DNA of 64,000 nucleotides. Origin: Rhodothalassiaceae bacterium (GTDB lineage: Bacteria > Pseudomonadota > Alphaproteobacteria > Sphingomonadales > Rhodothalassiaceae). How positions within the stretch are numbered: the stretch's first letter is position 1; the number at the start of each line of letters is the position of its first letter. The notes below the pieces were generated by a model. That model did no database searches, had not been told where the DNA came from, and was given only the letters and a program-made list of their open reading frames with translations. The stretch covers positions 2,703,381 to 2,767,380 of the forward strand of contig BPKC01000001.1 in the NCBI GenBank assembly GCA_026004935.1. The letters run 5' to 3'. Of the stretch, positions 1-64,000 are shown piece by piece. The translations under genes and the position numbers were made by a program.

Positions 1-20
1 CAGCTGGACCCGCCGGTCAA

Positions 21-182
21 GCCGGCGGGTGACGATTGAGGGTGCGCACCGGCGCATGACGCTTTCCCCTTTCGTCGTTCGCCGGCTTGACCGGCGAACC
101 CATGCGGCGGTGATGGCAGCCCCGGGGCCTGTGACGGGCTCCACCTTCGGCTGGACCCGCCGGTCAAGCCGGCGGGTGACGA
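21..182. repeat. 162-bp direct repeat, copy 1
   Basis: This segment is repeated without visible difference at 289-450. It contains two kinds of GC-rich palindrome: CCGCCGG-tcaag-CCGGCGG and TTCGCCGG-cttga-CCGGCGAA. These resemble the REP-like intergenic palindromes common in alphaproteobacteria. The same palindrome families recur at 48110-48600 and 51660-52220, so this is a dispersed intergenic repeat family. No gene is supported here. Confidence 0.85.
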
Positions 183-288
183 TTTTTCCTCGTCATTCGC
201 CACGAAAGCGGCGAATCCAGCAGCAGCCATGCATAGAAAAGCCGGCGCCGGAAATCGCCCCCGCTCGCGCATGGGCCCGCCGGTTCTG

Positions 289-450
289 GCCGGCGGGTGA
301 CGATTGAGGGTGCGCACCGGCGCATGACGCTTTCCCCTTTCGTCGTTCGCCGGCTTGACCGGCGAACCCATGCGGCGGTGATGGCAGCCCCGGGGCCTGT
401 GACGGGCTCCACCTTCGGCTGGACCCGCCGGTCAAGCCGGCGGGTGACGA
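289..450. repeat. 162-bp direct repeat, copy 2
   Basis: Identical to 21-182, offset by 268 bases. The region between the copies (183-288) contains no recognisable gene. Identity over the whole unit suggests a recent local duplication or gene conversion. Confidence 0.85.
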
Positions 451-548
451 GAAAAGGGGGGCGGCCCGGCCGAGGCGCGGTTCGCGAAGGGAAGCGCAGG
501 TGGGGGGCAGGACGGTTTTCGGCAACCGGTCCGCGTTCGCCTGCCGAC

Positions 549-629
549 CGACCGATCACCGATCACCGACCACCAATCACCGATCACCGATCACTGATGA
601 CCGATGACCGATAACCGATGACCGATACG
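549..629. repeat. Degenerate short tandem repeat (ATCACCG/ATGACCG)
   Basis: A run of 7-8 base units of the type ATCACCG, ATGACCG and ATAACCG lies just before the 3' end of the glutathione transferase gene. There are no unique spacers, so it is not a CRISPR array. Related short GATCAGTCATCAG arrays occur inside the repeats at about 48230-48270 and 48480-48520. Confidence 0.7.
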
Positions 630-657
630 ACGCCCGCTTCGCGCCGGCGGCGCCGGC

Positions 658-1320
658 CTAGCGCTGGAGCAGCTTCTGCGCGGCCTTGACGGCTTCCTCC
701 TCGCTCAGGTTGCGCGGCGGGATCTGGATGCCGCGCTGGACGGCGGGCCGCGCGCCGATGCGCTCCGCCCAGGCCTTCAGATTCGGCAGATCGTCGATGC
801 TGACCCCCGCCCACTCGTGCGCCCGCACCCAGCACCAGTTCGCGATGTCGGCGATGGAATACTCGTCCACGAGATAGTCGCGCCCGGCAAGCTGGCGGTC
901 GAGGACGGTATAGAGCCGCTTCGTCTCGTTCTGATAGCGGGCGATGACCGAGGGGATCTTCTCCGGAAAATACCGGTAGAAGACGTTCGCCTGACCCTGC
1001 ATGGGCCCGACACCCGCCATCTGGAACATCAGCCACTGGATGACGCGCGAGCGGCCCTTTTCCTCCTTCGGCAGCAGCCTGCCGGTCTTCTCCGCCAGAT
1101 AGAGCATGATCGCGCCGGACTCGAAGACGTTGAAGTCGTCATTGTCATGATCGACGATGGCGGGGATCCGGCCGTTGGGATTGATCTTGAGGAACCACTC
1201 CTCCTTCTGCTCGCCCTTCATCAGGTCCAGCACCCGCACCTCGTAGGGCAGGCCGATCTCCTCCAGCATCACCGAGATCTTGTAGCCGTTCGGCGTGGGT
1301 GCGGTATAAAGCGTGATCAT
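658..1320 (-). CDS. Glutathione S-transferase family protein (YfcG/Ure2p-like)
   Basis: A 220-residue cytosolic glutathione transferase. The N-terminal thioredoxin-like domain (about residues 1-80) begins [14 protein letters not shown] and includes the [10 protein letters not shown] segment with the cis-proline of the glutathione site, followed by [12 protein letters not shown]. The C-terminal helical domain follows. Asn in place of the classical Tyr/Ser at the N-terminal helix is typical of the YfcG/Ure2p-like class, which acts as a disulfide-bond reductase or peroxidase. The ATG at 1320 was chosen because it starts directly at the conserved first strand; an in-frame start at 1353 only adds unconserved residues. 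The substrate cannot be read from sequence. Confidence 0.9.
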
Positions 1321-1425
1321 GTGGTCTCTCCCGTGCTGCGGTTCATGGCGCACGCCCGTCCAAGGAGGCTGCGCCTTGCTTTCCGGCTCTCTTCCTCTTG
1401 CCGGCGATCTCCCGGGCGCCGCGCC

Positions 1426-3408
<1,983 letters not shown>

Positions 3409-3463
3409 TGTCGCTGATCCTCCTCGCCCTTCGCGCGCGCCCGATTGCGCGCCCGCCGCTTTT

Positions 3464-4453
3464 ATGCAAGCTGAGCGGACCTTCGATCAAGGCGCCCGCC
3501 CTGGGCGGGGAGATCCGGTCGGGAAGGGCACGCGTTTGCGGGACAGGCCGGAAAGAGCACAGCGCTGGGCCTTCGTCGCCCTGCTCCTCGGTGCCACGGG
3601 GATCGGCTTTGCGCCCATCTTCGTGCGGCTGGCGGATGTCGGACCGGTCTCCAGCGCCTTCTGGCGCATGGCGCTGGCGCTGCCGCCGCTCGCGCTGTGG
3701 CGGCTGATGAGGGCGGACGGGTCCCCGGCCCGCCGCCTCGCGCCGCCGGCCGACCGCCGCAGCCTGCTGCTCATCGCCGCCGCGGGCGGGTTCTTCGCGG
3801 CCGATCTCGGCTTCTGGCACTGGTCCATCAAGCTGACCTCGGTGGCGAATGCGACGCTGCTCGCCAATCTGAACCCGGTCTTCGTCGCGCTCACGGGCTT
3901 CGTCTTTCTCGGCCACCGCTTCAGACCGCTGTTCCTGTTCGCGATGGCGCTGGCGCTGGCCGGTGCCGTGGTGCTCATGGGCCGCAGCGTGGAGATATCC
4001 GCCGAACGGGTGATCGGCGATCTGCTCGGGGTGGCCACCGCGATGATGTACGCCGGCTACTTCCTGTCGACGGCGGCGCTGCGCAGCCGGCACGACACCT
4101 GGACGGTGCTCTTCTACTCGGTGCTGATCACGGCGCTGGTGCTGGGACCGCTCGCCGCGGCGAGCGAGACCGCGCTGCTGCCCCGCAGTCCCAAGGGATG
4201 GCTGGTGGTGGTGGCGCTGGCGCTGGTCTGCCAGATCGCGGGCCAGGGGCTGATCGTCTTCGCGCTCGCCCATCTGCCGCCGGCGTTTTCGGCACTGAGC
4301 CTGCTGCTGCAGCCGGTGGTGGCGGCGGCGGCGGCCTGGGTGCTCTTCGGCGAAGCGCTGGGGGCGGGCGAACTTGCGGGCGCCGCCCTCGTGCTCGCGG
4401 GCATCTGGCTTGCCCGCCTGTCCGTATTGGGCCGGCGCCGCGCGGCCGGCTGA
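3464..4453 (+). CDS. DMT-superfamily exporter (two EamA domains)
   Basis: An inner-membrane permease of about 330 residues with roughly ten hydrophobic helices arranged as two EamA repeats. The first begins near [24 protein letters not shown] and the second near [17 protein letters not shown]. Family members export metabolites or amino acids, but the substrate cannot be inferred. The start is uncertain: the ATG at 3464 gives a polar N-terminal tail, while a TTG at 3536 follows a GGGAAGGG ribosome-binding site and would start nearer the first helix. It diverges from acs. Confidence 0.85.
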
Positions 4454-4464
4454 CGGCAGGCCCC

Positions 4465-4866
4465 CTAGAGCCCGCCCATTTCGCAGATGCGGTTCCAGAG
4501 CTCGTCGGGCACCGGCATCACGCTCAGCCGCGGCTGGCGCACCAGCGCCCACTCGGCGAAGGCGGGATCCGCCTTGATCTCGGCGAGCGTCACCGGCCGC
4601 GGCAGATGCTCCAGCGCGCGCACGTCGACGAGGCCGGACTTCGGATCGTCCGGGTCGGGATAGAAGCCGCGCACGATCTCGACGATGCCCATGATCCGCT
4701 TCTCGTCGCCCGTGTGGTAGAAGAAGGCGGTGTCGCCCAGCTCCATCTCCTTCATGTGGCCGAGCGCCTGGGCGTTGCGCACGCCGTCCCAGGGCGCGAC
4801 CTGGGCATCGACCTGATCGGCCCAGGACCATTCCGAGGGTTCCGTCTTGAGCAGCCAGTGCGCCAT
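4465..4866 (-). CDS. EVE domain-containing protein
   Basis: 133 residues covering a single EVE domain (PUA-like fold), from MAHWLLKTEPSEWSW through WDGVRNAQA, GDTAFFYHTG and a C-terminal PRLSVMPVP segment. EVE domains bind modified bases in nucleic acids, and stand-alone copies are common in proteobacteria; the biological role of this one is not established. It is the last gene of a leftward series (tsaD, gpsA, YciI, EVE) and converges with the exporter gene 11 bases away. Confidence 0.92.
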   Translation of the reverse strand: MAHWLLKTEPSEWSWADQVDAQVAPWDGVRNAQALGHMKEMELGDTAFFYHTGDEKRIMGIVEIVRGFYPDPDDPKSGLVDVRALEHLPRPVTLAEIKADPAFAEWALVRQPRLSVMPVPDELWNRICEMGGL

Positions 4867-4970
4867 CGCGTCGTCGTCCTTTCCTGCCTCGGTTCGGCCG
4901 GCAAACCGGCTCCGCCTCTCGCTAACCGAGCCGGCCCCGAAAGAAAAGCCGCCGGCCGGGACAGGCGGGC

Positions 4971-5264
4971 TCAGCCGCCGCGTGCGACCCAGGCGCCGAG
5001 CACGCCCCGGATCGGCAGGATCTCCACCCCGGCGAAGATGCCGGCCTTGCGGTAGGGATCGTTCTCGGCGAACAGCCGCGCCGCGGTTTCGCTCGCGGCC
5101 TCGATCACGAAGACGCTGCCCCGCGGGCCGTCCTCGCCCTCGATGGGGCCGGCGAATTTGAGCCGCTCGCCGCAGTCCGCAAGATAGGCGAGATGGTGCG
5201 CCCGGTGCTGCGGCCGCTCGCCCGAGCGAACCGGATCGTCACGCGCGATCACGAGATAGAGCAT
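4971..5264 (-). CDS. YciI-family protein
   Basis: 97 residues forming one YciI-like domain (dimeric alpha-beta barrel fold): MLYLVIARDDP, HRAHHLAYL, GPRGSVFVIEA and FAENDPYRKAGIF are typical. Enzymatic activity is unproven for most members. The start overlaps the end of gpsA by 26 bases, indicating translational coupling in the tsaD-gpsA operon, an arrangement common in alphaproteobacteria. Confidence 0.92.
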   Translation of the reverse strand: MLYLVIARDDPVRSGERPQHRAHHLAYLADCGERLKFAGPIEGEDGPRGSVFVIEAASETAARLFAENDPYRKAGIFAGVEILPIRGVLGAWVARGG

Positions 5265-6273
5265 GTCCCTCCTCCTCCTCGCTGGTGAACGGCCGGTTCA
5301 GCAGCCGCCGCACCACCTCCTCGACCGGCTCGCCGCGGCCGACGAGCGCATGCACCGCCTCGGTGATCGGCATCGCGATGCCCTCGCGCCGGGCGATCTC
5401 GGCGAGAATCCCGGCCGTCCACACGCCCTCGGCCACCGAGCGGCGCTCGCCCAGGACCTCCTCCAGCCGTCTGCCCCGCCCGAGCTCCCGGCCCAGCGAC
5501 ATGTTGCGCGAATCCGTGGAGGTGCAGGTCAGCACCAGGTCGCCCGCGCCGGACAGGCCCGTCATCGTCTCGGCCCGCGCGCCGCGGGCGAGCCCGAAGC
5601 GGATCATCTCCTTCAGCCCGCGGGCGATGAGGGCCGCGCGGGCGTTCTGGCCGAGCCCCAGCCCGTCGACGACGCCGCAGGCGATGGCGATGACGTTCTT
5701 CACCGCCCCGCCGATCTGCGCGCCGATCACGTCGCGCGAGGTATAGGGCCGGAAGGTCGGCTGACCGAGAAGCCGCAGGATGCGCTCGGCGACCGCCGGA
5801 TCGTCGCTCGCGATGGTGACGGCTGCGGGCAGGTTGCGCGCGACCTCGTGGGCGAAGGTGGGACCGGAGAGCACGGCGAGCGGGTGACCCGGCGCCGCGG
5901 CCGCGGCCACCTCGCTCATCAGCCGGCCGCTGCCGCGCTCGATGCCCTTGGCGCAGAGCACGAGCACCGCATCGGCACGCAGCGCGGCGCGCGCCTCGGC
6001 CAGCACGGCGCCCATGAACTGCGCCGGCGTGACCACGAGCACGACGCCGCAATCGCCGAGGACCGCGTAGTCGCTGGCCGCCGTTATCCCCTCGGGAAGC
6101 GGGATGCCCGGGAGATAGACGGGGTTCTCGCGCCGGCCGTTCACCGCCTCGGCCACCTCCGGTTCGCGCGCCCACAGCCTGACCGCGATCCCGCGGCGCG
6201 CCGCCACCGCGGCAAGCGCGGTGCCCCAGGCGCCCGCGCCCAGCACGCCGATCGTCCGCTCCGCCTCGGCCAT
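5239..6273 (-). CDS. gpsA: Glycerol-3-phosphate dehydrogenase [NAD(P)+]
   Basis: 344 residues. It makes sn-glycerol 3-phosphate from dihydroxyacetone phosphate for phospholipid synthesis in the cytosol. The N-terminal Rossmann motif is GVLGAGAWGTALA. The C-terminal helical domain carries KNVIAIACGVVDGLGLGQNARAAL and the substrate-binding TGLSGAGDL segment. I start it at the ATG at 6273 (MAEAERTIG), just ahead of the dinucleotide fold, rather than at 6300. It lies 64 bases downstream of tsaD and overlaps the YciI gene. Confidence 0.96.
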   Translation of the reverse strand: MAEAERTIGVLGAGAWGTALAAVAARRGIAVRLWAREPEVAEAVNGRRENPVYLPGIPLPEGITAASDYAVLGDCGVVLVVTPAQFMGAVLAEARAALRADAVLVLCAKGIERGSGRLMSEVAAAAAPGHPLAVLSGPTFAHEVARNLPAAVTIASDDPAVAERILRLLGQPTFRPYTSRDVIGAQIGGAVKNVIAIACGVVDGLGLGQNARAALIARGLKEMIRFGLARGARAETMTGLSGAGDLVLTCTSTDSRNMSLGRELGRGRRLEEVLGERRSVAEGVWTAGILAEIARREGIAMPITEAVHALVGRGEPVEEVVRRLLNRPFTSEEEEGHALSRDRA

Positions 6274-6337
6274 CCCCGTCTCCTCCGGCTCCTGCGTCAA
6301 GGCTCGCCGATCGCGCAGCCGCGATCAAGCCGCGTCG

Positions 6338-7414
6338 TCACGCCTTCGGCCCCTTCGCCCCGCCGCCGAGCCGGCCGGCCCGGGCCTCGTCCAGCGGCCA
6401 GCGCGCACGCACCGGCGCATCGAGGCCGTCCGACCAGCCGCGCGTGAAGCGCAGGGCCCCCGCATGGGCGACCATCGCCGCATTGTCCGTGCAGTAGCGC
6501 TGCGGCGGGATCACGACCTCGACCGCCTTCTCGGCCGCAAGCTCGGCCAGCGCGGCTCTCAGCCGCGCATTGGCGGCGACCCCGCCGGCGGCCACCAGCA
6601 CGGGGCGCGCGGGCCGCCAAGTCGCCCGGTAATGGTCGAGCGCACGCTCGATCCGGTCGATGAGGACATCGACGATCGCCTGCTCGAGGGATGCGGCGAG
6701 ATCCCGGCGCGTGGCGGGATCGAGGGCTGCGGGCCCGCCCAGCCGGCGGACCTGCTCGGCGAGCGCGGTCTTCAACCCGGCGAAGCTGAAGACGAAGTCC
6801 GTCGAGCCCGCGAGCGGCCGCGGCAGGTCGAAGCGGTGCGGATCGCCCCCTTGGGCCGCACGCGCGATCGCGGGCCCGCCCGGATAGCCGAGGCCGAGAA
6901 GCCGCGCGCCCTTGTCGAAGGTCTCGCCCGCCGCATCGTCGATGGTGGTCCCGAGCAGGTGGTAGCGCCCCACGTCCTCGACGACGAGCAACTGCGTATG
7001 GCCGCCGGACACCAGCAGAAGCAGATAGGGAAAGGCCGTATCCTCGACCATGCCGGGGCTGAGCGCATGGGCCTCGAGATGATGGACGGCGACGAACGGC
7101 CGGTCCCAGCCGAAGGCGAGCGCCTTGGCGAAGGAGACGCCGACGACGAGCGCGACCTTGAGCCCCGGCCCCGTCGTCGCCGCCACCGCGTCGATCGCCG
7201 ACGGCGGCTGGCCACAGCGCGCCAGCACGCGGGCCACAAGCGGCGGCAGCAGCTCGAGATGCGCGCGCGCCGCGATCTCGGGCACGATCCCGCCGTGAGG
7301 CGCATGAAGCGCCGTCTGGCTTGCGACCTCCTCGGCGAGCACGCGGCCCGTCTCGTCGGCGATCGCCACAGCCGTCTCGTCGCAGCTCGTCTCGATGCCG
7401 AGCACCCACGCCAT
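6338..7414 (-). CDS. tsaD: tRNA N6-adenosine threonylcarbamoyltransferase
   Basis: 358 residues, with the ASKHA fold of TsaD/Gcp. It transfers the threonylcarbamoyl group to A37 of ANN-decoding tRNAs. The start MAWVLGIETSCDET is the canonical opening. The metal-binding HHLEAH motif, VSGGHTQL and the C-terminal VAAGGVAANARLR are all present. The ATG at 7414 is preferred over longer open frames that run into the divergent hemC promoter region. Confidence 0.97.
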   Translation of the reverse strand: MAWVLGIETSCDETAVAIADETGRVLAEEVASQTALHAPHGGIVPEIAARAHLELLPPLVARVLARCGQPPSAIDAVAATTGPGLKVALVVGVSFAKALAFGWDRPFVAVHHLEAHALSPGMVEDTAFPYLLLLVSGGHTQLLVVEDVGRYHLLGTTIDDAAGETFDKGARLLGLGYPGGPAIARAAQGGDPHRFDLPRPLAGSTDFVFSFAGLKTALAEQVRRLGGPAALDPATRRDLAASLEQAIVDVLIDRIERALDHYRATWRPARPVLVAAGGVAANARLRAALAELAAEKAVEVVIPPQRYCTDNAAMVAHAGALRFTRGWSDGLDAPVRARWPLDEARAGRLGGGAKGPKA

Positions 7415-7490
7415 GCGCCCTTCCGCGCGCTCCTTCCGGCAGCCTTGACCGTGGACGGGCTTAGCGTCTAGCCGGGGCCTCGGACAAGCC

Positions 7491-8429
7491 ATGGCCGAGC
7501 CGATCGTCATCGCGACAAGGGGAAGCCCGCTGGCGCTGCGCCAGGCGGAGATGGTGCGCGAAAGGCTGATGGCGCGCACGGGGCGGCCGGCCGAGGCCTT
7601 TGCGCTGCGCGTCATCCGGACGAGCGGCGACCGCTTCCTCTCCTCCAGCCTTCAGGACCTCGGCGGCAAGGGGCTGTTCACGAAGGAGATCGACGAGGCG
7701 CTGCTCCGCGGCGCCGCCGACATCGCCGTCCATTCGGCGAAGGACCTGCCGGCGGAGCTGCCCGAGGGTCTCGAGCTCGCCGCCCTCCTGCCGCGGGAGG
7801 ATCCGCGCGACGCGCTGATCACCCGAGACGGCCGCGGCCTTGCCGCGCTGCCGGCGGGCGCGCGGGTCGGCACGGCGTCCCTGCGCCGGCGCGCGCAGCT
7901 CAAGGCGATCCGCCCCGATCTCGATCCGGTGCTGCTGCGCGGCAATGTCGGCCGGCGGCTGGCGAAGCTGGAGGCGGGCGAGGTGGATGCCGTGCTGCTC
8001 GCCCTCGCCGGGCTGAAGCGCCTCGGCCTTGCGGCGCGGGTGAGCGAGGTGCTCGATCCCGCGCGCATGCTGCCCGCGCCGGCCCAGGGGGTGATCGCCG
8101 TCGTCGCGCGCCCGGGCGATCCGAAGACCGCGGGCCTTGCGGCCGCGCTCGACGACCGCGCCACGCGGATCACGACGCTGGCCGAGCGCGCGCTCGCCGC
8201 GGGTCTCGATGCGAGCTGCCGCACCCCGATCGCCGCGCTCGCCGAAATCGAGGGGGAAGAGGTGGTGCTCGACGCGCGGCTCATCGCCCCCGACGGGGCG
8301 CGCATGTGGGAGCGGCGGGGCACGGCGCGGGCGGAGCCGGAGGCGGCGGTCGCGCTCGGTGCCGAGCTCGCGCTGCGCCTGCGCGCCGAAGCCGGGGAGG
8401 CCTTCTTTGCGGCGCTTGCGGCCGGATGA
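7491..8429 (+). CDS. hemC: Hydroxymethylbilane synthase (porphobilinogen deaminase)
   Basis: 312 residues. It condenses four porphobilinogens into hydroxymethylbilane for heme and corrin synthesis. Seen are IATRGSPLALRQAE, the DLGGKGLFTKEID loop, the HSAKDLP catalytic region, RGNVGRRL, and Cys243 in LDASCRTPIA, which anchors the dipyrromethane cofactor. It diverges from tsaD with a 76-base spacer and is followed after 4 bases by hemD, so the two are probably co-transcribed. Confidence 0.97.
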   Translation: MAEPIVIATRGSPLALRQAEMVRERLMARTGRPAEAFALRVIRTSGDRFLSSSLQDLGGKGLFTKEIDEALLRGAADIAVHSAKDLPAELPEGLELAALLPREDPRDALITRDGRGLAALPAGARVGTASLRRRAQLKAIRPDLDPVLLRGNVGRRLAKLEAGEVDAVLLALAGLKRLGLAARVSEVLDPARMLPAPAQGVIAVVARPGDPKTAGLAAALDDRATRITTLAERALAAGLDASCRTPIAALAEIEGEEVVLDARLIAPDGARMWERRGTARAEPEAAVALGAELALRLRAEAGEAFFAALAAG

Positions 8430-8433
8430 GCCC

Positions 8434-9195
8434 ATGGCCGGGAACTCCACGCGCATCGGGCTTCTCGTCACCCGCCCCGCCGATCTCGCCCCCGCCACCG
8501 CGCGGCGGCTGCGCCGGCTCGGTTTTTCCGCGCTGCTCGCGCCCGCGCTGGGCATCGAGCCCTTGCACGAGCCGCCGCCGGAAGGCTGGGAGCGGGCGGC
8601 GGCCGTGATCGCGACCAGCCCGCGCGCCTTTCTGTCGCCGGTGCCGGCGCCGCTGCTGGCCCGCCCGCTCTTTGCCGTCGGCGGGCGCACCGCGCGTGCG
8701 GCGCGGGCCGCCGGTTTCCGGCAGGTGCACACCGGTCCCGCGGATGCGGCCGCCCTGGCGGAAGCGATCCTGGAGGCGGGCGCGCGCGGGCCGCTGCTGC
8801 ATCTGGCCGGCACGGAGGTGGCGGGAGGATTGGCCGGAAGGCTCGACGAGGCGGGCGTGCCGCTCATGGTCTGGCGGCGCTACCGGGCGCGACTGCAGCC
8901 CGTGATGCCGCCGCACGCGCGCCGCGCGCTGTTGAGCGGACGGCTTGCGGGCGTGCTGTTCTATTCGGCGCGCACGGCCGCCGCCTTCCGGGCCTGGCTC
9001 GACGCGGAGCTCAAGGCCCGGCTGGCCGGGCTCGACGCCTGGGGCCTGTCCGAAGCCGCCCTCGGCCCGGTCCAGGATCTGCCCTGGCGCGGCCGCCATG
9101 CCGCGGCGCACCCGCGGGAGAATGTCCTTCTCACGGCTCTTGCCGCCCATTATGCTGGGCCCGAGCCGGCCGGGATGCGACGCCATGAGCGGTGA
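8434..9195 (+). CDS. hemD: Uroporphyrinogen-III synthase
   Basis: 253 residues; it closes and inverts ring D of hydroxymethylbilane to give uroporphyrinogen III. The family is poorly conserved, so the call rests on the opening GLLVTRPA, the two-domain pattern (VIATSPRA, LFAVGGRTA, LLHLAGTEVAGGL, GVLFYSARTAAAF) and its position directly after hemC. The ATG at 8434 lies 4 bases after the hemC stop. The end overlaps the next gene by 11 bases. Confidence 0.93.
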   Translation: MAGNSTRIGLLVTRPADLAPATARRLRRLGFSALLAPALGIEPLHEPPPEGWERAAAVIATSPRAFLSPVPAPLLARPLFAVGGRTARAARAAGFRQVHTGPADAAALAEAILEAGARGPLLHLAGTEVAGGLAGRLDEAGVPLMVWRRYRARLQPVMPPHARRALLSGRLAGVLFYSARTAAAFRAWLDAELKARLAGLDAWGLSEAALGPVQDLPWRGRHAAAHPRENVLLTALAAHYAGPEPAGMRRHER

Positions 9196-10159
9196 GGAGC
9201 GGGACGAGGTTCTGGAGGCCGAGGTCGTCGGCGAGGAGCGCGGCGGCCGGCGGCTGCGCCGCGTGCTCTTCACGGCGGCCATCCTCGCCGTGATCGGGCT
9301 GGCCGGCTGGTGGCTGTGGACGCCCGTCTCCGACCGGTTCGGCGACCTCGGCACGGACAAGGACCGACGCGCCCTGCCGCAGGAGCCGACCGTGGCCGAG
9401 ACGCCGGTGAGCCCCGCCGGCATTCCGACCGCGGCCGATCTTTCGCCCCTGCTCGACCGGCTGCAGAGGCAGGAAACCGCGCTGGCCGCGCTCGAGAGGC
9501 GCATCGAGGCGCTGGAACGGGACATGGCGGCGCTCGCCGCCCGGCGCACGGAGCCGGCGCGGGGCGAGACGGACGGAAGCCCGCTGCTGGCGGTCGCGCT
9601 CGCGCGCATCGCCCTCAAGCTCGATGCCGGAGGCGACCTGCTCGCCGAGCGTCTGGCGCTGAAGGCGCTGCAACCACGCCTGCCGGAACCGGCGCGGGCG
9701 GCGGCCGCGGCCCTGATTGCCGCAAGCGGGCCGGTGGCGGCGGGGTTGCCGGACCGGGCGCGGATGCTCGCCCTCTTCGCCGAAGCGGCGGACGCCCTGC
9801 GCGGCGCATCCCGTCCGCAGGCCGACGGGAGCTGGTGGCGGCGCTGGCTTGCGGCGATCGAGGGGCTCGTCACGGTGCGCCCGAGCGGTCGCGCGAGCGC
9901 TCCCGGGGCCGCCTCCCCCGCCGCCGGGGCGCTGGCGCTGGCGCGCGCGCGCTATCTTGCCGGCGACCTCGATGCGGCCGTGGAGGCGCTGGACAGCATG
10001 GGCGCCGAGGCGCCGCCCGCCGTGGCGGAGCTGAGGCGGATGCTCGCCACGCGCCGGGCGATTGCGGCGGCATTGGACGAGCTCGTCTCGGTGCTGGAGA
10101 CGGAGTCGCTGGCGCGGCCGCTGGATGCGCCGCACGGCGGCGGCGGTGCGGGCGAATAG
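9185..10159 (+). CDS. Mitofilin-like inner-membrane protein of the hem operon
   Basis: 324 residues with a short acidic cytoplasmic N-terminus, one transmembrane helix (about residues 29-47, VLFTAAILAVIGLAGWWLW), then a charged coiled-coil-prone stretch (LDRLQRQETALAALERRIE) and an alanine-rich helical C-terminal region. This matches the alphaproteobacterial mitofilin/Mic60-like protein that sits between hemD and hemY. In that family a role in membrane curvature and envelope organisation is proposed. The start overlaps hemD by 11 bases. Confidence 0.85.
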   Translation: MSGEERDEVLEAEVVGEERGGRRLRRVLFTAAILAVIGLAGWWLWTPVSDRFGDLGTDKDRRALPQEPTVAETPVSPAGIPTAADLSPLLDRLQRQETALAALERRIEALERDMAALAARRTEPARGETDGSPLLAVALARIALKLDAGGDLLAERLALKALQPRLPEPARAAAAALIAASGPVAAGLPDRARMLALFAEAADALRGASRPQADGSWWRRWLAAIEGLVTVRPSGRASAPGAASPAAGALALARARYLAGDLDAAVEALDSMGAEAPPAVAELRRMLATRRAIAAALDELVSVLETESLARPLDAPHGGGGAGE

Positions 10160-10172
10160 GTCGGGGAGCACG

Positions 10173-11543
10173 GTGGCGATGGCGGGAAGGTGGCGGTTTC
10201 TGCTCTGGCTCGTGGCGGCGGTGGCGCTGCTCGCCGTCGTGGTCTGGATCGGCCGCTATCCCGGCCGCGTCGTGATCGACTGGTTCGGCTATGCCGTCGA
10301 GATGCCGGCCTGGCTGGGCACGCTCCTCGTCATCGCGATCTTTCTGCTCGGCGCGCTTCTTGCGCGGCTGCTGGTGTATCTTGCGCGGGACTTTCCGCTC
10401 TCGCCGGCCCGGCGCGCGCGCCGGCGGGCGGAGAAGGCGCGCGAGAAGCTGAAGGCGGCGCTGGCCGCGCTCGCCGGGGAGGAGTGGGGCGCGGCGCTGG
10501 CGCTCGCGGAAGAGGCGGCGGGACTGGCCGATGATCCCCTCGCCCACTGGCTGGCGGCCGAGGCGGCCGCACGGCTCGGCGACGACGAGCGCGCGACCCG
10601 CCACTGGCTGGCGCTCGAGGGCGATGCGGCCTTCCAGATGCTCGCGATCCGGCAGCGGGCGGAGGATGCGCGCGCGAAGCGCGACTGGGAGTCGCTGCGC
10701 GCGCTGGCCGGCGCCGCCTTCGCTGCGCGGCCCGCGAGCCCCTGGGCGGCGCGGCGGCTGTTCGAGGCGTTCGTGCATCTCGGCGCCCATGCGGAAGCCG
10801 AGGCGCTGCTCGACAGGCTCGCGCGGCTCGGCGTGATGGACGAGGACGAGCGCGCCCGGCTGCGCGCGGGGCTGGCCACCGCGGCGGCCCGCCGCCTGCT
10901 CGAGGAGGGCGGCGCGGACGCCTGGCCCGCCGCGCGCAAGGAGCTCGAGCGGGCCCTGAAGATCCGTCCGGGCTTCGCCCCCGCGGCGGCGCTTCTGCTG
11001 CGCGCGGCCGCCGCCCATGAGGAGCCGCGCGCGGCCCGCCGGTTCGCCCGCCGGCTGCTCAAGGAGGCGGCATCCGGAACCGTGCTGGCGGAGCTCGCCC
11101 GCCTCGTCCAGCGCGAGCCGCCCGCCGAGCGCCGCGCATGGCTGGCCGAGCTGCTCGCGCCGCAGGCCGAAGAGCCCGAGGCCCGGCTGCTGCTGGCGGA
11201 GGCCGCCCTGGCCGCCGGCGACCGGGAGGGAGCGCGGGCGCTTCTGCGCGATCTGCGCATGCCGCGTCCGGACGCGCGCGTGATGCTGCTGAGATCCCGA
11301 CTCGCCCAGGCGGCCGGCGACGAGGAGGCGGCGCGCCACTGGCGCCAGCGCGCCGAGGCCGAGGGGCTGCGGCCCGGCTGGGTGTGCCGGGCCTGCGGCA
11401 CGCCGGCGGCCGAGTGGGCGCTCGTCTGCCCGTCCTGCGATGCGATCGGCCGCCTCGAATGGGACTATCCGCCCGCCGTCCCGGCGATCGCGGCCCGGCA
11501 CGAGCAGGCCCCCGCCGCGCTGCTGCCCGGCATCGGGGAGTGA
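10173..11543 (+). CDS. hemY: HemY-type TPR membrane protein
   Basis: 456 residues. The two N-terminal membrane helices (FLLWLVAAVALLAVVVWIG and the one around LGTLLVIAIFLLGALLARLL) and the following HemY_N region are characteristic, followed by TPR-like helical repeats. The C-terminus has two CxxC pairs (VCRACGTP, VCPSCDAI) that look like a zinc ribbon. Despite its name this family is not protoporphyrinogen oxidase; its role in heme synthesis is not settled. GTG 10173 follows GGGGAG by 4 bases; ATG 10179 is an alternative. Confidence 0.88.
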   Translation: MAMAGRWRFLLWLVAAVALLAVVVWIGRYPGRVVIDWFGYAVEMPAWLGTLLVIAIFLLGALLARLLVYLARDFPLSPARRARRRAEKAREKLKAALAALAGEEWGAALALAEEAAGLADDPLAHWLAAEAAARLGDDERATRHWLALEGDAAFQMLAIRQRAEDARAKRDWESLRALAGAAFAARPASPWAARRLFEAFVHLGAHAEAEALLDRLARLGVMDEDERARLRAGLATAAARRLLEEGGADAWPAARKELERALKIRPGFAPAAALLLRAAAAHEEPRAARRFARRLLKEAASGTVLAELARLVQREPPAERRAWLAELLAPQAEEPEARLLLAEAALAAGDREGARALLRDLRMPRPDARVMLLRSRLAQAAGDEEAARHWRQRAEAEGLRPGWVCRACGTPAAEWALVCPSCDAIGRLEWDYPPAVPAIAARHEQAPAALLPGIGE

Positions 11544-11676
11544 GCGCCCTCGCGCGGCCCGCGCCTTGGCGCTTGCAAATCGCGTCCGCCGCCACTATGT
11601 TCCCGCCGCCGCCGGCCGGGGCCATCATTCGCCCGCGCCGACGCCATGGCGGCCGACCGGCCGTCCGGTCCCACGG

Positions 11677-11752
11677 GCCGATGTAGCTCAGCTGGTAGAG
11701 CAGCGCATTCGTAATGCGCGGGTCGGGGGTTCGAGTCCCTCCATCGGCACCA
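11677..11752 (+). tRNA. tRNA-Thr (anticodon CGT)
   Basis: A complete cloverleaf. The acceptor strands GCCGATG/CATCGGC pair, the anticodon stem GCGCA/TGCGC encloses the loop TTCGTAA with anticodon CGT, a GGTTCGAGTCC T-arm follows, and CCA is encoded. CGT reads ACG, a threonine codon. Its 3' end has been used as an integration site: 19 bases are repeated at 15878-15896. Confidence 0.97.
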
Positions 11753-11754
11753 TC
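11736..11754 (+). repeat. attL-like direct repeat in tRNA-Thr 3' end
   Basis: TCCCTCCATCGGCACCATC comprises part of the T-arm, the acceptor 3' strand and CCA. It is repeated exactly at 15878-15896, which marks the island boundary and leaves the tRNA functional. Confidence 0.85.
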
Positions 11755-11804
11755 TGCCGGCAACGCATTGAAGCTGCTGATCGCACAGGTTTTTCCGATG
11801 CGGG

Positions 11805-11826
11805 TGGTACACAAGACTGGTACACA
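11805..11826 (+). repeat. Two TGGTACACA boxes near the left end of the island
   Basis: TGGTACACA occurs at 11805-11813 and 11818-11826, 13 bases apart start to start. A third exact box (15807-15815) and a degenerate fourth (TGGTCCACG, 15821-15829) lie near the right end. Spacing and placement suit integrase arm-type binding sites; that role is inferred. Confidence 0.6.
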
Positions 11827-12154
11827 TCGCCCCGGGGAAGACGTGAAGAGAACCCGCTATCTCATCCGCATCGGCCACCTCCGGTACGTGCGCATCCGCC
11901 GGCCGAAGGAGGTCGACCGGATCCGTCATCGCGATTGGCGCCCGCGCGGACGTGCACGCCCCATCGTGAGAGGCTTCCGCCGACATCGGACGGCAAGACA
12001 GCACGAGTAGATCCCCGCTTGAGAACGGTTGAGCGGCGGGAGCAGAAGTCTTGCCATATACATCTCTCCGGTTGACCGATTGGGCTGACCGCCCCAATAT
12101 GGTGGCCCGGAAACACGCTCTTCTCGGGGAAAAGGGGCGGGAAGGTCTCCTGTC

Positions 12155-12577
12155 ATGCCGGAGCTTCTGGCGGGTCAGGTCCAGCGCAAGCTCGGCGCGG
12201 TGCCGAGCCGGGTTCATGGCGACATCTCCGGCGCCTTCAAGGAGCTGCGCAAGCTGCCCAAGGACGACGATCGCCTCCGGGCAAAGGCCGGGGCCGGCTC
12301 GTGCGTCCCGGATCCGAACAGGGCCGGCGACCTGAAGAAGCTCCGCGGGCGGGCATGGCCGCCCGCCTGTGAGCAGGACCGCGAGTCCGCCTTGAGGCGC
12401 CCCAAAGTGTTCCGCCGCGAGGCGGTGCGCGTCGCCTTCAGGAAGGCGTGGCAAGAGCGGGACTATCCGACCATTCTCGCGGTGGCGCGCAAGATCCCCG
12501 AGAACGCCCTCCAGGAGAATCCCAGGCTCCTCATGTGGTACGAGCTGGCGCTTACCCGATCCGGGGAGGACGGATAA
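12155..12577 (+). pseudogene. C-terminal remnant of a larger defence-type gene
   Basis: A 140-codon open frame that looks like the joined remains of a longer protein. The last part (FRKAWQERDYPTILAVARK, then ENPRLLMWYELALTR) reads as a genuine conserved tail, whereas the front is atypical. From memory such tails occur in large proteins of DNA-modification defence loci, but I cannot name the family securely. It ends 26 bases before the TrlF-like start, consistent with a former operon. No convincing ribosome-binding site or start was found. Confidence 0.45.
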
Positions 12578-12602
12578 CGCTATGAGTCATGGGAGGAAGG
12601 GC

Positions 12603-15281
12603 ATGAGCGATACAGATCCCATGGCGGAGGCGCTGAAGCTGCCCAGCGGCGCACGGTTCTATCGCTGCGCGCTTCAGGTTAATCCATTCGACTACGTCAA
12701 GCGTCATAACAGGGAAACGGCGTTTGAGGATGAGACGTCATACAACGCCGCCATCGTGCAGGCCTGTCTCGATCACGATATTGAGGTCATTGCTATCACT
12801 GACCACTACCGGGTTCACACAGCCGACGGCCTAGCCAAGGCAGCGCGTGACGCAGGTATTCATGTGTTTCCTGGCTTCGAGGCCGTTACCAAAGACGGCG
12901 TTCACATTCTGTGCTTGTTTGAACCAGGTAGAACCACACGAGAGTTGGAACGTATACTTGGCGACTGCGGAATCCACCGGGATGAAGCCGCATCGCCCAC
13001 TGGGAGATATGATGTCATAGAGTTTCTCAAGACAGCTATCCATTCATGGGGAGCGGTTTGTGTAGCAGCTCACGTTGCATCGGATGGTGGGCTCCTCAAG
13101 AGGCTCAGTGGTCAGCCAGCCATAAAAGCGTGGACCTCGCCCCACCTTCTCGCCTGTGCGCTTCCTGGGCCCATCACTGATGCTCCGAACGGCATCCGCC
13201 AGATTCTGGGGAACAAAAATGCGGACTACCGCCGAGATCGACCGGTCGCCGTTATCAACGCCCAAGACGTATCAAGCCCAGAGGACTTCGATAAACCTGG
13301 CGCGTCCTGCTGGATAAAGATGTCCGCGGTCTCCGTCGAAGGCTTACGACAGGCCTTCCTCGATCCTTCTTCACGGATCAGGTTGGCCAGTGACCCGGTC
13401 CCGGAGGAGCACGAAGAGTTCCTGGCACTAACGTGGCAGGGTGGCTTTCTCGACGGCGCCGCGATTCATTTCAACGAGAATCTCAATGTTCTGATCGGTG
13501 GCCGAGGCACCGGCAAATCTACCGTCATCGAAAGCCTCCGTTATGTGTTGGGGCTCGAGCCTCTTGGCGACGACGCCCGCAAGGTACACGAAGGCATTGT
13601 GCGCCATGTCCTGCGTAATGGCACCAAGATTTCACTCCTGGTGCGTGCTCATCGGCCTGCAAAGCGGGATTATCTTATCGAGAGGACGATTCCGAATCCG
13701 CCGATAGTGCGCGATGAATCCGGTAATGTCCTGCAGGTATCGCCCACCCACATCATTCCACAAGTTGAGGTGTATGGTCAGCATGAGATTTCCGAGCTGA
13801 CGAAAAGCCGTGAAAAGCTCACGCACCTGTTGGAACGATTCATCGACCGTGACGCAACCCTAGCACAGCCCAAGAACGACTTGAAGGAAAGGCTCGAGCG
13901 CATACGGGCCAGGATTATCGAGGTGTGGAAAGAACAGAAGGGGATCGAGGATCGCCTTGCGACCCTGCCGGCACTCGAGGAGACCATTCGGCGCTTCCAA
14001 GAAGCAGGAGTAGAGGAGCGCCTGAAGGAACAAAGCCTGCTGGTGCAAGAGGAAAAGGTCCTTGAAACTGCTTTCGAACGCCTTGAACCATTCCGCGAAG
14101 TACTTGACCAGATGGGGCGCCATCTCCCCGTAGATCGCAACTTTCTGTCAGCTGAAGCCTTGAAGGAGTTGCCGGGCAAAGAAGTATTGATGGAAGCGGA
14201 TCAGGTTCTCAAGCGCTTCAGCGAGGCCCTCAATGCCATCAGGGCTCAGGTAGCAACGGCCATCCAGGACGCCGAGGAGGGACTCAAATCAGTTAAGCGC
14301 AAATGGGAGGAACGAGAGAGGGCCGTCAAGCAACAGTATGAGAAGATCCTCCGGGACTTGCAGAAGTCGAAGATTGACGGCGAGGAGTTCATTCAACTGC
14401 GTCGGCAAATTGAGGAGCTTCGCCCCCTTCAAGAACGACAGGGTAAGCTGGCGCGGGACGCGGAGAGATACCTATGTGAGCGGCGAAAGCTGCTCGCGCA
14501 ATGGGAGGACGTAAAGACGAAAGAATTCCGCAAACTGGAACGCGCAGCCAAAAGGGTTAATCGCAAATTAAGGAACCGCGTCAGGGTGACGGTTGCCTTT
14601 GCCGGCAATCGAGAACCGTTGTGCAAGCTGCTTCGCGATGAAGTGGGCGGCCGCCTTTCCGAGGCACTGGACGTGCTGAGCCAGCGTGAGGACCTATCAC
14701 TCGTTGATCTGGCAAGTACATTCCGAGAAGGCAAGGATGCCCTATGTAAGAAGTATGGCCTTTCCCAGTCGCAAGCTGAGCGGCTTGCGCAAGCCGATCC
14801 AGACTTGGTTATGAAGATTGAGGAGCTGGACCTCCCTTCAACAACGACAGTTGAACTGAATGTAGCCCCGGAGGGCGAGGACGCACAGTGGCAAACTCTC
14901 GAAGAGTTGTCGACCGGCCAGAAGGCTACGGCAGTACTGCTGCTCTTGCTGCTGGAAGCCAATGCGCCGTTGGTAGTCGACCAGCCTGAGGACGATCTTG
15001 ACAACCGGTTCATTACCGACGGCGTCGTTCCCAGGATGAAAGAAGAAAAGCGGCGTCGCCAATTCATATTCGCCACTCACAACGCGAACATCCCCGTACT
15101 TGGAGATGCCGAGTTAATCGTAGGTCTAACCGCCTTTGGCGAGGCAGGTCAAGGAAAGGCCAAGCTGCCCAGCGAGCATATGGGTTCCATCGATACCCTG
15201 CTGGTGCGGGAGCTTGTTGAAGAGGTCCTTGAAGGAGGAAAGGACGCTTTCGAGATGCGGAGAAGGAAATATGGCTTTTGA
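12603..15281 (+). CDS. TrlF-like PHP-domain / SMC-type ATPase
   Basis: 892 residues. An N-terminal PHP-like phosphoesterase region (about 1-270) has AITDHYRVH, FPGFEAVTKDGVH and VAAHV, but the first HxH metal motif is replaced by LQVNP. An ABC/SMC-type ATPase follows: Walker A GGRGTGKST (about 299-307), a long coiled coil (about 400-680), the signature ELSTGQKA and Walker B PLVVDQPEDDLDN, then a late THNANIP switch. This architecture matches TrlF-family ATPases found in bacterial defence islands; anti-phage or DNA-processing activity is inferred. ATG 12603 follows GGGAGG by 6 bases; ATG 12582 is possible. Composition is less GC-rich than the chromosome, supporting transfer. Confidence 0.85.
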   Translation: MSDTDPMAEALKLPSGARFYRCALQVNPFDYVKRHNRETAFEDETSYNAAIVQACLDHDIEVIAITDHYRVHTADGLAKAARDAGIHVFPGFEAVTKDGVHILCLFEPGRTTRELERILGDCGIHRDEAASPTGRYDVIEFLKTAIHSWGAVCVAAHVASDGGLLKRLSGQPAIKAWTSPHLLACALPGPITDAPNGIRQILGNKNADYRRDRPVAVINAQDVSSPEDFDKPGASCWIKMSAVSVEGLRQAFLDPSSRIRLASDPVPEEHEEFLALTWQGGFLDGAAIHFNENLNVLIGGRGTGKSTVIESLRYVLGLEPLGDDARKVHEGIVRHVLRNGTKISLLVRAHRPAKRDYLIERTIPNPPIVRDESGNVLQVSPTHIIPQVEVYGQHEISELTKSREKLTHLLERFIDRDATLAQPKNDLKERLERIRARIIEVWKEQKGIEDRLATLPALEETIRRFQEAGVEERLKEQSLLVQEEKVLETAFERLEPFREVLDQMGRHLPVDRNFLSAEALKELPGKEVLMEADQVLKRFSEALNAIRAQVATAIQDAEEGLKSVKRKWEERERAVKQQYEKILRDLQKSKIDGEEFIQLRRQIEELRPLQERQGKLARDAERYLCERRKLLAQWEDVKTKEFRKLERAAKRVNRKLRNRVRVTVAFAGNREPLCKLLRDEVGGRLSEALDVLSQREDLSLVDLASTFREGKDALCKKYGLSQSQAERLAQADPDLVMKIEELDLPSTTTVELNVAPEGEDAQWQTLEELSTGQKATAVLLLLLLEANAPLVVDQPEDDLDNRFITDGVVPRMKEEKRRRQFIFATHNANIPVLGDAELIVGLTAFGEAGQGKAKLPSEHMGSIDTLLVRELVEEVLEGGKDAFEMRRRKYGF

Positions 15282-15328
15282 AAGGCGGGCAACGAGAGCC
15301 TTTCGTTGATGGGAGAAGTCGAACAACA

Positions 15329-15592
15329 ATGACCCTGTCGGTGGAAAACGACAACTCGTACTACAACCCGGACCACGGGCAGCTCTGCCGGGTCGTCGAG
15401 ACCCGGACGCTCTCTGGGGATACCTTCGGCCGCGTCTGGCTGCCGGGCGAGGATGCCGTGGGGCGGCTGCGCGCCACGCCCCGCCAGGAGCTCGTGACAA
15501 AGCTCCATCCACGGGCCGACATGCGGCTTGGGAAGCCGTCAGCTCCGGATCCCGCGCCCGTGGCGTGTCGCCCATCACCGTCCAGAAGGTGA
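15329..15592 (+). pseudogene. N-terminal remnant of a helicase-type defence gene
   Basis: The frame opens MTLSVENDNSYYNPDHGQLC and continues CRVVETRTLSGDTFGRVWLP then GEDAVGRLRATP. The block resembles, from memory, the N-terminal accessory domain of DEAD/SNF2-type helicases in defence islands. After about 55 residues the resemblance stops and the frame ends, so only the front of the gene remains. It lies 47 bases downstream of the TrlF-like gene and was probably the next gene of that operon. Confidence 0.4.
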
Positions 15593-15806
15593 TAAAGGAG
15601 GCGCTGGAGCGGCCCGACGAGCTCCGCGCCCACCCGTAGCGTAGCACGCCCTTCCCTTGCCGTTCTCGCGGAAAGCCGCGCCCGGCCTCACCGGACCGTG
15701 AAGTGGATCAGGCGATCAGGCCGCGGCCTGCGGCCTCGCGCGGGCGCGCGAGGGGTCTGCGTTTTTGCTGCGCCTTGATCGAAGCACTGGCAGACTGCTG
15801 CTCCTC

Positions 15807-15829
15807 TGGTACACACGGCCTGGTCCACG
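15807..15829 (+). repeat. TGGTACACA box pair near the right end of the island
   Basis: TGGTACACA at 15807-15815 and the degenerate TGGTCCACG at 15821-15829. They mirror the pair at 11805-11826. The rest of 15593-15877 holds no gene I can support. Confidence 0.5.
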
Positions 15830-15877
15830 CTGGAAAAACGCGCGTGAGATCAAGCTCTTAATGACATGCGGATGGTC

Positions 15878-15896
15878 TCCCTCCATCGGCACCATC
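15878..15896 (+). repeat. attR-like copy of the tRNA-Thr 3' end
   Basis: Nineteen bases identical to 11736-11754, without the rest of a tRNA. It marks the right boundary of the island, 85 bases beyond the 3' end of the leftward ABC ATPase gene. Confidence 0.85.
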
Positions 15897-15980
15897 GCCC
15901 GCTTCGTCATGAGAAGGCTCTTTTGAGAGCGCGTCATCGGGCGCCGACGGCAGGAGGCGGCGCGCGCTGCGGGCCCGCCT

Positions 15981-16721
15981 TCACACCGCCGCGAGCAGGT
16001 TTTCGGAGACGATGCGGCCGTCGAAGAGGTGGACGATGCGCTTCGCCCATTCCGCATGCGCCGGCGAATGGGTGACCATGACGATGGTCGAGCCCTCCTC
16101 GTTGAGCTCCTTGAGCATCTCCATCACCTCCTGACCCTGCACCGAGTCCAGATTGCCCGTGGGCTCGTCGGCAAGGATCAGGTCGGGCTCGGCGACGAGC
16201 GCGCGCGCCACCGCCACGCGCTGCTGCTGGCCGCCGGAAAGCTGGCTCGGCCGGTGACGGGCGCGGTGGGCGATGCCGAAGCGCTCCATCACCGCCTCCA
16301 CGCGCGCACGCCGCTCCTTCTTCGACATGCCGAGATAGAGCAGCGCCAGCTCGATGTTCTCGAACACGGTCAGCTCGTCGATCAGGTTGAAGCTCTGGAA
16401 GATGAAGCCGACGTGGCCCTTGCGCAGCTTCGCGAGCCTGCGTTCCGGCCAGCCGGCGATGTCCCGGCCGCGGAACCAGTAGTGGCCGGAGGTCGGCGCA
16501 TCGAGCATGCCGAGGATGTTGAGCAGCGTCGACTTCCCGCAGCCCGAAGGCCCCATCACCGCCACGAACTCCCCCTCCTCGATGGTGAGCGACACCCCGT
16601 CGAGCGCCACCGTCTCCACCTCGCCGGTGCGGTAGACCTTGGTGATCTCCTCCAGCCGCACCAGCGGCTCGTTGGCGCGGACGTCTTCCGGCCGGACGGC
16701 CGTCGCGGCTTGCTCGCTCAT
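15981..16721 (-). CDS. ABC transporter ATP-binding protein (MacB/LolD type)
   Basis: 246 residues of a MacB/LolD/FtsE-class ATPase. It shows Walker [10 protein letters not shown], a Q-loop in FIFQSFNLI, signature [10 protein letters not shown], Walker [13 protein letters not shown] and the H-loop VTHSP. Such ATPases power FtsX-like permeases in mechanotransmission or tripartite efflux systems. The start overlaps the adaptor stop by 4 bases (ATGA), so the two are translationally coupled. No FtsX-like permease follows; the next thing downstream is the island boundary at 15896. Confidence 0.94.
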
Positions 16722-17983
16722 GATGCCTCCCCTTTCTCGAGCTCCAGTCTATCCATCTCCGCGAAACCGGCATAGGAGCTGATCACCACCTCCTCCCCTT
16801 CCGACAGCCCCTCCAGCACCTCGATGAAGCGGGCGTTGCGCCGGCCGAGCCGCACGCTGCGTTTTACCGCTCGGCGGCCATCCGGGGTGACGACGAAGAT
16901 CCAGTTCCCGCCGGTGTCCTGGTAGAACGGCCCGTTCGGAATCAGCAGCGCCGGCTCGGGATCCGAGAGCGTGAGCTTGAGCGGCAGGCTCTGGCCGCGC
17001 CGGATCCCGGCGGGCGGGGCGCCCTCGAACACGAAGTCGACGAGGAACTGCCCGCTGCGCACCTGCGGGTAGATCTTCTTCAGCCGCAGGGCGTAGTCGC
17101 GGCCCTCGAATTCGAGCTCCGCCCGCTGCCCGACCTCCACGCGCGGCAGATAGAATTCGTCCACGGCCGCCTGCAGCTTGAAGTGATCGGGGTCGTCGAT
17201 CTGGCCGATGCGGGTGCCCGGCGACAGCGACTGGCCCGGTTGCAGATCGAAGGCGGTGAGCAGGCCGGCCACCGGCGCGCGCACCTCGAGGGCCGCCAGA
17301 TTGCGCCGGGCGAGCGCGAGATTGCGCTCGAGCTGGGCTGTCAGATCCTTCTGCTGGCGGATCTGGGCCTGCTGCAGCCGGCGGTCGCTTTCCTGGGCCT
17401 TCAGCGTCACCTCTCGCCGGCGCCGCCAGTAGGCGAGCTCGTCCATCGTCTGTTCATAGTCCTGGCGGCTGACGGCTCCCGTCTTCACCAGCGCCTCGCG
17501 CCGCGCGGCAAGCCGCGAAAGACGGGTGATCTGGTAGTCGATCTCCACCAGATTGCGCTCGTGCTCCAGAGCGTTGCGGGCGAACTGGAGCTCCAGCGTG
17601 CGCAGATTGTTGAGCTGCTCGGTGACATCCGCCTCGCGCGCGATGACCTCGAGCTGCAGCCCCGGATTGGACAGCCGCACGAGAAGCTGGCCCTTCTCGA
17701 CCCGCGCGCCGTCCTCCACGAAGATCTGCTCCACCCGGCCCCCCTCGACCGCATCAAGGAACACGGTGGCCGCCGGCACCACCGTGCCGCGCAGCGGAAT
17801 GAAGTCCTCGAAGGTTCCCGTCGTGACCCGGGCCGTGCGCAGAAGGCCGGTCTCGATCCTGAGCACCCGCCCGCCCTCGGGCCAGAAGGCCCACAGCAGC
17901 AGCGCAAGGCCGATGACGCCGGCCGCCGTCGCGAGGGCCGGCAGGAACCAGCGCGGGAAGCGGCGCTTGACCGGCCGGTCCAT
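16718..17983 (-). CDS. Periplasmic adaptor (membrane fusion) protein, HlyD/MacA type
   Basis: 421 residues: an N-terminal membrane helix (LPALATAAGVIGLALLLWAF), a biotinyl-lipoyl-like half (VEQIFVEDGARVEKGQLLVR), a long coiled-coil hairpin (about 120-240), the second lipoyl half (ALEVRAPVAGLLTAFDLQPG) and C-terminal beta-barrel domains. It would link an inner-membrane ABC permease to an outer-membrane channel. The start is uncertain: MDRPVKRRF at 17983 looks typical, while GTG 18061 or ATG 18112 would extend it. A sigma-54 promoter lies upstream at 18245-18260. Confidence 0.88.
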   Translation of the reverse strand: MDRPVKRRFPRWFLPALATAAGVIGLALLLWAFWPEGGRVLRIETGLLRTARVTTGTFEDFIPLRGTVVPAATVFLDAVEGGRVEQIFVEDGARVEKGQLLVRLSNPGLQLEVIAREADVTEQLNNLRTLELQFARNALEHERNLVEIDYQITRLSRLAARREALVKTGAVSRQDYEQTMDELAYWRRRREVTLKAQESDRRLQQAQIRQQKDLTAQLERNLALARRNLAALEVRAPVAGLLTAFDLQPGQSLSPGTRIGQIDDPDHFKLQAAVDEFYLPRVEVGQRAELEFEGRDYALRLKKIYPQVRSGQFLVDFVFEGAPPAGIRRGQSLPLKLTLSDPEPALLIPNGPFYQDTGGNWIFVVTPDGRRAVKRSVRLGRRNARFIEVLEGLSEGEEVVISSYAGFAEMDRLELEKGEAS

Positions 17984-18218
17984 GCCGGCGCCGCTGACGG
18001 CCCGCAGCCGCTCGCCGCCTCCGCCGGTCGGCTCCAGCCTGTGCACCCGCCGCTCCCTCACGGACCATACCCCCGCATCCGGCGCATCCTGCCCGCCCCG
18101 CCCCCGAAACATGCCGCACCGGCACCGCGGTCACCCTTCCGCGGCCGCCCGCGCACCGCGGCCCCGCTCGCCGCCGCCCCCCGCGAAGCCGCCGCCGGAT
18201 GACGCGGCCCGGGCGGCA

Positions 18219-18234
18219 TGTCCCCACCCGGACA
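18219..18234. promoter_or_regulatory. Putative regulator site 1, TGTCC-N6-GGACA
   Basis: TGTCCccacccGGACA, extended by CA/TG on each side to a 7-6-7 inverted repeat. It falls at the predicted start of transcription of the sigma-54 promoter of the adaptor operon. It shares its pattern with the sites at 18314 and 18334, so all three probably bind the divergently encoded NtrC-type regulator (inference). Confidence 0.6.
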
Positions 18235-18244
18235 TGGTCTTCAG

Positions 18245-18260
18245 GGCAACCGCCATGCCA
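18245..18260 (-). promoter_or_regulatory. Sigma-54 promoter for the adaptor-ABC operon
   Basis: On the minus strand the sequence is TGGCATGGCGGTTGCC, against the consensus TGGCAC-N5-TTGC. The -24 GG and -12 GC have the required spacing. It reads towards the adaptor-ABC genes, with a transcription start near 18235. The neighbouring gene encodes a sigma-54 activator, which supports the call. Confidence 0.75.
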
Positions 18261-18313
18261 GATCAGATCTCATTGATAATCAGATAGTTGGTCCCTCCTG
18301 CCGTCCGCCCCCT

Positions 18314-18329
18314 TGTCCGCTTGCGGACA
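18314..18329. promoter_or_regulatory. Putative enhancer site 2, TGTCC-N6-GGACA
   Basis: TGTCCGCTTGCGGACA is a perfect 7-2-7 palindrome. It is centred about 87 bases upstream of the predicted start of the leftward sigma-54 transcript, the usual distance for an NtrC-type enhancer. It also lies upstream of the regulator's own start, so autoregulation is possible. Confidence 0.65.
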
Positions 18330-18333
18330 GCCG

Positions 18334-18349
18334 TGTACGATATCGGACA
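18334..18349. promoter_or_regulatory. Putative enhancer site 3, TGTaC-N6-GGACA
   Basis: TGTACgatatcGGACA, one mismatch from the other two sites. It begins exactly 20 bases after site 2, about two helical turns, so dimers would sit on the same DNA face and could assemble cooperatively. Confidence 0.6.
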
Positions 18350-18386
18350 GGTCGGACGTGGGGGAAGGGGCCGGGAGGCGTCCGGG

Positions 18387-19751
18387 TTGGGCGAGGTGTT
18401 GCCCGCACGGCTTCTCATCGTCGATGACGACGCGGACGTGCTCACCTCCGCGCGGCTGCTGCTTGCGCCCGCCTTCGCCGCCGTCGAGACGGCCCGCGGG
18501 CCCGAAGGCCTTGCCGCACGCGTGCGCGAGGGGGCGTTCGACGTCGTCCTGCTCGACATGAACTTCACGCCGGGCGCAAGCGACGGGGCCGAAGGGCTGG
18601 CCGCGCTCGCGGAGCTGAAGGCTCTGGATGATCCGCCGGAGGTCGTGATGATGACGGCCTATGGCGCGCTCGAGCCGGCGGTGGCGGCGATGAAGGCGGG
18701 CGCGCACGACTTCGTCGTCAAGCCGTGGGAGAACGAGAAGCTCCTTGCCACCATGCGCGCGGCCGCCGGCATGGCCCTCGCCCGCCGCCGGGCCGAGCGC
18801 GCCGACCGCCGCGCCGCGGCGCTGGCTGAGGCGACGGCAGGAGCCGGCCAGCCGCTGATCGCCCGCTCGAAGGCGATGCGGGCCGTGCTCGAGACGGTCG
18901 AGCGGATCGCCGACAGCGATGCGAGCGTGCTGATCCTCGGCGAGCACGGCGTCGGCAAGGAGCTCGTCGCGCGCGCGATCCATCTCGCCTCGCGGCGCCG
19001 GCGCGGGCCATTCATCGCCGTCGATCTCGGCGCCATCCCGGAACAGCTCTTCGAATCGACCCTCTTCGGCCACCGCAAGGGCGCGTTCACGGGCGCGGGC
19101 GAGGCGCTCGTCGGCCGCATCGTCGCCGCCGACGGCGGCACCCTGTTCCTCGACGAGCTGGGCAACCTGCCGCTCGCCCAGCAGGCGAAGCTTCTGCGCG
19201 TGCTCGAGACCCGCGAGGTGACCCCGCTCGGTGCGACGCGCGCCGAGGAGGTGGACATCCGCGTGATCTCGGCCACGAACCTCGCGCGCGCGGAACTAGC
19301 CGATCCCGGGCGTCTGCGCCGCGATCTCCTATACCGCCTCAACACGATCGTCATCGAGGTGCCGCCGCTGAGAGTCCGGCAGGCCGACATCCTGCCGATC
19401 GCCGAACACTATCTCGCCTACTACGCCCGCCGCTACGGCCGGCCGCTGCTGCCGCTGTCGGAGGAGGCGCGGGCCGCGCTTGTCGCCCACGACTGGCCCG
19501 GCAATGTCCGCGCGCTCCGGCATGCCGCCGAACGCGCGGTGCTGATGGCCTCCGGCGAGGCATACGGGCCGGGGGATTTCGGTCTCGACCAGGCGGCCCG
19601 CGCGGCGGCCGCCGGCACGCTGGACGAGCTCACCCGCCAGGCGGTCGCCGAGGCGCTTGCGGCCTGCGGCGGCAACGTCTCGCGCGCAGCCCGCCGGCTC
19701 GGGATCAGCCGCGCCGCCCTCTACCGCCGGATGGAGAAATATGGTCTTTGA
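18387..19751 (+). CDS. Sigma-54-dependent response regulator (NtrC family)
   Basis: 454 residues. The receiver domain (about 8-120) has LIVDDD, the phosphoacceptor in VVLLDMNF (about D57) and KPW. The AAA+ domain (about 150-385) has GEHGVGKE as Walker A, ESTLFGHRKGAFTGA containing the GAFTGA sigma-54 contact loop, and GTLFLDELGN. The Fis-type helix-turn-helix ends the protein (GNVSRAARRLGISRAALYRR). TTG 18387 follows GGGAGG by 8 bases; GTG 18396 is the alternative. The kinase gene overlaps its end by 11 bases. Its targets are probably the TGTCC-N6-GGACA sites upstream. Confidence 0.93.
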   Translation: MGEVLPARLLIVDDDADVLTSARLLLAPAFAAVETARGPEGLAARVREGAFDVVLLDMNFTPGASDGAEGLAALAELKALDDPPEVVMMTAYGALEPAVAAMKAGAHDFVVKPWENEKLLATMRAAAGMALARRRAERADRRAAALAEATAGAGQPLIARSKAMRAVLETVERIADSDASVLILGEHGVGKELVARAIHLASRRRRGPFIAVDLGAIPEQLFESTLFGHRKGAFTGAGEALVGRIVAADGGTLFLDELGNLPLAQQAKLLRVLETREVTPLGATRAEEVDIRVISATNLARAELADPGRLRRDLLYRLNTIVIEVPPLRVRQADILPIAEHYLAYYARRYGRPLLPLSEEARAALVAHDWPGNVRALRHAAERAVLMASGEAYGPGDFGLDQAARAAAAGTLDELTRQAVAEALAACGGNVSRAARRLGISRAALYRRMEKYGL

Positions 19752-21072
19752 TCGCCTGCGCCGCCGGGTCGCGCTCGCCTTCTTCGCCGTCTTCGCGCTG
19801 CTCGCCGGGGCGGCGATCGCCGCGGCCGAGGGTCTTGCGGTCGCCGCCGGCCTGCTGCTTGCCGCGGCGGTGGCGCTGGCCGTTCTGCTCTGGCGCGCCC
19901 TGGACCGGCGGCTCGCGACCGCGGCCGGGATGATCGAGGCCCTGCGCCACGGCGACCTGCAGATCCGCGCGGGCCCCGGCGGCAGGGACGGGGAGGGCGC
20001 GCCGCTGGAGGACGCCCTGCGCGCGGCGGCGCGGAACTGGGCCGCCGCCCGCCGGCGGCTTGCGCGCGAGCTTCACCTCAACCAGGCGATCGTGCGCCAT
20101 GCGCCGGTGCCGCTGTTCATGGCCGAGGACGGGCGCGCCTTCCGCCCGCTCAACGGGCCCGGGCGGCGGCTGCTCGCGCTCATGGCGCCGGATGCCGCAG
20201 CCCTGCCGGCGGAGCTCGGCCGGCGGCTGGCCGGGCTTGCGCCGGGCGCGCAGGAGACGGTGAGCCTCGCGATCGCGGGACGTGACGAGCGTTTCGAGGC
20301 GAGCCTCGCCCTCGTCGAGGCGGAGGGACGCCGCGTGCGGCTTCTTGCGCTGCTGCCGGTGGGATCGAGTCTCGAGGCGGCGGAGATCGCGGCCTGGCAG
20401 AAGCTCTTCCAGGTGCTTTCCCACGAGATCATGAATTCGCTCACGCCCATCCTCTCGCTCACGCGCACGGCGGCCGGGCGCCTCGCCGCCGTCGGCCCGG
20501 CGGCCGCGGATGCGGATGCGGCGGCGCTTGCCGATGCGCGCGAGGCGCTCGAGACCGTCCTGCGGCGGGCGGAAGGGTTGAAGCGTTTCGTCGCCGCCTA
20601 CCGCCAGCTCGCGCGGCCGCCGGAGCTGCGCCCGCGCACCGTCGCGATCGCGGCGCTCTTCCGGCGCATCGCCCGGCTTGTGCAGGCCGAGCTTGCGGCG
20701 CGGGGAATCCGGCTGGAGACCGAGGTGCGCCCGCGCAACCTCGAACTCAGGGCCGATCCCGAACTGCTCGAGCAGGCGCTGCTCAACCTCGTCTGGAACG
20801 CCCGTGACGCCTTGGACGGCCGCCCGGACGGGCGGATCCGCCTCGCCGCCGGCCTCGACCGCGCGGGGCGCGTGGAGATCACGGTCGCCGACAACGGCCC
20901 GGGCGTGCCCGAGGAGCTCGGCGAGCGGATCTTCCTGCCCTTCTTCACGACGAAGCCCGGCGGCGAGGGCATCGGACTTGCGCTCGTGCGGCGCATCGTC
21001 GTCGCCCATCGCGGGCGGATCGCCTGCCGGCGGGCGGAGGGCGGCGGAGCGGTCTTCACGCTGGGTTTTTGA
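19741..21072 (+). CDS. Sensor histidine kinase (NtrB/NtrY-like partner)
   Basis: 443 residues. Two membrane helices (about 10-51) separated by only a few residues leave almost no periplasmic part, so the signal is probably sensed in or near the membrane. HAMP-like and PAS-like regions follow. The H-box is VLSHEIMNSLTPI (H228), the N-box NLVWNARDAL, then VADNGPGVP and GEGIGLALVRRIV. It phosphorylates the response regulator whose gene it overlaps; the pair probably senses envelope stress or a transported compound (inference). Confidence 0.92.
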   Translation: MVFDRLRRRVALAFFAVFALLAGAAIAAAEGLAVAAGLLLAAAVALAVLLWRALDRRLATAAGMIEALRHGDLQIRAGPGGRDGEGAPLEDALRAAARNWAAARRRLARELHLNQAIVRHAPVPLFMAEDGRAFRPLNGPGRRLLALMAPDAAALPAELGRRLAGLAPGAQETVSLAIAGRDERFEASLALVEAEGRRVRLLALLPVGSSLEAAEIAAWQKLFQVLSHEIMNSLTPILSLTRTAAGRLAAVGPAAADADAAALADAREALETVLRRAEGLKRFVAAYRQLARPPELRPRTVAIAALFRRIARLVQAELAARGIRLETEVRPRNLELRADPELLEQALLNLVWNARDALDGRPDGRIRLAAGLDRAGRVEITVADNGPGVPEELGERIFLPFFTTKPGGEGIGLALVRRIVVAHRGRIACRRAEGGGAVFTLGF

Positions 21073-21089
21073 GAACGAGGCGGCCGGCT

Positions 21090-24000
21090 TCAGCGGAAAT
21101 CCCGGCTCTTCGGGAAGACCTCGGGCAGCTCGCGCGGGTGACGATGGGGCGTGAACGGCGGCAGCACGGGATCGGCCGTGCCGTCGCGCGCCTCGTCCGG
21201 CCCGCCTGCAAGCGCGCGCCGGACGGCGGCCTCCGGCATCAGCCGCGCGAGCAGCCGCGAGCCGTCGAGAAGGCGTTCCGCGATGAGGTGCACCACCTCC
21301 CCCTCGCGGCTGATGCGGCCGGCGGCGATCATGAGTCTCGCGCCCATGACGACCGGCCGGCGGCGCTCGGCGAGATCCGGCCAGATGATGAGATTGCCGA
21401 TGCCCGTCTCGTCCTCCAGCGTCACGAAGACGACGCCCCTGGCGGTGCCGGGTCGCTGGCGCACGAGCACGAGACCGGCGGTGGCGAGCCGGGCGCCGTT
21501 CTCGGCCTCGCGCAGACTTGCAAGCGGGCGGATCCCCCGCGCGCTCAGGACCTTGCGCAGGAAGGCGAGCGGATGCCGGCGCAGGCTGAGCCCGAGATGG
21601 CGCCAGTCGGCGACCATCTCCGCGGCCTCGTCAAGCGGCGGCAGCGCCACGGCCGGCTCGTCGCTTGCCCGCTCGCCGCCCGTTGCCGCGAACAGCGGCA
21701 GCGCCGGCGCGGCGGGGATGGCGCGCACCGCCCACAGCGCCTGCCGTCGCCCGCCGGCCAGCCCCGAGAGCGCATCGGCCGCCGCCAGCCGCTCCAGCAC
21801 GGCGCGCGGGACCGCCGCCCGCCGGGCGAGATCGGCGATGTCCGTGAACGGCCGGCGGGCCCGGGCGGCGACGATCCGCTGCGCCGCCTCCTCGCCCAGT
21901 CCCTTGACGAGCCGCATCCCCAGCCGCAGCGCCCGGCCGCCGCCGTCCGCATCCTCGAGCGTGCAGTCCCAGTGCGAGTGGCGGACGTCGACGGGCCGCA
22001 CCTCCACCCCGTGCGCGCGGGCGTCGCCGATGATCTGGGCCGGGGCGTAGAAGCCCATCGGCTGGGAATTCAGCAGCGCGCAGGCGAAATGGGCGGGCCA
22101 GTGGCACTTCAGCCAGGCCGAGGCGTAGACGAGCAGCGCGAAGCTTGCGGCATGGGATTCGGGAAAGCCGTATTCGCCGAAGCCCTCGATCTGCCGGAAA
22201 CAGCGCGCGGCGAAGGCGGGGTCATAGCCGCGCGCGACCATGCCCGAGATGAACTTGTCGCGGAAGCGGCCGAGCTGTCCGCTGCGCCGGAAGGTCGCCA
22301 TCGCCCGGCGCAGGGCGTTCGCCTCCTCGCCCGAAAATCCCGCCGCCACCATCGCGATCCGCATCGCCTGCTCCTGGAAGAGCGGCACCCCCAGCGTGCG
22401 GCCGAGAATGCGCTTGAGCTCATCCGGCGGGCCGTGATCGGGATGGGGCGCCGGATAGCTCACCGGCTCCAGCCCCTGGCGGCGGCGCAGATAGGGGTGG
22501 ACCATCTCGCCCTGGATGGGGCCGGGGCGCACGATCGCCACCTCGATCACGAGATCGTAGAAGCAGCGGGGTCTGAGCCGCGGCAGCATCGCCATCTGCG
22601 CGCGACTTTCCACCTGGAAGACGCCGAGGGAATCGCCGCGGCAGAGCATGTCGTAGACGGCCGGATCCGTCATCGGATGAAGCGCGGCGAGATCGAGCCG
22701 CCGCCCCTCGTGGCGGGCGATGAGGGAGAAGGCCTTGCGGATGCAGGTGAGCATGCCGAGCGCCAGCACGTCGACCTTGAGGATGCCGAGTGCATCGAGA
22801 TCGTCCTTGTCCCACTCGATCACCGTGCGCCCCGGCATCGCCGCCGGTGTCACCGGCACGATGGCGGTGAGCGGATCGCGGGTGAGCACGAAGCCGCCCA
22901 CATGCTGGGAGAGGTGGCGCGGAAAGCCGATGAGCTCCGCCGCAAGCTTCAGCGCAAGACGCAGCTCCGGCGCGCGCGGGTCGAGCCCCGCCTCGCGCAC
23001 CGCATCCTCCTCGATGCCGCGGCTCGAACGGCCCCAGACGGTGGCGGCGAGCCGGGCGGTGACGTCCGCCGGCAGGCCCAGCGCCTTGCCCACCTCGCGC
23101 ACCGCCAGCCGCGCCCGGTAGCGGATCACGGTGGCCGCCAGCGCGGCATGCTCGCGGCCGTAGCGGGCGTAGATGTACTGGATCACCTCCTCGCGCCGCT
23201 CATGCTCGAAATCGACGTCGATGTCCGGCGGCTCGCCGCGCTCGCGCGAGACGAAGCGCTCGAACAGCAGATCGCTGTCGGCGGGGTTCACGGCGGTGAT
23301 GAACAGGCAGTAGCAGACCGCGGAGTTGGCCGCCGAGCCGCGTCCCTGGCAGAGGATGCCGCGCGCGCGGGCCCAGGAGACGATGTCGTGGACGGTGAGA
23401 AAATAGCGGGCGAGCTTCAGCTCGCGGATGAGCGCGAGCTCATGGGCGAGCTGGTCTTTGACCTTGCGCGGCACGCCTGCGGGATAGCGGATCCGCGCGC
23501 CGTCCTCGACGAGCCGGGCGAGATGCTCGTCCGGGTCCACGCCCTCGGGCACCGGTGCATCCGGGTAGTTGTAGGCGAGCTCGTCGAGGCTGAAGCGGCA
23601 GCGCGCCGCGACCTCCCGCGTGCGGGCGAGCGCGTCGGGATGCTCGGCGAACAGACGCGCCATCTGCGCCGGGGACTTCAGGTATCGTTCGGCATTCTTC
23701 TCGAGCAGAAAGCCCGCGCGCTGCACCGTGGTCCGGTGGCGGATCGCGGTGAGCACGTCGGCGAGCGGCCGGCGCGCGGGATCGTGGTAGCGCACGTCGC
23801 CCACGGCGAGCGTGGGGACATCGGCGCGCCGGGCGGCCTCGGCGAGAAGCCGCAGGCGGCGGCGGTCGTCGCCGCGATGGCGGTGGGAGAGGGCGAGATG
23901 GAGCGCATCCTCCCCCACCCGCTCGCGCCAGCGGCCGAGCTCGCGCGCAAGCGCCCCCGGCTCCACCGGCCCCTCGCCCGGCAGCAGCGCGAACAGGATC

Positions 24001-24389
24001 CCGGCGGCATGGCCGGCGACGTCCCCGGCCTCCAGATGGCAGGCGCCCTTCTTCGCCCGCATTCTGCCGCGCGAGAGCAGCTGCGCCAGCCGGCCGTAGC
24101 CCGCCCGGTCCTCGGGCCAGGCGAGCAGCTCCGTGCCGTCGGCCAGCGCCAGCCGGCATCCGGGGATGAAGGCGAGTCCGCAGGCCTTGGCCGCGACATG
24201 GGCGCGCACGACGCCGGCGAGCGTGTTGCGGTCGGTCAGCGCCAGCGCCGCGAGCCCCAGCTCATGGGCGCGGGCCACCAGCTCCTCGGGGTGCGAGGCG
24301 CCCTCGAGAAAGCTGAAGTTGCTCATCGCGGCAAGCTCGGCATGGCCGGCCGCGGCGGCGATCGGGGGGGCGGGCGCCGCGGCGGTCAT
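21090..24389 (-). CDS. dnaE2: Error-prone DNA polymerase DnaE2 (ImuC)
   Basis: 1099 residues, normal for DnaE2. A PHP domain (from AELAAMSNFSFLEGASHPEE) is followed by the C-family polymerase core: GRGSAANSAVCYCL, the catalytic aspartates in PPDIDVDFEHER, the VNGFV-like GGFVLTRDPL region, then the helix-hairpin-helix and OB-fold segments (GIGNLIIWPDL). It performs translesion synthesis with ImuA and ImuB during the SOS response. The ATG at 24389 overlaps the imuB stop by 4 bases. A longer open frame upstream is only GC-driven antisense-like extension into imuB. Confidence 0.96.
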   Translation of the reverse strand: MTAAAPAPPIAAAAGHAELAAMSNFSFLEGASHPEELVARAHELGLAALALTDRNTLAGVVRAHVAAKACGLAFIPGCRLALADGTELLAWPEDRAGYGRLAQLLSRGRMRAKKGACHLEAGDVAGHAAGILFALLPGEGPVEPGALARELGRWRERVGEDALHLALSHRHRGDDRRRLRLLAEAARRADVPTLAVGDVRYHDPARRPLADVLTAIRHRTTVQRAGFLLEKNAERYLKSPAQMARLFAEHPDALARTREVAARCRFSLDELAYNYPDAPVPEGVDPDEHLARLVEDGARIRYPAGVPRKVKDQLAHELALIRELKLARYFLTVHDIVSWARARGILCQGRGSAANSAVCYCLFITAVNPADSDLLFERFVSRERGEPPDIDVDFEHERREEVIQYIYARYGREHAALAATVIRYRARLAVREVGKALGLPADVTARLAATVWGRSSRGIEEDAVREAGLDPRAPELRLALKLAAELIGFPRHLSQHVGGFVLTRDPLTAIVPVTPAAMPGRTVIEWDKDDLDALGILKVDVLALGMLTCIRKAFSLIARHEGRRLDLAALHPMTDPAVYDMLCRGDSLGVFQVESRAQMAMLPRLRPRCFYDLVIEVAIVRPGPIQGEMVHPYLRRRQGLEPVSYPAPHPDHGPPDELKRILGRTLGVPLFQEQAMRIAMVAAGFSGEEANALRRAMATFRRSGQLGRFRDKFISGMVARGYDPAFAARCFRQIEGFGEYGFPESHAASFALLVYASAWLKCHWPAHFACALLNSQPMGFYAPAQIIGDARAHGVEVRPVDVRHSHWDCTLEDADGGGRALRLGMRLVKGLGEEAAQRIVAARARRPFTDIADLARRAAVPRAVLERLAAADALSGLAGGRRQALWAVRAIPAAPALPLFAATGGERASDEPAVALPPLDEAAEMVADWRHLGLSLRRHPLAFLRKVLSARGIRPLASLREAENGARLATAGLVLVRQRPGTARGVVFVTLEDETGIGNLIIWPDLAERRRPVVMGARLMIAAGRISREGEVVHLIAERLLDGSRLLARLMPEAAVRRALAGGPDEARDGTADPVLPPFTPHRHPRELPEVFPKSRDFR

Positions 24390-25993
24390 GGGAAGAGCCC
24401 GTGCAGGAACCAGCGCGGCGCGGCCGCCGCGCCATCCGCGGGTGCCGCGCGGAAGAGCCAGAAGCGGCGGCCCGCCTCGTCCTCGACGCGGTAGTAGTCG
24501 CGCAGCGGCGCATCGGCATCCTGCGGCCGCCACCACTCGGGGGCGATGCGCTCGGGACCTTCCGCGCGGGCGATCCGGTGCAGCCGCCGGCGCCAGCGGA
24601 ACTGCAGCGGCGGCCCCTCCGGCAGCAGGGCGGTGACGGCGATCTCCTCCGGCCGGGCGAAGAGCTGCAGCGGCCGCGGCGGCCCCGGGGGCGGGGCGGA
24701 CCCGTCCCAGGCGGCGGGCGCGGCCGGATGGACGAGACGGCGCTCGGCCCGCTCGGGGATGTGCGAAGCGGCCGGCGCCAGCGTCCCCACATGATCGGCC
24801 CCGAGCCGGGCGGCGAGCCGGTCGAGAAGGGCGGCAAGCGACTCGCCCTGCGCCAGCCGGCCCGAGAAATCCGCGTCGCGGGGAGCGAGCAGTGCCGTCT
24901 CCACCGCGGTCAGCGCCAGCGCCTCGAGGCCGAAGCCGGGGTCCACGACCGGGGCCTTGAGCGCGATGAGGCGCAGAAGATGGTCCCGGTTGCGGCCCGG
25001 CGCGGCGGTGGCGGCTTCCCAGGCCGTCACCCGGCCGTCGACGAAGAAGAGCTCGGCCCGGATCCGCCTGAGGCCGAGGCCCGCTTCTTCCAGCCGGGCG
25101 AGCAGATCGCCGAGCGGACGGGCCAGAAGCTCCGCCGGATCCGGTATCGCCTGCAGCGGCTCGGGGAAGCCGCACAGCACCCGGTGGTCCTCCGGCGGGG
25201 CGACGGGTGCGAGGGGATCCGGCCGGCGGCCCAGCGCGGCATCGAGACGCGCGAGCAGACCCCGGCGGTCGTCTCCGCGCGCCGGCGGAAAGCGCCGCGC
25301 GAGCGCCGCGCGCGGGACGGCCATGAGATCGCCGATGGTCGCAAGCCCCAGCTCTTCCAGGAGTCGGACATCCTCCGCCGGCGGGTCGAGGGCGGCGACC
25401 GGCAGCGGCGCGAGCGCCGCCGCGGTCCGCCCGGGCGGACAGATCCGGGGCGCATCGCCGGCGGCGGCATGGCGGGCGAGCGCGAGCGCCGCGCGTGGCG
25501 TGTCGGCGATCGCCAGCCGCGCCGGGATCCCGCGCGCCGCGAGCCGGCCGCGAAGATCGTCGGCAAGCGCGGCCTCGCCGCCGAAGAGATGGTCGGCACC
25601 CGTGATCGCGATCAGGACCGCATCGGGCGGCCGCACCGCCACCGACGGCGCATAGCGCCGGCACCAGCGGGCCAGCGCGGCAAGGGCCGCGGCGTCGCGC
25701 GCGGGATCCGCGGCGGCCGTGCGCAGCTCCGGCGAGAGCGCGCGGGCGGCGGCGAGCGCCATGCCGGGAGCGATCCCCGCCGCGGCCGCCGCCTCGTCCA
25801 CCGCCCGCAGCACGGGCCCATGCGGCCCCTCGCCGACGAGCGCGAAGGGGCCGGCCGGCGATCGGGCGGGCGCAGCCGCGCGATCAGCCCGCCGCGCGCA
25901 GGAGGCGGCCGGCGGCGGTCCGGGCCGCCGCCCGTCCAGCCGATGGCGGGTCATCGGCCAGTTCGGCAGCCAGACGGCAAGAAAGCGTTGCAT
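24386..25993 (-). CDS. imuB: ImuB, Y-family polymerase-like mutasome protein
   Basis: 535 residues beginning MQRFLAVWLPNWPMTRHR, typical of ImuB. The Y-family-like fold is recognisable (ALSPEL, AVLIAITGADHLFGGE, ARLAIADTPRAALALA, LEELGLATIGDL), but the catalytic acidic residues of true DinB polymerases are not apparent, as expected for ImuB, which acts as a bridge to the beta clamp and DnaE2. It overlaps dnaE2 by 4 bases and its start lies 110 bases inside the imuA gene. Confidence 0.94.
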   Translation of the reverse strand: MQRFLAVWLPNWPMTRHRLDGRRPGPPPAASCARRADRAAAPARSPAGPFALVGEGPHGPVLRAVDEAAAAAGIAPGMALAAARALSPELRTAAADPARDAAALAALARWCRRYAPSVAVRPPDAVLIAITGADHLFGGEAALADDLRGRLAARGIPARLAIADTPRAALALARHAAAGDAPRICPPGRTAAALAPLPVAALDPPAEDVRLLEELGLATIGDLMAVPRAALARRFPPARGDDRRGLLARLDAALGRRPDPLAPVAPPEDHRVLCGFPEPLQAIPDPAELLARPLGDLLARLEEAGLGLRRIRAELFFVDGRVTAWEAATAAPGRNRDHLLRLIALKAPVVDPGFGLEALALTAVETALLAPRDADFSGRLAQGESLAALLDRLAARLGADHVGTLAPAASHIPERAERRLVHPAAPAAWDGSAPPPGPPRPLQLFARPEEIAVTALLPEGPPLQFRWRRRLHRIARAEGPERIAPEWWRPQDADAPLRDYYRVEDEAGRRFWLFRAAPADGAAAAPRWFLHGLFP

Positions 25994-26801
25994 CGTCCCA
26001 CTCCACGAGCCAGCTCACGGGCCGCTCGCGCCAGCCCTTCGCGAGGGTGATCCGCCAGCAGGGCCGGCCGGGCGCATGGGGATCGCCGGCGGGCGGCCGG
26101 CTCGGCGCGGCGGCGACGAGCCAGCGGCTGCGCGCCGCCGAGGCGCCGGAGGGGGCCGGCGGCAGCGCGATGAGGGGGGTGCGGCTGCGCGCGGCGGCGA
26201 GCTGCAGCCGGCGGCTCGTCGCGAGATCCCAGCTGCCGTCTGACGCAAGCAGGAGCAGCACGGCCGCCGGCGCGCCGGAGGAAAGCGCCTCTTCGGCCGC
26301 CCACAGCGCCTCCCGGCTGCGCTCGGCGGCGGCCAGCCACAGCCGCCCCGGATCGCCGCCGAGCGCCGCAAAGCCGCGCCCCGACAGCCGCCCGTGCTCG
26401 CGAAAGCCGAGGCGGGTGCCGATCACCAGCGCGGGCCGCCCGCCGGCATCCGGCATCACGAGACGACGGATCAGCAGCGCCGCGGCAAAGCCGATGGCCG
26501 CCCCGCGATCCGCGGCCGCCTGCGCACACAGCTCGTGCACCGCGCCGAGGGCGAGCCCCCCGCCCGGTGCGGCGGCCGACATGCCGAGTGCGGCCGCGAT
26601 CGCCTCCGGCCCGGGCGACCAGCCGCCCTCCCCGCCGCCCGACGGGGCGGGCGGCGCCGCGCCGCCCGCTTCCGCCGCCCGCCGGATATTCCTGTTTTGT
26701 TCTATAATGATTCGCGTGCGCGACCGGTGCCGGAGACGGGCCGGAGATGGCGGGGCGACGATGGCCACATCAGACGTGATCACATTGTCATTCATGAACA
26801 T
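25884..26801 (-). CDS. imuA: ImuA, RecA-like mutasome protein
   Basis: About 305 residues. The RecA-like part starts at PGGGLALGAVHELC and continues ALVIGTRLGFREHGRLSGRG and WLVEWDDATLSCRLAAEL. ImuA partners ImuB in SOS mutagenesis. The start is uncertain: ATG 26801 has GGAGG 9 bases upstream, but the first 50 residues look unconserved, and a start after about 26688 is possible. A perfect LexA box lies upstream at 26870-26884. The C-terminus overlaps imuB by 110 bases, unusually long for this cassette. Confidence 0.88.
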   Translation of the reverse strand: MFMNDNVITSDVAIVAPPSPARLRHRSRTRIIIEQNRNIRRAAEAGGAAPPAPSGGGEGGWSPGPEAIAAALGMSAAAPGGGLALGAVHELCAQAAADRGAAIGFAAALLIRRLVMPDAGGRPALVIGTRLGFREHGRLSGRGFAALGGDPGRLWLAAAERSREALWAAEEALSSGAPAAVLLLLASDGSWDLATSRRLQLAAARSRTPLIALPPAPSGASAARSRWLVAAAPSRPPAGDPHAPGRPCWRITLAKGWRERPVSWLVEWDDATLSCRLAAELADDPPSAGRAAARTAAGRLLRAAG

Positions 26802-26869
26802 TTTTGGCATCCTCCACCTGTGGGAGCTCCGGGGCCGGCCGGAGGACCGGCACCATGAACCGGAATCAT

Positions 26870-26884
26870 GTTCCATTCTTGTTC
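26870..26884. promoter_or_regulatory. LexA (SOS) box, GTTC-N7-GTTC
   Basis: GTTCcattcttGTTC matches the alphaproteobacterial LexA operator exactly. It lies between divergent imuA (69 bases away) and the kamA-like gene (223 bases away). Control of the imuA-imuB-dnaE2 cassette is expected. The 305-base spacer 26802-27106 is A+T-rich around this site and holds no further gene. Confidence 0.85.
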
Positions 26885-27106
26885 CAGTGATGTGAAGAGT
26901 CAAGGACGCCTCCGGCCGCAGCGGGACGTTCACCCCGGGCACTGTTGCCTTTCGGCCTCACGTTTCGGGAATCTTCCATCTCCCCCGACAAGCCCTCTTG
27001 CAAAATTTTGCGGCGCGCATAGATGCTGCGCTTCGAGAAGGCGCCGGAAACCGGCGATGGGCGTCGGCACCGTAGGGCGCGCCTTCTCGAACACGGGGTG
27101 CCATCC

Positions 27107-28435
27107 ATGGCGCAGAGACCCCTCGAGGCCGATTCGGAGCCTCCCAGTCCGCCGGCGGCGGAACCTCTTCCTTCCCCCCAGTCTCCGGCAGCCGAGAAGA
27201 GAAAAGGCGTTCTTGCCGCCGTGCCCCTGCGGCCGCCGCGCTTTCCCGTGGCGGGCGCGCGCCGCCGCTTCTATGCCGCGCATTTCCCCGGCTCGGGGCC
27301 GGAGGAATGGAACGACTGGCGCTGGCAGATGCGCAGGCGCATCCGCAGCCTCGACGCGCTCGAGCGGATCTTCGCCCTCAGCGATTCGGAGCGCGAGGCG
27401 GTGCGCCGCGCGGGCAGCCTGCTGCCGGTCGGAATCACGCCCTACTATGCGGCGCTGATGGATCCCTTCGATCCGTCCGAGCCGCTCAGGCGCACCCACA
27501 TCCCCACGCTCGGCGAGTATCTGCGCAACCCCGGCGAGGCCGACGATCCCCTCGGCGAGGACCATGACACCGTCGCCCCCGGCCTCGTTCACCGCTATCC
27601 CGACCGGGTGCTGTTCCTCGTCACCGGCACCTGCTCCACCTACTGCCGCTACTGCACGCGTTCGCGCATGGTGGGCAAGCCGGGCGGCGAGTACGGTTTC
27701 TCGCACGCCGGCTGGGAGGCCGCGCTCGACTACATCGCCGCGCATCCGGAGGTCCGCGACGTGCTGCTGTCCGGCGGCGACCCGCTCACGCTGTCCGACG
27801 AGCGGCTCGACTACCTCCTCGGCCGGCTGCGCCGCATCCGCCATGTCGAGTTCATCCGGATCGGCACCAAGGTGCCGATGGTGCTGCCGATGCGCATCAC
27901 CCGCGAGCTCGTGCGGGTGCTGCGCCGCCACCGGCCGGTGTGGATGAGCGTGCATGCGACCCACCCGCGCGAGCTGACCCCCGAGTCCGAGGAGGCCTTC
28001 GCCCGCCTTGCGGATGCGGGCGTGCCGCTCGGCAGCCAGACGGTGCTGCTGAAGGGCGTCAACGACGAGGTGGAGACCATGCGGGCGCTCTTCCACGGCC
28101 TGCTCAAGGCGCGGGTGCGGCCCTACTACCTCTACCAGTGCGATCCGATCTCGGGCTCGGCCCATTTCCGCACGCCGGTGCAAAAGGGCCTCGAGATCAT
28201 CGCAGGGCTGCGCGGGTTCACCACCGGCTACGCCGTGCCCCACTACGTCATCGACGCGCCGGGCGGCGGCGGCAAGATCGCGCTCCTGCCCGAGGCGGTC
28301 GCGGGTCGCGACGGCGACGACCTGCTGCTGCGCAATTACGAGGGTCGGATCTTCCGCTACCCGGATCCCCCGGGCGGTGCGGCAAGCGGCACGGCGGCGA
28401 CGGGAGGCGGCGATGCGCATCGCGCTCACCTATGA
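27107..28435 (+). CDS. Lysine 2,3-aminomutase-like radical SAM enzyme
   Basis: 442 residues. The radical SAM cluster motif is CSTYCRYC (C176, C180, C183). The PLP lysine is K390 in DAPGGGGK. Both acidic residues that bind the substrate side-chain amine in clostridial lysine 2,3-aminomutase are kept (D346 in YQCD, D383 in VIDAPG), so L-lysine is the likely substrate and beta-lysine the product. It is longer than EpmB-type enzymes. The gene overlaps the next by 23 bases; the operon context points to further coupling and acetylation of the product. ATG 27107 was chosen as the first start near the body of the protein. Confidence 0.85.
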   Translation: MAQRPLEADSEPPSPPAAEPLPSPQSPAAEKRKGVLAAVPLRPPRFPVAGARRRFYAAHFPGSGPEEWNDWRWQMRRRIRSLDALERIFALSDSEREAVRRAGSLLPVGITPYYAALMDPFDPSEPLRRTHIPTLGEYLRNPGEADDPLGEDHDTVAPGLVHRYPDRVLFLVTGTCSTYCRYCTRSRMVGKPGGEYGFSHAGWEAALDYIAAHPEVRDVLLSGGDPLTLSDERLDYLLGRLRRIRHVEFIRIGTKVPMVLPMRITRELVRVLRRHRPVWMSVHATHPRELTPESEEAFARLADAGVPLGSQTVLLKGVNDEVETMRALFHGLLKARVRPYYLYQCDPISGSAHFRTPVQKGLEIIAGLRGFTTGYAVPHYVIDAPGGGGKIALLPEAVAGRDGDDLLLRNYEGRIFRYPDPPGGAASGTAATGGGDAHRAHL

Positions 28436-29438
28436 CCTGCGCGAGGCCCACGTCGCCTCCGGCATGGATCCCGAGGACGCGGCCGAATTCGACCACGAGG
28501 GCACGATCGCGGCCCTCGTCGAGACCCTGCGCGCACTCGGTCATGAGCCCGTGCGCATCGGCGGGATCCGGGCGCTCGTCCCGCAGCTCGCCCGCGGCCG
28601 CCTCGGCGTCGACCTCGTCTTCAACATCGCCGAAGGCCGCCACGGCCGCGCGCGCGAGGCCCAGGTTCCCGCGCTGCTCGAGGCCTACCGCATCCCCTAC
28701 ACCTTCTCCGACCCGCTCACCCTGGCGGTCTGCCTCGACAAGGCGGTGGCCAAGCGCCTCGTGCGCGAGGCGGGGGTGCCGACGGCCCCCTTCCGGGTGC
28801 TCGCCGGCCCGCAGGACGACGCGGCCTGCGACCTGCCGTTTCCGCTCTTCCTGAAGCCGATCGCCGAGGGTTCGAGCAAGGGCACGAGCGCGGCGAGCCG
28901 GGTCGGGGACCGCGCAGCGCTGGCCGAGGTCGCCTCGCGGCTCAGGCGGCGCTTCCAGCAGCCGGTGCTGGCCGAGGTCTACCTGCCCGGGCGCGAGGTC
29001 ACGGTCGGCATCGCGGGGCCGGCCGATGCGCCGCGGCCACTCGGGGTCATGGAGATCCTCGTCGACTCGCCGGACGAGCCCGGCATCTACTCCTTCGCCA
29101 ACAAGCAGCAGTGGCGGCAGCGCGTGCGCTACGCGCCGGTCCGCGGCCCGCTCGCGGAGGAGGCGGTCGCGATCGCGGCGGCGGCCTACCGGGCGCTCGG
29201 CTGCCGCGACGTCGCGCGCATCGACCTCAGGCAGGATGCGGACGGCCGCCTCGTCTTCCTCGAGGCCAATCCGCTGCCCGGCCTCAATCCGGAAGAGGGG
29301 GATCTGCCGATCCTCGCCCGCGCGCACGGCATGGACTATCGCGCGCTCATCGCCCTCATCATCGCCGAGGCGTCGGCGCGCCTGCGGCGGCGCGAGCGGC
29401 GCGGGGAGCCGGACGAGGCGGCATGCGTCCCGTCGTGA
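28413..29438 (+). CDS. ATP-grasp ligase, D-Ala-D-Ala ligase-like
   Basis: 341 residues of the D-alanine-D-alanine ligase-like ATP-grasp fold. It has VDLVFNIAEGRHGR near the N-terminus, LTLAVCLDKAVAKRL, the nucleotide-binding lysine in FPLFLKPIAEGSSKG, and the metal-binding ARIDLRQDADGRLVFLEANP followed by LPGLNP. It is not the peptidoglycan ddl, because it is embedded in an aminomutase operon and has a paralogue directly downstream. It probably joins a carboxylate to an amine such as beta-lysine. Start and stop overlap both neighbours (23 and 16 bases). Confidence 0.85.
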   Translation: MRIALTYDLREAHVASGMDPEDAAEFDHEGTIAALVETLRALGHEPVRIGGIRALVPQLARGRLGVDLVFNIAEGRHGRAREAQVPALLEAYRIPYTFSDPLTLAVCLDKAVAKRLVREAGVPTAPFRVLAGPQDDAACDLPFPLFLKPIAEGSSKGTSAASRVGDRAALAEVASRLRRRFQQPVLAEVYLPGREVTVGIAGPADAPRPLGVMEILVDSPDEPGIYSFANKQQWRQRVRYAPVRGPLAEEAVAIAAAAYRALGCRDVARIDLRQDADGRLVFLEANPLPGLNPEEGDLPILARAHGMDYRALIALIIAEASARLRRRERRGEPDEAACVPS

Positions 29439-30967
29439 TCCTCCATGCGGCCGCGCCGGGCCGGCCGGACGAGGACGACACGCTCGTTGCGGTGGCGGCG
29501 GTCGCGGCGGCGCTGGCGCGCGCCGGCCGGCCGCACCGGGTGATGCGCTTTGCGGGAGATCCGGCGTCGCTTGCGGCACTCGCCGACGAGGGCGCCGTGG
29601 TCTTCAACCTCGTCGAATCCTTCCTGGGGCGGGACGCCCTCGCCTTCGTCGCGCCGGCTCTGCTCGAGGCATTCGGGGTGCCGTTCACCGGCTGCGGGGC
29701 CGAGGCGCTGCTGATCACCACCGACAAGCCGTTCGCCAAGCGGCTTATGCGTGCCGCCGGCATTCCGACACCCGACTGGGGCCCGCCCGAGGACTTCGCG
29801 CCGGACTGTCCCGTCATCATGAAGCCGCGGCGGGCCGACGGCTCGCTGGGGCTCGGGCCGGACGCGGTGATGCCGGCCGCCGCCGCGGCGGCGCGGCTGC
29901 GCCGGATGCCGCCCGCGGAACGGGCCGAGTGGTTCGTGGAACGCTTCATCGAGGGACGCGAGTTCAATCTCGCGATGATCGGCGGCGACCGGCCTCGGTT
30001 TCTGCCGGCGAGCGAGATCGTCTTCGAGGACTGGCCGGCCGGGCGCCCGCGCATCCTCGACTACGAGGCGAAATGGCGGCCGGATGCCCCCGCCTGGCGG
30101 CAGAGCCCCCGGCGCTTCCTCGATCCGGTGCGCGACGCCCGCCGGATCGCGGCCATCGAAGCGCTGGGCGAAGCGTGCTGGCGGCTGTTCGGGCTGAAGG
30201 GCTGCGCCCGCATCGACCTGCGCGAGGATGCGGACGGCGGGCTGCAGGTGCTCGAGGTGAACGCCAATCCCGGACTCGCCCCGGATGCGGGGCTGGCGGC
30301 CGCGGCGACCGCGGCCGGGATGGACTACGACGGACTCGTGGCCGAAATCCTCACCGCGGCCGAGGCGCAGCTTGCGGCCGCCGCACCGGGTTCCGCATCC
30401 GACCCTTCACCATCCACCGACGGTATCGTCTGGCGGCGCGAGGCGCGACCCGGCGACCCGGAGGCGGTCGCGACGCTGCTTGCGCAGATCGGCCATTTCA
30501 CTGTCGAGGAGGTCGCGATCGGCCGCGAACTGGTGGAAGCGCGGCTCGCCGGGGGGCCGGCCTCGGGCTACGAGTTCGTCTTCGCCGAGGACCGGTCGGG
30601 CCGGCTCCTCGGCTATGCCTGCTGGGGGCGCGTGCCCGGCAGCGAAAACAGCTTCGACCTCTACTGGATCGCCGTCGCCGATCAGGCGCGCGGGCGCGGC
30701 CTCGGCTCGGCGCTGCTCGCGCGGGTGGAGGAGGAGGTCGTCGCGGCGGGCGGCCGCCTCATCGTGGCCGAGACCTCGGGCCGCGCCCTCTACGCGTCGA
30801 CCCGCGCCTTCTACGAACGCCGCGGCTTCCGGCGTGCCGCCGTGATCGAGAACTTCTACCGGCCCGGCGACGACAAGGTCATCTACGTGAAGAGGCTGGA
30901 CGCGCATGTCGGCCCCGCCGTGCCGTCCGAGCGGGCCGCGAGCGCGGACTCCTGCGCGGAGCGGTGA
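29423..30967 (+). CDS. ATP-grasp / GNAT acetyltransferase fusion
   Basis: 514 residues with two domains. Residues 1-320 form a second D-Ala-D-Ala-ligase-like ATP-grasp (VVFNLVESFLGRDAL, ITTDKPFAKRLM, VIMKPRRADGSLG, ARIDLREDADGGLQVLEVNA). Residues 335-492 form a GNAT acetyltransferase with the acetyl-CoA loop QARGRGLGSALL (421-432). Fusion to an acetyltransferase recalls the KamA-AblB pair that makes N-epsilon-acetyl-beta-lysine, but here two ligases are added, suggesting a small peptide or conjugate product (inference). It overlaps the previous gene by 16 bases and converges with secA 18 bases away. Confidence 0.85.
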   Translation: MRPVVILHAAAPGRPDEDDTLVAVAAVAAALARAGRPHRVMRFAGDPASLAALADEGAVVFNLVESFLGRDALAFVAPALLEAFGVPFTGCGAEALLITTDKPFAKRLMRAAGIPTPDWGPPEDFAPDCPVIMKPRRADGSLGLGPDAVMPAAAAAARLRRMPPAERAEWFVERFIEGREFNLAMIGGDRPRFLPASEIVFEDWPAGRPRILDYEAKWRPDAPAWRQSPRRFLDPVRDARRIAAIEALGEACWRLFGLKGCARIDLREDADGGLQVLEVNANPGLAPDAGLAAAATAAGMDYDGLVAEILTAAEAQLAAAAPGSASDPSPSTDGIVWRREARPGDPEAVATLLAQIGHFTVEEVAIGRELVEARLAGGPASGYEFVFAEDRSGRLLGYACWGRVPGSENSFDLYWIAVADQARGRGLGSALLARVEEEVVAAGGRLIVAETSGRALYASTRAFYERRGFRRAAVIENFYRPGDDKVIYVKRLDAHVGPAVPSERAASADSCAER

Positions 30968-30985
30968 GGACGACGGGCGGCGGTG

Positions 30986-33724
<2,739 letters not shown>

Positions 33725-33951
33725 GACGATCCAATCGCGTTCCTGCCGCCCGGTGCGCCCGGGGCGCGAAAGCCGATGCCGGGCGCACGCCCCGCCTCCC
33801 CCATGCGCAAAAGCGCGCCGCTGCCGCCCGTGAACGGCGCGCATGGGCTGGGAAGACGGGCTCCTTCACCGGACTTGCAGAACGAGATAGGAAGGGCCCG
33901 GACCCCTGTCAACTTGGCAGAAGGCCGCCGCAGACGAAGGAAGACCAACCG

Positions 33952-35187
33952 ATGTCGATCTCGCCGCTTGCCCCCGCCCGCTTTCCGATGCTGCTGCCCG
34001 TGCCGGGGCTCGCGTTCACCGTCTGGGCGAGCGGTCTGCGCTACCGCGGCCGTGAGGACACGGTGCTCTTCCGGCTGCCGGCCGGCAGCGTCGCCGCGCA
34101 GGTGACGACGCGTTCGGCGACGGTCGCGCATCCCGTCGCCCATGCGCGCGAGCAGGAGCGGCGCGCGGCGGGGCGCATGCGGGCGCTCATCGTCCATGCC
34201 GGCAATGCGCTGGCGCTGCTGGGGCCGGCCGGGGATGCGGCCTGCGCGCGCATCGCCGCCGCCCTTGCCGCCCGCCTCGCCGTGCCGGAAGAGGAGGTGC
34301 GGCTCGCCGCCACCGGCGTCATCGGCCGGCCCTTCGACGCCGACGCCTTTCTCGCCCAGCTTGCCGAAGAGCGGGAATGGCAGAGCGCCCGCTGGGAGCG
34401 GCCGGCGCGCGCGATCATGACCACCGACACCTTCCCCAAGGGAGCGGGCGGGCTCGCGAAGATTGATGGCGAGCCGGTGGTGATCACGGGGATCGCCAAG
34501 GGCTCCGGCATGATCCGGCCCGACATGGCCACCATGCTCGCCTTCCTCTTCACCAATGCGCGGCTGCCGCATGCGGTCCTCGACGTGCTGCTGCGGCGCG
34601 CGGTGGACCGCTCGTTCCACCGCATCACGGTGGATGGGGACACCTCCACCAACGACATGGTGCTGCTCGCCGCCACCGGCGAGAACGCGCGCCACGGGGA
34701 TGTCACGGACCCCGACGATCCGCGGCTGGCCGATTTCACCCGCGCGCTCGAAGAGGTGGCCGTCTCGCTCGCGCAGCAGATCGTGCGCGACGGCGAGGGG
34801 GCGAGCCGCTTCGTCACCATCCGTATCACGGGCGCGCGCGATGACGCGGCGGCGCGCCGGGTGGCCTTCACGATCGCCGAATCGCCGCTGGTCAAGACCG
34901 CGATCGCCGGCGGCGATCCCAACTGGGGGCGGATTCTGGCGGCCGCCGGCCGCTCGGGCGCCGTCTCGTCGGGCCCCGGGGGCTGGCGGCTCCACATCGG
35001 CGACGAGCTGGTGTTCGCCGGCGGCGCCCCGCATCCGGCCTATGACGAGAAGCGCGCGGCGGCCCACATGGCCGGACGCGAGATCGTGATCACGCTGGAC
35101 CTCGGCGAGGGCGAGGGGTGCGCGCAGGTGTGGACCTGCGATCTGACCGACGGCTACGTCCGCATCAACGCCGACTATCGCAGCTGA
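33952..35187 (+). CDS. argJ: Glutamate N-acetyltransferase / amino-acid acetyltransferase ArgJ
   Basis: 411 residues. It transfers acetyl groups from N-acetylornithine to glutamate in arginine synthesis. The self-cleavage and nucleophile site lies in KGSGMIRPDMATMLAF (Thr of MATML). The oxyanion-hole region LAATGVIGRPF and the C-terminal GGDPNWGRILAAAGRSG are conserved. The first conserved block, normally VNSGNANAFTG, reads VHAGNALALLG here. Whether it is mono- or bifunctional cannot be told from sequence. Confidence 0.95.
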   Translation: MSISPLAPARFPMLLPVPGLAFTVWASGLRYRGREDTVLFRLPAGSVAAQVTTRSATVAHPVAHAREQERRAAGRMRALIVHAGNALALLGPAGDAACARIAAALAARLAVPEEEVRLAATGVIGRPFDADAFLAQLAEEREWQSARWERPARAIMTTDTFPKGAGGLAKIDGEPVVITGIAKGSGMIRPDMATMLAFLFTNARLPHAVLDVLLRRAVDRSFHRITVDGDTSTNDMVLLAATGENARHGDVTDPDDPRLADFTRALEEVAVSLAQQIVRDGEGASRFVTIRITGARDDAAARRVAFTIAESPLVKTAIAGGDPNWGRILAAAGRSGAVSSGPGGWRLHIGDELVFAGGAPHPAYDEKRAAAHMAGREIVITLDLGEGEGCAQVWTCDLTDGYVRINADYRS

Positions 35188-35320
35188 CGCCCCTGCGCGC
35201 TCCGGTCCGGCGGAATCATCTGCCGGGCGGGCGGGACCGGGGGGTGCGAAATCTGCCCGCCCTGCCGCACGCACACCCGCGGCATGCCTCAAGTTTTTGG
35301 ATTCACGACATTTCTCCGTC

Positions 35321-35336
35321 TGGCATGGCCCTTGAT
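35321..35336 (+). promoter_or_regulatory. Possible sigma-54-like promoter
   Basis: TGGCATGGCCCTTGAT matches TGGCAC-N5-TTGC except that the -12 element is GA instead of GC, which weakens the call. It would start transcription near 35348, about 45 bases upstream of the small gene at 35393. The remainder of 35188-35392 contains a small CCGTT/AACGG hairpin and no gene. Confidence 0.3.
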
Positions 35337-35392
35337 TGGCAGCCCCCGCCGTTGCGTGAGAACGGCAGGACGGACAGTCGGAGCAAAGCCAG

Positions 35393-35602
35393 ATGACGGT
35401 GACCCGGGAAGCCTACATCGCCTTTCTCGAGCAGGTCGAGGCCGCGCTGGAAGAGGCCCTCAGGCGCGCCGATCCGCCGGTCGTCAACGGCCAGCGCGCG
35501 GAGCTGATGCGCATGCACCGCGAGGTCGCGGCCACGCGCCGGGCGCTGCTCGCGCGACGCGGCGGGGCCGACGAGCAGCCCGTCGCGGCCTCCTCGCGGT
35601 GA
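35393..35602 (+). CDS. Small hypothetical protein (69 aa)
   Basis: A 69-residue charged, helical protein: TREAYIAFLEQVEAALEEAL followed by an Arg/Glu-rich helix (RAELMRMHREVAATRRALL) and a short disordered tail. There is no membrane segment or cysteine. Codon usage matches the neighbouring genes, which is why I accept it. I do not recognise the family. It lies between argJ and gapR. Confidence 0.6.
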   Translation: MTVTREAYIAFLEQVEAALEEALRRADPPVVNGQRAELMRMHREVAATRRALLARRGGADEQPVAASSR

Positions 35603-35740
35603 GCGGGGGCGCCGCCCGCTGACCGCACCCTTGCGCCGCCCCCGTCGCGCGGCTACAGACGGGGCCGGTCGCCCCGCGGTGCGCCGGTCCGGCCGGGCCG
35701 GCACCAGGGGCGAGGAGGTCACGATCAAGGGGATCCTCGA

Positions 35741-35992
35741 ATGGACGGCACCGGCCCGCAGGGCATCGCGGCGGAGGCTCTTCGCGAATACATCGCCCGC
35801 ATCGAGCGCCTCGAGGAGGAAAAGCGCGCGCTTCAGGAGGACATCCGCGAGGTCTACGCGCAGGCCAAGGCCCACGGCTTCGATCCCAGGATCATGCGTC
35901 AGGTCGTGCGGCTGAGGAAGAAGGACCGCGAACAGCGGGCCGAGGAAGAGGCGCTGCTCGAGCTCTATCTGAAGGCCGTCGAGGGCGGCTGA
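35741..35992 (+). CDS. gapR: GapR-family nucleoid-associated protein (DUF2312)
   Basis: 83 residues. The sequence AEALREYIARIERLEEEKRA followed by LQEDIREVYAQAKAHGFDP and RIMRQVVRLRKKD is the hallmark of DUF2312/GapR, restricted largely to alphaproteobacteria. In Caulobacter GapR binds overtwisted A+T-rich DNA ahead of replication and transcription. The coiled-coil N-terminal half and basic C-terminal half are as expected. Confidence 0.93.
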   Translation: MDGTGPQGIAAEALREYIARIERLEEEKRALQEDIREVYAQAKAHGFDPRIMRQVVRLRKKDREQRAEEEALLELYLKAVEGG

Positions 35993-36047
35993 GCCGCAGG
36001 CGGCCCGCACCGCGCCGCGGCCGCGGCCCTGTCTGGGCGCGCCGTGC

Positions 36048-36752
36048 TCAGGCGGGTTCCACCTCGTCCAGATAGAAGTGCTCGACGGGCTTGAGCGCCT
36101 CGTCGAGGCGGTAGAGGATCGGCCGGCCGGTCGGAATTTCGAGCGCCGGAATGTCGGCGTCCGAAATCCCGTCCAGATATTTTACGAGCGCTCTCAGACT
36201 GTTGCCGTGGGCGGCCACGAGCACCGTCTCGCCGGATCGGAGCGCCGGCGCGATGCGCTCGTGCCACAGCGGCAGGAAGCGCTCCACCGTGTCCTTCAGG
36301 CTCTCGGTGCGCGGCAGCAGGGCCGGATCGACGCCGCGGTAGCGCGGGTCGCCATGGGGCAGGCGCGGGTCGCCGTCTTCGAGCGGCGGCGGCGGCACGT
36401 CATAGGACCGGCGCCAGACATGGACCTGCTCGGCGCCCACCTTTTCCGCCATCTCCTTCTTGTTCAGCCCCTGCAGCGCCCCGTAGTGACGCTCGTTGAG
36501 CCGCCAGTGCTTCTCCACCGGGATCCACAACCGGCCGAGGGCGTCGAGCGCCAGACAGGCGGTGCGGATCGCACGGGTCAGCACGGAGGTGAAGCAGATG
36601 GTCGGCAGGATGCCGTGACGGGCCATCAGCTCGCCCGCGCGCCAGGCCTCCTCGCGGCCCTTTTCGCTCAGATCCACGTCCGTCCAGCCGGTGAAGCGGT
36701 TTTCCAGGTTCCACTGGCTCTGGCCGTGACGCAGCAGCACGAGATCCGGCAT
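36048..36752 (-). CDS. gpmA: 2,3-bisphosphoglycerate-dependent phosphoglycerate mutase
   Basis: 234 residues. It interconverts 3- and 2-phosphoglycerate. The phosphohistidine is H9 in [25 protein letters not shown], the [14 protein letters not shown] catalytic segment and [12 protein letters not shown] with the second histidine are all conserved. ATG 36752 starts directly at the first strand. It is leftward and 93 bases downstream of the dehalogenase gene. Confidence 0.96.
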
Positions 36753-36845
36753 GCCTTCCCTGTCCCTTCCTCGCCTTGCGATTTCCGGGGCGGGGCGCTT
36801 GTGCCCGACGGGCCGCCGCGGCGTCAAGCGTGCGCGCCGGAGCGG

Positions 36846-37775
36846 CTAGGACGCGAGGGTGCTCAGGAAGGATGCGATCGCGCGGCCGATCGCATGCGGG
36901 CTGTCCTCCTGGATGAAGTGGGAGCCCGCCACCGTGACCATGCGCTGGGCGGGAAAGCCGGCGCACAGCTCTTTCAGCCGGCCGGTGAGCACGACACCCG
37001 GCTCGGCGGCGATGAACAGCTTGGGAATGGACGTCCGCTGCATGAAGGCGAGATTGGCGGCGAGCACCTCGTGGGTCTCCGCCGGCACGCCGTCGAACGG
37101 CACCGCCCGCGGCCAGGAGAGCGTCGGCCGCCGGTCCTCGCCGGGCCGCGCGAAGGGGCGCCGGTAGACGGCCATCTCCTCCTCGCGCAGGCCCCGCAGC
37201 ACGCCCGCGGGCAGGATGTTCTCGACGAAGATGTTGCGCTGGAGCACGAGCTCCTCGCCGGCGGGCCCGCGCATCGCCTCGAAGATGCCGCGTGCGGCCT
37301 CGGGCCAGTCGGCCCAGGACAGCGGCGCGACCAGCCCTTCCATGTAGGCGATGGCGCGAACGCGGTCCGCGTGGCGGCGCGCCCAGTCGATCCCGAGCGC
37401 GGTGCCCCAGTCGTGCAGCACGAGGATCACCGGACCGGCGGGCACCGCCGCATCGAGAAAGGCGTCGATGTGGCGGCGGTGGACGGCGTAGGAATAGCGG
37501 TCGGGGTCGTCGCCCGGAATCCTGTCGCTGTCGCCCATGCCGATCAGATCCGGCGCGATGACGCGTCCGAAGAGCGCAAGATGCGGGATGACGTTGCGCC
37601 AGAGATAGCTCGAGGTCGGATTGCCGTGCAGCAGGACGATGGCGGGGCCGTCCGCTGCGCCCTCCGCGATTACGGCCGCCATCTGTCGGCCCAGAACCGG
37701 CACGCGGGTCTTCGCGGGCTCCGCGGTCGCAATCGAATCCAGCGGGTCCGGCCCCAGGACGGTGGGCTCGCTCAT
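36846..37775 (-). CDS. Haloalkane dehalogenase-type alpha/beta hydrolase
   Basis: 309 residues. The HLD-II pattern is complete: HGNPTSSYLWRN with halide-binding N52, nucleophile and second halide residue in VLHDWGTALG (D122, W123), catalytic acid E146 in AYMEGL, and H286 in GSHFIQEDSPHAIG. Such enzymes hydrolyse carbon-halogen bonds in the cytosol. The natural substrate is unknown, as for many genomic members. Confidence 0.9.
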   Translation of the reverse strand: MSEPTVLGPDPLDSIATAEPAKTRVPVLGRQMAAVIAEGAADGPAIVLLHGNPTSSYLWRNVIPHLALFGRVIAPDLIGMGDSDRIPGDDPDRYSYAVHRRHIDAFLDAAVPAGPVILVLHDWGTALGIDWARRHADRVRAIAYMEGLVAPLSWADWPEAARGIFEAMRGPAGEELVLQRNIFVENILPAGVLRGLREEEMAVYRRPFARPGEDRRPTLSWPRAVPFDGVPAETHEVLAANLAFMQRTSIPKLFIAAEPGVVLTGRLKELCAGFPAQRMVTVAGSHFIQEDSPHAIGRAIASFLSTLAS

Positions 37776-37836
37776 CGCTCCTCTCCCCTCATCCGGCCGC
37801 GCCAGTCTCGCGCAGCCCGGCCGCGGCCGGGGCCTC

Positions 37837-38841
37837 CTAGAACCGGTAGCCGAGAGCGAAGACGAAGGTGAACCGGCTGGTGTCGCGGGCGACCGGCGAG
37901 CGTCGGGCCGGCCCGATCAGCGCCTCGTAGCGCATCAGCGAGAACAGCGTCCAATGCGGCGCGAGCGGATAGGCGACCTGCATCTTGCCGCCCACCCGCT
38001 CGAAGCCGCGGCCGGCGAAGAAGACGGGCAGACCCGTGTCGCGGCTTTCGAACTCGTTCACCGAGTAGAAGGAGTCCATGTAGGTGCGGTTGCCGTAGCG
38101 GGCCTCGGGGCCGAGGCTGACCAGCGTCTCGCCGAAGGCGCGCAGCTTGCCCTGGAGCGCGAAGGTGACGAAGCTGCCGTCGTGGCCGGTCTGGAACAGG
38201 TCGCCGTTCCAGGCGACGTCGATGGCGAGCGGCCCGTAGCCCACCGTGCCGGCCAGACGCAGCAGCCCCGTCTTGCCCACCGGCCGCAGACCCGGCGCCT
38301 CCTTGGCCGACCGGTTCTCGAAACCCGGCGCAAGCGACAGCTTCAGTTCGTAGTAGGGGCTCCAGAAGTCCTGCCCCTTGTCGCGCCGGTAGAAGTAGAG
38401 GCCGATCCCGTCCGTCACATTGATGAAGTATTTGCGCTTGATCTCGACATCGAAGAACAGGATCGGGCCGACCTTCGTGGCGGAGGCGCCGGGATAGCGC
38501 GGCCGGATCGCGATTCCTGCGCCGATGGAGACCTTGCGCGGCTGCTGCAGCACCCGCGCCCACCAGCCGGGCAAGGGAAACTGGGGCGGCAGCTTGCGGT
38601 AGCGGGGCCTGTCCCCTCGCCCGGCATCCTCCTGCCCGGCTGCGGCTTTCCCGCCGTCCGCCGTGCCGGAAGCCGCCGGTGCCGGCGCATCGGGCGGCGG
38701 CGGGTCGGAACGGCCGGCTTGCGCATATGCGGGCCGGGCGAGGGCGAGCAGAAGAAACAGGACCGGCACCGCTGCGGCCCGCCTGCGCAAGGCCGCCCGG
38801 CGCCGCGCAGCCCATCGCGATTTTCCCGCCGTCCCGCTCAT
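37837..38841 (-). CDS. MipA/OmpV-family outer-membrane protein
   Basis: 334 residues with a signal peptide (LFLLLALARPAYAQA) and a proline/alanine-rich linker, then a beta-barrel domain with KVSIGAGIAIRPRYPGAS, VGPILFFDVEIKRKYF, YFYRRDKGQDF and a C-terminal FALGYRF ending in phenylalanine, as in outer-membrane barrels. MipA/OmpV proteins are linked to cell-wall enzyme scaffolding or porin function. ATG 38841 follows GGGGGGAG. It may be co-transcribed with the upstream PCuAC gene (31 bases). Confidence 0.85.
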   Translation of the reverse strand: MSGTAGKSRWAARRRAALRRRAAAVPVLFLLLALARPAYAQAGRSDPPPPDAPAPAASGTADGGKAAAGQEDAGRGDRPRYRKLPPQFPLPGWWARVLQQPRKVSIGAGIAIRPRYPGASATKVGPILFFDVEIKRKYFINVTDGIGLYFYRRDKGQDFWSPYYELKLSLAPGFENRSAKEAPGLRPVGKTGLLRLAGTVGYGPLAIDVAWNGDLFQTGHDGSFVTFALQGKLRAFGETLVSLGPEARYGNRTYMDSFYSVNEFESRDTGLPVFFAGRGFERVGGKMQVAYPLAPHWTLFSLMRYEALIGPARRSPVARDTSRFTFVFALGYRF

Positions 38842-38872
38842 CCCGACCCGATCGCTCCCCCCCTTGCCAGGG

Positions 38873-39397
38873 TCAGTGCGCGGCGGCGGAATCGTGGTGG
38901 TCCGGATGGAGGCCGGATCCCCTCCCGCCCGCCAGCGGCACGGCGACCATGATGTCGGCATGGCGGCGGAAGTGCAAGACGAGGCCGATCTCCGAAGGCG
39001 GCGGCACCGGTACGCGCGAGAGCATGACATGCAGCCCGCCGGGCTTGAGATCCAGCCGCCCATGGGCCGGAACCGCCACCTCGTCGCGCGCAAGCATGCG
39101 GGCGATGCCGTCCTCGTGCACCGATTCGTGAAGGCTGGCGAGAACGGGGGGATCCGTCTCCACGCCGGTCAGGACGTCGGCGCCGCCCCGGTTTTCGATC
39201 ACGAGATAGACGGCGCCCATGCCGCCCTGCGGCAGGATCCGGGCCTCGACATCGCGGACCGCGAGCGCGGGCGGCTCGTCGGCGTCGCAGGCCGCAAGCA
39301 GGATGCAGGCGAAAAGCGCCGCCGCGGCGGCGGGAATCCGGGTCCGCATCCGCCGCCGCGGCATCCGCCCCGTATCCCCCATGCCCGGTCGATGCAT
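38873..39397 (-). CDS. PCu(A)C-type copper chaperone lipoprotein
   Basis: 174 residues with a lipoprotein signal ending in LLAAC. The PCuAC domain has LHESVHEDGIARM and GLHVML, the spaced His/Met residues that bind Cu(I) for delivery to cytochrome oxidase. A His-rich tail (HPDHHDSAAAH) adds possible metal ligands. The ATG at 39397 has GAGGAG 8 bases upstream; internal ATGs nearer the signal peptide are alternatives. Confidence 0.88.
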   Translation of the reverse strand: MHRPGMGDTGRMPRRRMRTRIPAAAAALFACILLAACDADEPPALAVRDVEARILPQGGMGAVYLVIENRGGADVLTGVETDPPVLASLHESVHEDGIARMLARDEVAVPAHGRLDLKPGGLHVMLSRVPVPPPSEIGLVLHFRRHADIMVAVPLAGGRGSGLHPDHHDSAAAH

Positions 39398-39409
39398 CCC
39401 CGGATCTCC

Positions 39410-41464
39410 TCAGCCCTGCCCGCCGGCGAGATAGCCGCAGCCGCCGTCGAGCGCCCGCGCCATCAGGCGGTCGTAGAAGGTCATCTGGTCGGCGATCACC
39501 GCCTCCCGCTCCTCGGCCAGCAGAAATCCCTGCTGGATCGCATGATCGACCGCCGCCGCAAAGGCCTTCTCGTAGCCGTCCCGGTCGCCGTAGCGCTCCT
39601 CGATCGAGGGGCGCGGATCCAGCGCGGCCATGCGTTCCCGCTGCGTGCGGGCGAAGGGCACGAAGGCGCCCAGCCAGCGCGAGATGATCGCATGCCCGCC
39701 GGTCGCCGGGCTTCTCGGATTGAAGCCGAGATGGCTGCCGAGCGGCGCGAGGATCCAGGGCAGCGGCACGCCGCCCGTGCCGTTGCCGTCGCGGTTCGGA
39801 AGCGGCAGCAGCGCGCGGTAGTGTCCCGTCACCCTGGGCGGCACGAGGTCCATGATGCCTTCGGTATCGAAGCGCGGCCCGAAGTCGAGCCGCGGCGGCA
39901 CGAGATGGCCTTCCGGCCGCGCCGGCGCGAAGCCGCGCGGCAGCGCCGCGAGATAGGCGTCGAGATCCCCGAGCTCGCCGCGCGCCAAGGTCGGATATCG
40001 GCTGGGTGGCGGCGGCGTGCCGTCGACGACCCAGCGGGTCAGCGCCTTGAGCAGCGCCCGCGCCACGGGGCGCTTGTCGGCCGGATTGACGCAGTACTCG
40101 AGGCCGCGGGTCGTCGGCCAGCGGGCGAAGAAATGCTGGGCGCCGAGCAGCGCGTAGATGCGGCTCTTCGGATCGGGCGGCAGATCCGCCCGGCCGTCGG
40201 CGGTGGTGTGCAGCAGCGAGGCCGCCCGCGACCAGTATTCCGTGGAACTGTTGGTGAAGATCACCTTGGGCACGAAACCGAGTGCCCGCGCCCGGTCGAA
40301 CAGGCTCGCGCGCCGGCCGGTGAAGGGATCCGTGCTCGGCGCCGTCGAGAACGGGAAGAAGTCCGTCGGGTAGATGTGCTCCTCGAACTGGCTGAAGTGG
40401 CGCGTCGTCTGGGCGAAGCGGAAGTTGAAGCTGCCCTTGCCGCCGCCGGCGACCCGCACGAAGGCGCCGTGGAAGACCGGCCCCCGCTCGTCGAAGAACA
40501 GGCCGTCAAGGATCATGGTGGCGATGAAGCGGCCGGACTGGGAATGGCCGAAGATCAGGGCATGCCGGATGCCCATCGCCTCGTCCTCGCGGAAATGCCG
40601 GATCGCATCGCGCACGGCCGCCATGCCGAGGCCCACGACGCGCGGGTCGCGCACCGTGACGACGAGCTCGTAGATCCGCCCCGGCTCGAAGGCGAAATCG
40701 GCCGTGACGTGAAGGTTGGACGGCACCTCGCGTCCGTCCGCAAGCAGCCGGGTCAGGCGGTAGCGGCTGCGCGGGATGATGTGCCGCGGCGCCTCGGGGC
40801 CGTCGCGCACGGTCAGCACCGGCCGCGGATCCCCGGCGAGGGGATGGCCCTTCGCGCTGATGCCGCCGACGAAGGCGGTGCGGCTGGGGTGGTCGACCGT
40901 GAACTCGTAGGCGATGCGCCCCGTGATGGGGCTGCCGTCCGGGTTGCGGGCGACGGGAAGCGCGATCTCGAGCCGGTCGTCGCCGGGCGGCACGTCCCAG
41001 TTCCACGCCGCGGCGAGCAGGGTGTAGCCCTCGCGCATCAGCCAGCCGTTGCCGGCGGTCGCGGGATCGTTGCCGGAGCGTTCCGAATTTAAGATGCCGA
41101 GCGCCGTCAGATTTCCGCGGTTCGTGACGTCGAAGAGCAGCACATGATTGCCGCGCGCCGGATCGACGGGGCGGATCAGCAGGAAGTCGCCCGCAAAGCG
41201 CACCAGTCCGTCCGCATCCCGCGGCGCGAGATCGATGTCGCGGATCGCGCGGTTGAAGACGGCGTCGGGCTCGACCGCATAATGGATGCGGCCGCGGATC
41301 TTCTCGTAGGCGCCGACGGCGCCGAAGGACCGGCCGCCGGCAAATGGCTCCCGGCTCGTAATCTCGACGCGCTCGACGCGCGCCGCCGCGGGCCGGGCGC
41401 CCGCCAGCGCCGCAAGAAGCAGCAGCACGGCGGCGAGCCGGACCGCCGTCTTTGAGGCCGACAT
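39410..41464 (-). CDS. Secreted alpha/beta-hydrolase domain protein
   Basis: 684 residues. A signal peptide (AVRLAAVLLLLAALAGARPAAA) is followed by the large domain starting VERVEITSREPFAGGRSFG, which belongs to the alpha/beta-hydrolase family found in many soil bacteria without assigned substrate. The likely nucleophile is Ser in LIFGHSQSGRFIA. It is expected in the periplasm or outside the cell. ATG 41464 was used; GTG 41470, nearer to GGAGGG, is an alternative start. It ends 12 bases before the PCuAC gene. Confidence 0.82.
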   Translation of the reverse strand: MSASKTAVRLAAVLLLLAALAGARPAAARVERVEITSREPFAGGRSFGAVGAYEKIRGRIHYAVEPDAVFNRAIRDIDLAPRDADGLVRFAGDFLLIRPVDPARGNHVLLFDVTNRGNLTALGILNSERSGNDPATAGNGWLMREGYTLLAAAWNWDVPPGDDRLEIALPVARNPDGSPITGRIAYEFTVDHPSRTAFVGGISAKGHPLAGDPRPVLTVRDGPEAPRHIIPRSRYRLTRLLADGREVPSNLHVTADFAFEPGRIYELVVTVRDPRVVGLGMAAVRDAIRHFREDEAMGIRHALIFGHSQSGRFIATMILDGLFFDERGPVFHGAFVRVAGGGKGSFNFRFAQTTRHFSQFEEHIYPTDFFPFSTAPSTDPFTGRRASLFDRARALGFVPKVIFTNSSTEYWSRAASLLHTTADGRADLPPDPKSRIYALLGAQHFFARWPTTRGLEYCVNPADKRPVARALLKALTRWVVDGTPPPPSRYPTLARGELGDLDAYLAALPRGFAPARPEGHLVPPRLDFGPRFDTEGIMDLVPPRVTGHYRALLPLPNRDGNGTGGVPLPWILAPLGSHLGFNPRSPATGGHAIISRWLGAFVPFARTQRERMAALDPRPSIEERYGDRDGYEKAFAAAVDHAIQQGFLLAEEREAVIADQMTFYDRLMARALDGGCGYLAGGQG

Positions 41465-41516
41465 GCTCACCGCTGGGTTCCCTCCTTCCCCCCTGTCACC
41501 GCCGCCCGGCGCGGCG

Positions 41517-42497
41517 TCAGCCGAGGCGCGCCGCAAGCTCGTCGGTCGCCTCCAGAAGCTCGTGGGTGATCGCCGGCTCGAAGGCGGAATGCCCCGCCAG
41601 CGTGACGATCCTGAGATCCGCCCGCGGCAGGGCGGCCTTGAGCTCATGCGCCGCCTCCGGCGGACAGATCGCGTCATAGCGGCCCTGGACGATGATGGCG
41701 GGAACCTCGGCGATCGCGCCCGCGTCCTCGAGGATCTGGTTCGGCCGCTCGAGGAAGGCGCGGTGGAAGAAGTAGTGGCATTCGATCCGTGCCAGCGCCA
41801 GCGCGAAGGCGTCGGATTGCGGGTCGTGGGTCTGGCGGCTGCCGGGCTCCAGCGTCACCGTGCTCGCCTCCCAGCGCGCCCAGCGGTGCGCGGCCTCGAG
41901 CCGCTTCTCATCGTCCGGGCCGGTGAGCAGGCGGTAGTAGGCCGCGATCACGTCGCCGCGCTCGGCCGGCGACAGGGGCGCGACGAAGCGGGCATAGGCC
42001 TCGGGGAAGATGCGGCTCGCCCCGTCCTGATAGAACCAGCGGATCTCGCGCGGACGGGCGAGGAAGACGCCGCGCAGGATCAGCCCCAGGACGCGCTCCG
42101 GGTGGCGTTCCGCATACAGCAGAGCGAGCGTGGAGCCCCAGGAACCGCCGAAGACGACCCAGCGGTCGATGCCGAGATGCGCCCGCAGCCGCTCGATGTC
42201 CGCGACGAGATGCCAGGTGGTGTTGGCGTGCAGCGCCGCATGGGGCGTGGAACGGCCGCAGCCGCGCTGGTCGAAGAGCACGATGCGGTAGCGCCGCGGG
42301 TCGAAGAAGCGGCGCTGGGCGGGCGCGGTGCCGCCGCCGGGGCCGCCATGCAGGAAGAGGACGGGAATGCCGTCTCGCCGGCCCGACCACTCCCAGTAGA
42401 TCCGGTGGCCGTCGCCGACGTCCAGCATGCCGGTCGCCTCCGGCGCGATCGCCGGATAGAGCTGGCGCAGACCCGTGCGGCCGTCTCCGCGTGACAT
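41517..42497 (-). CDS. pip: Proline iminopeptidase
   Basis: 326 residues, an alpha/beta hydrolase of peptidase family S33 that removes N-terminal proline. Key features are LFLHGGPGGGTAPAQRRFFD, LFDQRGCGRSTPH, nucleophile S119 in VFGGSWGSTLA, D275 in GRYDAICPP and H303 in LAGHSAFEP. It has no signal peptide, so it is cytosolic. It lies 52 bases upstream of the secreted hydrolase on the same strand. Confidence 0.94.
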   Translation of the reverse strand: MSRGDGRTGLRQLYPAIAPEATGMLDVGDGHRIYWEWSGRRDGIPVLFLHGGPGGGTAPAQRRFFDPRRYRIVLFDQRGCGRSTPHAALHANTTWHLVADIERLRAHLGIDRWVVFGGSWGSTLALLYAERHPERVLGLILRGVFLARPREIRWFYQDGASRIFPEAYARFVAPLSPAERGDVIAAYYRLLTGPDDEKRLEAAHRWARWEASTVTLEPGSRQTHDPQSDAFALALARIECHYFFHRAFLERPNQILEDAGAIAEVPAIIVQGRYDAICPPEAAHELKAALPRADLRIVTLAGHSAFEPAITHELLEATDELAARLG

Positions 42498-42591
42498 GGC
42501 TCCTCTTTCCGCGCGCGAAGGGACCGGTCGCCCCCCTTCGGATCAAGGCCGGTTCGCGCGGGAAAGTCAAGCACGGTGAGGCGCTTGATCG

Positions 42592-43125
42592 CTACCGCCC
42601 GGGGCGGGCGTCGACGATCTTCCAGGTCCCGTCCGGCTGCCGGCAGGCGGTGCCGTAGCCCGTCGCCTCCTCGCCGCCGACGTAGATCTTCTGGGTGAAC
42701 TCGCGGCAGTACTGGCCCTGCTCGTTCTGATAGGCGGGCTTCGGCTGGACCCATCCGTGATGGCCTGTGTCCGGATTCACCCATTCCGAGCGCTGGCCGG
42801 AGGGCGTGCGCTCCAGCGCCTCGTATTGCGCGCGCTCGAGAGCGAGGCGATCCGCGCGGTCGAGGGATTTGCCGATCTGGTTGCCGATCGCGGCGCCGAG
42901 AAACGTGCCGAGCGCCGCCCCGACCACCTTCGAATCGCCATGACCGCCGAGCTCCGCACCCAGCAGCCCGCCGAGCGCGCCGCCGATGATGGTGCCCGCC
43001 GCCTCCTTCTCGCCCTGACCGGTGCTCGTGCAGGCCGCAAGCGCCAGGACCGCGGCGGCGGCCACGGCGCGGCCCGGCCACTTCCGGTCGCGGATTGCAG
43101 CAGGAAAATCGAGGCCTCGTGCCAT
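42592..43125 (-). CDS. Glycine-zipper surface lipoprotein (17-kDa antigen-like)
   Basis: 177 residues. A lipoprotein signal ends in LALAAC. A glycine-zipper region follows (GTIIGGALGGLLGAELGGHG, ALGTFLGAAIGNQIGK), then DRLALERAQYEALERTPSGQ and a C-terminal domain with two cysteines (QYCREFTQ, GTACRQPDGTW). This is the layout of 17-kDa surface antigen family lipoproteins. ATG 43125 has GGGAG 9 bases upstream. The spacer 43126-43305 holds nothing I can call. Confidence 0.87.
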   Translation of the reverse strand: MARGLDFPAAIRDRKWPGRAVAAAAVLALAACTSTGQGEKEAAGTIIGGALGGLLGAELGGHGDSKVVGAALGTFLGAAIGNQIGKSLDRADRLALERAQYEALERTPSGQRSEWVNPDTGHHGWVQPKPAYQNEQGQYCREFTQKIYVGGEEATGYGTACRQPDGTWKIVDARPGR

Positions 43126-43305
43126 CTCGCGTTCTCCCTTGCTTCCTTCGTCGGGCACGCAGGGGGTCGCCCCATCGGCCCGCTGTCCGTCTCCTCAACG
43201 CACGCAAGAGGCGGCGGTTCAATTCCGCCCGTTCCCGTCAGAGTTAGAGATGGGATCTGCCCTGCGCCCGCTTAATCGCCGCTGAACATGATGCACCGGC
43301 GCCGT

Positions 43306-44712
43306 TCAGGCGGCGGGCGGGGCGGCCGGAAGCTGAAGGCGCACCCTGAGCCCGCCCAGCGGCGAATCCTCGAGAGCCACCGAGCCGCCGTAGAGGCGGA
43401 CGATGTCCATCACGATCGCAAGCCCCAGACCCGAGCCGGGCTGCGATTCATCGAGTCTGAGGCCGCGGCGGAAGAGGTCCTGGCGGCGCTCGGCGGGCAC
43501 GCCGGGCCCGTCGTCGTCGACGGTGATCTCGATCCGCGCGCCGCCGGCGGCATCCGGCAGGGCGCGCGCGGCGACCGCGACGCGCCGCCGCGCCCATTTG
43601 CACGCATTGTCGAGCAGGTTGCCGACGATCTCCTCGAGATCCTGGCGGCTGCCGCGGAACACGAGGCCGGCGGGCACGTCGAAACGGATCTCGGCGCCGC
43701 GCGCGGCGTGGATCTTGTGCATCACGCGCACGAGACGCGCCACCGTCTCGGCGACGGGGCTGCGCGCGCGGCTCAAGGGGCCCGCGCCACCGGCCCGGGC
43801 CCGCTTCAGATGATGGTCGATGTGGCGCTGCATGATCGCGATCTGCTCGCCGACGAGCCGCGCCAGCTCGCCGTCCGCGCGCCCGGCGGCATTGGCGAGC
43901 ACGCTCAGCGGCGTTTTCAGCGCGTGCGCGAGATTGCCGGCATGGCGGCGCGCGCGCTCGACGAGCTCCTCGTTCTGGGCGATGAGGGCGTTGAGCTCGC
44001 GCACGAGCTCCCCGAACTCCACGGGAAAGCGCCCGGTGATGCGCTCGGCCGCGCCCGCGCGCACCCGCTGCAGAGCCCGCCGCACGGCTCTCAGCGGCCG
44101 CAGCGCGATCAGAAGCTGGACCGCGATCGCGGCCGTGAGCGCGAGCCCGAATCCCGCCATCGACAGCAGCACGAGGCGGCGGAAGGAGGCGATGTCGGCG
44201 CGCATCTCCCGGGTGTCGGCGGCGACCATGAAGCGGAAGGTGACGTCCGCACCCGGCAGCTCGACGTCCTGGACGGCGATCTCGAGCGGCTCGCCCGCCG
44301 GGCCTTCCGCCTCGCGCAGCGTCGCCTCGCGCGCGGGCGCGTCCCAGTCGGGATCGAGCGCATGGTCCCACAGCGAGCGCGAGCGGAACGCCGGCTGGTC
44401 CGGCGCCGAGATCTGCCAGTAGCGCCCTGAATAGGGTTCGGCATAGCGCGGATCCTCGAGCGCGCGCGAAAACCGGATCTGGCCGAGCTCGTCGACTTCC
44501 GCCGCGCCGATCAGCGCATCGAGGCGGCGCATCAGGTCCGCCTCGAACTTCTTTTGTACATAGTCGGCGAAGGCGAAGGTGAGCACGAAGCCGCCGGCGA
44601 GAAGGGTCGCGACCACCCACAGAAGCGAGGACAGGAACAGGCGGCGGATGAGCGTGCCGCGAACCTCGACATCCGCGGCCGCGGCGGGCGGATCGGGCCG
44701 GTGCGCGTTCAT
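43306..44712 (-). CDS. Sensor histidine kinase (PhoQ-like)
   Basis: 468 residues: a membrane helix near 27-49, a periplasmic sensor of about 130 residues, a second helix near 180-204, HAMP, then the H-box GNLAHALKTPLSVL (H263), N-box NLLDNACKWA, and VDDDGPGVP with GSGLGLAIVMDIV. The periplasmic domain size and the order PepSY-regulator-kinase suggest an envelope or cation signal. The start overlaps the regulator stop by 4 bases. Confidence 0.93.
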   Translation of the reverse strand: MNAHRPDPPAAAADVEVRGTLIRRLFLSSLLWVVATLLAGGFVLTFAFADYVQKKFEADLMRRLDALIGAAEVDELGQIRFSRALEDPRYAEPYSGRYWQISAPDQPAFRSRSLWDHALDPDWDAPAREATLREAEGPAGEPLEIAVQDVELPGADVTFRFMVAADTREMRADIASFRRLVLLSMAGFGLALTAAIAVQLLIALRPLRAVRRALQRVRAGAAERITGRFPVEFGELVRELNALIAQNEELVERARRHAGNLAHALKTPLSVLANAAGRADGELARLVGEQIAIMQRHIDHHLKRARAGGAGPLSRARSPVAETVARLVRVMHKIHAARGAEIRFDVPAGLVFRGSRQDLEEIVGNLLDNACKWARRRVAVAARALPDAAGGARIEITVDDDGPGVPAERRQDLFRRGLRLDESQPGSGLGLAIVMDIVRLYGGSVALEDSPLGGLRVRLQLPAAPPAA

Positions 44713-45407
44713 CCGCCGCCGGCCGCCCGCGGGGCGGGCCCGTCGCCACCCGGTTCCTCGAGCCGGTAGCCGAGGCCGCGGATGGTGCGGATCACCGGCA
44801 CGCCGAGCTTCTTTCTGATGCGGTTGATGAAGACTTCGATGGTGTTGGAGTCGCGGTCGAAGTCCTGGTCGTAGATGTGCTCGGTCAGCTCGGTGCGCGA
44901 GACGACCTTGCCCGGATGGTGCATCAGGTAGCTGAGCAGCTTGAACTCCTGCGCCGTCAGCCGCACCGGCTGGCCGTCGACCGTGACCTCGGCCCTGCGG
45001 GGGTCGAGCCGGACCGGCCCGCAGCTCAGCACCGGGTCCGCATGCCCGCTCGCCCGCCGGATGAGCGCCCGAAGCCGCGCAAGCAGCTCGGCGAGCGCGA
45101 AGGGCTTGGTGAGATAGTCGTCCGCCCCCGCATCCAGCCCGTCGACCTTGTCGGACCAGGAATCGCGGGCCGTGAGGATGAGAACGGGAGTCGCGATCCC
45201 CTTCGCGCGCCAGGCCTTGAGCACGCTCACCCCGTCGATGACGGGCAGCCCCAGATCCAGGACGATGGCGTCATAGGGCTCGGTCTCGCCCAGAAACTGC
45301 GCCTCCTCGCCGTCGGGAGCCACGTCGACGGCATAGCCCGCCTCGGTGAGTGCCTGGCGCAGCTGCCCGGCGAGCGCCGCATCGTCCTCGGCCACCAGCA
45401 CCCGCAT
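44709..45407 (-). CDS. OmpR-family response regulator
   Basis: 232 residues. The receiver domain has VAEDDA, phosphoacceptor D51 in AIVLDLGLP and KPFA. The winged-helix C-terminal domain ends NTIEVFINRIRKKLG with IRTIRGLGYRLEEPG. It is PhoP-like in sequence and pairs with the overlapping kinase. ATG 45407 starts at the conserved first strand. It lies 40 bases after the PepSY gene. Confidence 0.95.
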   Translation of the reverse strand: MRVLVAEDDAALAGQLRQALTEAGYAVDVAPDGEEAQFLGETEPYDAIVLDLGLPVIDGVSVLKAWRAKGIATPVLILTARDSWSDKVDGLDAGADDYLTKPFALAELLARLRALIRRASGHADPVLSCGPVRLDPRRAEVTVDGQPVRLTAQEFKLLSYLMHHPGKVVSRTELTEHIYDQDFDRDSNTIEVFINRIRKKLGVPVIRTIRGLGYRLEEPGGDGPAPRAAGGG

Positions 45408-45447
45408 CGCCGCTCTTCCTCCTCCCGCGCCGCTTCCCGCCGGACGC

Positions 45448-45813
45448 TCACGGGCGCCGCACCGCGATGATCCGGCCGCTGTGGGCATCGACCATCACGA
45501 CCGCCACCTTCCCGTCCGCGCGCAGGATCTTCAGGCGGTAGACGTAGCGTCCCTTGTCGCGCCGGCGCAGATCCTGGTCGACGATCCGTCCCGGCACCGC
45601 CTTGAGCGCGCGCCGGCGGATCTCGCCGTAGTCGAGAATGCGTCCCGCCTCGCGGGCGCGCCGCGCCTCCTCCTGATCCTGGCGCTGGGCGGGCGCGGAA
45701 GGCGCCGGCAGCAGCGCGGCGGCGGTGACGACCGCGAGCGCCACCGCCCGGCCCAGCACCGTCCTTCCCGATCCGGCCGCTCGACGCCCGCCGGCGCCCC
45801 GGGTCCATGCCAT
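45448..45813 (-). CDS. PepSY-domain periplasmic protein
   Basis: 121 residues. An N-terminal signal (LAVVTAAALLPAPSAPAQA-like segment) precedes a single PepSY domain: ILDYGEIRRRALKAVPGRIV and VYRLKILRADGKVAVVMVDA with HSGRIIAV. Small PepSY proteins often sit in front of PhoP/PhoQ-like pairs, and inhibition or modulation of a periplasmic partner is proposed. It is the first gene of the PepSY-regulator-kinase operon. Confidence 0.87.
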   Translation of the reverse strand: MAWTRGAGGRRAAGSGRTVLGRAVALAVVTAAALLPAPSAPAQRQDQEEARRAREAGRILDYGEIRRRALKAVPGRIVDQDLRRRDKGRYVYRLKILRADGKVAVVMVDAHSGRIIAVRRP

Positions 45814-45949
45814 GTCGTGCCGTCCCGTCCGCCGGCGCCGGCAGCGGGCGCAAGCCCGCGCCCGGTGCCGCACCGGCCTTCTCGTCATCCGGATTCCGCC
45901 CGAATTCTTCTCAGATGCGCCGTGAATGGTCAATGAACCGCGGCCGCCT

Positions 45950-45963
45950 TTGATCCTGATCAA
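45950..45963. promoter_or_regulatory. FNR/FixK-type box TTGAT-N4-ATCAA
   Basis: TTGATCCTGATCAA is a perfect anaerobox. It lies 97 bases before the universal stress gene start and 137 bases before the PepSY start on the other strand. Oxygen-responsive control of the stress gene is the likeliest meaning. Confidence 0.8.
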
Positions 45964-46059
45964 GGACGAGGCACGCTTGACGCACCAGCATCCGCACGCG
46001 ACGATGGCGGCTCCGCCCCGCCGGCGGCGGGGCGGGCGGGTGCGAGGAGGAAGCGGCCG

Positions 46060-46941
46060 ATGCGCACGATCTATGTTCCCGTGACCCATCCGGACGATCT
46101 CGAGGACTGCCTCGACCAGGCGATCCCCCTGGTGCAGGCCTTCTGCGGCCATCTCGCCGTGGAATTTCTGCGGCCCGATCCGCGCGCCAGCATCCCCTTC
46201 GTCGGCGAGGGGCTGACGGCGGATGTCATCCAGGACCTCGTGGAGGCGGCCGAACGCGAGGGCCGGGCGCGTGCGGACCAGGCGCTCGCCGTCTTCCGCG
46301 CGCGCATGGAGGAGGCGGAAATCGCCGTCGTCGGCGACGAGGTGATCCACGACCTGCCCACCGCCGCCTTCTCGCAGGCGGTGGGGCTGATCGCCGAGCG
46401 GGTGGGAAGACTGGCGCGCGTGCATGACCTGAGCGTCGTGCCGCGTCCGGCAGGCGACCACCGGCCCGAGGCGGGCGAGCTGTTCAACGAGACGCTCTTC
46501 CGTTCCGGGCGCCCCGTGCTGCTCGCGCCGCCGGACGGCGGCAAGAGGGCGCACGTGGGCGCCGAAGGCGTGCCCTGGGCGCATGTGGTCATCGGCTGGA
46601 ACGGCCGCGCGGAGGCGGCGCGGGCGGTGGCGGACGCGCTGCCGATCCTCGCCCGGGCCGCCGCGGTCGAGATCGTGACCGTGGGCGACGAGCACCCCGA
46701 GCGCCCGGGCGCGGCATTGCTCGCCCGCCATCTCGCCCATCACGGCATCCGCGCCGAGGTGGTGCGGATCGACGGCCCGGGCGGGGTCGGCGAGGCGCTG
46801 CTGCGGCATGCGGGGGAGGCGGGTGCGGATCTCATCGTGCTCGGCGCCTATTCCCACAGCCGCTGGCGGGAGATGATCGTGGGCGGCGTCACGCGCCACG
46901 TCATCCATCACAGCCCGGTCGCCCTGTTCATGAGCCATTGA
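46060..46941 (+). CDS. Universal stress protein (tandem UspA domains)
   Basis: 293 residues with two UspA-like halves. The second is clearest: AHVVIGWNGRAEAARAVADA, DLIVLGAYSHSRWREMIVGG and VTRHVIHHSPVALFMSH, with the G-x2-G-x9-G-S/T type nucleotide loop modified. The first half (MRTIYVPVTHPDDLED) is more divergent. Proteins of this kind are commonly induced by low oxygen in alphaproteobacteria, which fits the FNR-type box upstream. Confidence 0.9.
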   Translation: MRTIYVPVTHPDDLEDCLDQAIPLVQAFCGHLAVEFLRPDPRASIPFVGEGLTADVIQDLVEAAEREGRARADQALAVFRARMEEAEIAVVGDEVIHDLPTAAFSQAVGLIAERVGRLARVHDLSVVPRPAGDHRPEAGELFNETLFRSGRPVLLAPPDGGKRAHVGAEGVPWAHVVIGWNGRAEAARAVADALPILARAAAVEIVTVGDEHPERPGAALLARHLAHHGIRAEVVRIDGPGGVGEALLRHAGEAGADLIVLGAYSHSRWREMIVGGVTRHVIHHSPVALFMSH

Positions 46942-46953
46942 GAGCCGTCTCGC

Positions 46954-48099
46954 ATGCGGCCGGCCGGGCGAAAAGGGAGGGGCGGGACGGGCTGCGGACG
47001 GGGGCGCGGCCGCCGCCTTCTTCGTGCGGGCTGCGCCGTGGTCGCCGCGATCCTGGCGGCGGGCGGGGCCGCGGCGGCATCGCCGCTGCCCGATCTTCCC
47101 GAGCCGCTCGCCAACAACGCCGTCGCGGCGGTCTGCCACGGCGGTCATCGCCTCGTGCTGTCTGTCCACGGGCTGGGAGCGGGCCGCAGCTACAAGGACA
47201 TCACGCCGCGCGTGCTGCTTCTCGATCTCGATGCCGAAAGTTCGCGCTGGATGCGGCTTGCCGATGCGCCCATGACGCCCCCAAGACTGGCCGCGAGCGC
47301 GGTGGCGCTCGGCGGCGCGATCCATGTCTTCGGCGGCTATTCGGTGGCCGGAGACGGCGCGGAGACCACCCACCGGGACCACTGGCGATTCGATCCGGCC
47401 ACGGGCCGCTGGCGGCGCATGGCGGACATGCCGGTCGCGGTCGACGACAGCGTCGCTCTCGCCTGGCGCGGCCGCTGGGTCTATCTCGTCTCGGGCTGGC
47501 ATCAGGACGACAACACCGCCGCCGTCCAGCTCTATGACGCCGCCCGCGACAGCTGGACGCGCCTCGCCGACTTTCCGGGCACGCCCGTCTTCGGCCATGC
47601 CGGCGGGCTCGCGCAGGGGCGCATCGTCGTCATCGACGGCGTCGCCGTCACGGGGCGCGACGAGCGGGGGCGGCGGCGTTTCCGCCTCATCTCCCAGGCC
47701 TGGGAGGGCGTGATCGACCCGCATGATCCCGCCCGGGTCACCTGGCGGCGCCTGCCGGACCACCCGGGCCCGCCCGTCTACCGGGCGGCGGCCGCCGGAA
47801 GCGAATCGGCCGGGCTCGTCATCTTCGCCGGCGGCGGCCTTGCGGCCTACAACTACGACGGCATCGCCTACGCGGGCGGGCCGGTGGCGCCGTCCGCGCG
47901 GATCTTCGCCTACGACGCCGGCCGCGGGGCGTGGATCACGCTCGGCAGGCTGGAGCGGGCGAGCATGGACCACCGGGGTCTCGTTCTCGCCGGTTCGCGG
48001 GCGATCGTCATCGGCGGCATGCATGCGGGGCCGCAGGTGAGCAGGGCCGTCGCCGCCATCGATCTCGGCCGCCCCCTTGCGGCGCCCTGCCCGCGCTGA
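46954..48099 (+). CDS. Exported kelch-repeat protein
   Basis: 381 residues. A basic N-terminus and signal peptide (AVVAAILAAGGAAAA) precede kelch beta-propeller blades: IHVFGGYSVAGDG, WRRMADMPVAVDDS, VYLVSGWHQDDN, WTRLADFPGTPVFGHA, LVIFAGGGLAAYNYDG and AIVIGGMHAGP. It resembles periplasmic sialate epimerase-type kelch proteins in form, but no enzymatic role can be assigned. Its last codons and stop are repeated at 51632-51650, at the right edge of the RiPP insert. Confidence 0.88.
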   Translation: MRPAGRKGRGGTGCGRGRGRRLLRAGCAVVAAILAAGGAAAASPLPDLPEPLANNAVAAVCHGGHRLVLSVHGLGAGRSYKDITPRVLLLDLDAESSRWMRLADAPMTPPRLAASAVALGGAIHVFGGYSVAGDGAETTHRDHWRFDPATGRWRRMADMPVAVDDSVALAWRGRWVYLVSGWHQDDNTAAVQLYDAARDSWTRLADFPGTPVFGHAGGLAQGRIVVIDGVAVTGRDERGRRRFRLISQAWEGVIDPHDPARVTWRRLPDHPGPPVYRAAAAGSESAGLVIFAGGGLAAYNYDGIAYAGGPVAPSARIFAYDAGRGAWITLGRLERASMDHRGLVLAGSRAIVIGGMHAGPQVSRAVAAIDLGRPLAAPCPR

Positions 48100-48852
48100 C
48101 CGCCGCCTTTGCCTTCGCCTCACCCGGCGGCTCGACCCGGGGGTCCAGCCGACGGCCGAGATGCCCTCCGGCGTCGGGGCGGGCGCGCAGGCCTCTTGGG
48201 TTCGCCGGTCGAGCCGGCGAACGACGATTCGGTGATCAGTCGTCAGTTGTCAGTCATCAGCCATCGGAACGGGGAGCGGCAGCGGCGCGTGCATGCGTAC
48301 CCCTCGCCACCTGCCGGCACTTTCTCCTCGTCACTCATCGGCCTGAAAGGCGGGGCCACTTTTTCCCTCGTCACCCGCCGGCTTGACCGGCGGGTCCAGC
48401 CGACGGCCGAGATGACCTCCGGCGCCGGAGCCGGCACGCAGGCCTCATGGGTTCGCCGGTCAAGCCGGCGAACGACGCTTCAGTGATCAGTCATCAGGGA
48501 TCAGTCATCAGCGCTCGGAACGGCCGGCGCCACCCGGCTCTCCTCTTCGCGTCACCCGCCGGCTCGTCCGGCGGGTCCGGCGGACGCGTCAGACGAAGAC
48601 GACATCGGGCGGCAGGGCCGATCGGTCGCCGAGGGTCTACCGCTCCAGCAGGCGGCGGGCGATGACGTCGGCCTGGATCTCGGCCGCGCCCTCGAAGATG
48701 TTGAGGATGCGCGCATCCACCAGCACGCGGCTGATCGGGTATTCGAGCGCATAGCCGTTGCCGCCGTGGATCTGCAGCGCATTGTCCGCCGCCGACCAGG
48801 CGACGCGCGCCGCCAGCAGCTTCGCCATCCCGGCCTCGAGATCACAGCGCCG
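48080..48852. repeat. Long direct repeat, left copy (kelch end to mcd end)
   Basis: It covers the last codons of the kelch gene, the REP-like spacer and the final 216 bases of an mcd-like frame. The right copy is 51631-52495. The copies differ by a 106-base extra piece in the right copy, a 14-base extra GATCAGTCATCAG-type unit in the left copy, and several substitutions. They bracket the RiPP insert. Apart from the kelch end and the mcd fragment, 48100-48636 holds only palindromic repeats. Confidence 0.9.
48637..48852 (-). pseudogene. Truncated 3' fragment of the mcd acyl-CoA dehydrogenase gene
   Basis: The frame encodes the last residues of the acyl-CoA dehydrogenase ([20 protein letters not shown] to [13 protein letters not shown]) and is the same as 52280-52495, ending with the same stop. 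It breaks off at 48852, where the A+T-rich insert begins. It has no start of its own and is a by-product of the duplication. Confidence 0.9.
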
Positions 48853-48858
48853 CGAAAG

Positions 48859-49989
48859 TCAATCAGGGCGTGTGGCATGAGAACGCGCTTTTCGAGCGGC
48901 GTAGGCGGCACATTCTTCTTGGGGAGTAGGAAGGCCGTTTTCTTTCCAGAAGGCTTCCGCCTTTTCGGGATTGAGAATAGGGGGAACGGCTTTGAAACGG
49001 CCATCGCGACACGTGCCATATGAGCCGTAAATTTGCCGGCCACCACCAAAATTAATGGCATAAGCATCCTCAAGCCCCGCAAAACTAAGAGGATGGATCC
49101 GTTTTCTTACATAAGCTTCATGAAAGGCTTCCCTGATCCTTTCCATAGCCGCCCGTGTTCCCGTGTGTCGAGTGATGACCGAGAGAGGGCCATCAATAGG
49201 ACCATGCGGGTTGGGCGTGAATATGTCGTATTCACCATCAATCAGCTCAACCAATCGCCGCGTGTTATCCTTTTCCAGATAACAGCTTATTGCAAACAGA
49301 AACATGAAAGCTCCACTTTGCTTGGAACCTTTGATATCATTACCTTGCCGGCGAATTGCCATCAGCATTTTTCTAAGTAGCTGATCCAACGCTGCCCGGA
49401 CAAATAATTCATCAGAAGGGGTCTTGACTTCAGCGGAAAAACCGGGCTCCCCGTCAAACGTGAAGATGCGCATGACTGAGGGAAAATCCTCCGAGAGACG
49501 TTGCATCAGATAGGGCCGGATCTCCTCTGCGAGTTGTCGTCGATCAGATGCCGTCCAGTGTAACCGCTCGAAGGCTTCCCGATAGGCAGACATCATGGCC
49601 GAAAGCACTTCTTTGTCCGGGGCGGTTCGGCGGCACGCCCGCCGCCCCACTTTCGCCAATCGGCGAATGCTCGGAGCACCTGATGAAGGATAGGACCGCA
49701 GGCTGCGGGACTCTTCCGGTGGAAGGGGGGAAAACTGCCGTATCGCGCTATCCATCAGAGCATCTACAAATCTTCCTGCCGACCAGGGTACCTGATGAGC
49801 ATCGGATTCCTGGCTTCTCACGGAATGTGCCACCATTACACCCAGAAAAATGGTGATGAACGCTAGTCGTGTCATTCGTATCAGTCCGATTGCTCTTACC
49901 AGAACTCCTTGTGCACGATTGCAAACTTTATTGATCTTGACAACCAAATATTTTCCAGTGGAACATATGTACAGTTCGCTCATATCCAT
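48859..49989 (-). CDS. Unknown exported or membrane-anchored protein of the RiPP cluster
   Basis: 376 residues from ATG 49989, which has AAAGGAG 6 bases upstream; ATG 49875 would start directly at a signal-like helix (MTRLAFITIFLGVMVAHSVR). After the helix the protein is soluble and mostly helical. Recognisable landmarks are a charged central part (SDELFVRAALDQLLRKMLMA) and a C-terminal segment INFGGGRQIYGSYGTCRDGR with PPILNPEKAEAFW. I do not recognise the family. Its place after a graspetide ligase suggests export, processing or self-protection (inference). It stops 7 bases from the left edge of the insert. Confidence 0.7.
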   Translation of the reverse strand: MDMSELYICSTGKYLVVKINKVCNRAQGVLVRAIGLIRMTRLAFITIFLGVMVAHSVRSQESDAHQVPWSAGRFVDALMDSAIRQFSPLPPEESRSLRSYPSSGAPSIRRLAKVGRRACRRTAPDKEVLSAMMSAYREAFERLHWTASDRRQLAEEIRPYLMQRLSEDFPSVMRIFTFDGEPGFSAEVKTPSDELFVRAALDQLLRKMLMAIRRQGNDIKGSKQSGAFMFLFAISCYLEKDNTRRLVELIDGEYDIFTPNPHGPIDGPLSVITRHTGTRAAMERIREAFHEAYVRKRIHPLSFAGLEDAYAINFGGGRQIYGSYGTCRDGRFKAVPPILNPEKAEAFWKENGLPTPQEECAAYAARKARSHATRPD

Positions 49990-50026
49990 GATTGGCTCCT
50001 TTATTCCCGAGTTCCACAAATTAACA

Positions 50027-51067
50027 CTATGAAGCCATTCTGAATGTCGATTTTATCATCCGAGAAATATTGCGCGCGAACATCTCTGCAATTGGCCCTT
50101 CTCCTTGACGCTCAAGCCAAGCCCACTGTCCATCCGCGTTACACTCGAGAAACCACAGCTGCCCTTCTGTATCGACAATGAGGTCAAATATCCCGTAGTG
50201 AAGTCCGGAAGCGTGAAGAAATCGTCGCGACAGTTCGCGCATTTCCCCCGTCGCATTCATCGGCGCATAAATATCCTCATATTGCGCCCGTCGCCAATCC
50301 AGCTCTCCGGATTGACTTTTCTGGGAATCAATCCTGTAGGCAACAGCATCGTTACCGAACGCGGCTAATCGTATCTCATATGCCTTTTCAATACGTTTTT
50401 GATATATTGCTGGCGCGGCTGCTAGAGACTCTCTTGAAGCGCGCGCTATTTCTTCTTTCGTAACAGAATTTGTCAGAATTGTTGCGAACGAAGTGGATTT
50501 GTCAAGAGGAGGAGGAACAAAATTCAAAGACATTGGCTTTACAATGATATCATTATACTTTTCGATGAAACTAACTATCTTTTTCTTGTGAGAAGATATC
50601 AATGTTTGAGGAACTCTAAATCCGACATCTTTAGCAATTGATATTTGAACTGCCTTGTGTTTTATTGATGATACGCGATATATATCATTAAAATGTTTTA
50701 TATCATATAAGCGTATGAGTGATTTCAAAAAGTTTGTATGTTCATTGACAGAGACATAAGCCCATTGGTCGGATGAACTCTCAATACAATCAACAAATTT
50801 TTTATTTCTTACCCAGATATATGATATTTGTTCAGGAACTAGCAACTTAATACTTTCGACCTCTTCTTTGCCACCAGATGATATCAGTGTTTCTGCGCAA
50901 ATCTCCGCTTTCATTTCCACGTTCAGCGGCTCAAGATTCACACGAGCCAATCGCAGCGGATCATAGAAGGCACAAGCGATTCCTTTTTGACGAAGAATTC
51001 GCTCGGGAAATCGTACATGTGCATCGTCAAGGCCACCATATATGAGAAGATATTTCAGGTCAGACAC
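50027..51067 (-). CDS. Graspetide-type ATP-grasp ligase (MvdC/MvdD-like)
   Basis: 346 residues starting at GTG 51067, with GGGAGG 7 bases upstream. ATP-grasp features include DVGFRVPQTLISS, the nucleotide lysine in DIIVKPMSLNF (K177), IDSQ (246-249) and LDWRR (257-261), a pair typical of ligases that make omega-ester or omega-amide cross-links in microviridin-like peptides, and the metal-binding FLECNADGQW (E308, N310). It would macrocyclise the precursor encoded just upstream by joining Ser/Thr or Lys side chains to Asp/Glu. A+T-rich codon use differs from the chromosome. Confidence 0.85.
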   Translation of the reverse strand: MSDLKYLLIYGGLDDAHVRFPERILRQKGIACAFYDPLRLARVNLEPLNVEMKAEICAETLISSGGKEEVESIKLLVPEQISYIWVRNKKFVDCIESSSDQWAYVSVNEHTNFLKSLIRLYDIKHFNDIYRVSSIKHKAVQISIAKDVGFRVPQTLISSHKKKIVSFIEKYNDIIVKPMSLNFVPPPLDKSTSFATILTNSVTKEEIARASRESLAAAPAIYQKRIEKAYEIRLAAFGNDAVAYRIDSQKSQSGELDWRRAQYEDIYAPMNATGEMRELSRRFLHASGLHYGIFDLIVDTEGQLWFLECNADGQWAWLERQGEGPIAEMFARNISRMIKSTFRMAS

Positions 51068-51096
51068 TTTCTGGCCTCCCTTGCCAGAAAATTGCT

Positions 51097-51130
51097 AGAG
51101 AAGGGGTAGACATCTCTCTACCCCTTCTCT
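51097..51130 (-). terminator. Perfect 14-bp hairpin between precursor and ligase
   Basis: AGAGAAGGGGTAGA and TCTACCCCTTCTCT pair completely around a 6-base loop. In the direction of transcription it lies 23 bases after the precursor stop and 29 bases before the ligase GTG, and is followed by only a short T-run. It probably acts as a partial terminator or mRNA stabiliser so that the precursor is made in excess over the ligase, as is common in RiPP operons. Confidence 0.75.
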
Positions 51131-51153
51131 TTCGCTAAATTGATCGTCCCTCC

Positions 51154-51402
51154 CTATTCCGCATCAACGGCTCTGTCGTCGCCTCGACAGAATTCCAGAT
51201 GGAGAAGATTGCAGGAAGTAAGGTAGCAGTAGGTCGAACTCGGCAGGAACGGCACGGTTTCGGCACCTCCAATCATGTGCATCTCCTGCTCCGAAAGATC
51301 GCGGAGAGCATCGCGGTCTTTTTGCCGATCAAGATCAAAGCTCTCTCGCTTTCCAAGAATAAACGGCCGAACGATTCGGCTTAGACTGCCATGTGCATGC
51401 AT
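51154..51402 (-). CDS. RiPP precursor peptide (putative graspetide)
   Basis: 82 residues. ATG 51402 follows AGGAAGGG by 7 bases. The leader has a basic front (SLSRIVRPFILGKRESF) and a bacteriocin-type end LRDLSEQEMHMIGG with a double glycine at 45-46. The 36-residue core is rich in possible nucleophiles (SSTYCYLTSC) followed by acidic acceptors (E70, D75, D76, D80, E82), as needed for omega-ester rings, and has three cysteines (C59, C64, C72). I infer a graspetide-type product; the pattern is not one of the microviridin core motifs I know. Confidence 0.75.
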   Translation of the reverse strand: MHAHGSLSRIVRPFILGKRESFDLDRQKDRDALRDLSEQEMHMIGGAETVPFLPSSTYCYLTSCNLLHLEFCRGDDRAVDAE

Positions 51403-51630
51403 CGGTAAACCCTTCCTCTTGGCTCCTGCCCCCCGAGCGATCTCCGGACGCGCTTCCTGCGCCTCCCAGTCACCCGCACACCGGTGGCAGAACCGGCATA
51501 TTCCCTCTACCCTCCCCTGCACATAGCTAGTCAAGAGGGTTCTTGTTCACAATCTCGTGAGCTTGGCGCGCATATTCACGCAGGAAAAGCAAGCCAGCCG
51601 CTGGGCTTTATCCGGGGCGCCATCCAAAAA

Positions 51631-52495
51631 CGGCGCCCTGCCCGCGCTGACCGCCGCCTTCCCCGTCGCCTCACCCGGCGGCACGACCGGCGGGTGCATC
51701 TTCCTCTCTTCGGGGCCCGCCGGCACATTCGCTCCGTCACGCGCAGGCCTGAAAGGCGGGGCCACTTTTTCCCTCGTCACCCGGCGGCTCGACCCGGGGG
51801 TCCAGCCGACGGCCGAGATGCCCTCCGGCGCAGGAGCCGGCACGCAGGCCTCATGGGTTCGCCGGTCGAGCCGGCGAACGACGATTCGGTGATCAGTCGT
51901 CAGTTGTCTGTCATCAGCCAGCGGAACGGGGAGCGGCAGCGGCGCGTGCATGCGTGCTACTCGCCACCTGCCGGCACTTTCTCCTCGTCACTCATCGGCC
52001 TGAAAGGCGGGGCCACTTTTTCCCTCGTCACCCGCCGGCTTGACCGGCGGGTCCAGCCGACGGCCGAGATGACCTCCAGCGCCGGAGCCGGCACGCAGGC
52101 CTCATGGGTTCGCCGGTCGAGCCGGCGAACGACGCTTCAGGGATCAGTCATCAGCGCTCGGAACGGCCGGCGCCACCCGGCTCTCCTCTTCGCGTCACCC
52201 GCCGGCTCGTCCGGCGGGTCCGGCGGACGCGTCAGACGAAGACGACATCGGGCGGCAGGGCCGATCGGTCGCCGAGGGTCTACCGCTCCAGCAGGCGGCG
52301 GGCGATGACGTCGGCCTGGATCTCGGCCGCGCCCTCGAAGATGTTGAGGATGCGCGCATCCACCAGCACGCGGCTGATCGGGTATTCGAGCGCATAGCCG
52401 TTGCCGCCGTGGATCTGCAGCGCATTGTCCGCCGCCGACCAGGCGACGCGCGCCGCCAGCAGCTTCGCCATCCCGGCCTCGAGATCACAGCGCCG
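51631..52495. repeat. Long direct repeat, right copy (kelch end to mcd end)
   Basis: Counterpart of 48080-48852. It begins with the last codons and stop of the kelch gene (51632-51650), continues with REP-like palindromes and ends within the intact mcd gene. The non-coding part 51651-52279 contains only repeats, including CCGCCGG-cttga-CCGGCGG palindromes. Confidence 0.9.
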
Positions 52496-53968
52496 GCCCG
52501 AATCCTTCTCTTCGGCCGCATGCAGGGTGAGCGCGCGCGTCATCCACAGCTCGGCCGCCGACAGCGCCAGCTTCTCCGCCACCCGCGGGAAGGCGATGAG
52601 CGGCCGGCCGAACTGGATGCGCTCGCCCGCATAGCGCAGCCCCAGCGCGAGCGCCGCCGCGCCGACGCCGAGTGCGCGCGCCGCCGTCTGAATGCGCGCC
52701 GACTCGAATGTCGCCATGAGCTGCTTGAAGCCCTGGCCCTCGACCCCGCCCAGGAGCCCCGATGCCGGCACCCGGAAGCCGTCGAAGGCGATCTCGTATT
52801 CCTTCATGCCGCGGTAGCCGAGCACCCTGATCTCGGTGCCCGTCATGCCGTCCGCCGGAAAAGGGTTGTCGTCCGTGCCGCGGGGCTTCGGCGCAAGGAA
52901 CATCGACAGCCCCCTGTAGCCCGGCTCGTCCGGATCGGTGCGGGCCAAGAGCGTCATCAGATCCGCGCGGGCGGCATGGGTGATCCAGGTCTTGGCGCCG
53001 AAGATGCGGTAGTGGTCGCCCTCGCGCACGGCGCGCGTCTTCAGATGGGCGAGGTCCGAGCCGTGATTGGGCTCGGTGAAGACGGCCGTCGGCAGCACGG
53101 AGCCGTCGGCGATCTTCGGCAGCCACGCGGCCTTCTGTTCGGGGGTGCCGCCGGTCATGATGAGCTCGGCGGCGATCTCGGCGCGGGTGCCGAGCGAGCC
53201 GAGGCCGATGTAGCCGCGCGAGAGCTCCTCGGAGACCACGCACATCGCCGCCTTGCCGAGCCCGGAGCCGCCGTGCTCTTCGGAGATGGTGAGCCCGAAG
53301 ACGCCCATCTGCGCGAGCTCCGCGATGACCTCGAGCGGGATCAGGGCGTCGTCGAGATGCCAGCGGTGGGCATCCTCCTGATGCGCGTCGGCGAAGCGCG
53401 CGAAGGTCTCGCGCACCAGCGTCAGCGTGTCGTCGAGATCGACGGCATCAAGGGCCCGCGCGCCCTCGCCGAGCCGGGCGGCAAGCGCAAGGCGGTGCCG
53501 CCTGCGGTCGGGATCGCCGGCCAGCGCGACCAGTTCTTCGCTGCCGCCCGCCCCCGGATCGATGCCGATGTCGGCCGGGCGCGCGAATTCGGTCTGGCTC
53601 ATCGGCACGGCGGACAGAAGCTGGGCGGCGTATTCGCCGGCGCCCACCGCCAGCATCAGCGCCTCGGTCTCGCCGAAGCGCCCCGCCTCCTCCAGCCGGC
53701 GGGCCATCGCGGCCGCCTGCTGGAGGGCCGCCGCCGTCGTCGCATACCAGGCGAGCGCGTGGGCGCGCCCCTGCTCGGCCGCAAGCCGGCGGCGGCGCTG
53801 GTCCCGGTCCAGTCCGGCAAGTTCCGCGCGCATCGCCTCGGCGGCCCGCTCCACCAGCGCCGCGGCCTCCCGGCCCGCCGCCTCGGCGCGCTGCACGAGC
53901 GCCCGGCGCGCCGGCGCAGATGAGAGATCGCCCGCCTCGGCGGCGAGGGGTGCGGTGGTGGCGCTCAC
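52280..53968 (-). CDS. mcd: (2S)-Methylsuccinyl-CoA dehydrogenase
   Basis: 562 residues. It is an FAD-dependent acyl-CoA dehydrogenase with an N-terminal extension of about 150 residues, as in the methylsuccinyl-CoA dehydrogenases of the ethylmalonyl-CoA pathway. Core motifs are [74 protein letters not shown] and [18 protein letters not shown]. Its place 31 bases downstream of ccr supports the assignment over a generic fatty-acid enzyme. The 3' end is duplicated at 48637-48852. Confidence 0.93.
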
Positions 53969-53999
53969 GTCCTCCTCCTGTCGCCTGGGCCGCCGGCCG

Positions 54000-55283
54000 T
54001 CACGCGCGGCGCGCGACGCGGGCCTCCTCGATGGTCTTCAGCCCCGGGCGCGGGCTCGAGACGAGAACGGCCATGTTGCCCGGCTTGTGGACGTTGCGCC
54101 ACATCTTGTCGTGGGCCTTCGGCACCTCGTCCCAGGGGAACACCTCGGACATGCAGGGATCGATGCGCCGCTCGATGACGAGGCGGTTGGCGGCACTCGC
54201 CTGCTTCAGATTGGCGAAATGGCTGCCCTGGATCCGCTTCTGGCGCATCCACACGAAGCGGGCGTCGAAGGTGAAGTTGTAGCCCGTGGTGCCGGCGCAG
54301 AAGACGATCATCCCGCCGCGCTTGCAGACGAAGCAGGAGACCGGGAAGGTCTGCTCGCCGGGATGCTCGAAGACGATGTCGACGTCGTTGCCCTTGCCGG
54401 TGATCTCCCAGATCGCGCGGCCGAATTCCCGCACCTTCTTCATGTAGGCCGCATAGCGCTCGGTGTCCGAGACGGGGGGCAGCTGTCCCCAGCAGTCGAA
54501 CTGCTTGCGGTTGATGACGGCCTTCGCACCCAGCGAGAGCACGTAGTCGCGCTTCGATTCGTCGGAGATCACGCCGATGGCATTCGCCCCCGCGGTGGCG
54601 CAAAGCTGCACGGCGAAGGAGCCGAGGCCGCCGGACGCCCCCCACACCAGCACGTTCTGGCCGGGCTTGAGCTCGTGCGGGTGATGGCCGAACAGCATGC
54701 GGTAGGCGGTCGCCAGGGTCAGCGTATAGCAGGCCGATTCCTCCCAGGTCAGATGTTTGGGGCGCGGCATCAGCTGGCGCGCCTGGACGCGGGCGAACTG
54801 GGCGAAGGAGCCGTCGGGCGTCTCGTAACCCCAGATGCGCTGGCTCGGCGAGAACATGGGATCGCCGCCATTGCACTCCTCGTCGTCGCCGTCGTCCTGG
54901 TTGCAGTGGACGACCACCTCGTCGCCGACCTTGAAGCGCTTGACCTTGCGGCCGACCTTCCAGACGATCCCGGCGGCGTCGGAGCCGGCGATGTGGTATT
55001 CGGCCTTGTGGACGTCAAAGGGCGAGATCGGCTTGCCGAGCGACGCCCACACGCCGTTGTAGTTGACGCCGGCGGCCATCACCAGGATCAGCACCTCGTC
55101 GGAGTCGATCTCGGGCACGTCCACGACCTCGACCTTCATCGCCTCCATCGGCGGGCCGTGGCGCTCGCGCCGGATGGTCCAGGCGTACATCTTCTTCGGC
55201 ACGTGCCCGAGCGGCGGGATCTCGCCGATCTCGTACAGATCCTTGAGCGGCGCGTCCTGCTCGGCTGCAACCGTTTCCGTCAT
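54000..55283 (-). CDS. ccr: Crotonyl-CoA carboxylase/reductase
   Basis: 427 residues. It reductively carboxylates crotonyl-CoA to ethylmalonyl-CoA with NADPH, the key step of the ethylmalonyl-CoA pathway. MDR-family features are [53 protein letters not shown] (typical of Ccr), [18 protein letters not shown] and [23 protein letters not shown] 55283 was chosen at the conserved MTETV opening. It diverges from ecm and heads an operon with mcd. Confidence 0.97.
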
Positions 55284-55374
55284 CCCGTCGTCCCTTTCCG
55301 TCTCCGTTCCACCCCGTCGCCCGTCCGGCCGCGGCCGCCCGCAACCGGCCTGCTCCACGCACTTGCTGCGCTGC

Positions 55375-55384
55375 ACAAATTTGT
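55375..55384. promoter_or_regulatory. Palindrome ACAAATTTGT in the ccr-ecm spacer
   Basis: A perfect 10-bp palindrome in an A+T-rich patch of the 230-base spacer between divergent ccr and ecm. It may be an operator or part of a promoter. It does not match the TTTGCAAA motif reported for ScfR-type regulators of such genes. Confidence 0.35.
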
Positions 55385-55389
55385 ATAAG

Positions 55390-55409
55390 CTTGCGCGCCA
55401 TCTGGCAAG
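55390..55409. promoter_or_regulatory. Inverted repeat CTTGC-N10-GCAAG in the ccr-ecm spacer
   Basis: CTTGC at 55390-55394 and GCAAG at 55405-55409 form a symmetric pair with a 10-base spacer. Further TGCAA/TTGTGCA elements follow up to 55428. Candidate binding site for a regulator acting on both ccr and ecm; function unproven. Confidence 0.4.
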
Positions 55410-55513
55410 AGTGCAAGATTTTTGTGCATGCGCGAAGCCGCGAGAAAGCATCCTGCCGCGATCGGGAGGTCGCCGAAGAGCCGGAGCGGCAGCGCGAGGG
55501 CGGGGAGACCGGC

Positions 55514-57574
55514 ATGACTGTTGCATCGCAACAAGACGGCTGGGCCAGCGGCGGCACGCCGGCCGCACGACCGGGCCGCGACCGGCCGTGGATCTTCCGC
55601 ACCTATGCGGGCCATTCGTCCGCGGCCGCCTCAAACGCGCTCTACCGCGCCAATCTCGCGCGCGGGCAGACGGGGCTGTCGGTCGCCTTCGACCTGCCGA
55701 CCCAGACGGGCCATGACAGCGATCATCCGCTGGCCCGCGGCGAGGTCGGCAAGGTGGGGGTGCCGATCTGTCATCTGGGCGACATGCGCACGCTGTTCGA
55801 CGGCATCCCTCTTGCGCGCATGAACACCTCGATGACGATCAACGCCACCGCCGCCTGGCTGCTCGCGCTCTATCTCGCGGTGGCCGAGGAACAGGGGGCG
55901 GAGCGCGGGGCCCTGCGCGGCACGGTGCAGAACGACATCGTGAAGGAGTATCTGGCCCGCGGCACCTACATCTTCCCGCCCGCGCCCTCGCTCAGGCTCA
56001 TCGGCGACGTCGCGCTGTTCTGCGCGGCCGAGATGCCGAAGTTCAACCCGATGAACGTGTGCTCCTATCACCTCCAGGAGGCGGGGGCGACGCCGGAACA
56101 GGAGGTGGCCTTCGCACTCGCCACGGCGATCGCCGTGCTGGAGGAGGTGCGCGGGCGCGGCATCCTGGATGACGAGGCCTTCCATCGCCTCGTCGGCCAG
56201 ATCTCCTTCTTCGTGAACGCCGGGATGCGGTTCATCACCGAGATCTGCAAGATGCGGGCCTTCGCCGAGCTGTGGGACGAGATCACGGCCGAGCGCTTCG
56301 GCGTCGGCGACCCGAAGCTCAGGCGTTTCCGCTACGGCGTCCAGGTCAACAGCCTGGGGCTGACCGAGCAGCAGCCGGAGAACAATGTCTACCGGATCCT
56401 CATCGAGATGCTGGCGGTGACCCTGTCGAAGCGCGCCCGCGCCCGCGCCGTCCAGCTTCCGGCGTGGAACGAGGCGCTCGGCCTGCCGCGGGAATGGGAC
56501 CAGCAGTGGTCGCTCCGCGCCCAGCAGATCCTCGCCTATGAGACGGATCTGCTCGAATACGAGGACATCTTCGACGGCTCGCCCGTGATCGCGGCGAAGG
56601 TGGAGGAGATCAAGCGGGCGGCGCGCGGGCTGCTCCGCCGCATCGAGGAGGAAGGCGGCACCATCGCCGCGCTCGAATCCGGCTGGATGAAGGCGGAGCT
56701 GGTCAAAAGCCACGAGGCGCGCCGGCGGCGGCTGGAGGCGGGCGAGGAGATCGTCGTCGGCGTCAATGCCTGGACGGAGAGCGCGCCCTCGCCGCTCACC
56801 GCCGAGGGCACGCCGGTGGTCACCGTCGACGAGAAGGCCGAGGCCGAACAGATCGCCCGCCTTCAGGCCTGGCGGGAGCAACGCGATTCAAAAGCCGTGG
56901 CCGCCGCGCTCGCCGCGCTCGAGGAGGCGGCGCGCGAAGGCCGCAACATCATGCCGCCGTCCATCGCGGCCGCAAAGGCGGGGGTGACCACCGGCGAATG
57001 GGCCGATACGCTGCGCCGGGTCTTCGGCGACTGGCGCGCACCCACGGGGCTCGAGCTCGCCGCGCCGGCGGACGGCGCGCAGGATGCCCGGCTCGCCTCT
57101 CTTCGCAAGAAGGTCGCGGCCACCGCCCGCCGCCTCGGCCGGCCGGTCACCATGCTGATGGGCAAGCCCGGGCTCGACGGCCATTCGAACGGCGCCGAAC
57201 AGATCGCCCTGCGCGCGAGAGAGGCCGGCATCCGCATGATCTACCCCGGCATCCGCCACACGCCGGCCGAGCTCGTGCGCCAGGCGCTGACGGAAGGCGC
57301 GCATGTGATCGGGCTGTCGGTGCTCTCGGGCTCGCATGTGAAGATGGTGGAGGCGGTGATGGCGGAGCTGAAGCGCGCCGGGGCGGATCACATTCCCGTC
57401 GTCGTCGGCGGCATCATCCCGGCCGCGGACCACGAGCGGCTGGAGGAGATGGGGGTGGCCCGCATCTTCACGCCCAAGGACTATGACGTGACCGCCATCG
57501 TCGACGAGCTGGTCGCCCTCGTCCAGCGCCACGAGAACCGCCTTGCGGCCGTCCGCCCCGCCCGCACGGGCTGA
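55514..57574 (+). CDS. ecm: Ethylmalonyl-CoA mutase
   Basis: 686 residues. It is a coenzyme-B12-dependent mutase that rearranges ethylmalonyl-CoA to methylsuccinyl-CoA. The catalytic barrel runs from RPWIFRTYAGHSSAAASNAL through FDLPTQTGHDSDHPLARGEV and NTSMTINATAAWLLALY. The C-terminal B12-binding domain has PGLDGHSNGAEQ (DxHxxG). The tyrosine-rich opening and the ccr/mcd neighbourhood separate it from methylmalonyl-CoA mutase. Divergent from ccr; a shared control region is likely. Confidence 0.95.
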   Translation: MTVASQQDGWASGGTPAARPGRDRPWIFRTYAGHSSAAASNALYRANLARGQTGLSVAFDLPTQTGHDSDHPLARGEVGKVGVPICHLGDMRTLFDGIPLARMNTSMTINATAAWLLALYLAVAEEQGAERGALRGTVQNDIVKEYLARGTYIFPPAPSLRLIGDVALFCAAEMPKFNPMNVCSYHLQEAGATPEQEVAFALATAIAVLEEVRGRGILDDEAFHRLVGQISFFVNAGMRFITEICKMRAFAELWDEITAERFGVGDPKLRRFRYGVQVNSLGLTEQQPENNVYRILIEMLAVTLSKRARARAVQLPAWNEALGLPREWDQQWSLRAQQILAYETDLLEYEDIFDGSPVIAAKVEEIKRAARGLLRRIEEEGGTIAALESGWMKAELVKSHEARRRRLEAGEEIVVGVNAWTESAPSPLTAEGTPVVTVDEKAEAEQIARLQAWREQRDSKAVAAALAALEEAAREGRNIMPPSIAAAKAGVTTGEWADTLRRVFGDWRAPTGLELAAPADGAQDARLASLRKKVAATARRLGRPVTMLMGKPGLDGHSNGAEQIALRAREAGIRMIYPGIRHTPAELVRQALTEGAHVIGLSVLSGSHVKMVEAVMAELKRAGADHIPVVVGGIIPAADHERLEEMGVARIFTPKDYDVTAIVDELVALVQRHENRLAAVRPARTG

Positions 57575-57736
57575 CGGCGGCGGGCGGCCCGGGGTGACGG
57601 CCGCAGGCGATCGCGGTCCGGGCGCGGGGCGGCGCGGGCACTTTGCGCCTGCCGACGCGGCGAGCGCCATACCCGGGCTCGGCCGCCACATGACCGATCC
57701 GGCATCCGCCACGATTCAGTCGAGTAGCGCGATCAT

Positions 57737-57765
57737 TTGCATGGTCGTGCCATTCATGGTATAAT
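57737..57765 (+). promoter_or_regulatory. Sigma-70 promoter, TTGCAT-N17-TATAAT
   Basis: A consensus -10 TATAAT (57760-57765) lies 17 bases after TTGCAT (57737-57742). This is unusually good for so GC-rich a genome. It reads into the small gene at 57799, with a predicted start near 57772. Confidence 0.75.
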
Positions 57766-57798
57766 TCCACTCTTGATTTCGGGGATGGGAGACAACCC

Positions 57799-58041
57799 AT
57801 GCTGGGACTTGCGGCACCCATGACGTTCCGCTCGCCGGAAGGCGCGGAGCTCACGCTGGAACCCTTTGAGGTGAGGGGCGGCGAGGCGTTCATTTTGACG
57901 CTGCGGCTTGCGGGCAAGGAAGGCGAAGTCAGACGGATCTGCGCCTGTAATGGCGTCATGCGCGAATGCCCGGAGGGCATGTCGCCCTATTGCGACTGCA
58001 CGACAGACCCGCCCCGCCTGACCTGCGTGCCGACGGGATGA
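57799..58041 (+). CDS. Small cysteine-rich protein (80 aa)
   Basis: 80 residues. ATG 57799 follows GGGAG by 8 bases and a strong sigma-70 promoter. The first half is a beta-like soluble segment (MTFRSPEGAELTLEPFEVRG); the second half has six cysteines (RICACNGVMREC, PYCDCTTDPP, LTC). There is no signal peptide or membrane segment. I do not recognise the family; metal binding or a disulfide-rich fold are possible. The C-terminal cysteine spacing and abundant expression signal make it worth attention. Confidence 0.65.
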   Translation: MLGLAAPMTFRSPEGAELTLEPFEVRGGEAFILTLRLAGKEGEVRRICACNGVMRECPEGMSPYCDCTTDPPRLTCVPTG

Positions 58042-58186
58042 GGGTGGGATCAGAGGAGCCCCAACTGCAGGAGTCCCGCTGAACGGCGGTGGAGCCGCGT
58101 TTCCGATGGCCTGCCGTCATGGGATCTCGGTGCGTCTAACAATCGACGCCTTGTCGAAGACGCCGCTATGGCCCGCATTCCCCTAC

Positions 58187-59500
58187 CTATCTGACCATAC
58201 TGAAGGTGAACTTGTAGCGCACACCCTCCACCCGGACTGGCTGATCGCCGAAGAAGCGCGGCGCGTATCGAAACTTCTTTGCCGCTTCCACGGCCGCATG
58301 ATCAAACACCCCCGCCGAAGGCTGATCAAACCAGCAGCGCAGGAATGCCGTGACGCGCCTTCACGGCCGGCGCATGGCCAAGCCCCGATCGCCCTTCTCC
58401 CGCTCTCCACTGGCTGACAAAACCCGCCGCGGCTCCGTTCGACGACCCGGATGCTCGCTCGGTACGTCCCTCGGCGACGTGACGGCGAGTCTCGACAATC
58501 ACGTAACCTTCCTGCCCCGCGGAGGCAGCGGAAGGTGGATAAACGGGCATGGACCGGTAGAGGGGCACATAATCCGCCTGCTGCCGAGCATTCTGGTGAC
58601 GCCCGATTTCCTGGCACAAGGGGGTGGCGTCGTCCGAGCGCCCCATTTCTTCAAGGGCCACGATCATGAACTGCAAGACGACAAGAACATGTTTATCACC
58701 GTCTGGGAGCACCTTCGTCAGAATTGCTCCGAGCCTGCTGATACTGCGCGAGAGCAAGCCCGAACCTCCCGCGGCCCATCGCCATCTTTCCACGGATGAA
58801 CAGCGGCTTCTCCCTTGTAGAACAGCCCTGCCTTCCCGAGCTCGTCCGCATGCTTTTCCAACCAGTTGACGTGATCGAGAGCGGAGCTGAAAAACCCTTC
58901 GTTGGCGAACCGCATTGCCCAGTCCAGATGCAGATCGAAGCGCAACTGCGTGCGTGGCAGGCTCATGCTGCGCAAGAATCCCATCTATTCGCGAGACGAG
59001 CTTTTCAGCGAATCGCGGATCGCTTCGAGCGCATCCACAGCTCCATCCGCGCCCATTCCCAAAGCGGATCCACGAGCTCGAGTGCGTTCCGTCCCAAAGC
59101 ACTCTCGAAAAGTCCTGCGCTTTCTTTGAAGTAGCTCGCGCGCCTTCAGCTCTTCATGGACATCCCGGAGCGCCGCGCCGAGATTGAAGGCGGCGGCGGC
59201 CTTGAGGCGCTGCTGCTTCGCATCGGCGGGCCTGGCCGGCAGCGCGTCATAGACCGCCTGCGCCAGCGGCAGCAGCTCTTCCGCCGGCGCCTTGCGCGCG
59301 ACCGCGGCCTGATAGGCCTTCCAGGCGCCCGCGAAGTCCGGCGCGCAGACCCCCGCCGCCGGCGCCAGCAGCGCCAGCGCGGCCCAGGCCGCCACCAGGA
59401 TCCGTGTAAAGGAGCCCCGACCGCACCACCGGACCCGCGTCCGATGCCGCGCACCGATCGGCCGGACCCGCCGAACGGTCTGCCGTTTGTCCTCCGGCAT
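58187..59500 (-). pseudogene. Frameshifted TPR-TonB energy-transducer-like gene
   Basis: Pieces of one protein are spread over all three frames. From 59500: a signal helix (ILVAAWAALALLAPAAGVCA), then WKAYQAAVARKAPAEELLPL and a TPR-like AAAFNLGAALRDVHEEL. After a frame change: SAGLFESALGRNALELVDPL. Further on: VLVVLQFMIVALEEMGRSDD and MPVYPPSAASAGQEGYVIVE, and in a third frame a TonB C-terminal domain (DHAAVEAAKKFRYAPRFFGD, then YKFTFSMVR and stop at 58187). At least three frameshifts are needed, so it is probably inactive. It has typical GC-rich chromosomal codons. Confidence 0.8.
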
Positions 59501-59612
59501 CTCCCCTCGATCTCCCGATCCCCCTCGCGGGCGGCGGATCGATCCGCCGCGCCGCCCACCGATTCTTAGCCGGCCCGCCCGGAATCGCAAGAGGGCGCGG
59601 CGGGCCGCACCC

Positions 59613-60500
59613 TCAGGCCGGGCGGGCGGCAAGGCCCGCGAGCAGCTCGGCGAGCCAGCGCGCCGCCGTGAGCGCGGAGATGTCGGCGACATCGAGAGCC
59701 GGGTCGAATTCGGTCAGATCCGCCGCGCGCACCTTCGGGTGGCGGCCGGCAAGGCGCGCCGCCGCGAAGAAGTCGGCCGGCATCATGCCGCCCGGCCGCG
59801 CCCCCGGTGCGCCGGGCAGCAGCGCGCGCTCGATGACGTCGATGTCGAAATCCACGAAGACGGCCTGCGCGCGGGCGGCCAGCTCCGCCAGCGCCTCCTC
59901 CATGACCCGGCCGATCCCCTTCGCGCGCAGCTCGCCCATCGGCACGACCCGGATGCCCGCCTCGCGCGCGAAGGCGTGCATGCGCCGGGTGTTGGCGAAG
60001 GGCTGCAGGCCGATCTGGACGATGTGCCGGCCGGGCAGCCCGTCCTCGATGAGCGCGCGCACGGGATTGCCGTTGATGAAGCCGCAATCCGTGTCCCGCA
60101 GGTCGAAATGGGCGTCGAGGGTGAGAAGCCCGACCTCGGCAAGCGTAAGCCCCAGCGCCTCGGCGAGCGCATGCACCCCCGGGCGGGTGACCGCATTGTT
60201 GCCGCCGATCAGAACCGCCAGCGGATGCGCGCGGATCAGCGGCGCGAAGGCCGAGCGAATGGGGCCGAAGGCCTCGGCCGGGCGCTTCAGCTTGAGGTCG
60301 AGATCCCCCGCATCACGGATCGCAAGCCCGCCGAGTTCCGTTCCGGTCTCCAGATCATAGGTGCTGATGCGCCCGAGCGCCGCGCGCAATGCCTGCGGCG
60401 CCAGATCGCAGCGCCCGGGGGTGAGCGATCCTTCCGCAAGCGGCGCGCCGAGGATCGCGACCGGCGCATCGCCCGCGCCGCGGATCAGGAGATCCGCCAT
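59613..60500 (-). CDS. hutG: Formimidoylglutamase (arginase family)
   Basis: 295 residues of the arginase/agmatinase fold. Manganese ligands lie in GGNNAVTRPG, TLDAHFDLRD and FVDFDIDVIE. The first motif has NN where most ureohydrolases have DH, so metal binding at that position may be altered. It is placed in histidine degradation because it diverges from hutI. ATG 60500 starts MADLLIRG. Confidence 0.85.
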   Translation of the reverse strand: MADLLIRGAGDAPVAILGAPLAEGSLTPGRCDLAPQALRAALGRISTYDLETGTELGGLAIRDAGDLDLKLKRPAEAFGPIRSAFAPLIRAHPLAVLIGGNNAVTRPGVHALAEALGLTLAEVGLLTLDAHFDLRDTDCGFINGNPVRALIEDGLPGRHIVQIGLQPFANTRRMHAFAREAGIRVVPMGELRAKGIGRVMEEALAELAARAQAVFVDFDIDVIERALLPGAPGARPGGMMPADFFAAARLAGRHPKVRAADLTEFDPALDVADISALTAARWLAELLAGLAARPA

Positions 60501-60655
60501 GGAGCGCCAGCGCCGGCATTCCGAGTCGCCCTGCGCGCCGCCCGAGCGTCGATCCTGCGCCATCATCCGCCTCCTCGACCGCCTGCGCGCCCATGCTATA
60601 GAGCGATGCGGGCGGGCGCGCCAGTCGCCCGCCGGCGACGACGGGAAGAGGGATC

Positions 60656-61885
60656 ATGCCGCAACAGCGCTGGGACCGGCTGTTTCTCGGCGCCGATCTG
60701 GCGACGATGGACGCGGACCCCCGCTCCTTCGGGGTGATCCGCGACGGAGCGGTCGCGGTGCGCGGCGGGCGCATCGCCTGGGTCGGCCGGCGCGCCGATC
60801 TGCCGGGCCGGCCGGACGAACTGGCGGCGGATGTCGTCGCGCTCGACGGCGGCTGGCTCACCCCGGGGCTCATCGACTGCCACACCCATCTCGTCTTCGC
60901 CGGCGCCCGCGCCGGGGAATGGGCGATGCGGCTTCAGGGCCGGTCCTATGCGGAGATCGCGCGCGCGGGCGGCGGCATCCTGTCCACCGTGCGCGCGACA
61001 CGGGCCGTGGACGAGGAAACGCTGGCGGCCGCCGCGCTCCGGCGCCTCGACGGCATGCTGGCCGACGGGGTGACCACCATCGAGATCAAGTCGGGCTACG
61101 GCCTCGATCCCGAGACCGAACTCAAAATGCTGCGGGTGGCCCGCGCCCTCGGCGCACGCAGACCCGTGCGCGTGGTGACCACCTGCCTTGCCGCCCATGC
61201 GCTGCCGCCGGAATGGCGGGAGAACCGCGCGGGCTACATCGACCTCGTGTGCGAGGAGATCATTCCGGCCGCCGCGCGCGACGGGCTTGCGGACGCCGTC
61301 GACGTCTTCATCGAAGACATCGCGTTTACCTGCGCCGAAGCCGCGCGCGTGTTCGCCGCCGCGCGCCGGCATGGCCTTGCGGTCAAGGCCCATGCCGAGC
61401 AGCTGGCGCCGACGGGCGGTGCGGCATGCGCGGCGCGATGGGGCGCGCTCAGCGTCGACCATCTGGAGCATCTGGACGCCGCCGGGATCGCGGCGATGGC
61501 CGAGGCCGGCACCGTGGCCGTGCTGCTGCCCGCGGCCTTTCATTTCCTGCGCGAAACGAAAAAGCCCCCCGTCGCCGGTCTGCGCGAGGCGGGGGTGCCG
61601 ATTGCGGTCGCGACCGATTGCAACCCGGGCTCGGCGCCGCTGCTTGCGCCGCGGCTTGCGATGCATCTCGCCTGCACCCTCTTCGGGCTCACCCCGGCCG
61701 AGGCCCTCTTCGGCATGACGGCGGCGGCCGCCCGGGCGCTGGGCCTCGAAAAGGAGACCGGGCGCATCGCCGTCGGGCTGGCGGCGGATCTTGCCCACTG
61801 GCGCATCGACGCGCCGGAGGAGCTCGCCTACTGGATGGGCGGGCGGCTGTGCGCCATGCGGGTCTTCGGCGGCGAGCCCGCCTGA
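60656..61885 (+). CDS. hutI: Imidazolonepropionase
   Basis: 409 residues of the amidohydrolase superfamily. It opens the imidazolone ring in histidine degradation. Zinc ligands are in [57 protein letters not shown] and [11 protein letters not shown] follow. Its partner hutG diverges 155 bases upstream. No hutH or hutU is in the window, so the pathway must be completed elsewhere. Confidence 0.96.
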
Positions 61886-61903
61886 CGCCGCAGGGGACGC
61901 CGG

Positions 61904-64000
61904 TCACTCCGCCTGCTTGCGCCGGTCGAAGTCCCGGAATCCCTCGCCGGCTGCCGCCAGCTGCGCGATGAGCGGTGCCGGCGTCCAGAAGCGCGGACCC
62001 AGCAGCGCGCCATAATGGCGGATGCGTTCCAGCACATGGGCGAGCCCCAGGCTGTCCGCATAATACATCGGCCCGCCGCGCCAGCGCGGGAAGCCGTAGC
62101 CGTAGAGCCAGACGACGTCGATGTCGCTCGCCCGGATGGCGATGCCCTCTTCCAGAATCCGCGCACCCTCGTTGATGAGCGGCAGCACGCAGCGCTCGAC
62201 GATCTCCTCGTCGCTCACCTCGCGCGGGGCGATCCCGGCCTTCGCCGCCTCCTCGCGCACGAATTCGGCCACCATCGGGTTGGGCTTCGGCGCACCCTCG
62301 CCATAGATGTAGAAGCCCTTGCCCGTCTTCTGGCCCTTCGCGCCCGCCTCGACCAGCCGGTCGTGGACGCGGAAGGCGGCGGCCTCTTCCGGGTCCGGCT
62401 TCATCTGCTGGCGCAGCAGATAGCCGATGTCGAGCCCGGCCAGATCGCCCATCTGGAAGGGGCCCATCGGAAAGCCGAAGTCGTAGATCACCCTGTCGAT
62501 GCGCTCATGCGGGACGCCTTCGAGCAGCAGGAAGCCCGCCTGGCGGATGTAGCCGGAGAGCATCCGGTTGCCGATGAAGCCGTGGCACACGCGCGCCACC
62601 ACGCCGACCTTCCGGATCTTCTTCGCGAAGGCGAGCGCGGTGGCCAGCACGTCGTCGGCGGTCTTCGCCGCACGCACGATCTCGAGCAGCCGCATGATGT
62701 GGGCCGGCGAGAAGAAGTGCAGGCCCAGCACGTCCTGCGGCCGGCCGGTGACCGAGGCGATCTCGTCGATGTTGAGATAGGAGGTGTTGGTGGCGAGGAT
62801 GGCGCCGGGTTTCGCCACCTCGTCCAGCCGGCGGAAGACCTCCTTCTTCACCTCCATGTTCTCGAAGACCGCCTCGATGATGAGATCGGCCTCGCCCAGA
62901 TCCGCATACTCCGTGGTGACGGCGAATCGCCCCTTGCGTGCGGCAAGCTCCGTCTCGTCGATCCGGCCCTTCTTGAAGTCGTGTTCGAGAAAGCCGTGGA
63001 CCCGCGCCCTGCCGGCGGCGGCCGCCTCCTCGTCGCGCTCGACCATGACCACCGGCCGCCCCGCCTGGATGCAGGCGGTGGCGATTCCTGAGCCCATCGT
63101 CCCGCCGCCGACGACGCCGACCCGCGCGATCTCGCGCGGCGTCACATCCGCCGGCAGATCCGGGATCTTCGCCACCTCGCGCTCGGCGAAGAAGGCGTAG
63201 CGCAGCGCCGCCGACTGGGGATGCGCCATGCATTGCAGGAAGAGCTCGCGCTCGCGCTTGACGCCCTCCTCGAGGGGCAGCTCGATCGCCGCCTTCACGG
63301 CCGCGATCGCCTGCTCGGGCGCGAACTGGCCGCGGATGCGCTTCATCATGCGCGCGCGGAACCGGTCGAAGAAATCGGGCGGCAGATGATCGGCCTTGAC
63401 CGCCAGATCCCGGGTGCGCCGCGGCCCCCTGCCGGCGGCCACCAGCTCGCGGGCGAAGGCGACGGCCGCCTCCGTCAGCCCGTCTTCCACAACGCGATCG
63501 ACGAGGCCGAGCTCCTCGGCCTTCGCCGCCGGGATCGGCTCGCCGGTGACGATCATCTCGAGCGCGGCCTCGACACCGACGAGCCGCGGCAGCCGCTGCG
63601 TGCCCTCGGCGCCCGGGATGAGCCCGAGCGTCACCTCCGGCAGGCCGAGGCGCGCGGAAGAGACGGCCACGCGATAGTGGCAGCCCATCGCGATCTCCAG
63701 CCCGCCGCCCAGGGCCGTGCCGTGGATGGCGGCGACGACGGGCTTCGGGCAGGCCTCGATGCGTTCCACGACATCGGGCAGGAAGGGCTCCTGCGGCGGC
63801 TTGCCGAACTCGCGGATGTCCGCGCCCGCCATGAAGGTGCGCCCGCGCGCCGCGATCACCACCGCTCTGGCCGCCGCATCGGCTTCCGCCCGCTCGATGC
63901 CCTGCACAAGCCCCTCACGCACCGCATGGGAGAGGGCGTTGACGGGCGGATTGTCCACCCACAGGATCGCGACATCGCCGTTCAGCTCATAGTCGACAGC
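61904..64000 (-). CDS. Enoyl-CoA hydratase / 3-hydroxyacyl-CoA dehydrogenase fusion (FadB/FadJ type), 5' end outside window
   Basis: At least 698 residues; the frame is open to the window edge, reading [20 protein letters not shown] at the N-terminus, so only a few residues are missing. The crotonase domain has [10 protein letters not shown] and [20 protein letters not shown] with [20 protein letters not shown]. The dehydrogenase domain has [20 protein letters not shown] and [12 protein letters not shown] with [18 protein letters not shown]. It performs two steps of fatty-acid beta-oxidation. It converges with hutI. Confidence 0.93.

Follow-up and report, generated by a model that had tools for sequence, protein, structure and literature searches.

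The window analysed here is a 64,000-nucleotide stretch of a Rhodothalassiaceae bacterium chromosome (contig BPKC01000001.1, positions 2,703,381 to 2,767,380). Inspection of its open reading frames and sequence showed three genes and one hairpin, all on the minus strand, within an insert at positions 48853-51630. From right to left, these are a gene for an 82-aa precursor peptide with an ATG start (51154-51402), an RNA hairpin with a perfect 14-bp stem (51097-51130), a gene for a 346-aa graspetide synthetase of the ATP-grasp ligase type with a GTG start (50027-51067), and an ORF for a predicted exported protein of 338 aa with a signal-like N terminus (48859-49875). The stop codon of this third gene lies about 7 bp inside the insert boundary. 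All of the elements listed in the original prediction, including the IDSQ, DWR and ECN signatures of the ATP-grasp gene, were found on the predicted strand. The insert has a G+C content of 48.6% as compared with 71-73% in its flanks, so the description of an A+T-rich unit in a GC-rich chromosome is correct as a relative term. Only the three genes lie within the insert, with no integrase, transposase or transfer genes among them, and none of the three encodes an exporter, protease, peptidase, acetyltransferase or O-methyltransferase. On one side the insert is followed by an intact host acyl-CoA dehydrogenase-like gene (52280-53968, minus strand), and on the opposite side lies a host Kelch-like gene (46954-48099, plus strand).

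To place the ligase, we compared it with profile libraries, structures and related enzymes. The best NCBIfam models were the SAV_5884-type (TIGR04187, E = 5.6e-49), MvdC (TIGR04185, 2.5e-37) and MvdD (TIGR04184, 1.5e-36) ligases. The scores were under the curated cut-offs (167 vs 350 bits), and the enzyme is therefore a distant member of the family. In the PDB, a profile built from the window ligase plus two of its relatives matched only graspetide synthetases or MvdD-like proteins at E ≤ 1e-5: CdnC, AMdnB, the ATP-grasp ligases of 5ig8 and 5ig9, and one MvdD-like protein. The signatures I246-D-S-Q, D257-W-R and E308-C-N are conserved among three close relatives. A maximum-likelihood tree grouped the window ligase with two paralogues from the host genome and the ligase of ‘Alphaproteobacteria bacterium isolate J084’ in one clade (99/99), separate from Nostoc MvdC/MvdD and Streptomyces TgmB (supports 99/99 and 98/95), while the Nostoc MvdC and MvdD paired together (97/96). 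A microviridin (MvdC/MvdD) cluster was ruled out by the position of the window ligase outside the MvdC/MvdD clade, and a Tgm (TgmA/TgmB/TgmC) cluster by the failure of the ligase to group with TgmB and by the lack of a TgmC-type methyltransferase in the insert. Models for glutathione synthetase, RimK and MptN scored far lower, ruling out a non-peptide ATP-grasp enzyme, and recent plasmid origin was excluded by the best plasmid-borne ligases being 23-33% identical. Placement by graspetide profiles and a tree, which had been proposed as a check, thus favoured the graspetide models, gave the ligase its own supported clade and spoke against a non-peptide family. Among 385 genomes sampled from the class, a ligase match at E ≤ 1e-20 was found in two further genomes beside the host.

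The precursor gene has a GAGGAAGG-type ribosome-binding site upstream of its ATG. Its product begins with a leader containing PFIL-x-K-R-E and LSEQE...IGG, followed by a core that runs ...SSTYCYLTSCNLLHLEFCRGDDRAVDAE. Alignment of four precursors (the window, host loci L009 and L010, and J084) revealed a common leader, P-F-[IL]-[LF]-x-K-[RK]-E, and a common core, [ST]-T-x-C ... C-x-x-D-D-x3-D. Residues P13, F14, K18, E20, T57, C59, C72, D75, D76 and D80 are invariant among the four; column 56 is Ser or Thr, and T57 is the sole invariant Thr column. The candidate donors and acceptors conserved in the core are therefore the Ser/Thr of column 56, T57, D75, D76 and D80, and a GG-like cleavage site is present in three of the four precursors. 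The published leader motif Phhx(1,2)h fits our leader only loosely, and no match to the core was found among the published motifs compared, in line with the original prediction that the core would be unlike known ones. Because just four aligned precursors exist, the core pattern rests on few sequences. The precursor frame is nevertheless kept beside related ligases, and its conservation, together with the HMM and PDB matches and the conserved signatures of the ligase, supports the assignment to a graspetide-type RiPP cluster.

The spacer between the precursor and ligase genes of the window folded with z-scores of -5.6 to -6.9, and 0 shuffles folded as well. A hairpin occupies the same place in all six cassettes examined (the window and five others), but the sequences are unrelated. 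It was significant in five of the six (z -3.6 to -5.6), the exception being locus L011 (z -1.35). That the place is kept while the sequence is not suggests that the hairpin helps to determine how much precursor is made relative to enzyme.

The protein encoded by the third gene starts with a hydrophobic, signal-like stretch, and the gene is conserved across the sister cassettes that share the three-gene order. None of Pfam, NCBIfam or PADLOC recognises it. The Pfam model for DUF6624 (PF20329) gave no match at E ≤ 1 genome-wide, and none for five members of the family. A profile of these five members aligned with two DUF6624 proteins by hhalign at E = 3.5e-4 and a probability of 37% in a single comparison, in a register that spans the conserved H...YA..D...Q-x-YGT-x-G-x-C region. 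The AF2 model of the third protein is fair (pLDDT 78, pTM 0.75) and mostly helical, with a similar order of predicted elements to a model of DUF6624 that is itself poor (pLDDT 53, two sequences). Foldseek returned no match to the third-protein model at E ≤ 0.001, and the best VIA-align result (Z 5.3, 14-3-3 helical bundles) was within background for helical models; absence of a clear fold match does not show a new fold. From this profile alignment we read the third protein as a probable, highly divergent relative of DUF6624 with a predicted periplasmic role. The original prediction of an ‘unknown exported protein’ is thus upheld as to an exported-type ORF, while ‘unknown’ gives way to a probable family (profile-profile E 3.5e-4). 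DUF6624 is reported to be highly frequent in graspetide groups 18, 20, 23 and 42 and has been considered a possible undiscovered biosynthetic enzyme class (PMC13097080). A secreted protein family associated with graspetides has also been described as abundant and as having conserved His and Arg residues (PMC8939145); going by the descriptions, it may be the same as the family of our third gene.

Eight ligase-like places in the host genome resolved into six loci: the window, L009, L010, L011, L012 and L013. The L009 ligase is intact and 52% identical to that of the window. The L010 ligase is 50% identical, and a frameshift divides it between two frames that overlap (L010 7916-6707, minus strand); the precursor and third gene of this cassette are open, so it is either a decaying cassette or the product of a sequencing error. 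The three-gene order recurs, with related proteins, at L009 and L010 and in J084, a MAG of the host's genus, on contig RFIU01000118.1. A genome-wide contig scan with two narrow patterns returned one locus. Since the same genes, the same order and alignable precursors recur at three other places, the cassette is more than a chance arrangement. We judge it to be a lineage-restricted form of graspetide gene cluster. Several related loci differ from this plan. At L012 (6122-9389), two graspetide ligases lie side by side, accompanied by three precursors of another type (leader ...AR.L...E...VSG[GA]), and at L013 (6936-5935, minus strand) the third gene is replaced by one for a ChaN/Tiki-type haem-binding-like protein (PF04187, 3.1e-6, barely above the cut-off). 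Two loci in another genus of the family are partial relatives, degraded cassettes: L045 (7677-8944, minus strand) retains the C-terminal half of a ligase and a DUF6624-like third gene with an FIIQHAD motif, and L046 (8600-9226) a ligase remnant and a gene for a secreted protein.

Host DNA is directly repeated on the two sides of the insert, a feature absent from the original prediction: the left copy has 773 bp (48080-48852), the right copy 865 bp (51631-52495), and they are about 96% identical. Self-BLAST resolved these into a main aligned part (48102-48852 / 51761-52495, 95.6%), of which the last ~360 bp are identical, and a shorter one (48080-48147 / 51631-51698, 90%). Each copy takes in the final ~20 bp of the Kelch-like gene, the whole intergenic region, where REP-like palindromes lie, and the 3’-terminal ~215 bp of the acyl-CoA dehydrogenase gene; the left copy thus holds a fragment of the dehydrogenase gene, and the right copy includes the 3’ end of the intact one. 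Together with the step in G+C content, these repeats identify the window cassette as an inserted block. No empty site was found for this insertion, as J084 keeps the acyl-CoA dehydrogenase gene but not its Kelch-like neighbour.

We also asked whether other cassettes are similarly flanked. Direct repeats were present at four of seven, one of them weak, with lengths from 46 to 865 bp. The L013 repeat is 66 bp long (97%) and consists of the 3’ end of a UbiA-like gene, the J084 repeat (locus L037) is 46 bp long (93%) and consists of the 3’ end of a glycolate-oxidase-like gene, and the L011 repeat is weaker (score 57 vs a shuffle maximum of 35). A flanking repeat was looked for at L009, L010 and L012 and none was found. 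At L013 the insertion is confirmed by J084, where the site is uninterrupted and the UbiA gene is followed directly by the next gene. The cassettes share no repeat sequence, all other left-right combinations scoring at background, and their orientation relative to the target gene varies. As a control, we searched 20 stretches of the host genome (400 kb) for repeat pairs 1.5-6 kb apart, and saw none besides those formed by a CRISPR array or by dispersed REP-like palindromes. Palindromes of this kind, of the GGACCCGCCGGTCAAGCCGGCGGGTGACGA and TCGTTCGCCGGCTTGACCGGCGAACCC types, are scattered between genes and common in this genome, with sites at 48.1-48.6 kb and 51.7-52.2 kb of the window and in L059, L061 and L063. 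CRISPR-like repeats (GTCCTAATGCTGCCCCGATCTCGAGGGGATTGAA) beside a Cas2-like ORF were noted in L050 at about 3850-5430.

Another A+T-rich island (57% G+C) lies elsewhere in the window at 11677-15902, adjoining a tRNA-Thr gene (11677-11752). Duplication of the 3’ end of this tRNA gene forms a direct repeat (11736-11761 / 15878-15902). Within the island is a gene for a PHP + AAA ATPase protein of 899 aa (12582-15281), for which the PADLOC Ppl model gave a match at 2.3e-41. No integrase was seen inside, and an empty site was sought but not found. This island looks like an att-flanked defence island minus its integrase.

Several routes could have brought the graspetide cassettes, which may be mobile, to their sites. 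The repeats are not alike in length, sequence or orientation, so they cannot all be explained by a transposase that makes a fixed duplication, or by a single integrase acting at a single att site: a constant target duplication is ruled out by repeats of 46, 66 and >750 bp, and a shared att sequence or shared cassette ends by our finding none across cassettes. The tyrosine recombinase genes of the host genome lie outside the cassette. One possibility, compatible with the graspetide assignment, is a decayed element of the cis-mobilizable kind (CIME, as defined in PMC5704250), inserted at a gene end by an integrase that was later lost while its attL/attR-like repeats were kept. The 46-66 bp direct repeats with 3’ gene ends around the L013 and L037 cassettes are what such an element would leave, the 4.1-kb island flanked by the duplicated tRNA-Thr 3’ end provides a possible parallel in the same window, and an integrase gene, P4-like in appearance, is present elsewhere in the host genome. 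However, at 773/865 bp the window repeat exceeds the usual size of an att site, the repeats are of various lengths, the cassettes have no repeat sequence in common, their orientation relative to the target gene is not constant, and L009, L010 and L012 have no repeat at all. We consider this explanation less likely than not.

The window repeat could instead be an ordinary tandem duplication, or the result of homologous recombination between REP-like repeats, with no special link to the cassette. Its intergenic part does consist of REP-like palindromes, which were also paired in control stretches, but it takes in ~215 bp of acyl-CoA dehydrogenase coding sequence and abuts the cassette exactly at both edges. 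Furthermore, two sister cassettes have clear repeats free of REP sequence, with a third weaker case, and the 400 kb of controls contained no pairs 1.5-6 kb apart other than CRISPR or REP-like ones. An ordinary duplication is therefore unlikely. A more speculative proposal, which we think improbable as it stands, is that this alphaproteobacterial lineage spreads small RiPP (and perhaps defence) cassettes as integrase-free mobile units that duplicate tens to hundreds of target bases, often at a gene end. Such units could integrate by homology, as circles carrying a piece of host DNA, or by some undescribed mechanism whose target duplications are long and of variable size.

From the gene content and the conserved residues we infer the following pathway. 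The precursor would be made in excess over the ligase, a proposal we make because a strong hairpin separates their genes. The ligase would bind the conserved leader PF[IL][LF]xK[RK]E and, using ATP, join the Ser/Thr side chains of [ST]-T-x-C to the Asp side chains of C-x-x-D-D-x3-D through omega-ester bonds. Once outside the cytoplasm, the two invariant cysteines may pair in a disulfide. Cleavage after the GG-like site and export of the peptide would fall to a double-glycine (C39) ABC exporter whose gene lies elsewhere in the genome, and the DUF6624-like protein might then act on or with it in the periplasm as a partner, a tailoring enzyme or a means of self-protection. Export in trans is possible, since the genome encodes, at 2.314 Mb, a 777-aa protein in which ABC-transporter sequence comes after a C39 peptidase domain, and has another C39 exporter locus at 1.309 Mb. 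By eye, a bacteriocin-export-like locus with its own small precursor was also recognised (L108, 2078-6337 and onward); that precursor is 162 aa long, resembles nitrile-hydratase-leader peptides and ends GGGCKGTSGTVGTFGCPVGTVGFTGTYGCH.

The ligase might instead install some other modification (for example an amide bond, a thioester with the invariant cysteines or an added amino acid), which would make this a related RiPP rather than a classical graspetide. Two invariant cysteines flank the core, there is only one invariant Thr column, and some graspetide synthetases can make amides and non-native thioesters (PMC13097080). Against this, the order of Ser/Thr and then Asp-Asp...Asp fits the donors and acceptors of known graspetides, and the nearest enzyme models are graspetide maturases, so we consider a different chemistry distinctly unlikely. 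Altogether, the cassette is most likely a compact graspetide biosynthetic cluster inserted in the chromosome.

The original prediction went further in calling this the best candidate for an undescribed system. This is right only in part: the class itself is known, and the family of the third gene has already been reported with graspetides (PMC13097080); it is the precursor family and the flanking duplications of the cassette that are undescribed, as far as could be checked. The cassette brings to light a precursor family whose core, putatively bridged by esters, has two invariant cysteines, and the four cassettes in one genus are natural paralogues for testing the ring pattern. It also puts a probable, very distant relative of the uncharacterised DUF6624 family in a minimal context of three genes, which is a good setting for finding the function of that family. 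The flanking duplications are the least expected part of the finding. They suggest that a RiPP cluster lacking any recombinase of its own can be mobile as a bare cassette, which makes the insertion route testable.

In its likeness to a gene block that lacks integration and transfer genes and lies between direct repeats including gene ends, the cassette resembles CIMEs (PMC5704250), but its repeats range from 46 to >750 bp and no integrase-bearing relative was found at these sites. With graspetides in general (microviridin/marinostatin, plesiocin, chryseoviridin, Tgm-type and others) it shares an MvdC/MvdD/SAV_5884-type ligase beside a leader-core precursor, a GG-like site, and a core of Ser/Thr and Asp/Glu. 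It differs from them in that its ligase forms a clade of its own, its core ([ST]TxC...C-x-x-DD-x3-D, with two invariant Cys) is outside the published motifs as far as checked, and it comes without an exporter, protease, acetyltransferase or O-methyltransferase. The secreted Cluster-23 proteins (Makarova et al., 2022, PMC8939145) are, by description, like the third gene product in being secreted, uncharacterised and linked to an ATP-grasp enzyme. The DUF6624-associated groups 18, 20, 23 and 42 (PMC13097080), also compared by description, differ in that our third protein is too distant for the Pfam model and our exporter is unlinked; they have in common with our cassette a DUF6624-like protein accompanying a ligase and a precursor, and a C39 exporter in the genome.

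Follow-up and report, generated by a model that had tools for sequence, protein, structure and literature searches.

Introduction

The described systems closest to the locus studied here are the graspetides (microviridin, plesiocin, chryseoviridin and their relatives), omega-ester/amide RiPPs in which an MvdC/MvdD-type ATP-grasp ligase gene adjoins the gene for a short precursor with a PF-type motif in its leader and hydroxyl and acidic residues in its core. According to one survey (PMC8939145), GG-type motifs occur in about half of the predicted graspetide precursors, the C39 peptidase typically lies outside the graspetide locus, and C39/ABC exporters are the family most often associated with graspetides by weighted frequency. 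A second survey (PMC13039773) agrees on the motif and on the location of the peptidase, and it cites a characterized graspetide C39 exporter. The pairing of a GG-type leader with a graspetide ligase, considered unusual in the original prediction for this locus, is thus common according to the two surveys.

Two further points of comparison come from PMC13097080. Rosaritide (group 21) has a single TIGR04187-type ligase, a predicted PCAT cut site and three macrolactones, and its cluster encodes a PpiC-type partner and a PCAT in cis. DUF6624 occurs in graspetide groups 18, 20, 23, and 42 and is flagged there as a possible undiscovered enzyme class.

The limited literature searched contained nothing useful on graspetides in Alphaproteobacteria, on graspetide disulfides or on graspetide groups. 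Outside the graspetides, double-glycine peptides processed by C39 peptidases, such as class II bacteriocins and microcins, carry the leader motif L...E[LIVMC]..[IVA].G[GAS]. The spacing of the C39 leader motif is fixed.

We analyzed a stretch of 64,000 nucleotides from a Rhodothalassiaceae genome (C1:2703381-2767380; hereafter, the window). It contains a cassette of three genes, encoding a short precursor, an ATP-grasp ligase and a secreted protein, which would together constitute a graspetide system. The cassette has the ligase type, gene adjacency, PF-type and GG-type leader motifs and the hydroxyl and acidic core residues of graspetides; it differs from them in its core pattern, [ST]T.C...[ST]...C..DD...D, which includes two conserved cysteines and was drawn from four sequences. 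With rosaritide it shares a single TIGR04187-type ligase and a predicted cut site, but its three rings are predicted only, a secreted DUF6624-like protein is found where rosaritide has a PpiC-type partner, and the exporter is not encoded in cis. The DUF6624-related gene recalls groups 18, 20, 23, and 42, although the protein here has diverged beyond the reach of the Pfam model and was recognized by profile comparison only. The leader motif is that of C39-processed peptides, but the core, unlike theirs, is predicted to be ring-closed by the ATP-grasp enzyme. New here are the fixed third gene and the copy number, and the core pattern of the family may be new as well.

Results and Discussion

Precursor gene and its homologs

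The precursor gene encodes 82 amino acids on the minus strand (51402-51154) and begins with an ATG at 51402, upstream of which lies GAGGAAGGG (51418-51410, minus strand), which resembles a ribosome-binding site. The open reading frame had been predicted at these coordinates, and its translation contains every element described at the time, namely LRDLSEQEMHMIGG, the block SSTYCYLTSC, five acidic residues within the last 13 positions and three cysteines. Read-through of the plus strand across 51154-51402 is interrupted by one stop. A genome search revealed two paralogs, at C1:1035896 (E 1.1e-14) and C1:732925 (E 1.2e-4), and a profile of three precursors searched against 196 relatives detected a homolog in a congener (G001; E 1.4e-20). 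The other three precursors are 35-43% identical to that of the window, and the homolog set thus comprises four precursors only, three of them from one genome (alignment A4).

Six pairwise comparisons covering 485 codons gave 241 first-position, 202 second-position and 319 third-position differences; third positions were the most variable, which argues that the precursor reading frame is translated and constrained. Twelve of the 17 invariant residues were encoded by more than one codon. In the window the C39-leader pattern and the core pattern each occurred once; over 50 block shuffles the former averaged 0.2 and the latter was absent, both patterns having been composed after the peptide had been seen. 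Conservation among the homologs is the weightier evidence against a chance occurrence. Scanning upstream of the gene revealed no convincing promoter, and the AlphaFold prediction for the precursor was of low confidence (pLDDT 50) and uninformative.

One additional match (G035; E 0.003) was dropped, being a different GG peptide that lacks the core pattern, and no ATP-grasp gene was noticed in the short locus around it. A single-protein scan of named genomes gave no match for the precursor. The sole match of the alignment-based scan, in an alphaproteobacterial MAG (RFIU01000118.1), was counted once since its contig and coordinates are the same as those of the congener locus (L021).

Leader and core conservation

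The predicted leader comprises residues 1-47 (51402-51262, minus strand), with PFIL at positions 13-16 and the C39-type motif RDLSEQEMHMIGGA at positions 34-47. Alignment of the four precursors showed that P13, F14, K18, E20, R26, R34, L36, E40, G46, and P54 are invariant. The leaders share the motif PF[IL][LF].K+E, the first four residues of which read PFIL, PFIL, PFIF, and PFLF, and all four conform to Phhx(1,2)h, the motif given for graspetide leaders in PMC8939145. The PFIL.KRE part of the leader would be the portion bound by the ligase.

The predicted core, ETVPFLPSSTYCYLTSCNLLHLEFCRGDDRAVDAE, is encoded at 51261-51157 (minus strand), its start being set by the cut deduced from motif spacing. 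T57, C59, C72, D75, D76, and D80 are invariant in alignment A4, and positions 56 and 63 are always serine or threonine, so donor and acceptor positions ([ST]56, T57, and [ST]63; D75, D76, and D80) are both kept in all four precursors. The alignment supports the proposed order of a hydroxyl block followed by acidic residues, as suits graspetide ring formation. The original prediction proposed that hydroxyl and acidic residues would be conserved among homologs, and three positions of each kind bear this out; S55, T62, E70, and E82 vary, and of the five acidic residues near the C-terminus no more than three are conserved. The same holds for the cysteines, three of which had been put forward as possible disulfide partners: C59 and C72 are invariant but C64 is not kept.

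We consider it very likely that the window peptide is a graspetide precursor and that the ligase encoded next to it carries out its processing. The enzyme would couple S56, T57, and S63, the best hydroxyl candidates, to D75, D76, and D80, with the loss of up to three waters. We give three rings among these residues about an even chance, and their pairing, like any activity of the product, is presumptive. Residues C59 and C72 are moderately likely to form a disulfide, probably after export. The calculated mass of the core starting after GGA is 3963.81 Da without modification, 3909.78 Da if three rings are closed and 3907.76 Da if the disulfide is added to these.

ATP-grasp ligase

The ligase gene (51067-50027, minus strand) is intact and encodes a protein of 346 amino acids of the MvdC/MvdD type. 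The best-scoring models for this protein were all graspetide maturases (TIGR04187, 5.6e-49; MvdC, 2.5e-37; MvdD, 1.5e-36), with scores that fall below the NCBIfam curated cut-offs in each case. The protein also matched the solved ligase CdnC (PDB 7mgv; 1.6e-24), and its FLECN stretch aligns with solved relatives. An ATP-grasp gene adjoins the precursor gene in each of the four cassettes, with the precursor directly upstream. The window ligase is 50-51% identical to both intact homologs (paralog 2 and the congener), and the ATP-grasp frame of the remaining cassette (paralog 3) is split.

These observations bear on two other explanations for the peptide. The first is that it is an unmodified class II or a lanthipeptide-type GG bacteriocin and that the adjacent ATP-grasp enzyme serves another role. 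The leader does match mersacidin and type 2 lantibiotic leaders weakly (E 0.07-0.17), but the same ATP-grasp subfamily is encoded directly downstream of all four precursors, the PF leader motif is of the graspetide type, the core threonine and aspartate residues are conserved, and no lanthipeptide enzyme was seen among the neighbors of the precursor, which were scanned against Pfam in part. We regard a bacteriocin of this kind as very unlikely. The second explanation, that the ATP-grasp enzyme appends amino acids or joins the peptide to another molecule in the style of RimK, PGM1, or MptN without closing rings, we find highly improbable: MptN (2.4e-05) and RimK (7.3e-04) gave weak ATP-grasp scores, but the graspetide maturase models matched much better (TIGR04187, 5.6e-49), and both donor and acceptor residues are conserved.

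A 14-bp hairpin occupies the intergenic region between the precursor and ligase genes (51130-51097, minus strand). Its fold had a z of -5.62, and a strong hairpin was also detected in the other three cassettes (z of -4.92, -3.46, and -3.60), where z refers to 200 shuffles, none of which was as good; the stretch folded for paralog 3 consisted of the 110 bases from the precursor stop and ran into the ligase frame. The hairpin probably keeps the amount of precursor above that of the enzyme.

Predicted leader cleavage and export

The C39 motif, with its conserved spacing to G[GAS], is in register in all four precursors. A register matrix built from seven other GG peptides of the same genome placed the cut after GGA in the window precursor (8.2), after GGS (1.2) and GGG (17.5) in the paralogs and after SGA (15.5) in the congener, with every other scoring window at -13 or below; this agreement in register is partly by choice, since other graspetide precursors, selected by their GG-type pattern, account for five of the seven peptides in the training set. 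The original prediction of a double-glycine leader of the C39 type was therefore right as to the motif but probably not as to the exact cut. Motif spacing speaks against cleavage after the first GG and puts the cut probably one residue beyond its earlier placement, so that the leader probably ends in GGA and not in GG.

The cluster had been said to lack a C39 peptidase, and a search for one elsewhere in the genome had been proposed. That search detected two genes, C1:2315434 and C1:1309190, both outside the window. The first encodes a full C39-ABC protein of 777 amino acids (region L015:11676-17000), upstream of which are genes for two bacteriocin-like GG peptides (L015:15140-14877 and 16692-16369, both minus strand) that have an identical leader start and the leader motif seen in the window precursor. 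The C39 and ABC parts of C1:1309190 are in different frames. This C39 gene belongs to what we take to be a YcaO/NHLM-type azole cluster; the surrounding region (C1:1303000-1316000) presumably makes an azole-type peptide, with a YcaO-type gene, an NHLP-like precursor, an HlyD-like protein and two ABC exporters. Both C39 exporters have likely substrates of their own, and only the shared motif ties them to the window peptide. Another genome from this order has a locus (L028) in which an ABC exporter, only part of which was covered, directly adjoins an ATP-grasp gene and a GG precursor. Over 269 residues this exporter shares 45% identity with the C1:2315434 protein, compared to 38% over 252 residues with C1:1309190.

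The product would probably be cut after GGA and exported by a C39 peptidase-ABC exporter acting in trans. On the strength of the leader motif and of the exporters found, cleavage of the leader by such an exporter is likely, and C1:2315434 is the best candidate, with roughly equal chances for and against its being the enzyme used. The shared leader motif makes the action of exporters in trans directly testable.

Removal of the leader by a protease outside the C39 family, with GG(A/S/G) not being the cut site, would accord with the many graspetide clusters that have no identifiable protease and rely on uncharacterized ones, as described in PMC13039773, and the secreted protein of the cassette could itself be a protease. 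We consider this unlikely, given that the C39 leader motif is in register in four precursors and that the genome encodes C39 exporters.

Secreted third gene

The third gene (49875-48859, minus strand) encodes a protein of 338 amino acids and lies downstream of the ligase gene in all four cassettes. The proteins have a hydrophobic N-terminus, from which a signal peptide was called by eye, and a conserved G.QIYGTYG.C block near the C-terminal end. HMMER searches against Pfam gave no significant match for the window protein, for three further proteins or for that of the congener; the third-gene proteins did not reach the gathering score of DUF6624 (PF20329), and the DUF6624 model had no match in the genome itself. 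DUF6624 was already under consideration for this gene before profiles were compared. An alignment of four third-gene proteins (A5) matched an alignment of eight DUF6624 members from relatives by hhalign with a probability of 96.7 and an E of 3.5e-10, compared to a probability of 0.1 for an unrelated ATP-grasp alignment used as a control. By profile comparison, which alone recognizes it, the third gene is a distant relative of DUF6624.

Fold prediction for the third protein was of fair confidence (pLDDT 73). Foldseek detected nothing at E <= 0.001, and the best VIA-align match (Z of 5.3, to the helical 14-3-3 proteins) was not meaningful. The fold search gave no confident match and is thus neutral on the idea that the secreted protein is a protease. 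A protein encoded after the ATP-grasp gene of another locus (P0008, locus L016) resembles the third-gene product over no more than a short stretch and was excluded from the four.

The DUF6624-like protein would have a periplasmic role, in immunity or in late maturation. As a constant secreted partner, it offers an entry to a family that PMC13097080 flags as a possible undiscovered enzyme class. A broader proposal combines two statements: that the six scattered graspetide loci of this genome send their GG-leader precursors to a single C39 exporter, which handles bacteriocin-like peptides too, and that the [ST]T.C...DD...D family consists of disulfide-locked tricyclic graspetides with a DUF6624-like protein of their own in the periplasm for immunity or maturation. 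We offer this combination tentatively, as somewhat improbable in its entirety.

Distribution and genomic context

The genome contains seven ATP-grasp genes of the graspetide type in six loci, along with eight GG-type precursors. The search returned eight matches for the seven ligase genes, since one gene was matched twice because of its split frame. At E <= 1e-20, ligases of this type were detected in seven of 196 relatives and in three of 385 genomes of the class, both counts including the genome itself. The samples of the class and phylum yielded distant ligases only, and no ligase of at least 60% identity was found among plasmid records, the 72 records matched all being lower. The cassettes represent a compact, testable graspetide family in the Alphaproteobacteria, a class in which such ligases were rare in the samples searched; the dispersal of GG-graspetide cassettes and their DUF6624-like partner are the points of interest.

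Several other loci were observed in the same genome. A further graspetide locus, at L014:6100-9400 (C1:2292-2295 kb), combines three GG-type precursors with two ATP-grasp genes. A precursor, an ATP-grasp gene and a gene for a ChaN/Tiki-type protein are found together at L017:4935-7528 (C1:999-1001.5 kb). An erythromycin-esterase-like gene adjoins some graspetide ligases according to PMC8939145, and the ChaN/Tiki-type gene may or may not be related to it. Frames are split in two of the seven ATP-grasp genes (L003:745-1491 and 282-857, minus strand; L016:5943-6919), which may reflect real decay, sequencing error or frameshifting.

The window cassette is flanked by direct repeats of about 750 bp that are 95.6% identical and include one identical stretch of 300 bases. 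Both copies include the 3' terminus of an acyl-CoA dehydrogenase gene, accompanied in one copy (51761-52495) by intergenic repeats. The other copy (48102-48852), on the opposite side of the cassette, accordingly holds this terminus a second time in truncated form. The GC content of the cassette is 35-54% over most of its length, compared to 66-78% in the flanks. The corresponding acyl-CoA dehydrogenase end of the congener is 92% identical at the DNA level and is followed by no cassette in the stretch examined. The simplest reading of this arrangement is a recent gain of the cassette by recombination at the acyl-CoA dehydrogenase gene.
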